Below, one piece after another: positions 1-64,000 of a stretch of DNA of 64,000 nucleotides; position 1 is the stretch's first letter, and every line of letters begins with the position of its first letter. The notes below the pieces were generated by a model that worked only from the letters and a program-made list of their open reading frames with translations, made no database searches and was not told where the DNA came from. Origin of the DNA: Bacteroidota bacterium (GTDB lineage: Bacteria > Bacteroidota > Bacteroidia > UKL13-3); the NCBI GenBank assembly GCA_030680835.1, contig JAUXUD010000022.1, positions 124,001 to 188,000 on the forward strand, given 5' to 3'. The translations under genes were made by a program, and so were the position numbers.

Positions 1-1988
1 GAAATAACGGATTCAACCAATTTGTTGCTATCACCAATCACCTTAAAAATACGGTCTTCAATAATATGGGTTATTGAATCGGTATACACCTGATCGGTAC
101 CGATGGGTAATGAAATATAAGTATAAATAAAATTGGGATCGCTTTTGGGGAAAAACACCACTTTGGGACTTCTCACTGTGGTGAGGAAAATGGAAAAAAT
201 AAATAAACAAAATGTTGCCACTAAAAACCAAACCGGACGATTTTTATCCAGCACCCAATTTAACATTTTCTTATATCTTTCCTGGAATGCCGGCCAGGTT
301 TTTTCCTGAAACTTCAGAATAATTCCCTGCAGAACAAAGCGGTTGAGGCAATATAAACCATAGAAAGTTAATACCAGGTTTCCAAAACCCCAGTTTTTGC
401 CAAGATAAGAGAGTAAAATCACCGCGCCAAAAACGATTGAAGTTATTTTAAACCTCTTTGTAATTTTACTTTTTTGATCCTCTTCGGGATTGTGAGGTTT
501 CATAAAGTCAACTGCAAAAACCGGATTTATAATATAGGCTACAACCAGTGAAGCCGTTAAAGTTACGATTAAAGTTACGGGTAAAAAGAACATGAATTTA
601 CCAATTACACCACCCCAAAATGCCAAAGGAATAAAAGGTGCAAGTGTGGTAAGTGTTCCTGAAAGTACCGGTAAAAAAACTTCGCCCGCCGCATGTTTTG
701 CTGCTTTAACAATAGGCACCTTTCCATTATCATATATTCTGTGTGTATTCTCAATAACAACGATGGCATCGTCAACCACTATACCCAAAGCCAATAGGAA
801 TGAGAACAACACAATCATGTTCAGGGTAAAACCCAAAACCGGCATAATCATAAAAGCAATAAACATGGATAATGGAACCGACATGGCCACAAAAAGCGCA
901 TTGGTAGTTCCCATAAAAAACATGAGGATAAAAGTTACCAGGATAAATCCGATAATAATGGTATTAATCAAATCATCCAGTGTAACTTTGGTTTTGTCAG
1001 ACTGATCACCCGTAATGGTAACTTTTAAACCCAAAGGAAAATGTTTTTCCTTCATCTCTTTGGTAATGGCTTCAATTTTATCGGAAGCATCAATCAGGTT
1101 TTGTCCGCTCTTTTTAATTATATTTAAAGTCACCACATTTTCATGATCCAACCTTGCATAACTTTCTTTTTCCTTGAAACCATCTTTTACCGTTGCAATA
1201 TCTTTTAAATAAACAGTAGCACCACTGCTCGAACGAATGATGATATCTCCTATTTTTCTGGCATCGGTATATTGTCCGATTACACTTACCGACCGCTTTA
1301 CTCCGTTCATTTTAATGAGTCCGCCACTGATGGTCATGTTTTCATATTTAACTGCATTGGTAATATCACCCATGGTAATATCGGCTATCTGCATCTTGTA
1401 CATGTCCACATCAATCTGTAATTCGCGGTCGAGTGCGCCCACAATATCACAACGGGTAATTTCTTTTAGGCCTTCGATCCGGTCTTTTAAATTATCGGCA
1501 TACACTTTTAATTTATCCAAAGGATAATCGCCCGAAATATGCACATTCATAATAGGCATTTGCGATATGTCGATATCTATAACTTCGGGTTCGCGGGTAA
1601 GATCACTGGGCAGGTCTTTTCTGGCTTTATCAACGGCATCTTTTACGCGTTGTTTGGCAACAGGCACATCCACATCGGTATTAAATTCAATATTAATCAT
1701 CGAAAAATCCTGAACCGAATTGCTTGTAACCTGTTTTACGCCATTTATCGATTTTACTTGTTTTTCTATTTGTTTGGTAACCAGATTTTCGATATCTTTT
1801 GGAGAAGTACCTGCGTAAATGGTGTTAACCAGAATCATCGGAAATACGACTTCCGGGAATTGTTCCTTGGGCAAACCCCTGTATGATAAAATACCTGCAA
1901 TGGTTATAATGATCGTCATTATATAAATGCTGGTCTTGTTATCAATAGCCCAGCTGGAGGGCTTGAATTCTTTTATTTTGTCTAACAT
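1..1988 (-). CDS. RND efflux pump inner-membrane permease (partial, C-terminus beyond left edge)
   Basis: This is the proton-driven inner-membrane subunit of a tripartite efflux pump, HAE-1/AcrB-like. The gene starts at the ATG complement at 1986-1988 (MLDKIKEFKPSS) and runs off the window after about 662 codons, so roughly the last third of a usual ~1000-1050 residue pump is missing. Visible are the first transmembrane helix with the family-typical stretch GLPKEQFPEV, a long periplasmic porter region, then the TM2-TM6 block containing ALGIVVDDAIVVIENTHR, the RND signature segment with the charged helix-4 residues. It lies 11 nt downstream of the adaptor gene and is clearly the last visible member of the tetR-tolC-adaptor-pump operon. 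The substrate cannot be predicted from sequence alone. Confidence 0.93.
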   Translation of the reverse strand, partial: MLDKIKEFKPSSWAIDNKTSIYIMTIIITIAGILSYRGLPKEQFPEVVFPMILVNTIYAGTSPKDIENLVTKQIEKQVKSINGVKQVTSNSVQDFSMINIEFNTDVDVPVAKQRVKDAVDKARKDLPSDLTREPEVIDIDISQMPIMNVHISGDYPLDKLKVYADNLKDRIEGLKEITRCDIVGALDRELQIDVDMYKMQIADITMGDITNAVKYENMTISGGLIKMNGVKRSVSVIGQYTDARKIGDIIIRSSSGATVYLKDIATVKDGFKEKESYARLDHENVVTLNIIKKSGQNLIDASDKIEAITKEMKEKHFPLGLKVTITGDQSDKTKVTLDDLINTIIIGFILVTFILMFFMGTTNALFVAMSVPLSMFIAFMIMPVLGFTLNMIVLFSFLLALGIVVDDAIVVIENTHRIYDNGKVPIVKAAKHAAGEVFLPVLSGTLTTLAPFIPLAFWGGVIGKFMFFLPVTLIVTLTASLVVAYIINPVFAVDFMKPHNPEEDQKSKITKRFKITSIVFGAVILLSYLGKNWGFGNLVLTFYGLYCLNRFVLQGIILKFQEKTWPAFQERYKKMLNWVLDKNRPVWFLVATFCLFIFSIFLTTVRSPKVVFFPKSDPNFIYTYISLPIGTDQVYTDSITHIIEDRIFKVIGDSNKLVESVI

Positions 1989-1999
1989 TCCAACTAATT

Positions 2000-3136
2000 T
2001 TAATATTTAATTACCTCATTGTTGTTTAAATCCTGATAACCGGTTGTAATTAGTAAATCGCCTTTATTAATCCCCGATAATATTTCTGCTTTGTCATTAT
2101 AGGTTCTGCCAACTACTACTTCGCGTTTTTCAGCTAACGATTTGCCATCTTTGTTAACCAGTACAAAAACATGCGTTTTTCCTTCACTGTTTTGCACTGT
2201 GTTTACAGGCACCACAATTGCATTTGCCGATTTATAATCAATAACTTTTAAAACGGTAATCATATTGGGGATATACGAATTGTCTGCAGGTAATTTTGCT
2301 TCAATGGTAAAAGTACGGCTCATCTGGTTAATAACTTTTGCTGTAAAACTAATGGTTGAGCGTATCTCCCGGTTGTTTATATCCGGGAACATAAGTACCA
2401 CTTCATTGCCTTCTTTTATTGCCTGTGCATAGGTTTCAGCCACATCAGCCTTAACTTTTAAATTGTTGAAATTTACCACCCTGAAACAAGGCATGCCGGG
2501 TGTTACCGATTGTCCTATTTTTATAAATACCTCATCAATCGCGCCGTTAATCGGAGATTTAATTCTGTACATATCCAGTTGTTCATTTAAAGTAGCCAGT
2601 TTTTGCTCAAGATTTTCCTTATTGTTTTTGGCTGTGAGGTATTGCATTTCCGAACCCACCTGCTTTTCCCACATTGCTTTTTGTTTGTTATAAACATCAT
2701 TTACAAAGTTCCAGTTTAATTTTAAATCAGCTATCTGGGTTTTTACAATTTCACCATCCAGTTCTGCCAGAAGCTGTCCTGCTTTAACCTGCATTCCGGT
2801 TTTTACGTAAACCTTAACTACTGGGCCCATAGCCCTTGCACTGATTGTTGTATTTTCGTCTCCATCAACCCTTCCCTGCACGTCAATATAATGTTCAAAA
2901 AGGGTTGGATTGATTGGGGTAATTGCTACCACCTTGGTGCGGTCGTTTGTTTTCACCGTATCACCAATTGCAGCAATTTCTTCTTCAAGCGTTTTAATTC
3001 TGCTGTTAATATCAGCCTGTTCAGCCTTTAATTTTTCGATTTCTTTCTTTTTATTTTCAAGGGTATTTCCACCGCCACAGGCAGCTAAAATTGCAATGGC
3101 TCCAAAAAGGAAAAAGATTTGAGGTATTCTTTTCAT
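2000..3136 (-). CDS. RND efflux periplasmic adaptor lipoprotein (HlyD/MFP family)
   Basis: This is the membrane-fusion adaptor that bridges the inner-membrane pump and the outer-membrane channel. The 378-residue product begins with a signal peptide and a lipobox (AILAAC, Cys20), so it should be lipid-anchored. An N-terminal coiled coil (about residues 25-60, KKKEIEKLKAEQADINSRI) is followed by the split biotinyl-lipoyl/barrel-sandwich fold (GPVVKVYVKTGMQVKAGQLL, about 105-125), an alpha hairpin, the return lipoyl strand (SPINGAIDEVFIKIGQ) and beta-barrel/membrane-proximal domains. Length is normal for the family. It is 11 nt upstream of the pump gene and 43 nt downstream of the tolC-type gene, all on the minus strand. 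Confidence 0.93.
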   Translation of the reverse strand: MKRIPQIFFLFGAIAILAACGGGNTLENKKKEIEKLKAEQADINSRIKTLEEEIAAIGDTVKTNDRTKVVAITPINPTLFEHYIDVQGRVDGDENTTISARAMGPVVKVYVKTGMQVKAGQLLAELDGEIVKTQIADLKLNWNFVNDVYNKQKAMWEKQVGSEMQYLTAKNNKENLEQKLATLNEQLDMYRIKSPINGAIDEVFIKIGQSVTPGMPCFRVVNFNNLKVKADVAETYAQAIKEGNEVVLMFPDINNREIRSTISFTAKVINQMSRTFTIEAKLPADNSYIPNMITVLKVIDYKSANAIVVPVNTVQNSEGKTHVFVLVNKDGKSLAEKREVVVGRTYNDKAEILSGINKGDLLITTGYQDLNNNEVIKY

Positions 3137-3179
3137 ATATCGTAATTGATTATTCGTTTTAATTAATTTAATGGTGTAT

Positions 3180-4508
3180 TTATTTAATGTTACCCAGCGA
3201 TTTTTTAAGCTCTAGTTCTGCCACAAAATAGTCGTATACCGTAGTGAGGTAATTGGTGCGTGCATTTTCAAGATCGCTTTGCGAAGTAGTAAGCTCCAAA
3301 CTTGAACCCACTCCGTTTTTATATTTTATCTCGCTACGGTTATATATTTCCTGAGCCAGTTCCAGGTTTCTTTTTTGTATTTCAATTTGCTCTTTGGTTC
3401 TTGAGAAATGCGTTCTCGACTGATAAACCTGTTGTTCAATTAAACTTTCAATATTCTTCAGGTCGTTTTCATTTTTACGGATATTGATTCGGGTTTGCTG
3501 AATTTGTGCCGTTTTTCTCAAGCCATCAAAAATGGGTACATTCAAACTTAAACCAACCGAAGAAGCAGGGAAGGTATTAGCCGATTTATAAAGATCACCA
3601 AACTTATCTCCGAAGGTATTTCGCTGGTTATTGTAAAAGGCAGCCAATGAAGGAAGATAACCCACATAATAACGCTTTTTATCAAGAATGTTCAGCGTCA
3701 GCTGTTCCTGTAACATTTTGTATTCAATCCTGTTTTCATATACTATTTTTTCAGCTGCACTTTCAATAGATGCTTTTAAAAACAGGTCATCCAGATTATC
3801 GGTAAGTTCTATGTTTGAGTTTACATTTATTCCCATTTGAAATTTTAACAGCATTAGAGTCAGCAATTTCAAGTCAATACTTTTATCACGATCCAGCTTC
3901 AGATTACTTAATTGCAGAGTTAACCTGTCTACATCAATTTTTTCGACTAACCCATTCTTGAAAGTTAGTTCCAAATCTCTTTTGCTTTTTTCAAGGGTTT
4001 CAATATTCTTATTCAGCATTTTTAGTTTCACATCTACCAAAATAGCCGAATAATACGCTTTTGAAACATTTACCTCGGTTTCAATTTCGCTGCGGTTAAT
4101 ATTTAACTTTGACAGATTGACAAATTCTTTGGATGCTTTTAATCCAAGAAAAAAGGTTCCGTCGAAAATGAGTTGCGTTGCGGTAAGGCCGATGGTACTT
4201 GAATACGGGGTTCCAAATTTTATTACCATGGGCTGACCACCAAAATTAATTACGTTTGAACCGATTGTAACATTGTTGATGAGATTTGCATTTGCATTAA
4301 CCTGGGGCAAACCCAAGGCGAGTACTTCATTTACTTTCTTTTCAGATGACTCCATATCGAGCCTGCTGTTTATTAAGTTAAAATTGTTTTTTTTCGCAAA
4401 TTCAACTGCTTCTTTTAAGGTAAACCGCTTTAATGTATCCTGTTGCGCTTTCCCGGTTTGAACCAAAAAAAACAGAATTCCGAACATGAATATTAAATTG
4501 TTTCTCAT
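3180..4508 (-). CDS. TolC-family outer-membrane efflux channel
   Basis: This is the outer-membrane exit duct of the tripartite RND pump. The 442-residue protein has an N-terminal signal peptide (MRNNLIFMFGILFFLVQTGKAQ) and the two tandem outer-membrane-efflux repeats of the family: long Gln/Asn/Leu-rich helices (for example residues ~25-60 and ~370-440) alternating with short strands. The C-terminal ELTTSQSDLENARTNYL helix is typical of TolC-like proteins. The start codon is 9 nt downstream of the tetR stop, implying cotranscription. It is a standard member with no visible truncation. Confidence 0.93.
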   Translation of the reverse strand: MRNNLIFMFGILFFLVQTGKAQQDTLKRFTLKEAVEFAKKNNFNLINSRLDMESSEKKVNEVLALGLPQVNANANLINNVTIGSNVINFGGQPMVIKFGTPYSSTIGLTATQLIFDGTFFLGLKASKEFVNLSKLNINRSEIETEVNVSKAYYSAILVDVKLKMLNKNIETLEKSKRDLELTFKNGLVEKIDVDRLTLQLSNLKLDRDKSIDLKLLTLMLLKFQMGINVNSNIELTDNLDDLFLKASIESAAEKIVYENRIEYKMLQEQLTLNILDKKRYYVGYLPSLAAFYNNQRNTFGDKFGDLYKSANTFPASSVGLSLNVPIFDGLRKTAQIQQTRINIRKNENDLKNIESLIEQQVYQSRTHFSRTKEQIEIQKRNLELAQEIYNRSEIKYKNGVGSSLELTTSQSDLENARTNYLTTVYDYFVAELELKKSLGNIK

Positions 4509-4517
4509 AGTTAAAAT

Positions 4518-5156
4518 TTACTTTTTATCAGGGTTAATTACTTGATTGAATCTAAGGCTTTGTTTTTTTAAATAAGTGGCGCCTTTTGGCGTGCATATCG
4601 AACGTAAATGATAATTGACCATTTCGGTATGAACCGTTTTAAAGTCGGTATTTTCGCCATGATAATTATCCGGGTTCAGCATAAAATCTATCAAATGAAT
4701 ATAAAAGCGGGCTACCAGATTTTCATTCAGGTTTTCATGATATAAACCCATTTCTTTACCTTTTTTTAAATTGTCGAGAACCTGCGAATAAATAAAATCA
4801 ATTCTAAACTGGTTTAATTTTTCCCAGGTACTTTTAAAATATTTTTTTAAATCATACAATATACTTTGGTTGATTTGTTTTTTAAGATCTCCAAATGTGT
4901 CGGTAATCATCAGCATATAGTCAATGGGATTTGAAATCTGGTTTCTTAAATTTCTGCACGCACATTCTTCATGTTCTATATGCCGTGAAACCGTTTGATC
5001 TACCAGACTGCTTTTATCATCAAAAAACTGGTAGAGTGTTTTCTTGGAAACTCCCAACTCACGGGCAATATCATCCATTGTGATATTTTTAAAGCCATAC
5101 TTTAAGAATAAGGATTCTGCACCTGCTAAAATTTTATTCTTATTTTCGTCCAACAT
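4518..5156 (-). CDS. TetR/AcrR-family repressor, first gene of the efflux operon
   Basis: A 212-residue transcriptional regulator. Residues about 8-55 form the TetR helix-turn-helix (ITMDDIARELGVSKKTLYQF). The C-terminal helical region is a divergent ligand-binding domain. It is the promoter-proximal gene of the four-gene RND operon and lies divergent to udk. An 11-bp perfect inverted repeat in the 131-bp intergenic region is its likely operator, and the left arm falls near the -33 region of its own promoter. I infer that it represses itself and the pump genes until an effector binds. The effector is unknown. Confidence 0.92.
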   Translation of the reverse strand: MLDENKNKILAGAESLFLKYGFKNITMDDIARELGVSKKTLYQFFDDKSSLVDQTVSRHIEHEECACRNLRNQISNPIDYMLMITDTFGDLKKQINQSILYDLKKYFKSTWEKLNQFRIDFIYSQVLDNLKKGKEMGLYHENLNENLVARFYIHLIDFMLNPDNYHGENTDFKTVHTEMVNYHLRSICTPKGATYLKKQSLRFNQVINPDKK

Positions 5157-5178
5157 TTCTCATTAATTTTTGCGGATG

Positions 5179-5186
5179 CAAATGTA
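5179..5186 (-). promoter_or_regulatory. Predicted -7 promoter box for the tetR-efflux operon
   Basis: The minus strand reads TACATTTG, an exact match to the Bacteroidetes -7 consensus TAnnTTTG, 23 nt upstream of the tetR start codon. The corresponding -33 position falls in the left arm of the inverted repeat at 5199-5209. Confidence 0.6.
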
Positions 5187-5198
5187 AAAACTTTAAAT

Positions 5199-5236
5199 AC
5201 ATTGGAAACTATTTAAATATAAAACGTTTCCAATGT
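5199..5236. promoter_or_regulatory. Candidate TetR operator: 11-bp inverted repeat
   Basis: ACATTGGAAAC (5199-5209) and GTTTCCAATGT (5226-5236) are perfect reverse complements separated by 16 AT-rich bases. The site sits midway between tetR and udk, overlapping the predicted -33 region of the tetR promoter. This placement is usual for autoregulating TetR repressors. The assignment to this TetR protein is inferred from position. Confidence 0.65.
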
Positions 5237-5271
5237 TTCGTAAGTTTGTGAAAATGAGGAGAAAAAAATTG

Positions 5272-5279
5272 TACATTTG
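5272..5279 (+). promoter_or_regulatory. Predicted -7 promoter box for udk
   Basis: TACATTTG is a perfect TAnnTTTG match 8 nt upstream of the udk ATG. A TTTG at 5245-5248 could serve as the -33 element, though the 23-nt spacer is slightly longer than usual. The short leader suggests a minimal 5' UTR. Confidence 0.5.
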
Positions 5280-5287
5280 TCATTAAT

Positions 5288-5938
5288 ATGCAAAGCAAAC
5301 CTTATCTGGTTGGAATTTCGGGAGGTAGTGCCAGTGGCAAAACCCATTTTTTAAACGCTCTTAAAGAACGGTTTAACAAGGAAGAGCTTTGTATTGTTTC
5401 GCAGGATAACTATTATAAATTAGCTCATCAGCATAGCCGGGATCAAAACGGGCATATAAATTTCGACTTACCGGACTGTATCAATTTAGACGATTTTGCT
5501 GCTGATATCGAAGCATTACACAAGGGTGAAGCCATACAAAGGCATGAATACCGTTTTCAGCATGAGGATCAAAAAGGACCTTTATTATTATTTAAACCCG
5601 CGCCCATTATTGTATGTGAAGGCTTGTTTATTTTTTATCACAGCAAGCTTTTTAATCAATTTGATTTAAAACTTTTTATCAACGCCGATGAAGATATCGC
5701 TTTACAAAGAAGATTAAAACGGGATGTGGCCGAGCGTAATATCAGTGAAGAGTTTGTTTTATATCAGTGGAAAAATCATGTAATGCCTTCGTATCAACAA
5801 TATTTATTGCCCTTTATGGCAAAAGCCGATTTGATTATTAATAATAATACCCATTTTGAAAACAGTTTGCGTATTATTTCTGCTTATCTCGAACAAATTG
5901 TTTTACGCAACCGGGGCTTGGTGAGTCATCATTTGTAG
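5288..5938 (+). CDS. udk: Uridine kinase
   Basis: Phosphorylates uridine and cytidine to UMP and CMP in pyrimidine salvage, in the cytoplasm. The 216-residue protein opens with a Walker A loop (GISGGSASGKTH, residues 9-20), followed by the family's QDNYY motif near residue 40 and the FDLPDCIN nucleoside-binding segment. Lid-region arginines occur in LQRRLKRDVAERN. Length and motif order match bacterial uridine kinases. It is transcribed alone, divergently from the efflux operon. Its link to the TetR operator may be only a shared intergenic region. Confidence 0.92.
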   Translation: MQSKPYLVGISGGSASGKTHFLNALKERFNKEELCIVSQDNYYKLAHQHSRDQNGHINFDLPDCINLDDFAADIEALHKGEAIQRHEYRFQHEDQKGPLLLFKPAPIIVCEGLFIFYHSKLFNQFDLKLFINADEDIALQRRLKRDVAERNISEEFVLYQWKNHVMPSYQQYLLPFMAKADLIINNNTHFENSLRIISAYLEQIVLRNRGLVSHHL

Positions 5939-5939
5939 G

Positions 5940-6176
5940 GTGTAGTGAGTCCCTTCGATCCATCGTCAGGTTCAGGACAAGTTTAGCACCAATAACAAAT
6001 TTTACTGTTATAGAGTCTGTAAAATACAGCTTTCGGGATTCAGTAATATTAATAAGGTATTAAAGTGCTTTTATTGCTGCCATATTATCTGTATATTTGG
6101 TTTGATTTCCACTTTTTTATAAAAAAGAATCTATGGGAAAATATTTTAAATTTTTCTCATACTTTAGTTAAAGATA
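5940..6176. other. Intergenic region with dispersed-repeat fragment and possible trehalose-cluster promoter
   Basis: No gene is seen. Positions about 5950-5980 (TCCCTTCGA...TTCAGGAC) resemble, in inverted orientation, the short dispersed element at 20028-20048. A TATATTTG at 6092-6099 matches the Bacteroidetes -7 consensus and could drive the trehalose cluster about 80 nt downstream. No convincing -33 partner was found. Confidence 0.4.
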
Positions 6177-6932
6177 ATGTTTAAAGAAAATTTATTGGAT
6201 AAATACAAATCTGCAAAAAACAAGTTAATACTCCTTGACTATGACGGCACGCTTTCACATTATACAGCGTTTCCGGAAAAGGCGAGGCCCACTCCGCAAT
6301 TGCTTACAATTTTATCAAAGTTAATTCATAAGTCACATACAAAAGTTATTATTATTTCAGGCAGGGAACATTTTGATATTCAAAAAATATTAGGACAGCT
6401 TCCTGTTGATATGGTAGCCGGGCATGGAGAAATATCAAGAGTAAATGGTGTATGGACAGAACAATTCGTAAACCATGCTTCATGGAAAAATATGCTGCGG
6501 TCCTTTATGAACCGGATTACATTATCGTGTCCTAATTCATTTATTGAAGAAAAACAAAATTCATTAACCTGGCATTACCGAAATGTCAGTTCAGGGTCAG
6601 GATATTACTATTCAAGAAAATTGATTCGATTAATGGAGCCTGTTATTCATTCCTTCAATTTAAAAATACTGGATGGGAATAAAGTGGTCGAAGTCATGCC
6701 GAATGAAATTGGCAAAGGGAAAGCTGTAAAAAAAATAATTGAACAAAATGATTATGATTTTATATTATCAATCGGGGATGATAAGACAGATGAAGAAATG
6801 TTTGAAACGCTTTTATCAAATACGGAAGCAATAACAATTAAAGTGGGGAAAGGGAGTACATTTGCAAAATATAAGCTTAAGAATGTTGATGAAGTATTGA
6901 TGCTTTTAGAGCAGTTATCAGCTTATGATTAA
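6177..6932 (+). CDS. otsB: Trehalose-6-phosphate phosphatase
   Basis: Removes phosphate from trehalose 6-phosphate to yield trehalose. It belongs to the HAD superfamily. Motif I is LLDYDGTLSH with nucleophile Asp21 and acid/base Asp23. Motif II is IIISGR (58-63). The Mg-binding motif IV is GDDKTDEEMFE, with Asp201, Asp202 and Asp205. The 251-residue length is normal for OtsB. It leads the plus-strand cluster otsB - GH15 - otsA-like, with 61 nt to the next gene. The phosphatase-first order means the synthase comes last in the putative transcript. Confidence 0.93.
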   Translation: MFKENLLDKYKSAKNKLILLDYDGTLSHYTAFPEKARPTPQLLTILSKLIHKSHTKVIIISGREHFDIQKILGQLPVDMVAGHGEISRVNGVWTEQFVNHASWKNMLRSFMNRITLSCPNSFIEEKQNSLTWHYRNVSSGSGYYYSRKLIRLMEPVIHSFNLKILDGNKVVEVMPNEIGKGKAVKKIIEQNDYDFILSIGDDKTDEEMFETLLSNTEAITIKVGKGSTFAKYKLKNVDEVLMLLEQLSAYD

Positions 6933-6993
6933 TTAATACATGAAGCGTATTCAGGCTTTATGATATCCATACCCCGACAATAATTACTCTGAT

Positions 6994-8781
6994 ATGGAAA
7001 AATCTGTGCATAAATATCCGATGGGTATCATCGGCAACTGTTCCTATTTAGCCTATATTGATTTACATGCGAATGTTAAATGGCTTTGTATGCCTCGTTT
7101 CGACAGCAGCTTTTTATTTGGTTCCTTGTTAGATAGTGAAAAAGGTGGGGATTTTAAAATTTCACCTCCTGATAATAGCTATCAAAGTAAGCAATACTAC
7201 CTGCAAAACACGAATATACTATGTACGGAGTTTAAATGCAGTGACGGCAGTTTCAAAGTTACAGATTTTGCACCCAGATTCTATCAGCAGGACAGGTTTT
7301 TCAGGCCCTTAATGTTACTCCGGAAAATAGAACCGCTTGAGGGTAGACCTATGGTAAAAGTAATATGTAAACCTGTTGGAGATTATGGACAAATTAAACC
7401 TGAAATATTAGCCGGAAGCAACCACCTTCGATTTTTAAACATTGGCTCTCACGTTAGATTAACGACAGATATTTCGCTTAATAACATCGTTGATGAAAAA
7501 GCATTTGTATTATCCGAAGCCAGATACCTTATCTTCTCATATGAATTACCTCTTGAATCCGGATTGATAGATACTTTTGAGACATTTTTTAAAAAAACCA
7601 GAGATTATTGGCAGAACTGGGTTAAAACTACTTCAATACCTTCAATTTACCAGAAAGAGATGATACGTTCAGCATTGGTATTAAAAATCCACCAATATGA
7701 AGATACTGGTGGAATCATTGCATCAGGGAGTATGGGATTGCCCGAGTTTGACGGTTCGGGGCGTAATTGGGATTATCGCTATTGCTGGATGAGAGATACC
7801 TACTATACCTTATATGCATTAAACAGCATTGGACATTTTGAAGAATCACAGAAATATTTTCAATACATTGAAAACATTATCGCTTCCGAAAAATCTTATA
7901 TTCAGCCCATATATTCGATAACTGGACAAAAAGAAATTACTGAGAAAATAATTAATCTTAAAGGTTACATGGACAGGAATGTTCCAGTAAGAACTGGAAA
8001 CCTGGCTTATACGCATATTCAGAATGATGTTTATGGACAAGTACTTGTAAGTCTGCTTCCTCTATATACTGATAAGCGTTTAACCATAAATCCCAAATCC
8101 AAATCGCTGGACATTATTCATTTCTTACTTGATAAAATTGAAGAAACCATGTTTGAGCCAGATGCGGGTTTATGGGAGTTCAGAAATAAAAAGCAATTAC
8201 ATTGTTATACTTTCCTTTTTCATTGGGCAGGTAGCAGAGCGGCCCTTAAAATTGGTATTGAACTTAACGACCCCAATTTGATTAAAAAGGGTCACAATTT
8301 AATTGAAAAAGCAGCTCAACAGATAGAAAAATGTTATTGCTCAGAAAAACAAGCATATACCCAAGCCATCGGAAATGACAGTATTGATGCGAGCTGTCTG
8401 AAGCTAATTTCAATGGGATATCTAGAATGCGATTCAGAACGGGCCAGAAAGCATATTGAGGCAATAGAAAGGGAACTTAAAACTGATGAAGGTTATATGT
8501 TCAGGTACAAACATGATGACGGTTTTGGGATTCCGGAAACCACTTTTATGATGTGTGCTTTTTGGTATTCGGAAGCATTGGCATGTGTGGGAAGGGTTAA
8601 CGAAGCCTCCAAAGTTCTTGATAACCTGATTAAAACAAGTAATCATTTGGATTTACTAAGTGAAGATGTAGGCCTAGATGGCAGCCAGTGGGGCAATTTT
8701 CCTCAAACATACAGCCATGTTGGATTGATGAATGCTGTTTTTGGAATTGCAAGAAAGCTTAACAAACCACTGTATGATTAA
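6994..8781 (+). CDS. Glycoside hydrolase family 15 protein (trehalase/glucoamylase-like)
   Basis: A 595-residue cytoplasmic GH15 enzyme with an N-terminal beta-sandwich domain (PMGIIGNCSYLAYID..., about 1-210) and an (alpha/alpha)6 catalytic barrel (about 220-595). Family hallmarks are GSGRNWDYRYCWMRD, the substrate-site segment HIQNDVYGQVL, and the C-terminal GNFPQTYSHVGLMNA. No signal peptide is seen. GH15 members include glucoamylases and, in Actinobacteria and Archaea, genuine trehalases. Placement between otsB and a trehalose-phosphate synthase suggests trehalose as substrate, but sequence alone does not prove it. If so, one transcript encodes both synthesis and breakdown of trehalose. 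Confidence 0.9.
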   Translation: MEKSVHKYPMGIIGNCSYLAYIDLHANVKWLCMPRFDSSFLFGSLLDSEKGGDFKISPPDNSYQSKQYYLQNTNILCTEFKCSDGSFKVTDFAPRFYQQDRFFRPLMLLRKIEPLEGRPMVKVICKPVGDYGQIKPEILAGSNHLRFLNIGSHVRLTTDISLNNIVDEKAFVLSEARYLIFSYELPLESGLIDTFETFFKKTRDYWQNWVKTTSIPSIYQKEMIRSALVLKIHQYEDTGGIIASGSMGLPEFDGSGRNWDYRYCWMRDTYYTLYALNSIGHFEESQKYFQYIENIIASEKSYIQPIYSITGQKEITEKIINLKGYMDRNVPVRTGNLAYTHIQNDVYGQVLVSLLPLYTDKRLTINPKSKSLDIIHFLLDKIEETMFEPDAGLWEFRNKKQLHCYTFLFHWAGSRAALKIGIELNDPNLIKKGHNLIEKAAQQIEKCYCSEKQAYTQAIGNDSIDASCLKLISMGYLECDSERARKHIEAIERELKTDEGYMFRYKHDDGFGIPETTFMMCAFWYSEALACVGRVNEASKVLDNLIKTSNHLDLLSEDVGLDGSQWGNFPQTYSHVGLMNAVFGIARKLNKPLYD

Positions 8782-8807
8782 GCAAATCTAACAAGTATTA
8801 TGAAACC

Positions 8808-11027
8808 ATGAGATTAAATTTATCATTGATAATTTCAATAATTGTAGCAGTTGGTTTAATTGCTTTTAGTTTTACCTTCTATCAGACTCTATCGGAAAGA
8901 AGCAAACTAAACAGCGAACTTGAAAAACGAACTGTACAAATTGCTGAAGAAATATGCCAGGGAAATAGCGCTTATTTGACACAAATAAATCATGTGAATG
9001 TTGATTCTTTTACTGACAGCATAAACAACAAGTATAATTTGGTGGGTTTAGCTGTTTATTATAATAACGACAGTATTATAGCCAATAATTTTTCTCTTAA
9101 TTTAATGAACAGTTCCCTGGATTATATTTCCCAATCAATTGCTGCGGATACTTCTCTGGGAACATTTATAACTTCAGATGGTAAATCAATTTATCAGTAT
9201 ATTAAACCGGTAAACAAAGAAACCATTTCAAATAATGTTATTGTTTTTTATAATGATGCGGAATACATAGATAACATCATAAACAGAATCTGGATGCGTA
9301 ATTTCATCAGATGGTTTATGCAGGCTTTGTTTGTTTCATTAATTACCGTATTTATCATCCGATGGGGAATTTTTGGTCCGATTAATAAAATAGTAGATTG
9401 GGTAAAAGCAGCCAGAATGGGAAATATTGACCAGCTAAGGAAACAACCTCCGGCAAAGTTCCTGGCACCTTTACACAAGGAGATTGTGCAAATTGCAAAG
9501 GCCATGCACGAAGCTAAAGCTTCCGCTGAAGAAGAGGCCCGGTTAAGAACAAAAGCAGAGGCGGTATGGACACCGGAAAGACTGAAAGTAGAAATGACAA
9601 ATCTTTTGCAAAACAAAAAATTGGTTGTTGTTTCAAATCGTGAACCCTATATGCATGTTCACGAGGGTAAAACTATAAAGTGCCTGGTACCTGCGAGCGG
9701 GATGATAACTGCCATGGAGCCCATTCTGAAAGCATGTGGAGGACTATGGATTGCATCAGGAACGGGGGATGCTGATAAGGAAACCGTTGACAAAAATGGA
9801 AAGGTTCAGGTTCCACCGGAAGATCCTAAATATACACTGAAAAGATTATGGCTTACTAAGGAAGAGGAGGATCATTTTTACTATGGTTTTTCTAATGAAG
9901 GACTATGGCCACTTTGCCATATTGCACATACACGTCCAACTTTCAGAAGAGAAGATTGGCATTTTTACAAAAAAGTAAATGAAGATTTTGCAAAGGCCGT
10001 CCTGGAGGAAACAGCAGATGAAGAACAACCATTTATTCTCATACAGGATTATCATTTTTCGCTCTTGCCTGAACTGATAAAAAAGGGAAAACCAAATGCT
10101 AAAGTGGCTATTTTCTGGCATATCCCATGGCCCAATCCTGAGTCATTTGGAATTTGCCCCTGGCAGAAAGAAATATTGCAAGGTATGCTTGGTGCCGATT
10201 TAATTGGGTTTCATACACAATATCATTGTAACCATTTTCTCGAAACCGTAAATAAAACACTGGAATCAAGGGTTTTATGGGATAATTTTTCAGTAAAAAT
10301 GTCCGGACAAACCACCTTTGTTAAGCCGTTTCCAATTAGTATTGCATTCACATATAAAGATTTTAATAAAAAGCCAAAAATAAAAGCTTCTCAATTACTG
10401 GATGAACTGGGCATTAGTGCAAAATTTATGGGTGTAGGGGTTGACCGGATTGATTATACCAAAGGTATAATTGAAAAGTTTCAGGCGATTGAACGGTTTC
10501 TTGAAAAGAATCCATCTTATATAGGTAAATTCACCTTTGTACAAATTGGAGCACCAAGCCGGACATTAATTAAAAGTTATTCAGATATGGTAAGTGCAGT
10601 TGAAACAGAAACCAATAGAATAAACTGGAGATTTAAATCAAAAGGTTGGAAAGCAATCCTTCTTTTAAAAAGGCACCATAGTCATGAAGAAATTGAACCT
10701 TTTTATGCCGTTGCTGATTTTTGTCTGGTTAACTCTCTTCATGATGGAATGAACCTGGTGGCAAAAGAATATGTTGCTTCCAGAAATGAAAATGATGGTG
10801 TACTTATTTTAAGTCGCTTTGCCGGAGCTTCTCAGGAACTTCAGGGAGCAATTGTTGTTAATCCGTACGACATCGAAAAATCTGCTGATGCAATTAAACT
10901 TGCACTGGAAATGACGGATCAGGAACAAAATCTGAGAATGAAACAAATGAGACAGATTATTGTGGAAAATAATATTTATTCATGGGCAGCAGCTTTATTA
11001 AGAACCATGGTTACAATTCATAATTAA
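8808..11027 (+). CDS. otsA: Trehalose-6-phosphate synthase with N-terminal membrane sensor and HAMP-like region
   Basis: Transfers glucose from a nucleotide sugar to glucose 6-phosphate, forming trehalose 6-phosphate. The GT20 domain occupies about residues 268-735 (VVVSNREPY, IFWHIPWPNPE, GVDRIDYTKGIIEKF, HDGMNLVAKEYVASR). In front are about 265 extra residues. They comprise a first TM helix (about 5-27), a ~135-residue predicted extracytoplasmic segment, a second TM (about 167-187), then a HAMP-like linker and a charged coiled coil (about 187-255). The topology matches receptor modules of histidine kinases and chemoreceptors, here wired to a biosynthetic enzyme. Canonical OtsA is about 460 residues and soluble. 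I infer that an external signal, perhaps osmotic, tunes synthase activity. Confidence 0.92.
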   Translation: MRLNLSLIISIIVAVGLIAFSFTFYQTLSERSKLNSELEKRTVQIAEEICQGNSAYLTQINHVNVDSFTDSINNKYNLVGLAVYYNNDSIIANNFSLNLMNSSLDYISQSIAADTSLGTFITSDGKSIYQYIKPVNKETISNNVIVFYNDAEYIDNIINRIWMRNFIRWFMQALFVSLITVFIIRWGIFGPINKIVDWVKAARMGNIDQLRKQPPAKFLAPLHKEIVQIAKAMHEAKASAEEEARLRTKAEAVWTPERLKVEMTNLLQNKKLVVVSNREPYMHVHEGKTIKCLVPASGMITAMEPILKACGGLWIASGTGDADKETVDKNGKVQVPPEDPKYTLKRLWLTKEEEDHFYYGFSNEGLWPLCHIAHTRPTFRREDWHFYKKVNEDFAKAVLEETADEEQPFILIQDYHFSLLPELIKKGKPNAKVAIFWHIPWPNPESFGICPWQKEILQGMLGADLIGFHTQYHCNHFLETVNKTLESRVLWDNFSVKMSGQTTFVKPFPISIAFTYKDFNKKPKIKASQLLDELGISAKFMGVGVDRIDYTKGIIEKFQAIERFLEKNPSYIGKFTFVQIGAPSRTLIKSYSDMVSAVETETNRINWRFKSKGWKAILLLKRHHSHEEIEPFYAVADFCLVNSLHDGMNLVAKEYVASRNENDGVLILSRFAGASQELQGAIVVNPYDIEKSADAIKLALEMTDQEQNLRMKQMRQIIVENNIYSWAAALLRTMVTIHN

Positions 11028-11111
11028 TAAAAATTCAGGTAGCATGAAAATCAAACCAAAGGGTATGTCACAATGATACTATTGTTGCTATCGGTTTGCA
11101 TTTTTCTCTCT

Positions 11112-12269
11112 TCAAATTGTTTCGTCATTTTCTACCTGCGTTTTAAGTGTTAGTTTAAGAAAAATAAACCCTATTGTCCCTGCAATAAATGAAGCAATAA
11201 TAATTGCTATTTTTGAACTGTTTACCATCTCTGCATTGTCAAAAGCGAGAATAGTAATGAAGATTGACATAGTAAAGCCGATACCTCCTAAAAAACCTGC
11301 ACCTATTATATTTTTCCATTTCAAGTCTGTAGGCAATATACAAATTCCCAAACCAACACCAATAAAAGAAAAGAGCCAAATGCCTAATGGTTTTCCAATT
11401 ACAAGTCCTGCTATAATGCCTAAACTGTTTGTTTGTTCTAAACTACTTTGCCAACTGTCGCCAACTGAAATGCAAGTGTTGGCTATTGCAAACAATGGCA
11501 GAATTAAAAAAGCAACTGGTTTGTGTAAGAAACGTTGAAGAATGTAAGATGGTGATTTTTCACCACCGTTGCCAAAAGGAATTGCAAATGCCAACAAAAC
11601 GCCTGTTATTGTAGCGTGTACCCCTGAGTTCAGCATAAAATACCACATTACAATACCTCCAATTAAATACGGAATTAAGTTGTAAATTTTTATGCGGTTC
11701 AGTATAAGTAGAAAACCAAAAATACATAATGCAATAAATAAATTTACATAAGCGATTGTTGTTGTATAGAAAATAGCAATTACTATAATCGCTCCCAAGT
11801 CGTCCATTACTGCCAAAGCTGTCAGGAAAATTTTTAAAGAGGCTGGAACACGATTACCTAAAAGAGATAAAACACCTATAGCAAAAGCAATGTCTGTAGC
11901 CATAGGAATACCTGCACCTGCTTGAGTGTCTGTCCCGAAGTTGAGCAACAGAAATAATCCTGCCGGAACGATCATACCACCTATTGCACCAAAAATAGGT
12001 AATGAAGCATTTTTTATATCGGATAGTTCTCCCTGATAAATTTCACGTTCTAACTCTAAACCAATTAGTAGAAAAAAGATGGCCATAAGACCGTCATTAA
12101 TCCAATGAACGATACTGTGTCCACCCAGGTCATTTTGCCAAAAATTAATATAGTCTTTCTGCCAGGAATAATTTGCAAGAAAAAGTGAAAGGGCTGTCAC
12201 GAAAACCAGAACTATTCCGCCCGCCTTTTCACTGGTAAAAAAATCCTGAAAAAGTTTTGTTAATTTCAT
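11112..12269 (-). CDS. nhaA: Na+/H+ antiporter NhaA
   Basis: Electrogenic sodium/proton antiporter of the inner membrane for sodium export and pH homeostasis. The 385-residue product has about 12 hydrophobic segments, the ATDIAFAIGVLSLLG helix (equivalent to the E. coli Asp133 region) and the paired aspartates of VMDDLGAIIVI, equivalent to E. coli Asp163/Asp164. I chose the ATG at 12267-12269 (MKLTKLFQDFF), because the reading frame continues 35 codons upstream through a degenerate dispersed palindrome and gives no NhaA-like sequence. It follows the trehalose cluster convergently, so both flanks may serve osmotic or salt stress; this is inference. Confidence 0.93.
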   Translation of the reverse strand: MKLTKLFQDFFTSEKAGGIVLVFVTALSLFLANYSWQKDYINFWQNDLGGHSIVHWINDGLMAIFFLLIGLELEREIYQGELSDIKNASLPIFGAIGGMIVPAGLFLLLNFGTDTQAGAGIPMATDIAFAIGVLSLLGNRVPASLKIFLTALAVMDDLGAIIVIAIFYTTTIAYVNLFIALCIFGFLLILNRIKIYNLIPYLIGGIVMWYFMLNSGVHATITGVLLAFAIPFGNGGEKSPSYILQRFLHKPVAFLILPLFAIANTCISVGDSWQSSLEQTNSLGIIAGLVIGKPLGIWLFSFIGVGLGICILPTDLKWKNIIGAGFLGGIGFTMSIFITILAFDNAEMVNSSKIAIIIASFIAGTIGFIFLKLTLKTQVENDETI

Positions 12270-12330
12270 TTTGCTGTCTGTTTGTTTCGGATATTCAATG
12301 CTTGCCAATAAGTGCAACATTGTGGCAATA

Positions 12331-12420
12331 CACCGAACAAAGACGCGATAAATTGCGTCTCTATGGTCGTACATACCATGAATTTACCGATTACCTTGTA
12401 TTTGCCGATTACCGATTACT
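12331..12420. repeat. Degenerate dispersed palindrome plus CCGATTA heptamers
   Basis: AGACGCGAT...ATTGCGTCT at about 12340-12361 is a decayed copy of the palindrome found at 18004-18043 and 35589-35640. Immediately after it, CCGATTA occurs at 12387-12393 and as a direct pair at 12405-12418, a small array with a 7-bp period. It lies between nhaA and the exbD gene. Confidence 0.6.
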
Positions 12421-12423
12421 TTT

Positions 12424-12825
12424 TTAACTGTTTAATGCCCTTGTGGCCATTACAATCCGGATTTTCATTTTGGTGCCTACGGCTAAAATATCTACCAAAT
12501 CCTGAATGGTTAGCGTGGCATCCATTCTTAAAACAATAGAAGGATCGGTTTTGCCTTTTGTGGCTTCTATAATGGCCTTTTCCAAATCTACAGGTACAAT
12601 TAATTTATCGTTGAGGTAATATTCCTTGCTTTTATTAATGGTTAAATTAATCTGCTCTTTGGTAACTGTTTTTTGTGCAGCGGCTTTTGGTACCAAAACT
12701 TTAATTACACTTGGATTGGCCAGCGTTGAAATAATTAAAAAGAACAACAATAAAAAAAACATAATATCATTTAATGAAGAAGTAGCAACTTCTGCATCAA
12801 ATCTTTTTTTTCTTCTAAAATTCAT
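12424..12825 (-). CDS. ExbD/TolR-type biopolymer transport protein
   Basis: A small (133 aa) inner-membrane partner of ExbB/TolQ that helps convert proton-motive force into mechanical energy for TonB- or Tol-type systems. One N-terminal TM helix carries the family's essential membrane Asp in SLNDIMFFLLLFF (about residues 16-28). The periplasmic remainder forms the ExbD/TolR fold. It sits 20 nt downstream of the exbB-like gene and is cotranscribed with it. No tonB gene is visible nearby, so whether it serves TonB, Tol or another process is open. Confidence 0.9.
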   Translation of the reverse strand: MNFRRKKRFDAEVATSSLNDIMFFLLLFFLIISTLANPSVIKVLVPKAAAQKTVTKEQINLTINKSKEYYLNDKLIVPVDLEKAIIEATKGKTDPSIVLRMDATLTIQDLVDILAVGTKMKIRIVMATRALNS

Positions 12826-12845
12826 ACGCCTCCTTTCATTTATTC

Positions 12846-13466
12846 CTAGCTCTCTAAAACATCAATAAAATCAATGGCAGTGCTTTGCATTTTATGGCTG
12901 AACCGATCGATGCGGGTATTTAAAATATGGTAACCGGTATATGCCAGTACGCCTACAATTAAACCTGCACCCGATGTAATCATTTTTACATATAAGCCCC
13001 CGGCAATTACATCAATACTAATATTATTGCTTTGGGCGATATCATAAAATATTTTTATAATACCGGCAATGGTACCAATAAAACCCAGCATGGGGGCAAT
13101 ACCCGCAGTTAAACCCAAAAAGCCCATGTTTTTTTCCAGCTTATCGGTTTCCAGTCCTGCAGCACTTTCCATGGCACTTTCAATATCTTTAATGGGTTTG
13201 CCAATGCGGTTCACTCCTTTTTCAATTACCCGGCTAATGGGAGTGTTTAGTCTCTGGCAATAGGCTTTGGCCGCCTTGATATCACCTTTTCCCAATAAAT
13301 CCTTTAAATTATTAATGAAATTGGATTCAAGCTTAAACGCATTGTAAATATAAACTGCCCGCTCAATAATAAAATAGATACTTAGTATTGATAAGATAAC
13401 TATCGGCAACATGATTATCCCACCCTTGATAATCAAATCGAATATACTTAATCCTTGTTGTTCCAT
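12846..13466 (-). CDS. ExbB/TolQ/MotA-family proton channel
   Basis: A 206-residue inner-membrane protein with three hydrophobic helices (about 15-35, 110-135 and 155-180). The conserved MotA/TolQ/ExbB core is seen in APMLGFIGTIAGIIKIF and the last helix MITSGAGLIVGVLAYTGYHIL. It pairs with the downstream exbD-like gene to form the motor complex. It starts with ATG at 13464-13466. The 446-bp upstream gap before the divergent secDF holds its promoter and the heptamer array. Confidence 0.9.
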   Translation of the reverse strand: MEQQGLSIFDLIIKGGIIMLPIVILSILSIYFIIERAVYIYNAFKLESNFINNLKDLLGKGDIKAAKAYCQRLNTPISRVIEKGVNRIGKPIKDIESAMESAAGLETDKLEKNMGFLGLTAGIAPMLGFIGTIAGIIKIFYDIAQSNNISIDVIAGGLYVKMITSGAGLIVGVLAYTGYHILNTRIDRFSHKMQSTAIDFIDVLES

Positions 13467-13734
13467 GATGTATTTTTATATAACTAAATCGTAAACGAAA
13501 CTATGTTTATAGCACTTAACATGCACTTTCACTTACCCACAGATTGTATAAATAAGAGGTCCGGATTCAAAAAAAATGGGCAAGATATGATTAAGCATCT
13601 GATTATCAATTTTTTGAATGTTTTTTGCTTTTAGTGTCATCTCCCCTTATATTTGCCAGCCTTTGATTAATTTAAAATAACGTAAATAAAACGGGTTCGA
13701 ACCGAATAAAAAGCTCAATTTGCCTGCGGGTTAT

Positions 13735-13805
13735 GAATTAAGAATTTAGAATTTAGAATTTAGAATTTAGAATTTAGAATTAAGAATTAAGAATTAAGAA
13801 TTAAG
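13735..13805. repeat. Heptamer tandem array (GAATTTA/GAATTAA)
   Basis: About ten contiguous 7-bp units alternate between GAATTTA-type (5' half) and GAATTAA-type (3' half), in the intergenic region before secDF. The block structure of the two variants suggests stepwise slippage expansion. Confidence 0.85.
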
Positions 13806-13823
13806 CCCCGATAGCTATCGGGG
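13806..13823. repeat. Perfect 18-bp palindrome CCCCGATAGCTATCGGGG
   Basis: A perfect dyad without loop, directly following the heptamer array and followed by further heptamers (GAGTTAA). It resembles short dispersed palindromes common between Bacteroidetes genes. There is no T-run, so it is not a classic terminator. Confidence 0.75.
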
Positions 13824-13912
13824 TAAGAGTTAAGAGTTAAGAGTTTTAGAATTTGGAAGTACGAGATTGGTTAAATAGAAATTAAAATTATAATTTGAAT
13901 TAGAGATACAAA

Positions 13913-16873
13913 ATGAAAAGTAAAGGAGCAGTTAAGTTTTTTGCAGTCGCACTGGTGCTGGTAAGTATATTCCAGCTATCATTCACATTTAAAACCTATT
14001 TGGTTGAAAAAGATGCGATCGAGTTTGCCAATGGCAATGATACATTGGAACGTTTATACCTGGATTCGGTATCGCGTTTACCGGTTTACAATTTTTTAGG
14101 CCTGAAAAAATTTACTTACCTGCAATGTAAAGAGCGTGAGTTAAATCTGGGTCTGGATTTGCAAGGGGGTATGAACGTTACATTAGAAGTTTCGTTATCG
14201 GATTTGGTTCGTGGATTGAGCAATAACAGTCAGGATCCAAAATTTAATCAGGCCGTAGAAATGGCCCGTGAAAATCTGAAATCGACACAGAAAGATTATG
14301 TGACCCTTTTTGGAGAAGCTTTTAAAGAGCTTGCTCCAGATGCACGTTTATCGGCAATTTTTGTAAATCCATCGAACCGCGACCGGATTAAACTTTCTTC
14401 AACCAATGAGGAAGTACTTAAATACATTCGTGAAGAAGCTACACAAGCCATTGATCGTTCGTTCCAGATTTTACGGGCACGTATTGATAAATTTGGCGTA
14501 ACCCAACCCAATATTCAAAAACTGGAAGGCAGTGGCCGTATTTTGGTTGAATTGCCCGGTGTTGATAATCCGGCACGTGTACGTAAATTGTTACAGGGTT
14601 CGGCAAAACTGGAGTTTTTCGAAACATTTGACAACCCCGAAGCTTATAAACATCTTATTACTGCCAATGATATTTTGAACAAAGCAAATTCATTGAAAAA
14701 AGAGGGGGCTGACTCCTCCCTAACGGCTGCAACAGATACCGATACAGCAACAACCCGAAAAAGCGCCTTATCCGGTTTGGCTTCAACAACAGCAAAACCC
14801 GATAGCAGCAAAAAAGATACCGCCAAAACTGCAGAAAAAACTCTTGAAGAATATGCAAAAGACAATCCGCTCTTTGCAATCCTTCGTCCGTATGCGGATG
14901 ATAAAAACAATCTGGTTCCAAAAGGTTCATCATGCGGAACTGCACTGGTAAAAGATACTGCAAAAATAAATACCATGTTAAACAAACCGGAAGTAAAAAT
15001 GGCCTTACCCGGTAATATACGATTTGCATGGGAATACAAAGGAATTGGTGAAAACCAGGAAGGTGTTATTTTACATGCATTAAAAACATCGCGTGATGGA
15101 TCTGCCGCCCTCACAGGCGATAAAGTTACCGATGCCCGCAGGGATATTTCGCCTACAGGAGGTGTTGAAGTTTCTATGTCGATGAATGGCGAAGGTGCAA
15201 AAACCTGGAAAAACTTAACCCGTATCAATGTGGGTCATTCCATTGCAATTGTTTTGGATGATGTAGTTTATTCATCACCCAATGTTCAAAATGAAATTCC
15301 AAATGGACGTTCTTCCATAAGCGGAAGTTTTACCAATGAAGAAGCCATTGACTTAGCAAATATTTTAAAATCGGGTAAATTACCCGCACCTACCCGTATT
15401 GTAGAAGAAGCTGTTGTGGGTGCTTCCATGGGAGCCGAAGCCATTAACCAGGGAATGTGGAGTATGATTATTGCCACTATCGTTATTTTGGTTTTCATGG
15501 TAGTTTATTATAATAACTCTGGTTATATCGCCGATTTTACTGTTCTCATAAACGTGTTCTTTATTATAGGTGTACTCGCCAGTCTCGGGGCGGCACTAAC
15601 CTTACCCGGTATTGCAGGTATTGTTTTAACGATTGGTATGGCTGTTGATGCAAACGTTTTGATTAATGAGCGGGTAAAAGAAGAACTGCTCAATGCCCGA
15701 AGCCTTAAGAATGCCATTACCGATGGCTATCAACACGCAGCCTCTTCTATTATCGACTCCAACTTAACCACTTTAATTGCAGGCTTTGCATTATATATAT
15801 TTGGAACCGGACCAGTACAAGGGTTTGCCATTACTTTAATTATAGGTATTATCTCATCAATGTTTACCGCTGTATTATTAACCCGTGTAATTACAGAGTG
15901 GAGACTTGAAAAAGGAAATGTTGTTAAGTATTCGCGTCCGTTCTCTGAAAGAGCTTTTCGAAATATGAATTTCGACTTTGTTGGTAATCGTAAAAAGTTC
16001 TACGTTTTTTCAGGTATCATTATAGTAATCGGTTTAATATCTGTATTTACCAAAGGATTTTCATTAGGTGTTGATTTTAAAGGAGGCTGGACTTACGTGG
16101 TTCAGTTTGATGAGAAATCTAAAATAAACAGTACCCAAATACGGGATGGTTTGGTTGCCAGTTTTGGTACTGCTCCCGAAGTAAAAACTTATGGTACCAA
16201 TAATAAGTACAAAATAACAACCACCTATTTAATAGATGACCAGTCGGAAAATGCTGCTGAAAAAGTACGCGAAAAATTAAATACCGGATTAGCCTCTTTT
16301 GGGACTACAGAAGTGCTGAGTTCAGCCAAAGTGGGACCTACCATTGCAAACGATATTAAGTCGGCATCTATATTGGCAATCATTGTTACCTTGATTGGAA
16401 TCGGGCTTTATATATTAATCAGGTTTAAAAGCTGGCAATACGCATTGGGTGCGATTGTTGCCCTGGCGCATGACGTATTGATGATGCTTGGTATATATTC
16501 TATTTTTGATGGTATCCTGCCTTTCACCATGGAAGTTGACCAAACCTTTATCGCAGCGGTATTAACCATTGTAGGTTTCTCCATTAATGATACAGTGGTA
16601 GTATTCGACCGGATCAGGGAATTCTTATACACACATAAAGCCGAAAGGGATGAGAATAAAATCATCAATGATGCTTTAAATAATACGTTAAACCGTACCA
16701 TAATTACCAGTTTAACTGTGTTTATGGTGGCTTTGGTATTATTTATTTTCGGAGGTGAAATCATCAGAGGATTTACCTTTGCATTGCTGGTAGGAATTGT
16801 ATTTGGTACCTATTCTTCACTTGCAATTGCAACACCGATTGTAATAGATTTCAAAAGAAAGAGAAAAGTTTAA
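13913..16873 (+). CDS. secDF: Fused protein translocase subunit SecDF
   Basis: An accessory translocase that uses the proton gradient to pull exported proteins from the Sec channel. The 986 residues contain SecD and SecF in one chain, the usual form in Bacteroidetes. SecD begins with one TM followed by the motif LGLDLQGGMNVTLEV (about 78-92), a large periplasmic P1 domain with a low-complexity Ser/Thr/Ala/Lys insert (about 270-310), then TM2-6 with GMAVDANVLINERVKEE. SecF (about 690-986) shows LGVDFKGGWTYVV and VGFSINDTVVVFDRIRE. It ends 13 nt before a strong terminator hairpin and appears monocistronic. Confidence 0.96.
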   Translation: MKSKGAVKFFAVALVLVSIFQLSFTFKTYLVEKDAIEFANGNDTLERLYLDSVSRLPVYNFLGLKKFTYLQCKERELNLGLDLQGGMNVTLEVSLSDLVRGLSNNSQDPKFNQAVEMARENLKSTQKDYVTLFGEAFKELAPDARLSAIFVNPSNRDRIKLSSTNEEVLKYIREEATQAIDRSFQILRARIDKFGVTQPNIQKLEGSGRILVELPGVDNPARVRKLLQGSAKLEFFETFDNPEAYKHLITANDILNKANSLKKEGADSSLTAATDTDTATTRKSALSGLASTTAKPDSSKKDTAKTAEKTLEEYAKDNPLFAILRPYADDKNNLVPKGSSCGTALVKDTAKINTMLNKPEVKMALPGNIRFAWEYKGIGENQEGVILHALKTSRDGSAALTGDKVTDARRDISPTGGVEVSMSMNGEGAKTWKNLTRINVGHSIAIVLDDVVYSSPNVQNEIPNGRSSISGSFTNEEAIDLANILKSGKLPAPTRIVEEAVVGASMGAEAINQGMWSMIIATIVILVFMVVYYNNSGYIADFTVLINVFFIIGVLASLGAALTLPGIAGIVLTIGMAVDANVLINERVKEELLNARSLKNAITDGYQHAASSIIDSNLTTLIAGFALYIFGTGPVQGFAITLIIGIISSMFTAVLLTRVITEWRLEKGNVVKYSRPFSERAFRNMNFDFVGNRKKFYVFSGIIIVIGLISVFTKGFSLGVDFKGGWTYVVQFDEKSKINSTQIRDGLVASFGTAPEVKTYGTNNKYKITTTYLIDDQSENAAEKVREKLNTGLASFGTTEVLSSAKVGPTIANDIKSASILAIIVTLIGIGLYILIRFKSWQYALGAIVALAHDVLMMLGIYSIFDGILPFTMEVDQTFIAAVLTIVGFSINDTVVVFDRIREFLYTHKAERDENKIINDALNNTLNRTIITSLTVFMVALVLFIFGGEIIRGFTFALLVGIVFGTYSSLAIATPIVIDFKRKRKV

Positions 16874-16886
16874 ATACATTTTTAAA

Positions 16887-16940
16887 TAAAAACAAAAAGG
16901 CCGGGGATTGATTAAAAAATCCCTGGCCTTTTTGTTTTTA
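16887..16940. terminator. Strong bidirectional terminator after secDF
   Basis: Two 23-base arms (16887-16909 and 16918-16940) pair with a single G:T mismatch around an 8-nt loop. The GC-rich core GGCC(G/A)GGGATT is flanked by A-runs on the left and T-runs on the right, so it can end transcription in either orientation. Confidence 0.9.
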
Positions 16941-17037
16941 TTAGTAGTCAATGCTTTAGTTTATCTGAATAACTAAACTTTAAACCTATTGCTTGTCAGC
17001 CTGCAGAAGTTAAACTTCGTAACCTAATTTGAAAGCA

Positions 17038-17976
17038 ATGAAAATTAAATTATTACTGTTGTTCTTCATGGGTTATTTGAACATGAATGCCCAGAATTTA
17101 GAACCAAAAGGAATGATTACCGAACCCAAAACGTTTGGTGAAAAAACGCATAATTTCTTTTTATCAAAAAGAATGAAAGAGGCCACCCGTCAACGCGACT
17201 CCTTGCTGTGGCTGAATATTGCCTTTAACAAAGACACTACGCAAAGAGGCAACAATTACCGGGAACTGGATTTACAGTACCGAAATCTGAACACCCGCTT
17301 TAATGAACTGGAAGCAGATCACAAAACACTGGAAGATGATTATAATGAAATGAATGACCGCTATACCGATTTAATAAAAACGAGTCTGAACAAAACCGAA
17401 CAACTAAATACCGCGCTTAAAGAAAAAGGCGAACAATTGCTGGCCCGCGAAAAACGCCTGGCTGAAGTAGAAGCTTTATTGAAAAGTCAGGATTCGATTA
17501 CCAATGCACTGAACGAAATTGTAAAACGAGCCTTGCTGAGTTTTAAGAGTGATGAACTAACGGTAGAAATGAAGAATGGAAAAGTTTATGTTTCGATGAG
17601 CGACAAATTATTGTTTAGAAGCGGCAGCGCCGATGTGGAAGAAAAAGGGAAAGATGCCATTAAAAAACTGGCTGATGTATTGAATAAAAATACAGATGTA
17701 AGCATTATGATTGAAGGTCATACCGACAATGTACCTATTAAAACAGAAAAATTTGCCGATAACTGGGATTTAAGTGTGGCGCGTTCAACCAATATTGTTC
17801 GTTTGCTGGATGAAACCTATAAAGTGGATGCCAAACGTTTAATAGCAGCCGGACGTGGCGAATACATGCCTAAATTGACTAATGAAACCTCGGAAGGCCG
17901 GGCCAAAAACAGAAGGACCGAAATTATCCTCTCCCCTAAATTAGATGAATTGTATAAGCTGATACAAAAAAGATAA
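17038..17976 (+). CDS. OmpA-family peptidoglycan-binding protein with coiled coil
   Basis: A 312-residue exported protein. It has a signal peptide (MKIKLLLLFFMGYLNMNA, residues 1-18), then a charged linker, a long coiled coil (about 70-155, with heptads such as LNTRFNELEADHKTLEDDY), and a C-terminal OmpA-like domain (about 185-300) with EGHTDNVPIK and GRAKNRRTEI, which binds peptidoglycan. I chose the ATG at 17038; a TTG nine bases earlier is in frame but less likely. There is no beta barrel, so it is a periplasmic or outer-membrane-associated tether rather than a porin. Confidence 0.9.
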   Translation: MKIKLLLLFFMGYLNMNAQNLEPKGMITEPKTFGEKTHNFFLSKRMKEATRQRDSLLWLNIAFNKDTTQRGNNYRELDLQYRNLNTRFNELEADHKTLEDDYNEMNDRYTDLIKTSLNKTEQLNTALKEKGEQLLAREKRLAEVEALLKSQDSITNALNEIVKRALLSFKSDELTVEMKNGKVYVSMSDKLLFRSGSADVEEKGKDAIKKLADVLNKNTDVSIMIEGHTDNVPIKTEKFADNWDLSVARSTNIVRLLDETYKVDAKRLIAAGRGEYMPKLTNETSEGRAKNRRTEIILSPKLDELYKLIQKR

Positions 17977-18003
17977 TCGGCATACCACTTGTAGAGACGC
18001 GAT

Positions 18004-18043
18004 CCACTGGTAGAGACGCGATTAATCGCGTCTTTACCAGTGG
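18004..18043. repeat. Dispersed palindrome (AGACGCGATTAATCGCGTCT family), copy 1
   Basis: Arms 18004-18023 and 18024-18043 are complementary over 20 bp with one G:T mismatch and no loop. A partial copy of the left arm (GTAGAGACGCGAT) precedes it at 17991-18003. Related copies are at 35589-35640 and, decayed, at about 12340. Confidence 0.85.
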
Positions 18044-18095
18044 TATACCAAACCCAAATTCTTCCAAATTACAGGTTTTATGTATAGTTTACTAG

Positions 18096-18360
18096 TCGAA
18101 CCTGCCTTGGTAACATGTTTACCTATATGGGTATGAATCCATACCTGCCCTGGTAACATGTTTACCTATATAGGTATGAGTCCATACCTGCCTTGGTAAC
18201 ATGTTTACCTATATGGGTATGAATCCATACCTGCCCTTAAAACATTGCAACATATATGGGTTGGAGTCCATACCTGCCCTTAAAACATTGCAACATGTGT
18301 AGGTATGAGTCCATACCTGCCCTTAAAACATTGCAGCATATATGGGTAGGAGTCCATACA
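18096..18360. repeat. 43-bp tandem repeat array, about six units
   Basis: The anchor CCATACCTGCC, or its variant, recurs at 18096 (imperfect), 18139, 18182, 18225, 18268, 18311 and 18354 (partial), each exactly 43 bp apart. Units come in two forms: the first three contain GGTAACATGTTTACC (itself a dyad), while later ones carry TAAAACATTGCARCATA at the same place. Every unit also has a GGTATG...CATACC dyad across the junction. There are no unique spacers, so it is not CRISPR. Reading frames through it are spurious. Confidence 0.9.
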
Positions 18361-18685
18361 AACATATCCAATGGACGGATTGGATCTATGAAAATTAGGC
18401 TGGCATAATTTCTCATTTGTAATATATTTGTTATAGAAAGCGCATTCTTTACTTCAGAAAACTGCCAAAACCCACAGCAATGAGAAATATATATACGCAA
18501 CTACCAAAAAAGTCAGATTTAACGAAAACTATGATCTTATTTGAGAATTATAGTATTATACACCGGCAGGTAAGGAAGATATACGTGTAACAAGTTTCGT
18601 TTACTGAAACGTTATAACCAAGCTGTTTTTTATGGCTTCCCCAGACAATTTTTTAAAAACCAATTATTTTTCTTAATTTTACGGC
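18361..18685. other. Intergenic stretch after the 43-bp array
   Basis: No supported gene. AT-rich sequence with a small GTTTC/GAAAC hairpin near 18594-18611. It presumably contains the promoter of the vapBC-like module. Confidence 0.4.
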
Positions 18686-18889
18686 ATGACAAACACTTCT
18701 TTAAAAATGGAAATCAATACTATGCCGAAAGCTCTGAGAGATGAGGTCTCGGACTTTGTTGCATTCCTGAAAAAGAAATCAAAACCGAAAACAAAGCTAA
18801 AGGCCCGTGAATATGGGTTTGCCAAAGGTAAAATAAAGCTGTCGACGGACTTTGACGAACCGCTGGACGAGTTCAAAAACTACATGTAA
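18686..18889 (+). CDS. VapB-type antitoxin (DUF2281-like)
   Basis: A 67-residue protein resembling DUF2281 antitoxins: an N-terminal helical part (MPKALRDEVSDFVAFLKKK, about 13-31) and the characteristic C-terminal toxin-binding segment GFAKGKIKLSTDFDEPLDEF followed by KNYM. The stop codon TAA overlaps the ATG of the PIN-domain gene by one base (TAATG), typical translational coupling in type II toxin-antitoxin pairs. It appears intact, unlike its partner. Confidence 0.85.
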   Translation: MTNTSLKMEINTMPKALRDEVSDFVAFLKKKSKPKTKLKAREYGFAKGKIKLSTDFDEPLDEFKNYM

Positions 18890-19125
18890 TGGCTTTCTTG
18901 CTCGACACCCATGCTTTTTTGTGGTTTGTTTCAGCGGACAAACAACTGCCAGCATCAGTAAAGGACAAAATTGAAGATATAAATCAATCTTGTTTTCTAA
19001 GTGTAGCAAGCTTATGGGAAATCACAATTAAAAATCAAATAGGAAAACTGGACTTAGAAATCTCTTTACCGGACTTATTCAATTTTGCGGACAGAAATCA
19101 AATAGAAATTGTTCCCATTACCTAA
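18889..19125 (+). pseudogene. Truncated VapC-type PIN-domain toxin
   Basis: VapC ribonucleases are about 125-135 residues; this one stops after 78. Present are the first PIN motif LLDTHAFLWF with catalytic Asp6 and the mid-domain VASLWEITIKNQIGKL with a conserved Glu. The sequence ends at FADRNQIEIVPIT, immediately before the region that should supply the remaining acidic residues (usually HxDPFDRxL). At exactly this point the DNA changes into the body of an unrelated secreted-protein gene. The toxin is almost certainly inactive. The truncation looks like a deletion or recombination junction at about 19105-19125. Confidence 0.85.
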
Positions 19126-19990
19126 AGAAGATGCATACAGACTTGTTGTTAGACGAGCGCTAAAGGATAACATTTCACTAAAAGACAGTATTAATATTCC
19201 TGTAATTTATGCAGATACTTTATTAAATGCATTGATTGCCGTTTTTAATGCAAACTCACTCAAAGCAGCTGATACAATTAAAAATGTTCACACGTTGCCT
19301 TATCCAGACTTACATACAATAAACATTGCAGCGGACTCAAATTTAAATTGGATGATTAATTTGCGATTAAGAACTATCCCAACCGGTGATAACCGAATTG
19401 ACAGTCTGATATTTATATACAAACTTAAATATTATGGTTATTTGGCATTTAAGAAGAAGCCTTACCACGCGGTAACTTTAAAGTCAGATTCTTTTCTAAA
19501 TATAAAACCTTTAATAGCAGTATTTGATTCAATACCTGGGGTGTACTTTAGCGAGCCAAACCCACAAGGTAGTGACGGTAATGATATTAAAGACTCAATT
19601 TATAAAGACTATATTCAATTAATATATTCAATTGGTTGGGGTGACTGTCCTTCAGGTTGTATCAATAGGAGATTTTGGAAATTCAATGTATATTGGGATT
19701 GCTCAGTTGAATTTATTGAAAGCTATGAAAACCTCCTACCAATAACATCCATAAACGAACTTAAAATAAATAAAATTGACCTTTACCCCAATCCTTTTAA
19801 TGAAGTATTACATATTGAAGGCCTTAATGGAGATTTCAGGTTTGATTTATATAATACTATAGGGCAACTCCTGCGAGAAGGCATTAAGGTGAAGGAAATT
19901 TCAGGATTAGGTGAATTAAAAACAGGCATGTATATTCTTAAAATTAGTAGTGCCAATTATTATTCAACATTCAAAATCATTAAGGAGTAA
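19109..19990 (+). pseudogene. T9SS sorting-domain protein lacking its N-terminus
   Basis: An open frame of 293 codons that has no signal peptide and no usable start. The only initiators are a TTG at 19109 and a first in-frame ATG at about codon 82, and a TAG lies just upstream at 19103. The C-terminal ~75 residues are a type A T9SS sorting domain (IDLYPNPFNEVLHIEG ... GMYILKISS ... FKIIKE). Such a protein must be exported through Sec, so missing the signal peptide makes it non-functional. The frame opens inside the truncated vapC gene, so the N-terminus was probably lost in the same rearrangement. The body family is not identified with certainty. Confidence 0.75.
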
Positions 19991-20027
19991 TGCAGCCAAT
20001 AACAGTTTTGTGAAATCAAAATTTGTA

Positions 20028-20048
20028 ATCCTGAGCTTGTCGAAGGGA
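20028..20048. repeat. Short dispersed repeat (CCTGAGCTTGTCGAAGGGA type)
   Basis: This intergenic word is widespread in diverse bacterial genomes. A related inverted version with an insert occurs at about 5950-5980 in this window. Confidence 0.5.
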
Positions 20049-20063
20049 CCGATCACCTTCCTC

Positions 20064-20216
20064 CTACTGATCCCCTTTCTTACCCGGTTCAGGATGCGCG
20101 TCACATTTGGCGCATCCAGCTTCACCTTTGCTGTTGCGTTTAATGCTTTTATAGACATAAAAGATTGCACCTACAAACAATACGCCAACTACAATATATT
20201 GCCAGTCAAATTCCAT
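20064..20216 (-). CDS. Small Cys-rich single-pass membrane protein (FeoB-associated-like)
   Basis: Translating the minus strand from the ATG at 20214-20216 gives a 50-residue protein. It starts MEFDWQYIVVGVLFVGAIFY (one TM helix, about 6-22), continues with a basic stretch (KSIKRNSKGEAG) and a CAKC motif (Cys35 and Cys38), and ends HPEPGKKGDQ. This architecture matches the small FeoB-associated Cys-rich membrane proteins that usually sit beside ferrous-iron transporters. No feoA/feoB is visible here, so function is open. It lies upstream of, and opposite in convention to, nothing obvious: the YfhO-like gene on the same strand starts far to the right and ends 32 nt before this ATG, so it could be the distal gene of that transcript. 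Confidence 0.7.
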   Translation of the reverse strand: MEFDWQYIVVGVLFVGAIFYVYKSIKRNSKGEAGCAKCDAHPEPGKKGDQ

Positions 20217-20248
20217 ATACCTATAACAAAGGGTGTAAGTTTATTGTT

Positions 20249-22708
20249 TTAGCTTGTTATTTCTTTTTTCTTTTTATAAAACGATAGGCCCAGAATGATG
20301 AGTAATGCACCATATAATGTAATCGAAGAGGCGTAAGCTATTCGCTCTCCTTTTGCAATTACAGTGGGTTCAAACTTAAACTCTATTTTATGTTTGCCGG
20401 CCGGAACCTGCATGGCACGCAGAACATAATCAACCTGTTGGTGTGGTACCAAAGCTCCGTCGAGGTATGCATTCCATCCTTTCTCATAATAAATCTCTGA
20501 AAAAACAGCGTATTGCGGACTGGCAGCATCGGTTTCATAATTTAATTTGTTGGGCTGGTAGGCAGTTAATTTAATGGTGGCTGCACTATCAAACTGAGGT
20601 GTAAATCCTTTGAGTTCGGCTTCAAACTTTTTATTTATAATTGCAGTTTCCCTTGATTTAAATCCGGTTAAAGCTGTAATTTCTTCATCGGCATCCTTCA
20701 CCCATTTCAATTCTTTTACAAACCAGGCATTGCCATTATTATATGGATTTCGCTGTGCATACTTATTACCCAAACTATCACCTACTATAAAATACTTTGC
20801 ATTCAGCATATTGTAACACTCCATATTTTGCTTTCCCAGATGCCATTCAACCAACTCCTGGTACCTGCGCATTTTGGCTCCATGATAACCGCCCAGCGAC
20901 TTGTGGTAATAGGCCGTAATGGCATCCTTATCGAAATCGGTGGTATTGTTGTAAACGCGGTAATGAATATCCGGGTCTGCCAATATTTGCTCGTCATACG
21001 CATTTTTGGGTACGGTTATTTCTCCCTTTTTTCTCTCAAAATCTTTGTCGTTCAAATAGCGTTTATCAATACTCCATAAATCAAATACTACAAGCAGGGT
21101 AATAATAACAATTAATACATTTTGTTGAATTTTTTGTGTGATAAAAAACCAGATACCGCCAAATGCAGCAGCCACGAGCAGCAGTGAACGCAGGGCATCT
21201 GCTTTTAAAATATGTTCACGGTCGGAAGCCAGTGCGGTTAAAAACCAATCCGGCAAATTCAACTTGGGATCGCTTTCCCGTTCCGAAATAAAATTGAGAA
21301 ACATATTTGGTACCAATGTAAAAATCAGGCAGAGGCCTCCAACTATATAAAATGAATAGAGCAGCTTTTTTTTCAGCTCTTCTTTTTTAATGTTTCCTTC
21401 CATTATGGCTTTAAGAGCTAAAACAGCCATTAAAGGGAACAGCGTTTGGGCTACACAAAGTATAAATGTTACCGAACGAAACTTGTTGTACAATGGAAAA
21501 TATTTAAAAAACAATTCGCTTAAAGGCATAAAGTTTCTTCCCATAGAAAGACAAATAGCCAGTACACAAGCCGAAAATATCCACCATTTTTCGGGACCTT
21601 TGATAACAAACATTCCCAATACAAACAGGAAGATGATAATAGCTCCATAATAAATGGGTCCTGCCGTAAAACTTTGATCGCCCCAATATTGTGAAGTGAA
21701 ATATTGGGCAAGCTGGTTTGCCATTTGCGGGTCGTTTGATGTCTGCAGCGCTTTTAAGGTTTCACTTTTTTTATCCGATAAAACAGATTCGGAACTGGAG
21801 CCTCCGTAAAAATTTGGGATTAACAAGGTGAAGGGTTCTGCAACGCCGTTGCTCCAGGCAAAAGCATAATCCATATCAAGACCTGAACTTGAATTGGCCG
21901 CATTACTTTGTCCATCTACGGTTTTTGTTAAATCGGATTTGCCGCGGATGCTATATTTGCCATATTCTTCGGTTGCCAGTAATCCTGTAATATTTGTACC
22001 GATGCCTACACCGGCAGAAACCAGCATTAATGCAGCGCAAACCAAAAAGTTCGCTAAGGTTTTCTTTTTTACGGCCTGAACCAATTCTACAATCATCCAG
22101 CATAAAATAATAAATATAAGGTAATAGGTTATCTGTACGTGTCCGGCTGATAATTCAAATGAGATGGCGATTCCCGTTAAAATGGCCCCCAGCCATTTAT
22201 TTTTATGCAGTGTAATTTGTATTCCCGCCAGAACCAGAGGAATTAATGCAATGGCATTCCCTTTGGTAACATGCCCGGCATCAATATTTATAAAATTAAA
22301 GGAGGAGAACGTAAATGCGAGTGAGCCGGCAATGGCCAGCCAGGGCGAGACCCCAAAAGCCAGCAGCATAATATAAAAACATACAAACAGCAGAAAAATA
22401 GTATCTGAGGGGTGTTTAAAAACCTGGGAAATTTTAAATAAAATATTATTCGTAAAATTACCATGATAGGAAGCCCCGATCAGGTAACTGGGCATACCGC
22501 TAAAGATGCTGTTGGTCCAGAAGGTACGCTCTCCGCTGGCCTTTTCAAATTTTGCGATTTCCTGAAACGTTGATTTCCATTGTAATACATCATATTGCTT
22601 TAAAACCTTGCCATTAAACAAAGGGGTGAAATAGGCAAATATTACGAGCATAATCACGGCAAAGGCTATGAGGTGCGGCGCGGCTTTCTTAAGAAATGGT
22701 TGGTTCAT
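20249..22708 (-). CDS. YfhO-family polytopic membrane protein
   Basis: An 819-residue protein with about a dozen N-terminal hydrophobic segments, then a soluble C-terminal portion and one or two terminal TMs. The C-terminal segment with FSEIYYEKGWNAYLDG and VPAGKHKIEFKFEP is typical of YfhO-like proteins, which resemble GT-C glycosyltransferases and are linked in Bacillus and Listeria to glycosylation of cell-wall polymers. An early acidic/aromatic loop (FNGKVLKQYDVLQW, about 30-43) fits the GT-C first periplasmic loop. The substrate in this organism is unknown. Confidence 0.85.
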   Translation of the reverse strand: MNQPFLKKAAPHLIAFAVIMLVIFAYFTPLFNGKVLKQYDVLQWKSTFQEIAKFEKASGERTFWTNSIFSGMPSYLIGASYHGNFTNNILFKISQVFKHPSDTIFLLFVCFYIMLLAFGVSPWLAIAGSLAFTFSSFNFINIDAGHVTKGNAIALIPLVLAGIQITLHKNKWLGAILTGIAISFELSAGHVQITYYLIFIILCWMIVELVQAVKKKTLANFLVCAALMLVSAGVGIGTNITGLLATEEYGKYSIRGKSDLTKTVDGQSNAANSSSGLDMDYAFAWSNGVAEPFTLLIPNFYGGSSSESVLSDKKSETLKALQTSNDPQMANQLAQYFTSQYWGDQSFTAGPIYYGAIIIFLFVLGMFVIKGPEKWWIFSACVLAICLSMGRNFMPLSELFFKYFPLYNKFRSVTFILCVAQTLFPLMAVLALKAIMEGNIKKEELKKKLLYSFYIVGGLCLIFTLVPNMFLNFISERESDPKLNLPDWFLTALASDREHILKADALRSLLLVAAAFGGIWFFITQKIQQNVLIVIITLLVVFDLWSIDKRYLNDKDFERKKGEITVPKNAYDEQILADPDIHYRVYNNTTDFDKDAITAYYHKSLGGYHGAKMRRYQELVEWHLGKQNMECYNMLNAKYFIVGDSLGNKYAQRNPYNNGNAWFVKELKWVKDADEEITALTGFKSRETAIINKKFEAELKGFTPQFDSAATIKLTAYQPNKLNYETDAASPQYAVFSEIYYEKGWNAYLDGALVPHQQVDYVLRAMQVPAGKHKIEFKFEPTVIAKGERIAYASSITLYGALLIILGLSFYKKKKEITS

Positions 22709-22870
22709 GGTAGTTCAATTTTTGCGGAATATAGCTAAAATTCGTATTGACCAAAACAACGAAAAATTCAGTGTCCGGATTATTGTAAAATTCTTAAGAG
22801 ATTCTTAAGAAAATAAATGGTAGCTTTGATTGGAGTTTCTTCCTTTCCCAATGATGTAATTGTTTTACAA

Positions 22871-25800
22871 ATGGTAAAAAGATATTCAATATTCCTCCTT
22901 AGTTTATCCTTATTCATAAACCAACAAATATTTGCACAAGGAGGAGGTATAGATTCTTCATTTGGGATTAATGGAGTTAAAAAGGTTGTTATTGGCATTT
23001 CACATAAAGGTGGGGTAACGAATCCTTTAAAGTCATTTGGGGATAGTTTAAACCGAATTATCATTGTTGGTCAGACAACAATAAAAGGGGTTAATCATTT
23101 TTTTGCCACACGTTGGCTTGCCGATGGTTCATTAGATTCCAGTTTCGGAAATTCAGGAACATTTTTTATTCCAATAACTTCAGCCAATACCAATTCATTT
23201 GCAATTCAGCAATTACAGGATGACGGTAAATTATTGCTGGCAGGTACCGTTAATACAGCTCAATTAAAAGATATTGTTATTAGCCGGTATCTATCAAACG
23301 GAGCCTTAGATGCAGGTTTTGGCAATAACGGACAAACCATTATTCCAGTTAGTTATCTTGATGATATTCCATCCGACCTGGTTATCGCACCTGATGGTAA
23401 AATAGTAATTGCTGCAACTACTGCATTGGGCATATCGGGAATTGAATTTGCAACAATACGATTGCGGACTAATGGTTTGTTGGATTCCAGTTTTAACCTG
23501 ACTGGCATTGCCAAAATAAACATATCCGGGAACGATAATGCAAAAAAAGTGTTGGTTCAGTCGGATGGTAAAATAATAGTTGGAGGCGAAACCACACTTA
23601 CAAATATAGACCTGGTTTTTGCGCGTTATCTGCTAAATGGAACACTCGATTCAAGCTTTGGTAACTATGGTAAAATAAGTTATCCAGTTGGTTCAGGCGA
23701 TGACTTATTAATGGATTTAAAACTAATGCCTGATGGTAAATTGATGGCTCTTGCGCAGGCAGAAATTTCAGCTACAACCGCAGCTATCCTCCACTTGAAT
23801 GCAAACGGCTCTGTGAATACATCTTTTGGTTTATCGGGCGTAAAATCCCTGAATTTTATGGCCCGTCAATTGCTTTTAGATTCATCCGGAACCTTTTATA
23901 CCCATTACCCCATTTTTGGTTTTGTTCGCAAATACTTAGCCAATGGAAACCCGGATACGAGTTTTGGTGCAAATGGTATATATGACTTTTTAAACCAAAT
24001 CGGTGGGCTCTCGGTTTTTCTTATACAATTGAAAGATAGAAGTTTTAGATGCATCGGAAATATTGGACTCGGTACCGGCATAAATAAAGATTTGGTGGTA
24101 GCAGGAGTTACTTTAAATGGACAAGTTTTACATTCATTTGGTCAAACAGGAATTAAGACTGAAAATTTTGATTTTGTAACTGAATTTGGGAAATTCGTTC
24201 CAATGGCACAAACTGTGCTCAATGATGGGTCTCTCATTGTAGGAGGATCACTATTTCTAAACAGTTTAACTTATTTTGTAGTTACAAAATTTAAAGCCAA
24301 TGGTGAGCGCGACAGTTCGTTTGCTACCTTTGGTTCATTTATTACGAATAACCATTATTCAAATTCTACTCCTTTAGGTTTTGATGTCAAGGTAAGACCC
24401 GATAATAACCTGCAAGTTCTTTACAGCATTAATTTGTATCCATCTAATAAAGTTTATACTTCTTTATATATGCTTAACCCGTTTGGAGTTCTTGTAAGGA
24501 ACTTTGGAGACAGTGGTTATGTTAATGATACCATACAAATGGGGCATTTGAATTTTCAAAGTGACGGGAAAATTATTGCCGATGTTTATAAAAGATATTT
24601 CCCTGATGGAAAAATTGATACTTCATTTCATGGATATGTTTTCATTAAAGATATTTTAGCTGTTAGTGTTTTAAAAAACGATTATATTCTGTTGAGTGTG
24701 GATACAATGGTAATGCAACTTAATCCAAACGGAGCAATAGACGCTTCGTTTGGAACAGGCGGACATTTTTCTATTTATTATCTAAACACAAACTGTTTTC
24801 CCGCATCGAAAAAATACTATGTAAGAACAACATGTATTACTCAGGAAAGTAGTGGTAAAATAATGCTGGGTGGATTTTTTTCTGGTGCCCCAACATGCAA
24901 CGGTGCCAGAACATTGTTAATACGACTTAATGAAAATGGGACACCCTATGGACCTGTTCCCTTTTTATTTGCCGGATATTACTATCAAAATATGGCTCAG
25001 ATATTACTTCCTGACTCTGGTTATATTTTATATGGTACCAATTATGGTGGTGTTTCTCCATACAATCATGGGACAATAAAAAGAGTATACAATAATGGAA
25101 CATTTGACAGCTCATATAGTATTGCCGGTTCATACAAAGTTCAATTAATTGGTAGTAGTGCCAAGCTCGGTAGCTCAATCTTAACGAACATAAATGGAAG
25201 GAAAATTAGTTGGTTAAGAACGGTAGATATCAATAATGACACGCTATACTTAGCAAGAATTAAAGTGGATTTTTCACCTCTTATTGATTTTTCAGCCTAC
25301 AAAACCAATCCTGGTTTTGGCGATACGATAAAGCTTATATCAGCTAGCTATGTTACTGTAAAAGCCTATAAATGGTATATAAGCCCTGATAATTTTACTT
25401 TCCTGCAAGGCACAGATTCAACATCTGCAAACCCTGTTTTAAAATTTCACAAAGCAGGTTTATACTCAATAAGTCTAAAGGTTTTTTATGATGATACTTT
25501 TAGTACAATAACCAAAACAAATTACATTTCATTAATCCCGTTTGTTAATTTTACAGCAGACAAAACCCTGCTCAATTTTAATGATACGGTTCGTTTTCAG
25601 GCAAGTTTTAACGGCTGGCCAACAGGTTTGAAATGGAATTTGAACACAACAAATTTTAGTTATTTAGCAGGTACAGATTCAACTTCTTCAAGTCCTGTTA
25701 TAAAATTTAATTCCTCCGGAAAATTTGATGTGCAATTGATGGTAAATTATACAGATTCTACGCTTATGTTAAATAAACCTCAATATATTGAAGTACTTCC

Positions 25801-26065
25801 TCAAACAGGAATAACTGAAAATATAAAAGATGAAATATTCATTTATCCGAATCCAACACATTCAACAATAGTAATTGAAAGCAATGGCCTTCTTAAGGAC
25901 GCAATATGTGAAGTTTATGACATTCAGGGAAGACTCTTCCAAAATTACACATCAACTGCCAATGATAAATGGACTATCATACTCCCGGAAAATCCTGGTG
26001 TATATTTCCTGAAAATTAATACTGTTGATGGAAAACAATGGGTAAGGAAAGTGGTGAAGGAATAA
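22871..26065 (+). CDS. Delta-60 repeat T9SS-secreted protein, paralogue A
   Basis: A 1064-residue exported protein: signal peptide (MVKRYSIFLLSLSLFINQQIFA), then about 11-12 repeats of ~55-60 residues with the pattern LDSSFGNxG...DGKIIVGG (delta-60/DUF5122, likely beta-propeller blades) through about residue 800. Two PKD-like domains follow (FSAYKTNPGFGDTIKLIS and FTADKTLLNFNDTVRFQA), then a C-terminal type A sorting domain ([15 protein letters not shown] to RKVVKE). I chose the ATG at 22871 because it begins the signal peptide; the frame is open 18 codons further upstream. Its 3' end is 26 nt from a close paralogue. Confidence 0.9.
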   Translation: MVKRYSIFLLSLSLFINQQIFAQGGGIDSSFGINGVKKVVIGISHKGGVTNPLKSFGDSLNRIIIVGQTTIKGVNHFFATRWLADGSLDSSFGNSGTFFIPITSANTNSFAIQQLQDDGKLLLAGTVNTAQLKDIVISRYLSNGALDAGFGNNGQTIIPVSYLDDIPSDLVIAPDGKIVIAATTALGISGIEFATIRLRTNGLLDSSFNLTGIAKINISGNDNAKKVLVQSDGKIIVGGETTLTNIDLVFARYLLNGTLDSSFGNYGKISYPVGSGDDLLMDLKLMPDGKLMALAQAEISATTAAILHLNANGSVNTSFGLSGVKSLNFMARQLLLDSSGTFYTHYPIFGFVRKYLANGNPDTSFGANGIYDFLNQIGGLSVFLIQLKDRSFRCIGNIGLGTGINKDLVVAGVTLNGQVLHSFGQTGIKTENFDFVTEFGKFVPMAQTVLNDGSLIVGGSLFLNSLTYFVVTKFKANGERDSSFATFGSFITNNHYSNSTPLGFDVKVRPDNNLQVLYSINLYPSNKVYTSLYMLNPFGVLVRNFGDSGYVNDTIQMGHLNFQSDGKIIADVYKRYFPDGKIDTSFHGYVFIKDILAVSVLKNDYILLSVDTMVMQLNPNGAIDASFGTGGHFSIYYLNTNCFPASKKYYVRTTCITQESSGKIMLGGFFSGAPTCNGARTLLIRLNENGTPYGPVPFLFAGYYYQNMAQILLPDSGYILYGTNYGGVSPYNHGTIKRVYNNGTFDSSYSIAGSYKVQLIGSSAKLGSSILTNINGRKISWLRTVDINNDTLYLARIKVDFSPLIDFSAYKTNPGFGDTIKLISASYVTVKAYKWYISPDNFTFLQGTDSTSANPVLKFHKAGLYSISLKVFYDDTFSTITKTNYISLIPFVNFTADKTLLNFNDTVRFQASFNGWPTGLKWNLNTTNFSYLAGTDSTSSSPVIKFNSSGKFDVQLMVNYTDSTLMLNKPQYIEVLPQTGITENIKDEIFIYPNPTHSTIVIESNGLLKDAICEVYDIQGRLFQNYTSTANDKWTIILPENPGVYFLKINTVDGKQWVRKVVKE

Positions 26066-26091
26066 GCCAACAATTATTAAATTTATTAGTC

Positions 26092-29000
26092 ATGAAAAAA
26101 AGATTTTCTGTATATGTGTTTTGCATGTTATTATTGGGGAAAACTTATGTATTTGCCCAAGGAGGAGGAATAGATACTACATTTGGGATTAAAGGGGTTA
26201 AAAAATTTACTTTTGGCATATCCTATAAAGGCGGAACCACCAATCCTTACAAGCTTTTTGAGGACAGTTTAAACCGCATTACCATTGTTGGCCAGACAAC
26301 CAAAAGCGGGGTGAATCATTTTTTTGTCACACGCTGGTTTGCCAATGGTTCATTGGATACCACTTTCGGAAATTCAGGAACGTTTTTTATTCCAATAACA
26401 TCAGCCAATGCCAATTCTTTTGCAATTCAACAATTGCAGGATGACGGTAAATTATTACTGGCCGGGACGGTTAATACTGCGCAATTAAAAGATATTGTTA
26501 TTAGTCGCTACCTATCAAACGGAGCCTTAGATGCAGGTTTTGGCAATAACGGACAAACCATTATTCCAGTTAGTTATCTTGATGATATTCCATCTGATCT
26601 GACTATTGCACCTGATGGCAAAATCATAATTGCCGCAACTACTGCTTTGGGTGCATCGGGAACTGACTTTGCAACTATAAGATTGCTGCCAAATGGTTTG
26701 ATTGATTCCAGTTTTAATACAGCTGGGATTGCAAAACTAAACATATCGGGAAACGACAATGCAAAAAAGGTATTGGTTCAGGCGGATGGGAAAATCATTG
26801 TTGGAGGCGAAACCACACTCACAAATAAAGACCTGGTTTTTGTGCGTTATCTGCCAAACGGAAATTTAGATACAACCTATGGAACCCAGGGTAAAATAAC
26901 TTACCCGGTTGGTTCAGGCGATGATTTATTAATGGATTTAAAGTTGATGGATGATGGTAAGTTGATGGCTCTGGCACAGGCTGTTATTTCGGGCACCGGC
27001 GGGGCAGTAGTTCAACTGAATGTCAATGGCTCAATGAATACCTCTTTTGGTTTTTCAGGGGTAAAACCATTGGGTTATCTGGCCAAACAAATACTGTTAG
27101 ATTCGGCAGGAGTTTTTTATACCCATTATACCAATTTTGTGCGCAGGCACCTGCCTAATGGAAATCTTGATTCGGGCTTTGGTGTAAGTGGAGTTTATAA
27201 TTTTAATACACATACAGGTGGAAATTCTGTTTTTCTGGCTCAACTGAATGATAAAAGTTTAAGGTGTGCCGGACAAAAAACACAAGGTACAAATTCAGAT
27301 TTAGTGGTAAGCGGTATCACTCAAAATGGGCTGGTGTTAAATACCTTTGGACTATCAGGTGTGAGAACTGAAAATTATGATTATAAAACGGAATTAGGCA
27401 AATTTACGGCTTTCGCACAAACATCCCTGAGCGATAGGTCTCTTGTTGTTGGTGGAACAATGATCCTAAATAGTTTAAAATATTTTATTGTTACAAAATT
27501 CAAACCCAACGGAGATCGCGACAGTTCATTTGCTTCTTTTGGTTCATACATAATTAGTGTAAATGCAACTTATATAAGTCTCTATGTTAAAGTTAGGCCC
27601 GATAATAATATACAGGTTGCTACCAGAATTAGCATGTACCCATCCTCAACAGTTCATACTTCATTATTTATTCTAGACCCGAGTGGAAAAATTGTAAAAA
27701 ACTTTGGCGACAGTGGCTTTGTTAATGATACTTTGGGCGGTGGACCTCTCATCAATTTTCAAAGTGATGGGAAGATTATTATAGGTGTTTCTAAAAGATA
27801 TTTTCCTGATGGTAGCGCAGATACTTCTTTCCATGCACCTGTATTCAGCTCTTCAATATATGCAGTAAAAGTTTTAATAAATGATTATATTCTACTTAGT
27901 TTTGATACAATGTTAATTCGTTTATTTCCAAATGGGCAAGTTGATTCTACGTTTGGCACAAAGGGTTACTTTGCTTATTCAACGGGTTACGATTGTAATT
28001 ATCCTAATTATAAAAAACGCTATTTCAAAATCTTAGTAATCACACAGGAGAAACTCACTAATAATATAATGTTAGGGGGTTATTATAGATATGGTTGCCT
28101 CCCTCCCACATCTTATATTATGAAAGTACTTTATTTAAATGAAAATGGAACGCTAAATGGGACATTTCCATTCGCAAGTTATGGATACTTCGATGCGGAA
28201 TCCAATATTATTCAGCTTCCTGACAGGGGATTTCTTTTATCAGCTAATTCAAGCCAAAACAACACGGGTCCCATGTATCTTAGTATTATAAAAAGGATAT
28301 ATCCACTGGGTTACGACGATCCAAATTTTGGCTACCAGGGATCAATACTTGGAGGTAGATATACCTATTTTGGTATCTCTTTGTATAATAACAGCCAGGC
28401 TAATTGGTTACGCTGTATTGAAAATTATGATACAATTTATTTACAAAGAATTAAATTTAACGCTACTCCTTTTGTTGATTTTTCAGCCAATAAAACAAAA
28501 CCTGGGTTTGGTGATACAGTATTACTAACATCATCGAGTTATATGACTGCAAAAGCATATGAATGGTCATTAAGCCCATCCAAATACACTTACCTGCAGG
28601 GCACAGACTTATCATCTGCAAACCCTGTTTTAAAATTTAATAAAGCTGGTTTATATTCAATAAGTCTAAAGGTTTTTTATGATGATACTTTTGTTACTTT
28701 AACAAAAACAAATTACATTGAATTATCTCCAGTAGTATATTTTCATGCCAATAAATTAGTAATTAGTCAGGATGAAACCAATTCATTCTATTCATATTTT
28801 AATGGTTTTCCAACCTCATATTTTTGGTCATTCAATCCATCAAGTATTTCATATAAAAACGGAACCGATTCCTTGTCTAAAAACCCATTTGTTCAATTTC
28901 ATTCTCCTGGAAAATATGATGTAAGTTTTACCGCGGTATATAATGATACAACTGTGTTAAGTGAAAGAATCCAATATATTGAAGTACTTCCTCAAACAGG

Positions 29001-29256
29001 AATGACTGAAAATATAAAAGATGAAATATTCATTTATCCGAATCCAACACATTCAACAATAGTAATTGAAAGCAATGGCCTTCTTCAGGATGCAATATGT
29101 GAAGTTTATGACATTCAGGGAAGACTCTTCCAAAATTACACATCAACTGTCAATGATAAATGGAGCATCACACTCCCGGAAAATCCTGGTGTATATTTCC
29201 TGAAAATTAATACTGTTGATGGAAAACAATGGATTAGGAAAGTGGTGAAAGAGTAA
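26092..29256 (+). CDS. Delta-60 repeat T9SS-secreted protein, paralogue B
   Basis: A 1054-residue tandem paralogue of the preceding gene with the same architecture: signal peptide ([22 protein letters not shown]), delta-60 repeats, two PKD-like domains ([18 protein letters not shown] and [16 protein letters not shown]) and T9SS sorting domain. The N-terminal third and the sorting domain are near-identical between copies, with an 83-bp identical stretch at 23291-23373 and 26512-26594. The middle, about 1300-2400 bp into each gene, has diverged strongly. The ATG at 26092 starts the signal peptide, preceded by an in-frame extension that overlaps gene A and is ignored. It is likely cotranscribed with A. 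Confidence 0.9.
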
Positions 29257-29535
29257 GGTGAAAGCCCCCCACTGGTCATAATAAGAGCTTAGCATATCAT
29301 TTAATATTTTTGAAATCCAGTTCTGTAATTCCTGCTTGTTTAAGATTTTCTTAAATGTACCAATCGGAATATCGCCTGGGTGCATTGCCACAAAAGTTTG
29401 TCTGCCATCAACATGGCGCAAAACTATATGAGATCCGGATTGTCTTCTAATTTGAAACCCCAACTTTAAGAGCCTGGATAATGTTTCATTAGCCGAATAC
29501 AATATCCTCAGCTTGCTTAAGCGAATTGCAAGTGT
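29257..29535 (-). pseudogene. hicA-like toxin remnant
   Basis: The minus strand encodes a HicA-type mRNA-interferase core: [20 protein letters not shown] followed by [16 protein letters not shown], including the conserved GSH catalytic histidine and the later kinase-like GTFKKIL. There is no ATG; only a TTG at 29502 begins the frame near the right place, and the frame stays open further upstream without an ATG. At the 3' side the frame runs on into antisense of the neighbouring T9SS gene, down to a stop at 29143. The normal HicA end and the hicB antitoxin are both missing. I read it as a decayed fragment. Confidence 0.6.
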
Positions 29536-29664
29536 GCTTACACCTATGCGTAGCTTTTCATTACACGGTGTTGAAAATAATTTGTACGATTTATAAACAA
29601 TTATTTGTTTTAAAAAGAAACATTGCTTACATTGGTCCCCGTTGAATTGAAAAATAGAAACTGT

Positions 29665-30468
29665 ATGAATATTAAACTTTCACAAAAACAAATTGGTCAG
29701 CGGATAACTAAACTTCGTAAAATGAAGGGGTTGTCACAGGAAGATTTGGCTAAGAGTGTCAAAATATCCAGACCGTCATTGGCTCAAATTGAGTTGGGTA
29801 ACAGAAGTGTAGATGTCCTTGAATTGCAAAGATTGTCAATGGTATTGGGCTTTTCTTTAGATGATTTTGTCTCTAAAGATTTTACAGTGAATCAAGATAT
29901 TGAAGGTATAGCAGAATCAAAATCAAAAAAAACAGAAGAGCGAATTTCTGTTCCAACTTTAAAAGTTAACAAGTTTAAAAATGTCTTGCTGTATATTTTG
30001 GAAAGATGTGCTGGTAAACCAAATGTTGGAGAAACGGTGCTTTACAAATTGCTATATTTTTCCGATTTCAATTATTATGAATTGTATGAGGAACACCTGA
30101 CTGGTGCCAAATACCGCAAATTGCCATTCGGACCTGTTCCGCAAAAGATGGATACCATCATTGGGCAAATGATAGAAAGCGAACAAATAAAAAGAATAAA
30201 GACAGAATATTTCAATAAAACGCAAACCCGTTACATTCCACTTACTAAAGCAAATTTGACGGAATTGAAAGCAAGCGAAAAAGAGGTGATTGATAAAGTT
30301 ATTGAACAACTGTCTGACTGGTCTGCATCTTCCATAAGTAACTATTCTCATAAGGATATGCCATGGATGGCTTCAAAAGAAGGAGAAATAATAAATTATG
30401 AATTGGCTTTTTATAGGGAGGCGCCTTTCTCAGTGAGAAATTATGGTGACGAAATTGAGGAGCAATGA
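29665..30468 (+). CDS. Panacea (DUF4065/SocA-like) antitoxin with N-terminal HTH
   Basis: A 267-residue protein combining an XRE/Cro helix-turn-helix (about 4-65, [17 protein letters not shown] and [19 protein letters not shown]) with a C-terminal Panacea/DUF4065 domain (about 105-255, [31 protein letters not shown], and the late [20 protein letters not shown]). Panacea proteins act as antitoxins that neutralise varied toxins and can serve as chaperones; the HTH suggests autoregulation. I chose the ATG at 29665, since upstream in-frame residues look non-coding. Its stop overlaps the next start (ATGA), the usual layout of a toxin-antitoxin operon. Confidence 0.88.
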
Positions 30469-30656
30469 CATTTGACGAACTAAATGAATTTAAAAAGGAC
30501 TTAAAAAGCCTTTTGAAAAAATACAGAACATTAAACGATGATTTGGATGTTGTGAAGCAAGTTTTAGCTACTGCACCTGATGAAAGACCACCGTTTAGTT
30601 TTCGTATTGATAATTTAGGGTTAGAAACATGTGTGATCAAAGTAAATTTGCCCTGA
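30465..30656 (+). CDS. Putative Panacea-partner toxin, apparently C-terminally truncated
   Basis: A 63-residue ORF whose ATG overlaps the antitoxin stop. It begins FDELNEFKKDLKSLLKKYRT with the pattern of RelE/ParE-like toxins of Panacea operons, which are usually around 100-130 residues. It then reads ...FSFRIDNLGLETCVIKVNLP and stops, just where the family's core beta strands normally continue. A terminator follows within 25 nt. Either the toxin lost its C-terminal half by deletion, or this is a shorter, divergent toxin. Family assignment is from memory of the pattern, so moderate confidence. Confidence 0.6.
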   Translation: MTFDELNEFKKDLKSLLKKYRTLNDDLDVVKQVLATAPDERPPFSFRIDNLGLETCVIKVNLP

Positions 30657-30680
30657 AAAACGACTCGCATTTTTTCACAA

Positions 30681-30717
30681 AAAAAGCCCGGAAAGAATTT
30701 AATCTTCCCGGGCCTTT
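30681..30717. terminator. Terminator between the Panacea operon and nrdJ (convergent)
   Basis: The hairpin of AAAGCCCGGAAAGA with TCTTCCCGGGCCTTT (one bulge) is flanked by an A-run on the left and T's on the right. It sits between two convergent genes and could serve both. Confidence 0.8.
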
Positions 30718-30739
30718 ATATAAGTAATCATAGATAGGT

Positions 30740-33700
30740 TTAGCTACATCCTGTTTGCGTTCCGCAATTTAAGCATTTGTAACAGGCGCCGCTTCTGATG
30801 GTAATGTGGCCGCAGGTTGGGCAGGCCGGGCTGTCGCCCATACGCTTGTTCATTTCGCTTACCTGGTCAAAAATTCCTTCTTTGGCAACAGCTACTACCG
30901 GATGCTGTGCGATGTCGGCAACAACAGGTGCTTTGTAAAACCCGATAGGTGTGGGTTGCGTAACTGTGCTTACAGGTGTTGTAGGTTCAACCTTTGGTGG
31001 TGTTAATGCATTGGCTTTTTGCTTATGCTGGTTCACCGCCAAATGGGTGCGTTGTGTTTCGGTGGGTGGCACCTGTACAAAATCTTCTCTTCCCAAATAT
31101 TCAAAACCAATCATTCTAAACATGTAATCAATTATAGAAGTGGCATTTTTTATATTATCATGTCCGTTTACCATACCTGCCGGTTCAAAACGGGTAAAGG
31201 TAAATTTATCAACGTATTCTTCCAGAGGTACTCCGTATTGCAAGCCTAGAGAAACTGCTATCGAGAAACAATTCATCAGTGATCTTAGCGTAGCACCTTC
31301 TTTGTGCAGGTCAACAAAAATTTCTCCGATGGTTCCATCTTCATATTCACCGGTACGCACAAAAATGGTTTGTCCGCCAACAGTTGCTTTTTGTGTGAAC
31401 CCACCGCGTTTGCCGGGTAATGTTTTACGTGCCACCACTCCGGCCAGTTTGTGTTTAAATGCCGTGTCGTGGGTTCGGTTCAATATTGCGGTCGCTGCTT
31501 CCAATACCTGCTCCGGACTTAACTCACCAACCGGCTTGTATGCATCTTCACCCAAAACCTGTTCTACTGCATCCTGAATATCTTCTTCTTCACTTGCATC
31601 CGATTTATTGTTTAATGGCTGACTCAATTTACAACCATCACGGTACAATGCATTGGCTTTTAAGCCCAATGTCCAGCTTAGGTAATAGCATTCTTTAATA
31701 TCTTCAACCGTTGCTTCGTTGGTTAAATTTATGGTTTTTGAAATGGCACCGCTTAAAAATGGCTGGGCTGCTGCCATCATTCTGATATGGCCTGTTGCAG
31801 CTATGTAACGTGTGCCGATACTACCACATTTGTTTGCACAATCAAACACAGGTAAATGCTCTTCTTTTAAATTAGGGGCGCCTTCAACGGTCATGGTTCC
31901 GCAAATAAAATTATTGGCTTCCTCAATTTCAGTTTTGGTAAAACCTAATTTACGCAATAAGTTAAAGTTTTTGCTGTTGTATTCCTCAGGCTTAAAACCT
32001 AAACGTTTCATGCAATCTTCACCTAAAGTCCATACATTAAAAGCAAAACCAATTTCAAAGGCACCTGCTGCTTCTTTATCGAGCTTTTTAATTTCATCGT
32101 CAGTAAATCCTCTGAACTTAAGGCTCTCGGGATTGATATGAGGTGCATTTTTTAAAGTTGCTGAACCCGTAGCATATTGAATGATTGCATCGATTTCAGT
32201 TTGTGAATATCCTAAATTTTTAAGGGCTGCAGGCACTCCTGAATTTATAATTTTAAAGTGACCGCCACCTGATAGTTTTTTAAATTTAACCAATGCAAAA
32301 TCGGGTTCAATACCGGTTGTATCGCAATCCATAACCAGGCCAATGGTACCGGTTGGAGCAATCACGGTTGCCTGTGCGTTGCGATAGCCGTATTCTTCAC
32401 CCATTTGCACCGCTTTATCCCATGCATTGCAGGCAGATTTCAATAAATAATCGGGGCAATATTTGGGATCAATACCAGCAGGTTTAATAGATAAACCTTC
32501 ATAGGCATCGGTAGCATTATAAGCCGCATAGCGGTGATTACGCATTACCCGTAACATGTGATTTTTATTTGCTTCGTATTTTGGAAAGGGTCCCAGATAC
32601 TTCGCCATTTCGGCCGAGGTTTGGTAGGCAATACCATTTAATATCGCGGTTAATGCCCCGCCAATCGCAAATGCTTTCGGACTGTCGTATGGAATTCCGG
32701 CAACCATTAAAATACTTCCCAGATTGGCATAACCCAAACCCAGGGTGCGGTAATCATAGCTTAACCGCGCCACTTCTTTGGAAGGAAACTGCGCCATTAA
32801 AACCGAAATTTCAAGTACCATCGTCCAAAGGCGGCTCGCATGTTCGTATGCTTTTACATCAAAGGTGAGGGTATCGGTATTAAAGAAACGCATGAGGTTT
32901 AAGCTGGCCAGGTTACAAGCGGTATTATCTAAAAACATATACTCACTGCATGGGTTGGAAGCATTGATACGGCCTCCTTCGGGGCAGGTATGCCATTCGT
33001 TGATGGTGGTATCATATTGCAAACCCGGATCTGCGCATGCCCAGGCGGCTTCTCCTATCATGTCCCAGATTTGTTGTGCAGGGATGGATTGCATCACCCG
33101 GCCATCGGTACGTGCCGTTAAATTCCAGTCTTTGCCCTCGTTTAATGCTTCAAAAAATGCATTCGGAACGCGTACTGAGTTATTGCTGTTCTGACCCGAT
33201 ACGGTGGCATAGGCTTCACCTTCATAATCGCTTGGATATCCGGCTGCAATTAAAACGGCAACCTTTTTTTCTTCATTCTTTTTCCAGTTTATAAAATCTA
33301 CAATTTCGGGGTGATCCAAATCGAGGCACACCATTTTGGCTGCCCTGCGGGTTGTGCCACCCGATTTTATTGCTCCTGCCGCACGGTCGCCAATTTTAAG
33401 GAAACTCATTAAGCCTGATGATGAGCCGCCGCCGGATAGCTTTTCTTTGGAGCCTCTTATTTTGGAGAAATTGGTTCCAACCCCCGATCCATATTTAAAT
33501 ATTCTTGCTTCACGTACCCAGAGGTCCATAATACCGCCATCGTTCACCAGATCATCCTCAACCGAAAGGATAAAACAGGCGTGTGGCTGCGGACGTTCAT
33601 AAGCCGAAGATGATTTTTCAAGTTTACTTGTTTTGGGATCAACATAATAATGCCCCTGCGGCTTGCCCGTAATGCCATAAGAGCTATGCAAACCGGTATT

Positions 33701-34123
33701 AAACCATTGCGGCGAATTGGGTGCTGCATATTGTCCTACAATCATATATGCCAGTTCATCGTAAAACACCTGAGCATCTTCACCGCTGTCGAAGTAACCA
33801 TAATCCTCACCCCATTTCATCCAGCAATGCGCCATTCTGTGTGCTACCTGTTTCACACTGGTTTCCTTGCCGGTGGTTCCGTCGGGCTGGGGCACGCCCG
33901 CCTTGCGAAAGTATTTCTGGGCCAAAACATCAGTGGCCACCTGACTCCAGAAGTTGGGAACTTCCACATTTTTCATTTCAAAAACCACGCTTCCGTTTGG
34001 ATTTTTGATAACAGAGGTACGGTAATCGTAGGTAAACATGTCGTATGCACTTACTCCCTCTTTGGTAAAGTGACGCTCAATCTTGAGGCCCTTTTGTTCG
34101 GTTGGTTTTTTGTTGCGGCTCAT
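30740..34123 (-). CDS. nrdJ: Adenosylcobalamin-dependent (class II) ribonucleotide reductase
   Basis: Reduces ribonucleotides to deoxyribonucleotides using vitamin B12 as radical source, independent of oxygen. The 1127-residue chain contains the catalytic loop NPCSEYMFLDNTACNLAS (about 395-412), the active-site cysteine region and the phosphate-binding PTGTIG motif. A long C-terminal extension ends in CPTCGHITIRSGACYKCLNC plus GTQTGCS, a zinc-ribbon-like cysteine cluster with the redox thiols. The start is the ATG at 34121-34123. No cobalamin riboswitch was recognised upstream. It implies that the cell makes or imports B12. Confidence 0.96.
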   Translation of the reverse strand: MSRNKKPTEQKGLKIERHFTKEGVSAYDMFTYDYRTSVIKNPNGSVVFEMKNVEVPNFWSQVATDVLAQKYFRKAGVPQPDGTTGKETSVKQVAHRMAHCWMKWGEDYGYFDSGEDAQVFYDELAYMIVGQYAAPNSPQWFNTGLHSSYGITGKPQGHYYVDPKTSKLEKSSSAYERPQPHACFILSVEDDLVNDGGIMDLWVREARIFKYGSGVGTNFSKIRGSKEKLSGGGSSSGLMSFLKIGDRAAGAIKSGGTTRRAAKMVCLDLDHPEIVDFINWKKNEEKKVAVLIAAGYPSDYEGEAYATVSGQNSNNSVRVPNAFFEALNEGKDWNLTARTDGRVMQSIPAQQIWDMIGEAAWACADPGLQYDTTINEWHTCPEGGRINASNPCSEYMFLDNTACNLASLNLMRFFNTDTLTFDVKAYEHASRLWTMVLEISVLMAQFPSKEVARLSYDYRTLGLGYANLGSILMVAGIPYDSPKAFAIGGALTAILNGIAYQTSAEMAKYLGPFPKYEANKNHMLRVMRNHRYAAYNATDAYEGLSIKPAGIDPKYCPDYLLKSACNAWDKAVQMGEEYGYRNAQATVIAPTGTIGLVMDCDTTGIEPDFALVKFKKLSGGGHFKIINSGVPAALKNLGYSQTEIDAIIQYATGSATLKNAPHINPESLKFRGFTDDEIKKLDKEAAGAFEIGFAFNVWTLGEDCMKRLGFKPEEYNSKNFNLLRKLGFTKTEIEEANNFICGTMTVEGAPNLKEEHLPVFDCANKCGSIGTRYIAATGHIRMMAAAQPFLSGAISKTINLTNEATVEDIKECYYLSWTLGLKANALYRDGCKLSQPLNNKSDASEEEDIQDAVEQVLGEDAYKPVGELSPEQVLEAATAILNRTHDTAFKHKLAGVVARKTLPGKRGGFTQKATVGGQTIFVRTGEYEDGTIGEIFVDLHKEGATLRSLMNCFSIAVSLGLQYGVPLEEYVDKFTFTRFEPAGMVNGHDNIKNATSIIDYMFRMIGFEYLGREDFVQVPPTETQRTHLAVNQHKQKANALTPPKVEPTTPVSTVTQPTPIGFYKAPVVADIAQHPVVAVAKEGIFDQVSEMNKRMGDSPACPTCGHITIRSGACYKCLNCGTQTGCS

Positions 34124-34708
34124 TGCAAGTCAGGTAATTGGTTTTTGGCGTTTATATATTTTTTAAAATCTGTTAAAAAGTGCTTTGTTAATTTTTGAAG
34201 TCCTGCATGTAAACTTTCAATTTTGTTAACATTACATAATTGTTAACGTTTAATGAAATACTACTTACCACAGGAAAGCTTCAAACTTCAATCAGAACAG
34301 CAATTTAAACCGGTTATTACTAATAAAAACAATCCTAAATATTTTAAGGGGGTTTTTAATCCAAAAGTCAACTATCAAAACTTGTAAATCAAAAATCAAT
34401 TTCAACATGTATCTATGTTGATTTCCATTTTGTGTTGTGAACGCAAAGGAGTAGCTTGTTTATAACAATAGTTATTCACAATAAGCCCCCCGCCAATAGC
34501 GGAGTTCGGAGAGACAACAATTTATTAATAATCAACAGATTGTCTTATTTACACTACAAAAATGAAAATTTGCAAGAAACGTAAAAACTAATTCTTGCAT
34601 AATTTCAAAAATTTCTTTTATTGTAAAACCTCTTTTTTAAGTTTGTATATGAGAATTAAAGTTAAAAAGCTTTAATTTGTTGCAAAGCAGATATAAGCCA
34701 AACGTGTT
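34124..34708. other. Long divergent intergenic region between nrdJ and the GGGPS-like gene
   Basis: 585 bp without a supported gene. Two TTGTTAAC words lie 20 bp apart at about 34224-34251, and CAACATGTATCTATGTTG (34404-34421) is a near-perfect dyad. No B12-box (GCCACTG-like) was found on either strand. AT-rich throughout. Confidence 0.45.
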
Positions 34709-35464
34709 TTGAAACAAGCTGTACTAAATAATCTTATTCAACGGGCCGATTCGGGTATCAAACAATTGGCTGTACTCATTGATCCGGATAGTGTGAATTC
34801 GGAGGAACAATTGCTGAACACCTGCAATTTGTGTGAACAGGCAGGTGTTGATTTGTTGCTGGTTGGCGGAAGTTTAATTACAAACGGATTTTGGGATCGC
34901 TGCATTGATTTATTGAAAGCCCATTCAAACATCCCGGTGGTATTGTTTCCCGGTAATGTAATGCAAACCCATAAAAAAGCCGATGCCATATTGTTTTTAA
35001 GCATGATAAGTGGCAGAAATCCCGAATTATTGATTGGTAAGCATGTTATTGCAGCTCCGGTATTAAAAAAATCAAACATCGAAGTAATTCCTACCGGTTA
35101 TATGATCGTAGACGGAGGTAATATTACCAGTGTGATGTACATGAGCAATACAACACCCATTCCGGCAAATAAAAACAGCATTGCTGCATGTACAGCCATG
35201 GCCGGCGAAATGCTGGGTCTTAAAGTTATGTATATGGATGCAGGCAGTGGTGCTCAAAATCCTATTTCAGCTGCTATGATCAAGGAAGTAAAACAATCGA
35301 TCAGCGGCCCTTTATTTGTGGGAGGCGGAATAAAAAATACCGAAGGAGCCATTAGTGCTTGCATGGCGGGTGCTGATATTGTTGTTGTAGGTAATGCCAT
35401 CGAAAAAAATCCCAATCTCATTATATCGCTGGTAAAAAGCGTACACGGGTTGAATAAAATTTAA
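34709..35464 (+). CDS. Geranylgeranylglyceryl phosphate synthase-like enzyme (GGGPS/PcrB family)
   Basis: Couples a polyprenyl diphosphate to glycerol-1-phosphate, the first committed step of archaeal-type ether lipids; the family also occurs in Bacteroidetes. The 251-residue TIM barrel shows LAVLIDPDSV (about 21-30), the VGGSLITNGFWDRC loop, PVVLFPGNV, PTGYMIVDGGN, MYMDAGSGA and the phosphate-binding VGGGIKNTEGA with GADIVVVGNAIEKNP. The only available start is a TTG at 34709; an upstream in-frame TAA at 34694 excludes an earlier one. No neighbouring lipid genes are seen. Confidence 0.9.
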   Translation: MKQAVLNNLIQRADSGIKQLAVLIDPDSVNSEEQLLNTCNLCEQAGVDLLLVGGSLITNGFWDRCIDLLKAHSNIPVVLFPGNVMQTHKKADAILFLSMISGRNPELLIGKHVIAAPVLKKSNIEVIPTGYMIVDGGNITSVMYMSNTTPIPANKNSIAACTAMAGEMLGLKVMYMDAGSGAQNPISAAMIKEVKQSISGPLFVGGGIKNTEGAISACMAGADIVVVGNAIEKNPNLIISLVKSVHGLNKI

Positions 35465-35465
35465 A

Positions 35466-35571
35466 ATGTACGAATTACGATGTACGAATTACGATGTACG
35501 ATGTACGATGTACAATATACGATGTACGATGTACAATATACGATGTACAATGTACGATATACGATATAACC
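35466..35571. repeat. Heptamer tandem array (TACGATG and variants)
   Basis: About 14 contiguous 7-bp units, mainly TACGATG with TACAATA, TACAATG, TACGATA and TACGAAT variants, directly downstream of the GGGPS-like gene. Confidence 0.9.
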
Positions 35572-35588
35572 CTTAATTATTGCGTAGT

Positions 35589-35640
35589 GGTATATAACCT
35601 GTAAAGACGCGATTAATCGCGTCTCTATATGTTATATGCC
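35589..35640. repeat. Dispersed palindrome (AGACGCGATTAATCGCGTCT family), copy 2
   Basis: A 52-bp imperfect dyad centred on GATT/AATC at 35614/35615. The central 20 bp are perfect and outer arms (GGTATATAAC/GTTATATGCC) pair with wobble. It lies between the heptamer array and the 3' end of the monooxygenase-DsbA gene. Confidence 0.85.
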
Positions 35641-35658
35641 GAATTCTGTTTATTGAAA

Positions 35659-37599
35659 TTACACTTCGAATGCTTCAAATTTGCTGATCCAGATAATACC
35701 ATTTTTACTTTCGTATTTATCAATAAGCTTTTGGTCGTACAAATCAATCAGTAATTTATGCCCTTCCTCACGTGAAATGTTACTTAGCAAGGCAAATTCT
35801 TTGTCAGTCATGGTTGGAAAATGCGAGAATAAATTTTCAGGGTCTGTATTTATTTTATCCTTCTTTGCATCAGGAATTAATTTTTTGATAATATCCTCAA
35901 AACTTTCGTAAGGATTATACCCTTTCAGGGTGTATTGGTTATTTGAACTGTCGGAAAATATTAGCGTTGGGAATCCGGTTACGCCCAGTTCACCAGCCAG
36001 GTCAAGATCGGCCTTGAATAGTTCTTTAGCATTACCTTCAAAATCTCTTAAAAGCCGTGCCGAATCCAGTCCCACTTCAAATGCTGCATTCTCAAGAAAT
36101 TCCCACTTAATGATATTCTTCTTTTCAAGAAAAACCATTTCCTTAATGCGTCTCAAAAATAAAATTGCCTTGTTGGTATCCTGCATCTGGGCGGCCTTAA
36201 ATGCAATGGATGGCGGATATGAAGAGTTTAAAGGATCTTCCTTCCATACATCTCCATCGAGTGGCATTTCATGTAAGGCACAAACCTCTTCCCAGTGTTT
36301 GGCTGCATCTGTTGGTTTACGTATTTTTCCACTTGAATATTCTTCCCAGGAAGGCAATAAACCTCCCATACAATATTTAATATTGAGATAGGTTCCATAT
36401 TCCAGTTGCATTTTACGAAGTAAAGGCTGAATAATCCAGCATGTGGAACAAATGGGGTCGGTGAAATAAAGCACCTGAATTTGTTTGCTGTTTTCATAGA
36501 TGCTGTCGTCCTTTTTGGTTGGAATCAATGGCACCGGTATATCATCATCGTGCTGGCTCTGGGGACTTAAAAACAGGTTTGCAAGATCTCTTCCTAAAGT
36601 AATATGTTCTGAGACATCCTGAGAGCGTATACTATAATATTTTTCAAAGGCCATTTCATAATCTTTGGTAGCCAAAAGGGTAAAAACAAGGGCTTTTGCA
36701 TCCACAATGGCATTGGTGGTTCCTGCACTTGTAAAAGGCAATGCCAGGTGTGCCGCGTCGCCGATCAATACCGCATTTTTCTTATGAAAAGCAGGCAGTA
36801 ATCCAAAGTCGCGGGTATTCCATACATAACTGGTTGAAAAGTCATTGGTACTCAGAATTTCATTAACAACGGGTGGAAAATTTTCGAGTAATTTTTTACA
36901 AAACAACTCCAGTTCTTCAGGTGATTTATTTTCAATATCTGAAACGGTGGGATCAAATTGCATAAACCAAACGAATTCGATATCGGAAGTTGGAATTAAA
37001 CCAAATGCCAGGCCGGTGCTTCTGCTCTGAAACTTGGTAAACATACCCGAATGCGTTTTGGCTACTTTTTCATTATACGAAATGCCTACTACTTCTTTCA
37101 CACGAACCGGGGTATAGGTAACCTTTCCAAAAAGTTCTTCTCTTACCTTCGAATTTCCTCCGTCGGCACCTATAAAAATATCTCCATACTCAATCTCACC
37201 GTTTTTGAACACGGCAGCTGTTATTTTATCGTTTTCATATATAAAATGCGAAAATTCACGATTTACTTTTATTTTTTCATCCGGTAATATCGAGAATAAA
37301 AACCGAACCAGATCAACTCTCTTAATACACTTCCATGAGTTTAACTGAAGCCGTTTAATTTCATTTCCATCGGGCCTTCGCAGGCTATACGTCTTAATCA
37401 GTTTACCGGGAAGCAGACTGTTGTTGATACTGTTTAATTCGTTTAAAATAGACAAACCATCGGCATGCATTAAAAAGGCATGACCGCCAACGGGCATCCC
37501 TGAAAATCTTTCATTAATTACTACTTCTACTTTTTTTTGATGTAAAAAAATACCCATTGTTAACCCTGCAATACCACCACCGATAATTACAACTTTCAT
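35659..37599 (-). CDS. Fusion of FAD-dependent monooxygenase and DsbA/FrnE-like thioredoxin-fold domain
   Basis: 646 residues in one frame. Part 1 (about 1-345) is a PHBH/TetX-type flavin monooxygenase: GxGxxG at 7-12 (IIGGGIAGL), the DG motif GADGGNS (144-150) and the GD motif VLIGDAAHLALPF (278-289). Part 2 (about 373-580) is a DsbA-like thioredoxin fold with CSTC at 384-387 (FTDPICSTCWIIQPLL), a long helical insert (MGGLLPSWEEY onward) and cis-Pro in VTGFPTLIF (Pro544), closest to FrnE/SpxH-type proteins. The last ~60 residues resemble a small winged helix. No signal peptide, so cytoplasmic. The start overlaps the upstream aminotransferase stop by 4 nt, meaning tight coupling. I know no characterised protein of this build; substrate unknown. 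Confidence 0.85.
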   Translation of the reverse strand: MKVVIIGGGIAGLTMGIFLHQKKVEVVINERFSGMPVGGHAFLMHADGLSILNELNSINNSLLPGKLIKTYSLRRPDGNEIKRLQLNSWKCIKRVDLVRFLFSILPDEKIKVNREFSHFIYENDKITAAVFKNGEIEYGDIFIGADGGNSKVREELFGKVTYTPVRVKEVVGISYNEKVAKTHSGMFTKFQSRSTGLAFGLIPTSDIEFVWFMQFDPTVSDIENKSPEELELFCKKLLENFPPVVNEILSTNDFSTSYVWNTRDFGLLPAFHKKNAVLIGDAAHLALPFTSAGTTNAIVDAKALVFTLLATKDYEMAFEKYYSIRSQDVSEHITLGRDLANLFLSPQSQHDDDIPVPLIPTKKDDSIYENSKQIQVLYFTDPICSTCWIIQPLLRKMQLEYGTYLNIKYCMGGLLPSWEEYSSGKIRKPTDAAKHWEEVCALHEMPLDGDVWKEDPLNSSYPPSIAFKAAQMQDTNKAILFLRRIKEMVFLEKKNIIKWEFLENAAFEVGLDSARLLRDFEGNAKELFKADLDLAGELGVTGFPTLIFSDSSNNQYTLKGYNPYESFEDIIKKLIPDAKKDKINTDPENLFSHFPTMTDKEFALLSNISREEGHKLLIDLYDQKLIDKYESKNGIIWISKFEAFEV

Positions 37600-38765
37600 A
37601 TAAAATTAATTGTGTTTTTTATTCTTAAAATTGCTTCCTTTAAAATATCTGCGGATGTTGCAAAACTCAACCGGATATAGCCATCGGCTCCATCCCCAAA
37701 CCACTCTTTCAATCCGGGTACTACGGCTACCTTTGCTTGGTCCATTAATATTCTGTGTATTTCAATATTTGTTTTATTAGTTCCCCGGATATCAACAAAA
37801 GCCACATAGCAGCCTTGCGGGGAAATACATTTAAATCCTGAAATTGCATTCATTTCATTCACACATAAATCGCGCATCGACTGTAAATGAGCAACAAAAT
37901 CATTTAACCAATATTCACATTTTTCAAGAGCAGCGGTTGCAGCAACCTGTGAAACTACATTGGCTCCATGAACTGTTGATTGATGTAGGGAAGCTTCCAT
38001 TAATTTATTAAAGTGCATTGCATGAGATGCCATCACACTTCCAATTCTTAATCCGGCCAAGCCATACGACTTGCTAAATCCTGTAATGGTAATGGTTCTG
38101 TCCCTGATCTCCCGGTTTAAGGATGCAATACTTACAAACTGGCAGGGTTTAAAAACGATGTCGCTCCATATTTCATCCGATAAAATAATCAGATTGTATT
38201 TACAGGCAATTTCACCCAGCTGCATCAATTCCGATTTCGTAAAAACCTTTCCTGTGGGATTCAGGGGATTGCATAAACAAAGCATCCGGGTATTTTTTGA
38301 TATCAGACTTTCCAGAAGTGTAAAGTCAATATCTGCATCTCCGGCGGGTATTGCAAACGGTACCGCAATCCCTCCAACAGATTCAACAGAATACCTGAAT
38401 AAAAAATCTACCGGATCAAAAATAATAGCTTCATCATGCTTTTCAAGAAAGGCCTTACAGGTTAAATAAATACCATAAGCGGCGCTGTCTACGGGTAAAA
38501 TGAATTCGGGGGCAGCCGGAATATTTCGCTTATTTTGATAATATCCGGCAAGGCTTTCTTTAAACTCGGACAATCCTTCGGGGGGGCCGTAACAGAAATA
38601 TCGTTCATTGCTGAAATTACAAATTGCCGCTGCAATTTCCGGAGCACATGGAAAATCAGGATCGGCTGCTGTTAATGGAATAATCCCTTCAGCCACTTTA
38701 GCCCAGCGTAAGTTAAATGCTCTTTTTTTTAAAATTTCAAGATTTACTGAGGTATGGCTAAACAT
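37596..38765 (-). CDS. PLP-dependent class I/II aminotransferase
   Basis: A 389-residue fold-type I PLP enzyme. Key features are NPLNPTGKVF (166-175), the PLP-nitrogen-binding Asp197 in LSDEIW, the Schiff-base Lys232 in TGFSKSYGLAGLRIG, and a C-terminal arginine in YIRLSF for the substrate carboxylate. Similarity is to aspartate/aromatic aminotransferases and PatB/MalY-type C-S lyases; motifs alone do not separate these. Its stop overlaps the start of the monooxygenase-DsbA gene. The response regulator gene ends 34 nt upstream. Context suggests it supplies or consumes a keto or amino acid that the flavoprotein also handles; this is inference. Confidence 0.9.
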   Translation of the reverse strand: MFSHTSVNLEILKKRAFNLRWAKVAEGIIPLTAADPDFPCAPEIAAAICNFSNERYFCYGPPEGLSEFKESLAGYYQNKRNIPAAPEFILPVDSAAYGIYLTCKAFLEKHDEAIIFDPVDFLFRYSVESVGGIAVPFAIPAGDADIDFTLLESLISKNTRMLCLCNPLNPTGKVFTKSELMQLGEIACKYNLIILSDEIWSDIVFKPCQFVSIASLNREIRDRTITITGFSKSYGLAGLRIGSVMASHAMHFNKLMEASLHQSTVHGANVVSQVAATAALEKCEYWLNDFVAHLQSMRDLCVNEMNAISGFKCISPQGCYVAFVDIRGTNKTNIEIHRILMDQAKVAVVPGLKEWFGDGADGYIRLSFATSADILKEAILRIKNTINFI

Positions 38766-38799
38766 TTTAATGCAGGGTATTTAAGTGGGAAGAAAGTAA

Positions 38800-39183
38800 T
38801 TATTTATTCAATAGCTCAATTATTTTATCTTTTACCAGTGGTTTGATAAAAAGATCGGAAACCATGGGATGACTTTTTGCCCTTTCAATATCATAAGGAG
38901 CAATCGTTGATGAAACAATATAGATATCTATTTTCTTTGCCAATTTGGGAAGTAATAATTTATATTCTTCCAAAAAACCCCAGCCATCCAATATGGGCAT
39001 AAAAATATCCAAAAAAATAATATCCGGCAATAACAAGGCATTGCCTGCAATACTCTTTAAATAATCTATTGCTTCCTGTCCATCATTAAATTCACTTATC
39101 TGAGATTCAATTTTGGTAGAACTAATTGTTTTTTTAGTTAAAAAAACAAAGGTTTGATCATCATCAACAATAAATAAATTCAT
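38800..39183 (-). CDS. Single-domain response regulator
   Basis: A 127-residue CheY-like receiver without output domain. The acidic pocket is VDDDQ (residues 6-10), the phospho-acceptor Asp59 lies in DIIFLDIFMP, the switch Thr/Ser is in IVSST, and Lys is in LFIKPL (about 113). The gene lies 11 nt downstream of the histidine kinase gene, so this is its probable partner. Single receivers relay phosphate or act by protein contact, so how it would influence the downstream enzymes is unclear. Confidence 0.92.
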   Translation of the reverse strand: MNLFIVDDDQTFVFLTKKTISSTKIESQISEFNDGQEAIDYLKSIAGNALLLPDIIFLDIFMPILDGWGFLEEYKLLLPKLAKKIDIYIVSSTIAPYDIERAKSHPMVSDLFIKPLVKDKIIELLNK

Positions 39184-39194
39184 GTTTTAATTTA

Positions 39195-40703
39195 TCAATA
39201 CTGGTTTTTAAATTCAATAAATATAGTTGTACCTTTATCAGGGGTACTTTCTGCCCAAATTTTCCCGTCCATTGCATCAACATGGGTTTTTGTCATATAC
39301 AATCCAAATCCTTTTGCATTGGGATTGCGGTGAAATACCTTGCCTATTTTAAAAAAATTGTCTTTGTGTTTTACCAGGTCAATACCCAAACCGTTATCGC
39401 TTACTGATAAAATGATATTGTTATTTGCTTTTTTAGTCTCGATGATAATATGTGGTTTTCTTTGTGGTGATTTGTACTTAAGTGAATTGCTAATTAAATT
39501 ATGGAATATGCTGAACAGATATTTGGGAGGAAACAGAATCTCCGGTGCCTCATTGAATTTTCTTTCAATAACGGCTCCCGACCGGCTTATTTCCGCTTCA
39601 AATGGTTCCAATGTTCTGTTCAAACACATTTCTAAATTAATATTTTCTGATTGTATTTCAATATCCTGTTTTATTTGAATTGATTCTACCAGTTCGTTAA
39701 ACGTTGTATGTAAATTTTCAATAACCGGTTTAAATTTTGATATTAAAAATTTTCTTTCCTGTTCGTCAGTACTTTCTTCAATAAATGTAACCAGCATCGA
39801 CATATTTACCAGAGGCGCCCTGAGGTTATGCGATACAATATTACAAAAATCTACCAATTGCACATTTTGTAATGAAAGCTGTTCAACATATAAAGCCTGC
39901 TTTTCTTCAAGTAATTTCCGCTCCGTTATATCAATACCAAATCCAATAACCATTGATAACTCTCCTTTTTCGTCAAGAACCGGGAACAATCTTCTCAAAT
40001 GAGTGATGGTATTGCCTTCCGGGCTTTTCAAACTGTCCTCCCATCTCATTTCCCTGCCCGACTTTTTCACCTCTAAAAACTGTTCGCGTCTCACTTGGGC
40101 CAGTGAAGTATCTCTTTTTCTGTATGCTGCGTATTCAAAATCATCTTTGCCAATAATATATTTTCTAAGCTCTTCATCTTTAATTGCTCCCGGATTTACA
40201 AACAAATATCTGTGCTCTTTATCAAACACCGCAATATCCGTAGGAATTTTATTTAATATATTTTCATAAAATTCTTTTTGCTTATCAAGTCTGCTTGATA
40301 TCAGTTTCCTGTCTGTTAAATCACTTATATAGCAAATATAAAATCTTTCTCCATTGATTGTTGAAAGAGATATCCCTAATGCAATGTTTACATCTGTATT
40401 ATTTTTACGTAATGCAGAAATTTCATGGGTATTGTTTACTACTTTACCCTCATTAAATTGCTCCATCCAGCTAAGATGCTCATTTCTACCGGCTTCGGGA
40501 ATGATTATTTCATGAATTTTTTTCCCAAATGTTTCTTCTTCGGTCCAGTCAAAAATAACGCGGGCTTTTGGATTCCAGTAAAGAATCACCCCATCCGGAT
40601 TGATCACGATGATGGCATGAATTGCATTTTCAAAAATGCATTTCAACTGAACCAAAGTCTCATTTAATCCTTGTTTGTTATTTATATTCTGGCTCTTTTC
40701 CAT
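39195..40703 (-). CDS. Cytoplasmic PAS-PAS sensor histidine kinase
   Basis: A 502-residue kinase without signal peptide or TM helices. Two PAS domains (about 14-132, ending in YISDLTDRK; and 145-262, ending in GFGIDITERK) lead via a coiled coil to a HisKA domain with His292 in NIVSHNLRAPL. The ATPase follows with N box FHNLISNSLKYKSP, G1 box SVSDNGLGIDL and G2 box KGFGLYMTKTHV. The PAS domains should sense a small molecule, redox or light inside the cell. It is first in the minus-strand unit kinase - receiver - aminotransferase - monooxygenase/DsbA. Confidence 0.93.
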   Translation of the reverse strand: MEKSQNINNKQGLNETLVQLKCIFENAIHAIIVINPDGVILYWNPKARVIFDWTEEETFGKKIHEIIIPEAGRNEHLSWMEQFNEGKVVNNTHEISALRKNNTDVNIALGISLSTINGERFYICYISDLTDRKLISSRLDKQKEFYENILNKIPTDIAVFDKEHRYLFVNPGAIKDEELRKYIIGKDDFEYAAYRKRDTSLAQVRREQFLEVKKSGREMRWEDSLKSPEGNTITHLRRLFPVLDEKGELSMVIGFGIDITERKLLEEKQALYVEQLSLQNVQLVDFCNIVSHNLRAPLVNMSMLVTFIEESTDEQERKFLISKFKPVIENLHTTFNELVESIQIKQDIEIQSENINLEMCLNRTLEPFEAEISRSGAVIERKFNEAPEILFPPKYLFSIFHNLISNSLKYKSPQRKPHIIIETKKANNNIILSVSDNGLGIDLVKHKDNFFKIGKVFHRNPNAKGFGLYMTKTHVDAMDGKIWAESTPDKGTTIFIEFKNQY

Positions 40704-41024
40704 TGCTTTTAATATTCAAAAGCTTGATAATCAATTGGGTTATTAATATTATACAAATTGGATTTTAAAATATAATCCCAGCACATTTCCATTGAATTTC
40801 TTTTTCAATTTTCCTGGGAATACAAGTAAAGGGTTTATAAAGACAAAGTTAACTCAAAAAAATCCATAAATGCAACACTTTATGGGTTTGCATATTAAAA
40901 ACAATCCTGATAACAGGTAGTAATATTAATTTAATTAAACATAATGGCTGTATCAGCAGTAATCGAACTGCCGGAGCGGAGTATAGATCCAGGCAGGTAA
41001 ATTTAAGTTCCTGCTTAACGATTC
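40704..41024. other. Intergenic region upstream of the PAS kinase
   Basis: 321 bp without a supported gene. AT-rich in the left two thirds, and more GC-rich with CTGCCGGAGCGGAG at 40969-40982. It must hold the kinase promoter and the 3' end of the small lipoprotein transcript. Confidence 0.4.
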
Positions 41025-41225
41025 TTAAAGGCTGTCGGTTTCAGCGCTGTCGGCATCGAGTTCTTCCATTTGCGCCTTGATAGCCTTTTCAAGCGAGTCC
41101 ATTGCCCTTTGGTCCATGTTCATTTGGTTTTGAACAGCAGTTTCTTCCTGGTTATTCAATTTTGGGTTGTTCTGGCAAGCAACAATTGCCAGGAAAAGAA
41201 ATGTAACAGCTAATAATTTTTTCAT
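41025..41225 (-). CDS. Small lipoprotein, unknown function
   Basis: A 66-residue product with a signal peptide and lipobox (AIVAC, Cys17), followed by a short Asn/Gln/Glu/Asp-rich, probably helical or disordered tail (QRAMDSLEKAIKAQMEEL). It lies 32 nt downstream of lptB in the same orientation and is likely the last gene of that transcript. I do not recognise the family; the acidic tail is all that is left after processing. Confidence 0.75.
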   Translation of the reverse strand: MKKLLAVTFLFLAIVACQNNPKLNNQEETAVQNQMNMDQRAMDSLEKAIKAQMEELDADSAETDSL

Positions 41226-41257
41226 GTCCGGTATTTTTAAATAATTTACAAAGATTA

Positions 41258-41986
41258 CTATCTTAATACAAAATTCTGGCCTAAATATACTTTTCTTACA
41301 ATCTCATCATCTGCAAGTTCCTGAGCGGTTCCTCCCTTTAATATTCTTCCTTCAAACAACAAATAAGCCCTGTCAACAATCGATAATGTTTCATGTACAT
41401 TATGATCGGTAATTAATATACCAATATTCTTGTGTTTAAGCTTTGCTACAATTTGCTGAATGTCTTCTACAGCAATCGGGTCAATGCCTGCAAAGGGTTC
41501 ATCCAGTAAAATAAACTTTGGATTAACCGCCAGGGCACGCGCAATTTCTGTTCTTCTTCTTTCTCCCCCGCTTAATACGTTACCCATACTTTTTCGTACC
41601 CGGTTCAGGCCAAACTCTTCCATTAATGATTCCAGTTTTTCGGCTTGCTCAGCTTTTGTAAGTTTCGTCATTTCAAGTACGGCTTTTACATTGTCTTCAA
41701 CACTTAATGACCTGAAAATGGAAGCTTCCTGAGACAAGTAACCCAGTCCTTTTTGTGCCCTTTTATACATGGGCAAATCGGTAATATTTTCGTCGTTCAG
41801 ATACACCTCACCGGCATCCGGTTTAATCAATCCAACAGTCATGTAAAAAGTTGTTGTTTTACCTGCGCCGTTTGGCCCGAGCAAACCCACACATTCTCCC
41901 TGGTGTACTTCAATGGAAACATGGTCAACAACAGTTCGTTTCTTATATCGCTTTACCAGGTTTACGCTTTTTAATATCATTGTCAT
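41258..41986 (-). CDS. lptB: LPS-export ABC transporter ATPase LptB
   Basis: The ATPase that powers extraction of lipopolysaccharide from the inner membrane in the LptB2FG complex. The 242-residue protein shows Walker [10 protein letters not shown] (about 36-44), Q-loop LSQEAS, signature [15 protein letters not shown], Walker [13 protein letters not shown] and the H-loop ITDHNV, in the order and length typical of LptB (the GERRR signature is characteristic). It lies 18 nt downstream of purF and 32 nt upstream of the small lipoprotein gene. The lptF/G partners are not in the window. Confidence 0.93.
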
Positions 41987-42004
41987 AGGTTTGGTTCAAT
42001 AAAA

Positions 42005-43900
42005 CTAATACGCCCTGGCAGTTATGCCCTCCATAAAATTAATAAACGCTTTATTCACTACCTTGTTGCCTCCGGGTGTTGGGTAGTTGCCTGTAAAATA
42101 CCAGTCGCCGAGGTGGTTTGGACAAGCATCATGCAGGTTTTCGATGCTTTGATAAATTACATCCACTTCAGCATGAATATCTTCAGGGGTAACAATTTCG
42201 GCAATTCTCCTACTGATTTCGTCGGCCGTAAAATTGGCATACAGGTCTTTCACATAATTAACCATTTCTTCTTTAGGTAATACCTCCTGCGCTTTGCATT
42301 TTTGATAAACCTCATTTAACAAATGTTCCTTTCTGTTGCTTTTTAACAGTGAAACCATAGCTCTGAACGCAACAAAATCGTTCATCCGGCTCATGTCAAT
42401 TCCATAACAATCGGGGTATCTGATTTGCGGGGATGATGAAACAATAATAATTTTCTTTGGATGCAGCCTGTCTAAAATACGAAGTATGCTTGATTTTAAC
42501 GTAGTTCCCCTAACAATGGAATCATCAATTACAACCAGCGTATCAACATGGTTTTTAATAACCCCATAAGTAACATCATACACATGCGCCACCATATCTT
42601 CGCGGTGTTCATCATCGGTAATAAAGGTACGGAGTTTGGCATCTTTTACGGCAACTCTTTCTCTTCTGGGATGAACCGATAAAATCCGTTTTACCTGCGA
42701 AGGTTCCGGATCCGCGCCTAATTTTCTTATTTCTTCAACTTTCCAGTTATCCAGTATTTCGTTGATCCCATCTATCATGCCATAAAAGGCAACGGCTGCA
42801 GTATTGGGGATATACGAAAACACGGTATTCTTAAAATCATAATCCACCGTTTCCATTATTTTACCGGCCAGCAAGTGACCCAGCATTTTACGTTCTTTAT
42901 AAATTTCCCGGTCGTTCCCTCTCGAAAAATATATTCGTTCGAATGAACAGGATTTGCGTTCGCCCGGGGGCATAATATTCACCTCTTTTACGGAACCATT
43001 TTTTCTGACAATCAACGCATTTCCCGGACCGATTTCTTTGATATCGCGATGGGCAATATTAAAGCCTGTCATAATTGCCGGCTTTTCACTGGTAACTACA
43101 ACAATTTCATCATTCTGGTAATAATAACAAGGGCGAATTCCATTGGGATCGCGCACCACAAAAGCATCGCCATGTCCAATCATACCGGCCATTACATAGC
43201 CTCCATCGGCATCCCGTAATGAGCGGCGTAATATGGTTTCTACATTTACATATTCCGACATCAAATGACTAATGTCCCTGTTTGAATGTCCTTCAATTTT
43301 AAAACGGGTAAAGTTACGCTGAACCTCTTCATCCAAAAAATGTCCCATCTTTTCGAGCATGGTAACGGTATCGGCTTTTTCACGGGGGTGCTGACCCAGT
43401 TCCATTAAAATTTCAAAAAGTTCATCTACGTTGGTCAGGTTAAAATTGCCTGCCAGCATTAAGTTGCGGCTCATCCAGTTATTGTCGCGGATAAACGGGT
43501 GACACAGGTCTTTGCTATTGCCTCCATGGGTTCCGTAACGCAGATGCCCCAGATACAATTCGCCCACAAAAGGCGCATTTTTTTTTAAGTATTCAGCGTT
43601 TTTTAATTGTTCTTTGGTACCCGTTTTATCAATTTTTTCGGAAACCCTACGGAAAATTTCAGCAATTGCATCGCTTCCATTTGCTCTTTCCCTGAAAATA
43701 AAGGCTTCACCAGGTTCCGGATCAAACTTGATTACTCCAACCCCGGCTCCATCCTGACCCCGGTTATGTTGTTTTTCCATTAACAGGTACATTTTGGTTA
43801 GCCCATAAAGTGCTGAACCATACTTTTCCTGGTAAAAACTTAAGGGCTTCAGGAGGCGGATTACCGCGATACCGCATTCGTGTTTTATTGGATCACTCAT
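42005..43900 (-). CDS. purF: Amidophosphoribosyltransferase
   Basis: First committed step of purine synthesis: PRPP plus glutamine to phosphoribosylamine. The 631-residue enzyme has an N-terminal Ntn glutaminase domain beginning after a short propeptide, with nucleophile Cys9 in MSDPIKHECGIAVIRL. The phosphoribosyltransferase domain shows the PRPP motif VVIDDSIVRGTTLKSSI (about 460) and DREIYKERKMLG. I chose the ATG at 43898-43900, 8 codons below another ATG, since it puts Cys9 at the usual distance. The length exceeds E. coli PurF (~505) as in several Bacteroidetes homologues. It heads a run with lptB. Confidence 0.92.
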   Translation of the reverse strand: MSDPIKHECGIAVIRLLKPLSFYQEKYGSALYGLTKMYLLMEKQHNRGQDGAGVGVIKFDPEPGEAFIFRERANGSDAIAEIFRRVSEKIDKTGTKEQLKNAEYLKKNAPFVGELYLGHLRYGTHGGNSKDLCHPFIRDNNWMSRNLMLAGNFNLTNVDELFEILMELGQHPREKADTVTMLEKMGHFLDEEVQRNFTRFKIEGHSNRDISHLMSEYVNVETILRRSLRDADGGYVMAGMIGHGDAFVVRDPNGIRPCYYYQNDEIVVVTSEKPAIMTGFNIAHRDIKEIGPGNALIVRKNGSVKEVNIMPPGERKSCSFERIYFSRGNDREIYKERKMLGHLLAGKIMETVDYDFKNTVFSYIPNTAAVAFYGMIDGINEILDNWKVEEIRKLGADPEPSQVKRILSVHPRRERVAVKDAKLRTFITDDEHREDMVAHVYDVTYGVIKNHVDTLVVIDDSIVRGTTLKSSILRILDRLHPKKIIIVSSSPQIRYPDCYGIDMSRMNDFVAFRAMVSLLKSNRKEHLLNEVYQKCKAQEVLPKEEMVNYVKDLYANFTADEISRRIAEIVTPEDIHAEVDVIYQSIENLHDACPNHLGDWYFTGNYPTPGGNKVVNKAFINFMEGITARAY

Positions 43901-43961
43901 AAAATAATTTGCAAAGTTAAACAAATATGCAATGGAAGCATATCAAAAGTTTAAGCTGCTC

Positions 43962-45050
43962 TTATTTTGCTATGTAGATTGTTTGAGATGGGTAGGCAAA
44001 TTCACAGCCGTGTCTGCGCACAATTTCAAGTATTTTTACATTGATTTCCTGTTTAACTTCTATCATGTCTTCATATACATTTGAGTTCACAAAATAGATA
44101 ATCAGGATATTAAGGGAACTGGTATCGAAATCGATAAACTTCACGGTAATGTCTTCGGCAATATCGGGACCCTGTTGCCGGATAGCCGCTTTGATATCAT
44201 CTATAATCAGGAGGATATCCTGAGCCTGACTCTGATAAGTAAGACCCACCGTAAATTTTACACGTCGTTGTGAGCTTTGGGTTATGTTATTGAGGTTTGA
44301 ATCGATAATTTTTTTGTTGGGCACAAAGAGTAAGGATTTTTCCAATGTTCTGATTCGAGTGGTTCGGAATCCAATTTTTTCTACTACCCCCTTAACTTCT
44401 CCCAAATCAACAATATCACCCACTTTAAAAGGCTTATCGAGGTATATAATAAATGAACCTATTAAATTGGCAAGTGTATCTTGTGCCGCGAGCGCTATTG
44501 CCAAACCTCCAATACCCAAACTGGCTACAATGGTTAAAATGTTTACTTCAAAGGCCTTGGCCAAAATGGTAAAACAACATAGGGTATAAATGAGTACCTT
44601 GCTTAATTCCTTTAAAAAAGTAGCCAGGTCTTTACTAATTCTGCTTTCTTCCAGGTTGTGGTGAACATATTCAACAAATTCTACCGACTTCAGAAATAGT
44701 CTTGTGATTACTACAATTAATGCAATTACAAATACAGTTTGTAATGTCCAGCGTATGCCAAACACATCTGCTTTGTTAAAATTCCAGCTCTGGGGAAATG
44801 TTAATTCGTTGAACGCAACATATATGGAAACAACTATAAATAATTGTCTGAATGGAACGGTAAACAAAGAAATAAACTCTGCGTGAAACCTTGCATGCGA
44901 ATATTTTTTAAAGATGCGGTATGAAATGTTTGAAGCAAATTTTGCAATGAGCCTGCTAAATATCAAACCCAGCAATAAAATAATTCCACAGGCAAAATAT
45001 TTGCCCAATGAATTATCCAAAAACTGATTATCTAAAAAACTCCAATCCAT
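43962..45050 (-). CDS. MscS-family mechanosensitive channel
   Basis: A 362-residue inner-membrane channel that releases solutes on hypo-osmotic shock. Four or five N-terminal TM helices (for example VFVIALIVVITRLFLKSVEF) lead to the MscS pore and vestibule: GIGGLAIALAAQDTLANLIGSF (pore helix, about 178-199; note only first residues quoted here are the Gly/Ala-rich face), then LDKPFKVGDIVDLGEVKGVVE and GFRTTRIRTLEKSLLFVPNKK, a classic MscS beta domain. Same strand as purF, 61 nt before it. Confidence 0.92.
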   Translation of the reverse strand: MDWSFLDNQFLDNSLGKYFACGIILLLGLIFSRLIAKFASNISYRIFKKYSHARFHAEFISLFTVPFRQLFIVVSIYVAFNELTFPQSWNFNKADVFGIRWTLQTVFVIALIVVITRLFLKSVEFVEYVHHNLEESRISKDLATFLKELSKVLIYTLCCFTILAKAFEVNILTIVASLGIGGLAIALAAQDTLANLIGSFIIYLDKPFKVGDIVDLGEVKGVVEKIGFRTTRIRTLEKSLLFVPNKKIIDSNLNNITQSSQRRVKFTVGLTYQSQAQDILLIIDDIKAAIRQQGPDIAEDITVKFIDFDTSSLNILIIYFVNSNVYEDMIEVKQEINVKILEIVRRHGCEFAYPSQTIYIAK

Positions 45051-45074
45051 TGTGTATATTTAAAAGGGTCGATA

Positions 45075-45120
45075 AACCATAGTCGATAGTCTATGGTCTA
45101 TGGTCTATTGACTATGGACC
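45075..45120. repeat. Inverted repeat with heptamer (TCTATGG) loop
   Basis: CCATAGTCGATAG (45077-45089) pairs with CTATTGACTATGG (45105-45117) with one wobble. The 15-nt loop contains TCTATGG in tandem, again with a 7-bp period. Between mscS and the dehydrogenase gene. Confidence 0.8.
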
Positions 45121-45131
45121 ATCTACTTGTA

Positions 45132-46370
45132 TTACTTCACCAAATTGATCAAGGCCATTTCCAGTCCTTTTTTTAACAATCCTTTAGGTTTTGGGTTAAA
45201 CTGGTGCAAACGCATCAGGCCCTGCCAGATTGTTTTTGAGGTGTCTTTAAAAATTGCCTCATCACTTAAATCAACAGTATCATTGCTCATGCAATATGCA
45301 AATACACGGGCCATGCCACAATTGGCCAGATAATCCGGAATAACGGCAACCTGGTCATCGGTATAATTTGCAATGGGGCCTAAAAATATTTCCTGATCGG
45401 CAAAAGGCACATTGGCACCGCAACTGATTAGTTCCAGATCATGGGCGGTCATGATATCAATTTGTTCTTTGCCAACCAAACGGGATGCTGCAGCCGGCAC
45501 AAAAATTTCTGCACCTGTTTCCCAAATTTTAGAATTGATCTCTTCAAAACTCAACAAATCAGGATGCGTAAGTGTATTCCCCTGTTTGTTTAAAAACAAT
45601 TGTTTTATTTCTTCCTTGCTAAAACCTGTGGGCTTCAGCAGGCCTCCGTTTTTATCAATAATTCCCACTATCAAAATACCATATAAACTCATGTAATAAG
45701 CTGCTGCAGCTCCCACATTTCCCCAACCCTGAATGATGGCCCGTTTATAATTAATATTTCCTCCCCAGATACTGTAATAGTGACGAACGGCTTCGGCCAC
45801 ACCAAAGCCGGTAATCATATCGGCAACCAGGTAATTGGCTGTAACCTGCGGGGTAAACCGGTCATCTGTTAATACTTTGGAAACCCCTGTTCTTAAATTT
45901 TGTATCCGGATTTGTTTCTCAGTTTCACCCACTTTAAAGTGTCCGTTTACCACACCTTCCTGTGGGTGCAATAATCCATAACTTTCAGTAATCGGAATGA
46001 CTTCGTGTATTTCATCCACATTTAAATCGCCGCCTGTACCATAATAACTTTTCAGGATGGGATAAACTCCTTTGTACCAACGTTCCAAAACACCTTTTTT
46101 ACGCGAGTCGGAAGGATCAAAATTAATCCCTGATTTTGCGCCGCCGATGGCAGGTCCTGCGATGGTGAATTTAATCTCCATGGTTTTAGCCAGAGATGTT
46201 ACTTCATGTTTATTCAATCCTTTTCGCATACGCGTTCCGCCTCCGGCAGCTCCTCCGCGCAATGAGTTAATCACCAACCAACCTTCTGCTTCTGTTTCGC
46301 TGTCTTTCCATTCAAAAACAATTTCCGGCTGCTTTTCTTCGTATTTTTTTATTAGCTTTTGTAATTGCAT
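45132..46370 (-). CDS. Glu/Leu/Phe/Val family amino-acid dehydrogenase
   Basis: Catalyses reversible oxidative deamination of an amino acid. The 412-residue protein contains the substrate-site segment GPAIGGAKSGINFDP with two lysines preceding it (KFTIAG, GGAK) and a C-terminal Rossmann domain with GWGNVGAAAAYYM (about 215-227). Family members include glutamate and leucine dehydrogenases; the sequence alone does not settle substrate, though its length is near that of glutamate dehydrogenases. Monocistronic on the minus strand between hairpin-containing gaps. Confidence 0.88.
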   Translation of the reverse strand: MQLQKLIKKYEEKQPEIVFEWKDSETEAEGWLVINSLRGGAAGGGTRMRKGLNKHEVTSLAKTMEIKFTIAGPAIGGAKSGINFDPSDSRKKGVLERWYKGVYPILKSYYGTGGDLNVDEIHEVIPITESYGLLHPQEGVVNGHFKVGETEKQIRIQNLRTGVSKVLTDDRFTPQVTANYLVADMITGFGVAEAVRHYYSIWGGNINYKRAIIQGWGNVGAAAAYYMSLYGILIVGIIDKNGGLLKPTGFSKEEIKQLFLNKQGNTLTHPDLLSFEEINSKIWETGAEIFVPAAASRLVGKEQIDIMTAHDLELISCGANVPFADQEIFLGPIANYTDDQVAVIPDYLANCGMARVFAYCMSNDTVDLSDEAIFKDTSKTIWQGLMRLHQFNPKPKGLLKKGLEMALINLVK

Positions 46371-46408
46371 GCTGCTTGTTTTATTCTATTAATTCGTTTG
46401 TTTTTTTT

Positions 46409-46463
46409 GCTACAAAGGAACAAAGGAACAAAGAACTTTTTTGTTTCTTTGTTCCTTTGTAGC
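46409..46463. repeat. Hairpin with perfect 17-bp stem between anmK and the dehydrogenase
   Basis: GCTACAAAGGAACAAAG (46409-46425) is the exact complement of 46447-46463. The right arm overlaps the anmK stop codon. It is not followed by a T-run on the minus strand, so terminator function is unsure. Confidence 0.8.
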
Positions 46464-47542
46464 TATATTAATTTAGTATAGTCTCCATATAATGCCCCTC
46501 CAATATGATTTTGTTTTGAACCGGTTACACTACTCAAAACATTTACCTGATTGTTTACCCGCAACACGCCTAAAAAAGCAAAAATCAGTGCTTCTTTAAA
46601 ATTCACCATCAGTGCATCCGGAATTACCAGTTCGGCCGAAATCTGTTTACGGATTAAATCAATCAAATGACTGTTAAAAGTTCCACCACCTGTTAAGAGT
46701 ATTTTTTGTACACCCGATTGATTGATTACATTTGAAATCTGCCTGGCTATGTGCTGGGCCAGTGTTGCCATTTTTTCAGTTTCACCGGTATCAGGAAAAC
46801 TTTTTATAACAGGCCAAAAAACTTCATTAATCCATTCCCTTCCCAGTGATTTGGCCCCTTTTGTTTGATAGTATGAAAGCGCTTCTAACTTTTCCAGTAA
46901 CATAGGGTCGTAGTCTGCTGAAGCTGCAATTCTACCAGCATCATCATATGCATGTCCTAACCAGCGCGCAACCCGGTTCAATACAATATTGCATGGACAA
47001 ATATCAAATGCAAGGGTCTCGTTTAACCCGGTAAATGAAATATTGGCAATTCCACCCAAATTTAAACAAGCTTCATATTCTTCAAACAGAAGCTTATCTC
47101 CAATCGGAACCAAAGGTGCTCCTTGTCCGCCCAAAGCAATGTCCATACTTCTGAAATCGCAGATTACCGGTAAGCCCGTTTCTGCCGAAATTGCTGCACC
47201 GTCACCAATCTGAGCGGTAAAACCCGATTTGGGCTGATGAAAAATAGTATGTCCATGGGAAGCAATCATGTCCACTTCAAGCTGATTTTCTTTGATAAAC
47301 TGATTAAGCAACTGTCCCAGAAAACGACCATAATACGCATGTGTTTTAGGAAATACCTCGATGTATTGTTTATACAACTGGGATAGCCTGATCCGCCATT
47401 TTTCGTCGTAGGGAAATGTTTGTGCCACTTTTATGGTGTAGTGCCATTGATTGTTTTTCTGTGTAATTTCACAATAAGCCAAATCAACACCGTCCATTGA
47501 TGAACCGCTCATTACGCCAATTACCCGATAGGTTTCCTTCAT
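46463..47542 (-). CDS. anmK: Anhydro-N-acetylmuramic acid kinase
   Basis: Recycles peptidoglycan by cleaving and phosphorylating 1,6-anhydro-MurNAc to MurNAc 6-phosphate. The 359-residue protein has the N-terminal ATP-binding motif VMSGSSMDGVDLA, then ASHGHTIFHQP, an Asp-containing QIGDGAAI, DFRSMDIALGGQGAPLVP, and the GGTFNSHLI segment near the C-terminus. Length and order match AnmK. No other recycling genes are next to it. Confidence 0.93.
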   Translation of the reverse strand: MKETYRVIGVMSGSSMDGVDLAYCEITQKNNQWHYTIKVAQTFPYDEKWRIRLSQLYKQYIEVFPKTHAYYGRFLGQLLNQFIKENQLEVDMIASHGHTIFHQPKSGFTAQIGDGAAISAETGLPVICDFRSMDIALGGQGAPLVPIGDKLLFEEYEACLNLGGIANISFTGLNETLAFDICPCNIVLNRVARWLGHAYDDAGRIAASADYDPMLLEKLEALSYYQTKGAKSLGREWINEVFWPVIKSFPDTGETEKMATLAQHIARQISNVINQSGVQKILLTGGGTFNSHLIDLIRKQISAELVIPDALMVNFKEALIFAFLGVLRVNNQVNVLSSVTGSKQNHIGGALYGDYTKLI

Positions 47543-47709
47543 TAATACAAATATAGAGTGGCAGCGAATTTATGAATTTTGAGTAGAAATGCTACATATA
47601 AAAAAGCATTGGGCATGGAGCAGCGGGCATAGGTCGTGGGGCGTGGAGAAAAGCAATAAATATTTGTATTCTCAAAAAGTTTTATACCTTGTATCGAAAT
47701 TCAGTAACC

Positions 47710-48999
47710 ATGCAAGCTTCACGCAGAACTTTTTTAAAGCAAGGTGCCACCGCCCTCATAGGCAGTCTTGCATTTCAATATCGGGCAGAAGCATCTTTGC
47801 CCTCATTGCCGCACAACAAAGGTATTGTTGAACCTTTTGATGAACCCTACTGGCAATTGGTGCGCCAGCAATTTCCATTAAGCAGGGATTTTATTTATTT
47901 AAATAACGGCACTATGGGTCCTTCGCCTTATCCTGTAATTGAAGCCGTGCGCAAAGGAATGATGGAATGCGATCAGTTTGGTTCCTATGGCGGATGGGCA
48001 GCTACTTCGGGTAAACTGGGGAAATTTTTGGGTGCCCATGAAGATGAAATTGCCTTAACGCATAATGTAACGGATGGAATAAATATTGCCTGCTGGGGAT
48101 TGCCCCTGAAAAAGGGTGATGAAGTTATATTAACCACTCACGAGCATGTAGGCAATGCATTGCCCTGGCTGAACCGCAGAAAATTACATGGCATCGTGAT
48201 TAAAGTATTCACACCTGCATCAACAGCCGAAGAAACATTAAACCGGATTACTGCTTTATGGACAAAAAAAACAAGGGCCGTTGCCGTGCCCCATATACCC
48301 TGTACACAGGGACAGATTTTACCTGTTAAAGAAATTTGCACCTGGGCTAAAGAAAAAGGTTTGTATGCCGTAATAGACGGAGCTCATGGTCCCGGAATGT
48401 TACCTGTTGACCTGCATGACATGGGCTGTGATACCTATGCAAGCTGTTGTCATAAATGGATGCTGGGTCCGAAAGGAACCGGATTTTTATACGTACGCAA
48501 AGATTTTCAGGAGACCCTGCAAACTTATTTTTTGGGTGGCGACAGCGATACCGGGAAATGGAATATGGCACTTGACCCAATTCCTATGGGTGATTATGCA
48601 AGCTCCGCACACCGCTACTATGGCGGCACGCAGGCAGCAGGTTTATACAAGGGGGTAGATGCGGCCATTGATTTTATTGAAGGTATTGGAATTGAAAATA
48701 TACACAACCGCATTAAATCATTGGGTAAATATGTACAAAACCAGTTACTCACTTTTGGCGACAAGGTTGAACTGATAACTCCAACAGAAGACAGGTCGCG
48801 TTGTGCTGTAAACGGATTTAGAATTAAAGGGGTTGAATATACCCAATTCAATACCCTGTGTTCCGAAAACAAGATTCGTATCAGAAGTGTTGGGGAAAAC
48901 GGTTTGAATTCGCTGCGTGTTTCAACACATATATATAATACAAAGCAGGAGATTGACAAGTTGATAGAATTGGTGGGGAAAAGTTTAAAGGGTAAGTAG
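47710..48999 (+). CDS. Tat-exported class V aminotransferase-fold PLP enzyme
   Basis: A 429-residue PLP enzyme similar to isopenicillin N epimerase/cysteine desulfurase-like proteins. The start ATG at 47710 gives a twin-arginine signal (SRRTFLKQGATALIGSLA), indicating export of the folded, cofactor-loaded enzyme; an upstream in-frame TTG is less likely. Catalytic elements are the cofactor-contact His in THEHVGNALPW, DGAHGPGMLPVD (Asp binding the pyridine N) and Schiff-base Lys in SCCHKWMLGPKGTGFLYV. Related secreted PLP enzymes occur in Bacteroidetes, with unknown substrates. Confidence 0.88.
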   Translation: MQASRRTFLKQGATALIGSLAFQYRAEASLPSLPHNKGIVEPFDEPYWQLVRQQFPLSRDFIYLNNGTMGPSPYPVIEAVRKGMMECDQFGSYGGWAATSGKLGKFLGAHEDEIALTHNVTDGINIACWGLPLKKGDEVILTTHEHVGNALPWLNRRKLHGIVIKVFTPASTAEETLNRITALWTKKTRAVAVPHIPCTQGQILPVKEICTWAKEKGLYAVIDGAHGPGMLPVDLHDMGCDTYASCCHKWMLGPKGTGFLYVRKDFQETLQTYFLGGDSDTGKWNMALDPIPMGDYASSAHRYYGGTQAAGLYKGVDAAIDFIEGIGIENIHNRIKSLGKYVQNQLLTFGDKVELITPTEDRSRCAVNGFRIKGVEYTQFNTLCSENKIRIRSVGENGLNSLRVSTHIYNTKQEIDKLIELVGKSLKGK

Positions 49000-49062
49000 A
49001 TTAAGATGAATGTTTCAATTGGTTATTGAAAATAATATGTTTGATGGTTTCATTTAAAATAA

Positions 49063-50334
49063 ATGACTGCAAAAAATCCCAAATCCTCCCGGTATAAAGG
49101 CTTTTGGAAACTTCTTGGGCCCGGATTGGTTACCGGTGCAAGTGACGATGACCCATCAGGCATAGCCACATACTCGCAGGCAGGTGCGGCATACGGACTA
49201 TCAACGCTCTGGACAGCCATACTTGCATTTCCGCTTATGGCCTCCATTCAGCAAATGTGTGCAAGAATCGGACTCATTACCTCTCATGGGTTAACAGGTA
49301 CTATTAAAAAATATTACCCCCGGCCTGTATTGTATTTTATGCTGTTGTTCAGTGCCCCGTCTATTGTAATGAATATTGGGGCGGATATAGCAGGAATGGG
49401 TGCTGTTGGGAATTTATTATTTCCTTCTGTTCATGCTACTTATTTCAGTGTTGTTTTTACCCTCTTGCTTCTGGGATTAATTATTTATCTGCCCTATCAA
49501 AAAATTGCGGCATCGCTTAAATATTTATGTATAGTTATGTTGGTTTATTTTGTAGTTCCTTTTTTATATAAACAGGATTTTGCAGAAATTATAAAAGCCA
49601 CATTTATTCCAACCATTCAATTCGACAAAGATTTTATTGCAATTCTTGTGGGTATATTAGGAACTACTATTTCGCCCTACCTGTTTTTTTGGCAGGCCTC
49701 GGTTGAAGTTGAAGAAATGAAGCATAAAAAAAAGCACTTGATGGTTAACAAAATAATTATTCATGAAATGGATCAGGACGTGGATTTTGGAATGACTTTT
49801 TCGGGTTTTGTTATGTATTTTATTATTCTTACCACAGGAACTGTTTTATATAATGGCGGCATTCATCAAATAGATACAGTTGAGCAGGCCGCAATGGCGT
49901 TAAAGCCTTTGGCGGGTCACCTGGCATTTTTACTTTTTGCAATCGGAGTAATCGGTACCGGATTAATTGCCATTCCCGTTTTAAGTGGTTCTCTCTCATA
50001 TATCGTTACCGAAACCTTTGGATGGGAACAGGGGCTTAATAAAAAATTTCATGAAGCAAAAGGATTTTATGTAATCATTGCCATTTCACTGATACTCGGC
50101 TTATCATTGAATTATATTGGCATTTCACCGATAAAAGCATTGATTTATACGGCAATACTTTATGGATTAACCGCTCCTTTTTTAATAGCAATGATTCTGC
50201 ACATTTCCAACAATAAAGAAATAATGGGGAGAAATGTTAACGGACTCAAAACAAATATATTCGGGTTTGCTGCTTTAATCATCATGACAACGGCTGCTGT
50301 GCTTTTGGTATATTTTCAATTAAAAAGTGAATAG
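49063..50334 (+). CDS. Divergent NRAMP-family divalent-metal transporter
   Basis: A 423-residue membrane protein with about 11 TM segments and the NRAMP opening GPGLVTGASDDDPSGI. At the canonical TM1 DPGN metal site it has Asp30-Pro31-Ser32-Gly33, and at the TM6 MPHN-like site it has Ser204-Pro-Tyr-Leu (TTISPYLFFWQASVEVEEM). The Asn and Met ligands that confer manganese/iron selectivity are therefore replaced. The family is clear, but the transported ion may differ from Mn/Fe, for example magnesium. It is 63 nt downstream of the Tat-exported PLP enzyme on the same strand. Confidence 0.85.
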   Translation: MTAKNPKSSRYKGFWKLLGPGLVTGASDDDPSGIATYSQAGAAYGLSTLWTAILAFPLMASIQQMCARIGLITSHGLTGTIKKYYPRPVLYFMLLFSAPSIVMNIGADIAGMGAVGNLLFPSVHATYFSVVFTLLLLGLIIYLPYQKIAASLKYLCIVMLVYFVVPFLYKQDFAEIIKATFIPTIQFDKDFIAILVGILGTTISPYLFFWQASVEVEEMKHKKKHLMVNKIIIHEMDQDVDFGMTFSGFVMYFIILTTGTVLYNGGIHQIDTVEQAAMALKPLAGHLAFLLFAIGVIGTGLIAIPVLSGSLSYIVTETFGWEQGLNKKFHEAKGFYVIIAISLILGLSLNYIGISPIKALIYTAILYGLTAPFLIAMILHISNNKEIMGRNVNGLKTNIFGFAALIIMTTAAVLLVYFQLKSE

Positions 50335-50379
50335 AATCGTATAAACATATTAAAATTATTTTATTTTTGCCAAGGGTAT

Positions 50380-51936
50380 ATGAAACTTACAAAAAAATAT
50401 AACCTGAAAAAGCACATAAGTATTGTATTTCTTACCCTACTAAGTGTTTTTCTTTCCCGGAATCTTCACGCGCAATTTGTAACCCATCACAACGCAATTT
50501 TTCAGCCCGAAATTTCAATACCTCAGGCTGGAATTAATATTACAGATCCCAAATTCGGGACTCATTTAAAACGTGTGACAAATGCAAGAGTTGCCGGCAA
50601 GGCTGGTTGTTTCCCCGATTATTCAAAAAGGCAGGCATGGAATTCAGATCAAACAAGTTTAATGCTTCGATCAGCCAATGGCTCGGTGGATATTTATAAC
50701 GGTCAAACATACCAATACGAAAAATCCCTGGTAGAAATTGAAGGCGTACAGGATATTTTTTGGCACCCGGCAAATCCAAAGATTATTTATTATATCCTGA
50801 ATAATACTTTCAATACAATAAATGTGCAGTCATTACAAACAAATTTATTGTTTACTTTCTCCAATTATTCTTATGTATCAACCCGTGCCGAAGGGAATAT
50901 AAGTAATGACGGACATTATATTGCCTTATGCGGATATGATTCAATATTTAATCCCATCGATTTTTTTGTTTTTAATATATTTTCCAATTCCATTTTCAGT
51001 GTTTTTCCCCTGAGTGGAAAAGTGAGCGAATTTGATTGGATAAGCATTTCACCCTTGGGTAATTATGTAATTGTTGATTATGCCAATGACATTGCGGCTC
51101 CTTATAACGGATTGGAAGTGTATAACAATAATTTTAACTTTATATGGAGAAAACCATTAGGAGCAGGACATAGCGATTGCGGACTGGATGCAAATGGCAA
51201 TGAGGTTTTAATAATGGATGTTTATGACGGAGACAGTAATATAACCTATATCAATAAATATCTTTTGATGAATGGCACAAAAACCAAATTGCTTTCTGTT
51301 TCTCCCGATTTTGATTTGCATGAATCATGCAGGGCTATGCTAAGGCCCGGCTGGGTATATATCAGTACATTTGATTTTATCGGCCGCTTAATCGACGATA
51401 GTTTGAGCTGGCTTCCTTTTGAAGATGAAATATTCGCTTTAAAAATGGATGGCTCAGGAGATGTTCAGAGATATGCCCATCACCACAGTAAAAGATATTC
51501 TGTAATTACACCCAATTCCGACAGCAGTGTTTATTTTGCAGAACCTCATGCAACCGTTAATAAAACAGGAACATATATTTTGTTCGGGAGTAACTGGAGA
51601 TATAAAGTTGAACAGGATTCAAGTGTTGATGCCTATCTTATTGATTTAAGTAATGTGTTAAGCATAGGAAATATTACCAATAATTGTGCCAAAACTGAAT
51701 TATTCAACCTTGTGCCAAATCCGGTTATTGATGAGTTAAAATTCAATACAAATTTAACTATTTGGGAAATCAATGTTCATGTTTATAATACGCAGGGTAT
51801 ACTTGTAAAAATCTTTTCCCTCAATCAGGATATGAATACCATCCATCTTTCAGATCTGTCGAAAGGGCTCTATTTTTATCAAATTTTTGATCAAGAATTA
51901 AACCAATCCGGTTCAGGTAAATTTATAAAAGAATAG
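50380..51936 (+). CDS. T9SS-secreted protein, possible beta-propeller
   Basis: 518 residues: signal peptide (through LSRNLHAQF, about residue 32), a ~400-residue body with recurring strand patterns such as ISNDGHYIALCGYD, ISPLGNYVIVDYAND and LDANGNEVLIMDVYD, suggestive of propeller blades, and a C-terminal type A sorting domain (LVPNPVIDELKFN ... GLYFYQIFD ... GKFIKE). I do not recognise the exact family. It is exported by T9SS, probably to the cell surface or medium. Confidence 0.8.
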   Translation: MKLTKKYNLKKHISIVFLTLLSVFLSRNLHAQFVTHHNAIFQPEISIPQAGINITDPKFGTHLKRVTNARVAGKAGCFPDYSKRQAWNSDQTSLMLRSANGSVDIYNGQTYQYEKSLVEIEGVQDIFWHPANPKIIYYILNNTFNTINVQSLQTNLLFTFSNYSYVSTRAEGNISNDGHYIALCGYDSIFNPIDFFVFNIFSNSIFSVFPLSGKVSEFDWISISPLGNYVIVDYANDIAAPYNGLEVYNNNFNFIWRKPLGAGHSDCGLDANGNEVLIMDVYDGDSNITYINKYLLMNGTKTKLLSVSPDFDLHESCRAMLRPGWVYISTFDFIGRLIDDSLSWLPFEDEIFALKMDGSGDVQRYAHHHSKRYSVITPNSDSSVYFAEPHATVNKTGTYILFGSNWRYKVEQDSSVDAYLIDLSNVLSIGNITNNCAKTELFNLVPNPVIDELKFNTNLTIWEINVHVYNTQGILVKIFSLNQDMNTIHLSDLSKGLYFYQIFDQELNQSGSGKFIKE

Positions 51937-52039
51937 GTAACATTGATTTTTCAACCATATTAAATTTAAACTATGTCAGCAAAGATTTAAATTCAGTAAT
52001 TCTAAATAATTTAAAGTTTTAACATTTTATGTAGTAGAT

Positions 52040-52690
52040 ATGTTTATTGGACATTTTGGAGTTGGATTTGCAGCGAAAAAGCTTGCTCCAGCTATTTCGC
52101 TTGGTTATTTATTTATAGCGTCTCAATTTCTGGATCTGTTATGGCCTACCCTGTTGTTGTTTGATATTGAACATGTAATCATTACACCCGGCATTACCAG
52201 GGTTACTCCACTTGATTTTATCGATTATCCGTATTCTCACAGTTTATTAATGGTTTGCGGATGGGGAATTTTACTAGGCTTATTAACGTGGCTTTTGGTA
52301 AAAAATTTTAAATACTCCATGATTATTTTTCTCTGCGTATTAAGTCATTGGTTTCTTGATTTGATTGTACATCGTCCCGACCTGCCTCTTTTACCCGGGG
52401 ATACTTCCCGATTTGGTTTTGGCTTATGGAATTATCCACTTATAACCGCATTGCTGGAACTCATATTTTTTCTGAGTGGGGTTTATTTTTATTATAAAAC
52501 TACCACTTCAAATAATAATATTGGCAAATATGCACTGATTGTATTGATTGGGTTACTCATACTCATTCAGATTATGAATATGATTGGCCCACCTCCACCA
52601 GGTATTAATGCAATAGCATGGGCCGGACAATTGCAATGGCTTTTTGTTTTGATGGCTTTTTGGGTGGACCGCCATAGAATAATAAAATAA
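52040..52690 (+). CDS. Polytopic membrane protein of YdjM/DUF457-like type
   Basis: A 216-residue protein with about six hydrophobic segments. An early MFIGHFGVGFAAKK (His5), a mid YPYSHSLL and a later LSHWFLDLIVHRPDLPL supply conserved histidines and aspartates in membrane-proximal positions, a layout like inner-membrane metal-dependent hydrolase-type proteins (YdjM/DUF457). Enzymatic activity is unproven. It is a single gene, with a weak hairpin behind it. Confidence 0.7.
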   Translation: MFIGHFGVGFAAKKLAPAISLGYLFIASQFLDLLWPTLLLFDIEHVIITPGITRVTPLDFIDYPYSHSLLMVCGWGILLGLLTWLLVKNFKYSMIIFLCVLSHWFLDLIVHRPDLPLLPGDTSRFGFGLWNYPLITALLELIFFLSGVYFYYKTTTSNNNIGKYALIVLIGLLILIQIMNMIGPPPPGINAIAWAGQLQWLFVLMAFWVDRHRIIK

Positions 52691-52716
52691 AAAAAGCCAA
52701 TTTTTATAGCTTTTTT
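52688..52716 (+). terminator. Probable terminator after the YdjM-like gene
   Basis: AAAAAAAGC (52688-52696) pairs with GCTTTTTT (52709-52716) around a 12-nt loop, ending in a T-run. The stem is AT-rich and weak. Confidence 0.55.
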
Positions 52717-52903
52717 AATAATCAATCAATCTTAAATCGTTGAATACATTATAATCTAATTTCAGCCTGTAGTTAATAAACCTCCATTCATTTTATAATT
52801 CGTGTAGTTTGCATAAAAGGTGCATGCTTATGTACCCTCCTTGCATTAGGTGTATTAGCCTGTTGTGACTAATATTTGTTGAAATCTTTACTCAAAAAAA
52901 CAC

Positions 52904-53968
52904 ATGAATAATTATTCCACATATTGGTTAATGGAAGTTTCGACCCTTTCAGTGCGGCTCTTTATATCTATGTTCAGCATGCATTCAAAAACTGCATTAT
53001 TAATTACTTCTATTTTTATATTCACCTTGAATTTAAGTGCCCAATCAAACAAAGGCAAGCAAAAAAAAGATCAAAATATTTCGACCTCAACACATTCAAA
53101 ACCAAATGAAATTTTTCCGGGAGGATTATGCGGTGCGGAGCTTTATTACAAATTTTTAAGTGAAAAAGAGATTGAGATTTTTTTGGTTAAATATTTTTAC
53201 TGCACCGAATTTAAAATAGATAGTGCAGAGTCGGTTACTGTTCAGGAAGGGATCATAAATATGGTGACAGCTAAACCTGTATTAAAGCTAGTATCCATAA
53301 AAGATTCAACACATTTACAGAATTTAAATTGTCCGGGTTATAAAAATGGATGTGTAAAAAAAGTAGTGTATTCCGGTAAGGTAAATATTATGAGTCCAAT
53401 GATGGGTGGATATGATATTACCTGGGGATTTTGCTGTTGGGATGAATTTCACATGACAAACATTCAGGGCATACAGGAGTTTCAAAAACAAGGTCTTTCA
53501 TTAACCATACACATTCCGGAATTGAATGCAGGTGAATTAAATGCTGCACCCGTTTTCATGATGCCACCGGTTTTAAGCACATGCAAAAATCAACTAATCG
53601 CCATCAATGCTTCAGCAATGGATGATGACAGGGATTCATTGGGATATAGGTTAAGTGCATTATACAATTATAAAACCGAAAACGGAATTGCATATCCGGA
53701 GGAACCAAAATTTAATCCGGGTTCAATTATGAATACCTCTTTTGCAGGAGGCCGGCCCCCTTTCAAAAAGATTTTATATAAAAAAGGATTTAATCCTGTG
53801 CTTCCCATGGGAGGAAAGCAAATTGAGATTGATTCAAAAACCGGAGAAATTCAGCTAAAAGCCGATTCAATTGGAGAATATTTAATTGGAGTTACTGTTA
53901 CCGAATACCGTTTAAGAAAACCACTGGGATCCTGTCAAAGGGTTTTCAAAGTTCAGGTAGTTGATTAA
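52904..53968 (+). CDS. Exported protein of unknown function
   Basis: A 354-residue frame. The hydrophobic export signal (TALLITSIFIFTLNLSAQ) lies at residues 29-46, so the true start may be one of the ATGs at 52970 or 52979 rather than 52904; the earliest ATG has the better A-rich upstream context. The mature part is Cys-containing (GGLCGAELYYKF, WGFCCWDEF) with a repeat-like phrase ASAMDDDRDSLGYRLSALYN. This resembles surface proteins with cadherin/PKD-like folds of gliding Bacteroidetes. No sorting domain is seen. It stands 19 nt upstream of the giant adhesin-like gene. Confidence 0.7.
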   Translation: MNNYSTYWLMEVSTLSVRLFISMFSMHSKTALLITSIFIFTLNLSAQSNKGKQKKDQNISTSTHSKPNEIFPGGLCGAELYYKFLSEKEIEIFLVKYFYCTEFKIDSAESVTVQEGIINMVTAKPVLKLVSIKDSTHLQNLNCPGYKNGCVKKVVYSGKVNIMSPMMGGYDITWGFCCWDEFHMTNIQGIQEFQKQGLSLTIHIPELNAGELNAAPVFMMPPVLSTCKNQLIAINASAMDDDRDSLGYRLSALYNYKTENGIAYPEEPKFNPGSIMNTSFAGGRPPFKKILYKKGFNPVLPMGGKQIEIDSKTGEIQLKADSIGEYLIGVTVTEYRLRKPLGSCQRVFKVQVVD

Positions 53969-53987
53969 AATAAAAACACAAACATAA

Positions 53988-56900
53988 ATGCTTATAAAAA
54001 TGAAAACAAAGTTACAATTCAAAAACCTGAGAAGGACAGCAAGGTTCTTAAAGGTACTCTTTTTGTTGTTGCTCACATTACCCGCTATGGCAACCGATTA
54101 TTATTGGGTAGGCGGTTCAGGAACCTGGACAGATATCAGCCACCACTGGGCTACTACTTCAGGTGGAGCGGTGTTTCATCCACAGGTTCCCTCTCAATTT
54201 GATCGGGTAATTTTTGATGCCAATTCATTCTCGGCATCCGGTCAGGAAGTGACGATGAATGTGGAAGGATTTTGCAAAGAATTCCGTTCACGAAATGTAT
54301 TACCGGGGGTAAAATTTACCTCTACCAAACCGCTTAATGTTTATGAGGGTATGTCTATTGACTCGAATATGATCTGGAGTCAGACTGGCAACCTCATCAT
54401 ATCAACAGGTGGATTTACATTGGGTAAAAGTGTGACATTTTATCTGAATGGTACATTTAGTATGCCTTCGGGGGCGTTTACCTTACTTAATGGCGCCACC
54501 TACAACCAACCCGGAGGTGCTTGTACGGTTACAAATGGATTGTTTACCCTTAATGTTGGATCCAGTTTCACACATACAGGTGGGCAGCTATACATTGGAA
54601 ACAGCTCTTTAACGATTAATGCAGGAAGTACTTTTTATCATCAGGGGGGTATTACATTAAATATGGGATCACTTACTGTAAACACCGGTGCTACATACAG
54701 GGAGAATAGCGGTACCCTTCAAATGAATAACGGGAGTGTAAATATTCAACGGGAAGCTACCTTTTACCAAAACGGTACTTTTAATATCAATGTAGGCTCA
54801 TTCACTTTGGGATCAAAAAGTACATATACCCAATATGGTGATATGAATATGGGAAATGGTGCTTTTACCATGGGAGATACGGTTACCTGGACTAAAAATA
54901 ATTCTATTAATCAAAACCGGGGAGATTTTAAGATTGGTACTGATAATACCTTTTACATTAACAGTGGAAATGTTTTGAATGATGTGTTTGGTGATTTTTA
55001 TATCGGAGCACGAACTACATTTTCACCAAATTGTTGTACAGTCAGAACTTCCGGTCATTTCTATTTTGATGTAACTACGATTATTAATACCAGTGCCAGT
55101 ATTCAAATAGGTATCGGTAATTTGGTATTGGATTCGGGGATGCGCTGGACCTGCAATAACGTATTGTACCTATGGACAGGTTCATTAATTGTGAAAGCAG
55201 GAGCCCGTTTCTCCCATAACAATCATGCGTATGTATATGGAAGTCTTGATATAGACTCCGCAGCCATTTATACCGGAACAACTCAATATTATATGAGAGG
55301 AACCGGAACAGGTTTATATATTAAATCGGGAAACCGGGATTTAAGAAGAATACAGTTTGATGGAAATAATGGTCAGTATACTTTTATGGATGATGCTATT
55401 TTCAGCAGCGATGGTATCTTTATGTATGGAAATGGAAACAATATTAATTTCAATGGTAAAAAAATAAAAGCTTATCATTTTTACCATTGGGATGGTAACC
55501 CCATTACTATTAACTTAACAGGAACGGATACCGTATTTGTGAAAGGGCAATATAGAATTTACAGCAGTGCAAATGTTATAGGCAACCCTGTAATTTATTA
55601 CGATGGTACGGATCATTTTTACATGATTTCTTTAAACAATAAAGTGTACGATAAGGTGTATATGAAAGCACAAAACACCGGTGGCACCCAAATTCAGTTT
55701 CAAAATAATTCAAAGGCTAAATCTGTTGAAATACTTGCTTCAGGCACTCAGCAACTGTACTTTGATAATGTAACTATTGATAAATATGATATTACCTATT
55801 TGCAAAATTACAATACTACGGTGCTTACTCAATTCAACAATGGTGCTCATATAGATACATTAAATATTACCAGCAATTATAATATTAAAACCAATCTGGT
55901 AACCAATGGAAGCAATTATCTGGGAAGAGTTAATATTCCAAAAATAACACAATGGACCATAGGTGCCAACCAAACCCAGACACTTGTTTCGATGAATCCA
56001 TTAAACGGGGTATGCGGAGGTGAATTTTCACTTAATAGTAATAGTATTGGAACCGCAGGTACCATTTCAATGACAAACGATTCGCTGAAAGGAAACTGGT
56101 TAAAAATACAGGATTGCAGAGCCATTGGTGGAGCAGTATTTATCGCAGACAATACGGTAAATTTTGGAAACGTAACAGGTTGGATAATTAATTCTATACC
56201 CCCCAGGGATTTTTACTGGGTGGGTGGTACCGGAAACTGGAACGACCCCAATCATTGGGCGTTTACAAGTGGTGGTGTTACAAGTGGATGTGCTTTGCCC
56301 AATAAGGTTGACAATGTAATTTTCGATACCCTGTCCTTTTCAGCATCCGGTCAATATGTGAACGTAAATGTAACTGTTGATGTAAACAACATGACTTGGG
56401 ATAATGTAAAAACTGGTGCGCGATTCGAAGGTGGCGGTGAGTTTAATTTATGGGGATCATTGGTGTTACATCGCAATATGGTTTACAATTTTGGAGGCAA
56501 CTTTAATTTTGTGTCCAGAACTCTAGGTAAAACTGTATTTACAGATGGTGTAAGAATGAGAACAGTTTGGTTTGGAAGGGATGCAAATGCAAGCACTGGA
56601 TCCTGGACCTTACTCGACAATTTTGACAATGATGGTTCCTGGTTCTATTTTGTTTATGGAAAATTAATCACCAATGGAAAAAATATCAAGACCTTTGGTT
56701 TCCACAACTGGCATGGACCATCTTGTGTAATTGACTGGACCGGTACAGATACCGTTCAGGTTCAATATATGTTTATTTCGTACAACCCTACTACATGGAT
56801 TAGTAGGCCCGGGCTTGTAATTTTTGACAGCTATAATCATTTTTACATTTATGGAGGTAACCATACCCTGAATGATGTTTTGATGAATGCACGCAGCACG

Positions 56901-59900
56901 GGTTCAACATATATTGAAATTTCACAAAATACCACTTTAAGAGATGTAAAAATAAATGCATATGGAACACAGTATATGACGTTGCATCATCAGTTAACCA
57001 TGCGCGATTTTGAATTTAATTATTTACTAACCAATAATGTTCAGCAGAATCTTGACTTTCAAACCAATCCGGGCATATTCAGGAATTTGAAAATATTAAG
57101 TTCAGGTTTAATGCGTCCGCAAATTTACTTTAGATACCAAAATACTGTTGATAGTCTTGTTTTACCCAATATAAGTCGTTTATATTTTGCAGGCGGATAT
57201 ACCAAATACATCAATAAATATCTGAAAATTCAGGGAGCATGCGACAACCGCATTCCGTTTTACAGTGATGGTTTATATGGATACATTACCTCACCTGCAG
57301 GCACTGATTTTTCGGTAGACTGGGTGAATATGCAAAGGCTGAAAGGCCAGGGCGGAGCCACATTCAATGCCACACATGTCCTTAACCTGGGTGATAACGT
57401 TGGTTGGAATATAACTCCCAATCCAACTACCAATTATTATTGGGTAGGAGGTTCAGGAGACTGGTCGGATAAAAATCACTGGTCGTTTACAAGCGGCGGA
57501 ACACCGGGTGTTTGCCCAATGCCAGAAAGAACTGACAATGTAATTTTTGATGTGAATTCATTTACCGGACCCAACCAGTATGTGAATGTAAATACCTCTG
57601 CTAATTGTTTGAGTATGACCTGGAACAATGTGAATTTTCCGCGCATTATTGGCGGAGGGGATTTGAATATTTATGGTTCCATGACACTGGATTCAAAATT
57701 AAGCTGGCAACATACAAACTGGACCTATTTCCGTTCAACCACAACTGGCAACACGGTTACCACAAAGGGCGTAAATATGTATCTGGTAAACTTTGCAGGC
57801 ACAGGAGAATGGACTTTGGGAGATAATTTTAAAGCACAATATGATATTTATGTGAACTCCGGAACATTTAATTCGGGAGGCAAAACCATTACCCTGGGCA
57901 GAAACTTTTATTGCTGGACAGGCAATCCTACCACAGTAAATTTAACAGGAACGGATACCATATCGGTTACCAACGAATTCAGAATTTATCCGAATAATTT
58001 TAATTTAACCATGGGTAATGCGGTAGTTAAATTTACAGGTACAAATCATTTCTATTTTACAGGTGGTGGCAAAACCTATACCGACCTTGTTTTCAATGCC
58101 GATAATACAGGTTCAACAGCGATCAATATTGCTTATAACAACAGCATCAGAAATGTAAAAATAAATGCAGCAGGTTATCAGCAGATAAATATGTCAAGTA
58201 GTTCAACGTATAATGATGTAACCATGTTGTTCAGAAATACCACCACCAGTAACCCAACGGTAAATGTGAGTGGAAACAATACCTTTAATGACATGACCAT
58301 TACTTCCATTGGAACGGCCGGTCCATTCATTAATCTGTATAATAACAACACATACAATAACCTGATCATTGCAGGTGTTGGAACCCGTATTTTTATTGGT
58401 GCCAATCAAACACAAACTGTTAACGATGCCCTTGCACTGGGTTCAGGCAGCTATCCTGTATTCCTTCAATCAACTTCACAAGGTACCCAGGGAACCATTA
58501 ATAAACCATTTGGAAACATTTGTATGGATTATATCTGGCTGCGTGATTTGAGAGTTATTGGAACCGGTACTTTTAATGCTGGTGCCACCAGTACAAATCT
58601 GGGAAACAATACCAACTGGTCATTCACATCCTGCGCAGGTTATTATTGGGTAGGCGGTACAGGAAACTGGTCGGATTATGCACACCATTGGGCTTATGCT
58701 TCAGGGGGTACTATATTACATAATACCGTTCCAACAGAATTTGATGATGTATACTTTGATGCGAATTCATTTACAACAGCGGGTGAAGTGGTAACGGTAG
58801 ACGTTAATGAACCTAAAATGCGCAACCTGTCATGGGCATCTGCACTTTACACACCAACATTAACGGGTACAGTTTCATCTACCGAAATGAATGTTTACGG
58901 GTCCATCAAACTGATTACAAACATGAATCAGAATTTCACCGGAGATTGGAACTTTAAATCACCCAATGATTCAAATGATATTAATACCGCAGGGAAAACA
59001 CTTACACGTGTTAATTTCGTGGGAGGTAATAACGGACAAGGGGAATGGACATTGAGAAATAACCTGACTGTTGCCGATGCCATTAATTTAAATAATGGAA
59101 AACTGTTTTTAAATGGTAAAGAGGTTATCACTAAATATTTCAATTCTTCAACAAGCAATACAAGAACCCTTGACCTTTCTACTTCGAACATCAATATTGT
59201 TGATGGAGCCTGGAATCCTTCCAATCTTTCAAACCTGACTTTTATAAAAGGCAGTTCTGAAATTATTATCAAAGGTTCATTAAACAGTAATTTCTTAGGA
59301 AACGGACTTACCTATAATAATGTAACGTTCCGTCCAACCACTACTATGAGTTCCACATTAACCGGTGCCAACACCTATACTAAACTTCGTTTTGAAGGAG
59401 GTGTAAATGCTTCGCTTGAACCGGTAATTCAATTGGCAACAACGTTTGAGTTTGTAGGTACATGTGCCAAACAAATCGGCATTCAGTCTACAAGTACCGG
59501 AAATCAGTCAACATTCAGACAACTCAGTGGAACTGTAAATGGTTCATTCATTAATATAAAAGATAATGTTGCAACCGGTGGAGCAACCTTTAATGCAAAT
59601 CAAAGTGTGAACCTGGGTAACTCCAGCGGTTGGAATTTCTCCAATGCACCCTCAATAAGTATTGCAACTACGAGCGGACTTGTAAATTGCCAGGTAAACA
59701 ATGATGGTTGGGCCAAAGTGAGCGTATTGCAAGGTACTGCTCCATTTACTTACTTATGGTCAACCAACGAAACCACAGATTCAATTGCAGGTTTGATCCC
59801 GGGAATTTATAATGTTACGGTACGCGATTCGAATGGTTGTGCAGCTACAGATGCCGTATCGGTAATTAATTTACCATCCGCGCTGGCACCAGTTAACTGG

Positions 59901-62900
59901 GATGCTTCGGCATATGATGTTTGTCAGGGTACAAATATTAATTTTACACCCAATGAAGTTTCAACAGCGATCCAATTGGATGGAACCAATGATTATGTAT
60001 CTATTCCCAATAGTGCTACATTAAATTCGGCAACCAATGCCACATGGGAAGGTTGGTTCTATTTTAATTCTTTACCATCTACAAGTACATTATTCAGCAA
60101 GAATACAAACAATTTCGCTGATGGTTATTTCATCAACGTTCTGGGTAACGGCAAACTCCAGTACAACCAGGCCAGTGATACCGGTAATACACAAACATTT
60201 ACTACAACCGGAGTTATTACAACCGGAGTATGGACGCATATTGCAGTTACTAAAAATGGCGCCACTGTTACCATTTATGTAAATGGGGTTCAAATGGCGC
60301 AGAATAGTGCTCATGCATCAAGTATTGTTACCAGTACTAACCCACTTAAGCTGGGTGCATCTATCAGTAATAGCAATAATATCGTACAATTTTTTAATGG
60401 TAAGATGGATGAAGTGCGGGTATGGAATACAACCCGAAACCAAACTCAAATTCAGGCTAACAGAAATATAGACCTGAACGGAAATGAATCGGGTCTCGTT
60501 GCCTATTATAACATGGAGTATAATACAGGAACAAGTACCTTAAAAGACATGACCTCCAACAATAATAACGGAACTTTAACCAATATGGTTCCGGCTACTG
60601 ATTGGGTGAGTCCGGGTGCTGTAAATTCAACCATTTCGTATGTTTGGAATTTCGGTGACTTTACCACAAGTAATTTGAAAACGCCTTCAAAAAATTATAC
60701 TGCAGCCGGTACTTATAATGTTTCATTAGGAACCTATGACAAAAACGGTTGTCCTAACTTTGTTTCAAAAACAATACGTGTAAGTCAGTTGGTGGTTTCT
60801 GTTATTAAATCCAACATCCAATGCCGTGGTGCTGATAATGGAACGATTTCAATAACAGCAAGCGGTGGAATATTACCTTACAGTTATTCTATTGATAACG
60901 GTGCTACCTATAGTTCTTCATCAGATTTCACAGGACTCACTGCAGGAACTTACCAGGTAAAAGTAAGAGACTCCATCGGTTGTACTTCAGCCGTTCAAAG
61001 TCAGGTAATCAGCCAGCCGGCAACTGCATTGGCATTTACCAAAGTTCAAAACGGACCTATTTGTCCGTTCTCTACTGCAGGTACAATTACTGTTACCGCA
61101 TCGGGTGGTTCCACTCCATATCAGTATTCAAAAAATGCAGGTATCAGTTATCAGTCTTCCAATTTGTTTGATCTTTTAACTTCGGGTACATATACCATCA
61201 GAGTAAGAGATGCAAACAACTGTCTGGCTGCAGACCAGTCGGTAACAATTACAGATGTTGATACCATTAAACCGGTGTTTACTTCTTGCCCATCAAATAT
61301 AACCGTGAACACTTCGGGGGCCTGTGTGGCAACTGTAAATTATGCTGCACCTACCGCAACCGATAATTGTAAAACACCTGCCATAACCAGAACTCAGGGA
61401 TTGGCAAGCGGTTCTGCATTTCCATTAGGAGTAACTACTGTAACTTATATGGCTGATGACAGCAGCGGAAATACCATTAACTGTACCTTTACCGTTACAG
61501 TAGTAGATAATCAAAATCCAACCATTTCTTGTCCATCAACAGTAACCGTAAACGCCATTAACGGAACTTGTGCAGCAATTGCAACTTATGCTGTAACTGC
61601 AACTGATAATTGCGGAATACAAAGTGTTGTATACAGCATCGCATCCGGAAGCAGTTTTAACGTAGGAACAACTCCGGTAACCGTAACTGCAACAGATGTA
61701 AATAACAGGGTTTCTACCTGCAGTTTCAATGTTGTAGTTGTAGATAATCAAAACCCTGTAATAACCTGTCCAGCGAATATTTCAGTGAATGCAGATGCTG
61801 GCAATTGTTCGGCAGTCATTGCATCACTTGGAACACCCACTTCAAGCGATAATTGCGGCGTTGCATTAGTTTCAAATAATCATCCATCAACATCATACCC
61901 TGTTGGTATAACAAACGTAACATGGACGGTAACAGATGTAAACGGAAGAATCGCAAACTGTGTTCAAACGGTTACTGTAACCGATACACAAGACCCAACC
62001 ATCACTTGTCCGTCAAACATCAGTGTATTTGCAAATACCGGAAATTGTTCGGCTGTGGTTTCATCGTTGGGCACACCAACAACTGCTGATAATTGCGGAG
62101 TTGCATCAACAACCAATAACCATCCTTCAACAACATATCCTGTTGGCGTTACCAATGTAACATGGACCGTAACGGATGTGAACGGAAGAACTGCTACCTG
62201 TGTTCAAACGGTAACCGTTACCGATAACCAGAATCCAACCATAACTGCACCTGCAAATGTAACTGTGAATGTTGATGCCGGTTTATGCAGTGCCAGTGGA
62301 ATAAGTTTGGGAACACCCGTAACTTCTGATAATTGTTCAGTAGATTCTGTATGGAATGATGCAGGTTCTTCATTCAATAAAGGCACAACAAATGTAACCT
62401 GGTATGTAAGGGATATTAACGGAAACAGCAATAGTACGATTCAAACAGTAACGGTTAATGATAATATTGCCCCAACACTTATCTGCAAAGTAGATACTGC
62501 AATTTTGAATGCATTGGGTACCGTTACCATTACAAGTTCGGATGTTGTTTCCACTTCATCAGATAATTGTGGTGTGCCTGTTTTAACCCTGAGTCAATCA
62601 ACATTTGGATTAAGTGAAATTGGAAATAATATCGTTATTGTTACTTCTACGGATGCGTCAAACAATATAACCAGATGTACAACTACCGTAGTTGTTGTTG
62701 AACCTGCTCCACATGCGTTTTGCAAAAATGCAACCGTGTATTTAGATGCAAGCGGACATGCAACAATTGTTCCTGCTGATATTGATAACGGAAGTTATAG
62801 TTTAATCGGCATTTCAAACAGAACGGTAAGTCAGAGTGCGTTTAACTGCAGTCATGTTGGGAATAATACCGATACACTTACTGTTTACAATTCATTTAAC

Positions 62901-64000
62901 AGAAGTGCAAGTTGTGTTGCCACAGTAACTGTACTTGATACCATAGCTCCAACAGCTATTGCACAAAACGTTGACATTTATCTGAATGCAAGCGGCACTG
63001 CTTCCACTACTGCTTCTGCTGTGAACAATGGCTCTTATGACAATTGCAGTATTGCAAGTCTGAGTCTTTCAAAGACCGACTTTACCTGCTCTAATGTAGG
63101 TAATAACAATGTTGTATTAACTGTACTCGATGTAAATGGAAACAGTTCTACAGTAAATGCCACCGTGATTGTTCACGATAATATAAATCCAACAGCCATT
63201 GCTCAGAATGCTGATATATATCTGAACGCAAGCGGCACTGCTTCCACTACTGCGGTTGCAGTAAACAATGCCTCATATGACAATTGCGGGATAGCAAGCA
63301 TAAGTCTTTCCAAGACCGACTTCAACTGCAGTAATGTGGGTAACAACAATGTTGTATTAACTGTACTCGATGTGAATGGAAACACTTCAACTGTAAATGC
63401 CACCGTGATTGTTCATGATAATATTAATCCAACTGCGATTGCACAAAACGTTGACATTTATCTGAACGCAAGCGGTGCTGCTTTTACTACTGCATCGGCA
63501 GTGAACAATGGCTCTTACGATAATTGCGGGATTGCAAGCATAAGTCTTTCCAAAACCGATTTCAACTGCTCCAATGTAGGTAATAACAATGTTGTATTAA
63601 CGGTGCTGGATGTGAATGGAAACAGTTCTACCGTGAATGCCACCGTGATTGTTCATGATAATATTGCTCCTACTGCCATTACACAGAACATTAGCATAAC
63701 ACTGGTTGGCGGCGCTGCTTCAATTACTGCAACTGATGTGAATAATGGCAGCTTTGATAATTGCGGTATTGCAAGTCTGGCTGTTTCTAAAACCAGCTTT
63801 TATTGTACCAATTTAGGCCCCAATACGGTTACCTTAACTGTTACCGATGTGAACGGAAATATTTCCACCCAAACTGCTATGGTTACTGTTATTGGTGCCA
63901 TTCCAACTGCAAGCATTGCCCAGGGGGTTCAACCCGGATTTACCCAGGGAGGTGCCATTGTACTTACTGCCAGTTCTCCAACTGCAGTAAGCTATAGCTG
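53988..64000 (+). CDS. Giant multidomain adhesin-like surface protein (partial, C-terminus beyond right edge)
   Basis: One frame open from the ATG at 53988 (or the second ATG at 54000) to the window end, at least 3337 codons. A signal peptide (LKVLFLLLLTLPAMA) precedes the first module. Module starts marked YYWVGG(S/T)GxW(T/S)D are at about residues 38, 742, 1150 and 1552. Next come a SprB-like repeat (about 1885-1960), a LamG/concanavalin-like domain (about 1992-2190), a PKD-like segment (VWNFGDFTTSN, about 2218), two further SprB-like repeats (2267-2420), about five HYR domains (CPSNITVN..., 2430-2900) and four 80-residue repeats (about 2985-3305). This is typical of gliding or attachment adhesins such as SprB. 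A T9SS sorting domain is expected downstream but not visible. Confidence 0.88.
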   Translation, partial: MLIKMKTKLQFKNLRRTARFLKVLFLLLLTLPAMATDYYWVGGSGTWTDISHHWATTSGGAVFHPQVPSQFDRVIFDANSFSASGQEVTMNVEGFCKEFRSRNVLPGVKFTSTKPLNVYEGMSIDSNMIWSQTGNLIISTGGFTLGKSVTFYLNGTFSMPSGAFTLLNGATYNQPGGACTVTNGLFTLNVGSSFTHTGGQLYIGNSSLTINAGSTFYHQGGITLNMGSLTVNTGATYRENSGTLQMNNGSVNIQREATFYQNGTFNINVGSFTLGSKSTYTQYGDMNMGNGAFTMGDTVTWTKNNSINQNRGDFKIGTDNTFYINSGNVLNDVFGDFYIGARTTFSPNCCTVRTSGHFYFDVTTIINTSASIQIGIGNLVLDSGMRWTCNNVLYLWTGSLIVKAGARFSHNNHAYVYGSLDIDSAAIYTGTTQYYMRGTGTGLYIKSGNRDLRRIQFDGNNGQYTFMDDAIFSSDGIFMYGNGNNINFNGKKIKAYHFYHWDGNPITINLTGTDTVFVKGQYRIYSSANVIGNPVIYYDGTDHFYMISLNNKVYDKVYMKAQNTGGTQIQFQNNSKAKSVEILASGTQQLYFDNVTIDKYDITYLQNYNTTVLTQFNNGAHIDTLNITSNYNIKTNLVTNGSNYLGRVNIPKITQWTIGANQTQTLVSMNPLNGVCGGEFSLNSNSIGTAGTISMTNDSLKGNWLKIQDCRAIGGAVFIADNTVNFGNVTGWIINSIPPRDFYWVGGTGNWNDPNHWAFTSGGVTSGCALPNKVDNVIFDTLSFSASGQYVNVNVTVDVNNMTWDNVKTGARFEGGGEFNLWGSLVLHRNMVYNFGGNFNFVSRTLGKTVFTDGVRMRTVWFGRDANASTGSWTLLDNFDNDGSWFYFVYGKLITNGKNIKTFGFHNWHGPSCVIDWTGTDTVQVQYMFISYNPTTWISRPGLVIFDSYNHFYIYGGNHTLNDVLMNARSTGSTYIEISQNTTLRDVKINAYGTQYMTLHHQLTMRDFEFNYLLTNNVQQNLDFQTNPGIFRNLKILSSGLMRPQIYFRYQNTVDSLVLPNISRLYFAGGYTKYINKYLKIQGACDNRIPFYSDGLYGYITSPAGTDFSVDWVNMQRLKGQGGATFNATHVLNLGDNVGWNITPNPTTNYYWVGGSGDWSDKNHWSFTSGGTPGVCPMPERTDNVIFDVNSFTGPNQYVNVNTSANCLSMTWNNVNFPRIIGGGDLNIYGSMTLDSKLSWQHTNWTYFRSTTTGNTVTTKGVNMYLVNFAGTGEWTLGDNFKAQYDIYVNSGTFNSGGKTITLGRNFYCWTGNPTTVNLTGTDTISVTNEFRIYPNNFNLTMGNAVVKFTGTNHFYFTGGGKTYTDLVFNADNTGSTAINIAYNNSIRNVKINAAGYQQINMSSSSTYNDVTMLFRNTTTSNPTVNVSGNNTFNDMTITSIGTAGPFINLYNNNTYNNLIIAGVGTRIFIGANQTQTVNDALALGSGSYPVFLQSTSQGTQGTINKPFGNICMDYIWLRDLRVIGTGTFNAGATSTNLGNNTNWSFTSCAGYYWVGGTGNWSDYAHHWAYASGGTILHNTVPTEFDDVYFDANSFTTAGEVVTVDVNEPKMRNLSWASALYTPTLTGTVSSTEMNVYGSIKLITNMNQNFTGDWNFKSPNDSNDINTAGKTLTRVNFVGGNNGQGEWTLRNNLTVADAINLNNGKLFLNGKEVITKYFNSSTSNTRTLDLSTSNINIVDGAWNPSNLSNLTFIKGSSEIIIKGSLNSNFLGNGLTYNNVTFRPTTTMSSTLTGANTYTKLRFEGGVNASLEPVIQLATTFEFVGTCAKQIGIQSTSTGNQSTFRQLSGTVNGSFINIKDNVATGGATFNANQSVNLGNSSGWNFSNAPSISIATTSGLVNCQVNNDGWAKVSVLQGTAPFTYLWSTNETTDSIAGLIPGIYNVTVRDSNGCAATDAVSVINLPSALAPVNWDASAYDVCQGTNINFTPNEVSTAIQLDGTNDYVSIPNSATLNSATNATWEGWFYFNSLPSTSTLFSKNTNNFADGYFINVLGNGKLQYNQASDTGNTQTFTTTGVITTGVWTHIAVTKNGATVTIYVNGVQMAQNSAHASSIVTSTNPLKLGASISNSNNIVQFFNGKMDEVRVWNTTRNQTQIQANRNIDLNGNESGLVAYYNMEYNTGTSTLKDMTSNNNNGTLTNMVPATDWVSPGAVNSTISYVWNFGDFTTSNLKTPSKNYTAAGTYNVSLGTYDKNGCPNFVSKTIRVSQLVVSVIKSNIQCRGADNGTISITASGGILPYSYSIDNGATYSSSSDFTGLTAGTYQVKVRDSIGCTSAVQSQVISQPATALAFTKVQNGPICPFSTAGTITVTASGGSTPYQYSKNAGISYQSSNLFDLLTSGTYTIRVRDANNCLAADQSVTITDVDTIKPVFTSCPSNITVNTSGACVATVNYAAPTATDNCKTPAITRTQGLASGSAFPLGVTTVTYMADDSSGNTINCTFTVTVVDNQNPTISCPSTVTVNAINGTCAAIATYAVTATDNCGIQSVVYSIASGSSFNVGTTPVTVTATDVNNRVSTCSFNVVVVDNQNPVITCPANISVNADAGNCSAVIASLGTPTSSDNCGVALVSNNHPSTSYPVGITNVTWTVTDVNGRIANCVQTVTVTDTQDPTITCPSNISVFANTGNCSAVVSSLGTPTTADNCGVASTTNNHPSTTYPVGVTNVTWTVTDVNGRTATCVQTVTVTDNQNPTITAPANVTVNVDAGLCSASGISLGTPVTSDNCSVDSVWNDAGSSFNKGTTNVTWYVRDINGNSNSTIQTVTVNDNIAPTLICKVDTAILNALGTVTITSSDVVSTSSDNCGVPVLTLSQSTFGLSEIGNNIVIVTSTDASNNITRCTTTVVVVEPAPHAFCKNATVYLDASGHATIVPADIDNGSYSLIGISNRTVSQSAFNCSHVGNNTDTLTVYNSFNRSASCVATVTVLDTIAPTAIAQNVDIYLNASGTASTTASAVNNGSYDNCSIASLSLSKTDFTCSNVGNNNVVLTVLDVNGNSSTVNATVIVHDNINPTAIAQNADIYLNASGTASTTAVAVNNASYDNCGIASISLSKTDFNCSNVGNNNVVLTVLDVNGNTSTVNATVIVHDNINPTAIAQNVDIYLNASGAAFTTASAVNNGSYDNCGIASISLSKTDFNCSNVGNNNVVLTVLDVNGNSSTVNATVIVHDNIAPTAITQNISITLVGGAASITATDVNNGSFDNCGIASLAVSKTSFYCTNLGPNTVTLTVTDVNGNISTQTAMVTVIGAIPTASIAQGVQPGFTQGGAIVLTASSPTAVSYS
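62941..63900 (+). repeat. 240-bp (80-residue) tandem repeats inside the giant adhesin
   Basis: Four in-frame units start at equivalent bases 62941, 63181, 63421 and 63661, exactly 240 bp apart. The first three are highly similar at DNA level (each with NVDIYLNASG or NADIYLNASG, SYDNC, LSLSKTDF or ISLSKTDF, VLTVLDVNGN and VIVHDN); the fourth is more divergent. Confidence 0.9.

Follow-up and report, generated by a model that had tools for sequence, protein, structure and literature searches.

The locus, its signalling genes and their distribution

Within the window, by which we mean the whole stretch of 64,000 nucleotides analysed here, four genes lie close together on the minus strand. Their predicted products and the flanking features, in the direction of transcription, are as follows:

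40844 to 40875, minus strand: candidate Bacteroidota-type promoter TTG-N21-TAACTTTG, a pattern match only, ending 141 nt upstream of the kinase start
39195 to 40703, minus strand: PAS-PAS-DHp-HATPase_c histidine kinase, 502 aa, with His292 in SHNLRAP; optional signalling module
38800 to 39183, minus strand: receiver domain without output domain, 127 aa, with predicted phospho-acceptor Asp59
37596 to 38765, minus strand: fold-type I PLP enzyme (Aminotran_1_2), 389 aa, with DPVDFL, DEIWSD and SKSYG; catalytic Lys232 assigned by alignment
36550 to 37599, minus strand: class A FAD monooxygenase (FAD_binding_3), N-terminal part of the fusion, residues ~1-350
35659 to 36490, minus strand: YjbH/SpxH-like thioredoxin-fold domain, C-terminal part of the fusion, residues ~371-646, with C384-S-T-C387 and a winged-helix-like tail; optional module
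35605 to 35624, no strand assigned: palindrome AGACGCGATTAATCGCGTCT following the fusion gene; it resembles a terminator but recurs elsewhere in the window

The monooxygenase and the YjbH-like part share one open reading frame (37599-35659, minus strand, 646 aa). The kinase and receiver genes are separated by 11 nt and the receiver and PLP enzyme genes by 34 nt, while the PLP enzyme and fusion genes overlap by 4 nt (ATGA), in exact agreement with the layout reported in the first-pass annotation. A pattern search of the locus revealed no terminator-like sites at the gene junctions, and the four genes would probably be cotranscribed. In several relatives the gap between receiver and PLP enzyme exceeds 100 nt, so separate transcription is possible there.

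Pfam resolved the kinase as PAS-PAS-HATPase and the receiver as Response_reg. The kinase had been described as soluble, and its hydropathy agrees with this, since the peak value (KD19) is 1.53 and no stretch reaches transmembrane level. The putative phospho-acceptors of a two-component pair, His292 and Asp59, are found in the neighbouring kinase and receiver at the positions originally given for them; the SHNLR motif is present in 28 of 29 kinase orthologs and LD..MP in all 29 receiver orthologs. Lone receivers are common in the source genome, where open frames of at most 165 aa account for 14 of the 83 receiver matches, so the missing output domain is unremarkable. The sensor part varies among lineages (PAS-PAS, GAF-PAS, GAF-PAS-PAS or PAS alone), and the signal therefore need not be identical in all of them. 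As in other systems composed of a histidine kinase and a single-domain response regulator, a PAS/GAF kinase is followed here by an output-less receiver; the difference is that in the 395 class genomes this pair is specific to the enzyme locus. Indeed, kinase orthologs (E<1e-90) were found in only 2 of these 395 genomes, the source genome and Pedobacter quisquiliarum, and both lie at this locus. In six Pedobacter loci (L091, L092, L095, L115, L123 and L152) the monooxygenase is unfused, the N-terminus of the kinase differs, and a conserved ORF of 201 to 217 aa with a response-regulator-like start lies about 130 nt downstream.

The distribution of the locus was established by a genome scan with the PLP-enzyme alignment, from which the best 80 of 437 loci were taken; all are Bacteroidota, and this set is biased to close relatives of the source PLP enzyme. 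The locus counts rest on tblastn coordinates and a simple ORF caller, being approximate at contig ends, and the phylogenies on quick trees and FastTree. Among these best 80 of 437 loci, the monooxygenase adjoins the PLP enzyme wherever both ends are readable, and the exact 4-nt overlap recurs in 54 of the 71 measurable pairs. Orthologs of the kinase and the receiver stand directly upstream of the enzyme pair in 29 of the 73 loci with at least 1.5 kb of upstream sequence (again among the best 80 of 437), with 52-73% identity for the kinase and 43-65% for the receiver; in 2 of the 29 the monooxygenase is cut by a contig end. These kinase-bearing loci belong to Pedobacter, Flavipsychrobacter, Segetibacter and other Chitinophagaceae and Sphingobacteriaceae. 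With the four genes together in 29 loci of other genomes, the grouping is not a matter of chance.

On the PLP-enzyme tree, presence of the kinase requires 3 changes, against a mean of 23.6 for shuffled labels, a pattern that favours roughly a single gain of the signalling module, which was then kept. The four genes also have correlated distance matrices (r of 0.64-0.76), a level reached in 0 of 2000 permutations, although such correlation is also expected from plain vertical descent of the hosts. The conservation of gene order that had been proposed thus holds, as a recurring and apparently co-inherited arrangement. The idea of one indivisible unit does not, because the enzyme pair occurs without the kinase pair at 44 of the 73 loci (best 80 of 437), the very situation that the first-pass annotation had named as evidence against it. 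A Persicobacter plasmid, the only one recovered in a plasmid search with the PLP enzyme, and one further genome (G584), both deep relatives, likewise have the two enzymes without kinase or receiver, adjacent in reversed order; no plasmid matched the flavin part. Since the pair is common without them, the signalling genes are an add-on, and by these sequence comparisons the two-gene enzyme core is older and wider than the four-gene unit. One genome (G326) carries the PLP enzyme (60% identity) without a neighbouring monooxygenase.

The two enzymes and the YjbH/SpxH-type module

The PLP enzyme matches Aminotran_1_2 in Pfam, and its Schiff-base Lys232 as well as Asn169, Asp197 and Arg365 could be assigned by alignment. 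In these residues and in fold it is like the PatB/MalY C-S lyases and the aromatic and aspartate aminotransferases of fold type I, but it differs from them at two positions: an Asp in DPVDFL stands where most relatives carry a cofactor-stacking aromatic residue, and the Trp of DEIW takes the place of the His of PatB/MalY (DEIH) and the Tyr of aminotransferases (DEIY). DEIH near the cofactor is a mark of PatB/MalY enzymes and is seen in the aligned PatB-type chains. Both replacements (Asp120 and Trp200, placed by alignment only at the positions of the Trp140 and Tyr225 equivalents) are found in 80/80 loci (the best 80 of 437) and in two deep relatives, and the subfamily motifs read DPVDFL, DEIWSD and SKS[YF]G.

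Three assignments were considered that do not fit this enzyme: (i) a classical class I aminotransferase, as the stacking aromatic residue and the Tyr225 equivalent both appear to be replaced; (ii) membership of the PatB C-S lyases (TIGR04350), which is its best NCBIfam match, at 215.8 bits against a curated cut-off of 340; (iii) a PatB/MalY C-S lyase by the DEIH motif, which is DEIW at every one of those best 80 loci. Profile comparison favours neither the aromatic aminotransferase 1dju nor the PatB-like protein 4dgt, the two scoring equally, and the nearest folds are a mix of aminotransferases, C-S lyases (PatB, cystalysin) and OvoB. Judged by sequence, the PLP enzyme is a distinct subfamily, neither a textbook aminotransferase nor a PatB lyase.

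The N-terminal half of the fusion matches PF01494 (FAD_binding_3, 1.3e-18), and the GxGxxG, DG and GD motifs that, with this fold, define class A FAD monooxygenases are unchanged across 38 sequences. In an AlphaFold model of the fusion (mean pLDDT 87.9, pTM 0.81) the flavin part superposes on HpxO with a TMt of 0.81, its nearest folds being HpxO, NicC, PhzS and Tet(X)-type hydroxylases. With these class A FAD aromatic hydroxylases, including the Tet(X)-type destructases, it shares the fold and the FAD motifs; however, identity is only ~20%, the protein scores far under every NCBIfam equivalog cut-off and, unlike them, it is coupled to a PLP enzyme and is often fused to YjbH.

The C-terminal half had been called DsbA. 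The thioredoxin fold, the CxxC (C384, C387) and P544 as the predicted cis-proline, residues expected of a DsbA-type oxidoreductase, are indeed there, but the domain is more exactly YjbH/SpxH-like: it matches PF13743 (Thioredoxin_5, 5.3e-51) and continues into the YjbH C-terminal extension. Geobacillus YjbH (6ghb) aligns with fusion residues 370-637 (E 2.4e-43), from before the CxxC through that extension, and superposes on this part of the model with a TMt of 0.92. Compared with the Firmicutes YjbH/SpxH proteins (6ghb, 6gho; PF13743), the full-length fold is alike, extension included, and the CxxC sits at the equal place, reading CSTC here and CPEC there; in contrast, the domain here forms the C-terminal half of a flavin monooxygenase, in a genome without a Spx/ArsC partner. 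Spx degradation by the YjbH of B. subtilis and S. aureus does not need the cysteines, whereas the CxxC of L. monocytogenes YjbH is needed for other functions (PMC7253607).

In the FastTree phylogeny the 70 fused YjbH copies group in a single clade (support 99), separate from 25 stand-alone ones, which fits a single fusion event, and supported branches of the PLP-enzyme tree force at least 4 changes of fusion state. On this phylogenetic evidence the YjbH domain was fused once and lost repeatedly. Among the searched genomes with an unfused or decayed form, none except P. quisquiliarum has a YjbH-like protein (E<1e-30), so the module is dispensable for the core chemistry; we thus reject the DsbA/YjbH part as an essential pathway component. 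Where the domain is present, 59 of 63 fusions retain the CxxC and all 63 its first cysteine, indicating that the motif is constrained and suggesting that redox activity still matters there. In Flavobacterium urumqiense (L093) the YjbH half is decayed, with stops within its first 15 residues, and the monooxygenase part is open. The fusions at three loci (L128, L129 and L161) have lost the second CxxC cysteine, and an intact stand-alone YjbH-like gene lies convergent to them, 13 nt off.

Proposed function and competing explanations

As a whole, the locus is best explained as a two-enzyme oxidising core with optional signalling and YjbH modules, a reading to which we give a probability of roughly 0.6. 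The translationally coupled PLP enzyme and class A FAD monooxygenase would oxidise an amino-acid-derived small molecule in two steps, the order of which we infer; the substrate, judging solely from the enzyme classes, is probably aromatic or heteroaromatic. The proposal that the enzymes make up a small-molecule pathway is accordingly retained in so far as the two are coupled and look like one. The PAS/GAF kinase would pass phosphate to the output-less receiver and so link pathway output to a cytoplasmic signal, the receiver presumably acting by protein-protein contact and not by DNA binding. The fused YjbH/SpxH-type domain may serve a regulatory or a docking/redox-sensing role, not a catalytic one. 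A more specific version is tentative and rather unlikely as it stands: the PLP enzyme, its pocket altered by the stacking-position Asp and by Trp in place of the last residue of DEIH/Y, would not be a transaminase; its product would go to a monooxygenase tuned in cis by YjbH, and the receiver downstream of the kinase would touch the enzymes directly. If true, this would be a new Bacteroidota pathway, with the YjbH domain adjusting either the amount of enzyme or its activity.

Two alternatives concern the chemistry and the role of the fused domain. The flavin/thiol-redox chemistry and the possibly sulfur-containing product first proposed for the locus would correspond to a pathway with a cysteine conjugate as substrate of the monooxygenase, a PLP enzyme that cleaves C-S bonds (or sulfoxides) in the manner of PatB or OvoB, and a YjbH CxxC that deals with the thiol or sulfenic acid released. 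The top NCBIfam match of the PLP enzyme, the presence of PatB, cystalysin and OvoB among its nearest folds, and the retention of the CxxC all speak for this pathway, which we nevertheless consider unlikely: the TIGR04350 score is far under its cut-off, the His of the C-S lyase DEIH is Trp throughout the best 80 of 437 loci, the profile fits an aromatic aminotransferase equally, and S-oxygenation is unusual among class A monooxygenases. Since the YjbH-type domain has been lost repeatedly, mostly without replacement, neither thiol-redox chemistry nor a sulfur product is indicated. Alternatively, the fusion could be a ClpXP adaptor for a Spx-like regulator, with the flavin domain as a redox or ligand sensor and metabolism secondary. 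This would account for the full-length YjbH homology, C-terminal part included, and most fusion-carrying genomes do encode ArsC/Spx-family proteins. However, the source genome (99.84% complete) has no match to the Spx/ArsC family (PF03960), for which control genomes were positive, so the known YjbH-Spx role cannot apply here and a Spx-adaptor function is ruled out in this genome; no such protein was found either in two other fusion carriers, G231 (with a 71% identical fusion) and G413. As, in addition, the flavin domain and PLP enzyme persist at the locus without YjbH, we regard the adaptor explanation as highly doubtful.

The signalling pair, for its part, might be a mere neighbour: an ordinary Bacteroidota kinase and lone receiver that act elsewhere and are held in place by linkage. 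The abundance of lone receivers in the genome and the many enzyme pairs without a kinase pair, as counted above, are compatible with this, but at loci of Sphingobacteriaceae as well as Chitinophagaceae the pair has stayed beside the enzymes, and in 395 genomes no ortholog of the kinase was found away from the locus, which makes such a bystander role quite unlikely.

For YjbH/SpxH fusions, for PatB combined with a monooxygenase and DsbA, and for the DEIW motif, we found no description in the open-access literature searched, in line with the earlier remark that no described system was known to have this gene content. The two-enzyme core, of PLP enzyme and flavin monooxygenase, is a conserved Bacteroidota pair for which we found no prior description. 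Its carriers offer a natural experiment: the sensor pair is present in some related species and missing from others, as is the YjbH module, so that the contribution of each module is directly testable. Among cultured carriers, Pedobacter cryoconitis combines the kinase with an unfused monooxygenase, P. gandavensis has both kinase and fusion, and Arcicella rosea has the fusion but lacks the kinase. The attachment of a YjbH-type domain to a metabolic enzyme where the genome lacks Spx also bears on the role of this domain outside the Firmicutes.

Repeated sequences in the window

The palindrome GACGCGATTAATCGCGTC is a dispersed palindromic element: it occurs in the window at 35606-35623, 18015-18032 and 12342-12359, twice as an exact copy and once with 2 mismatches, where none would be expected by chance. 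The window gave no Rfam match, and no tRNA was found in it. Between the fusion gene and a convergent ORF (34709-35464) lies a tandem repeat of the heptamer ATGTACG, with about 14 copies at 35466-35565. Another heptamer, GAATTTA, forms an array of about 10 copies at 13735-13805, and longer tandem repeats occupy 18100-18359 (43 bp, 6 copies) and 62948-63689 (240 bp, 3 copies) of the window.
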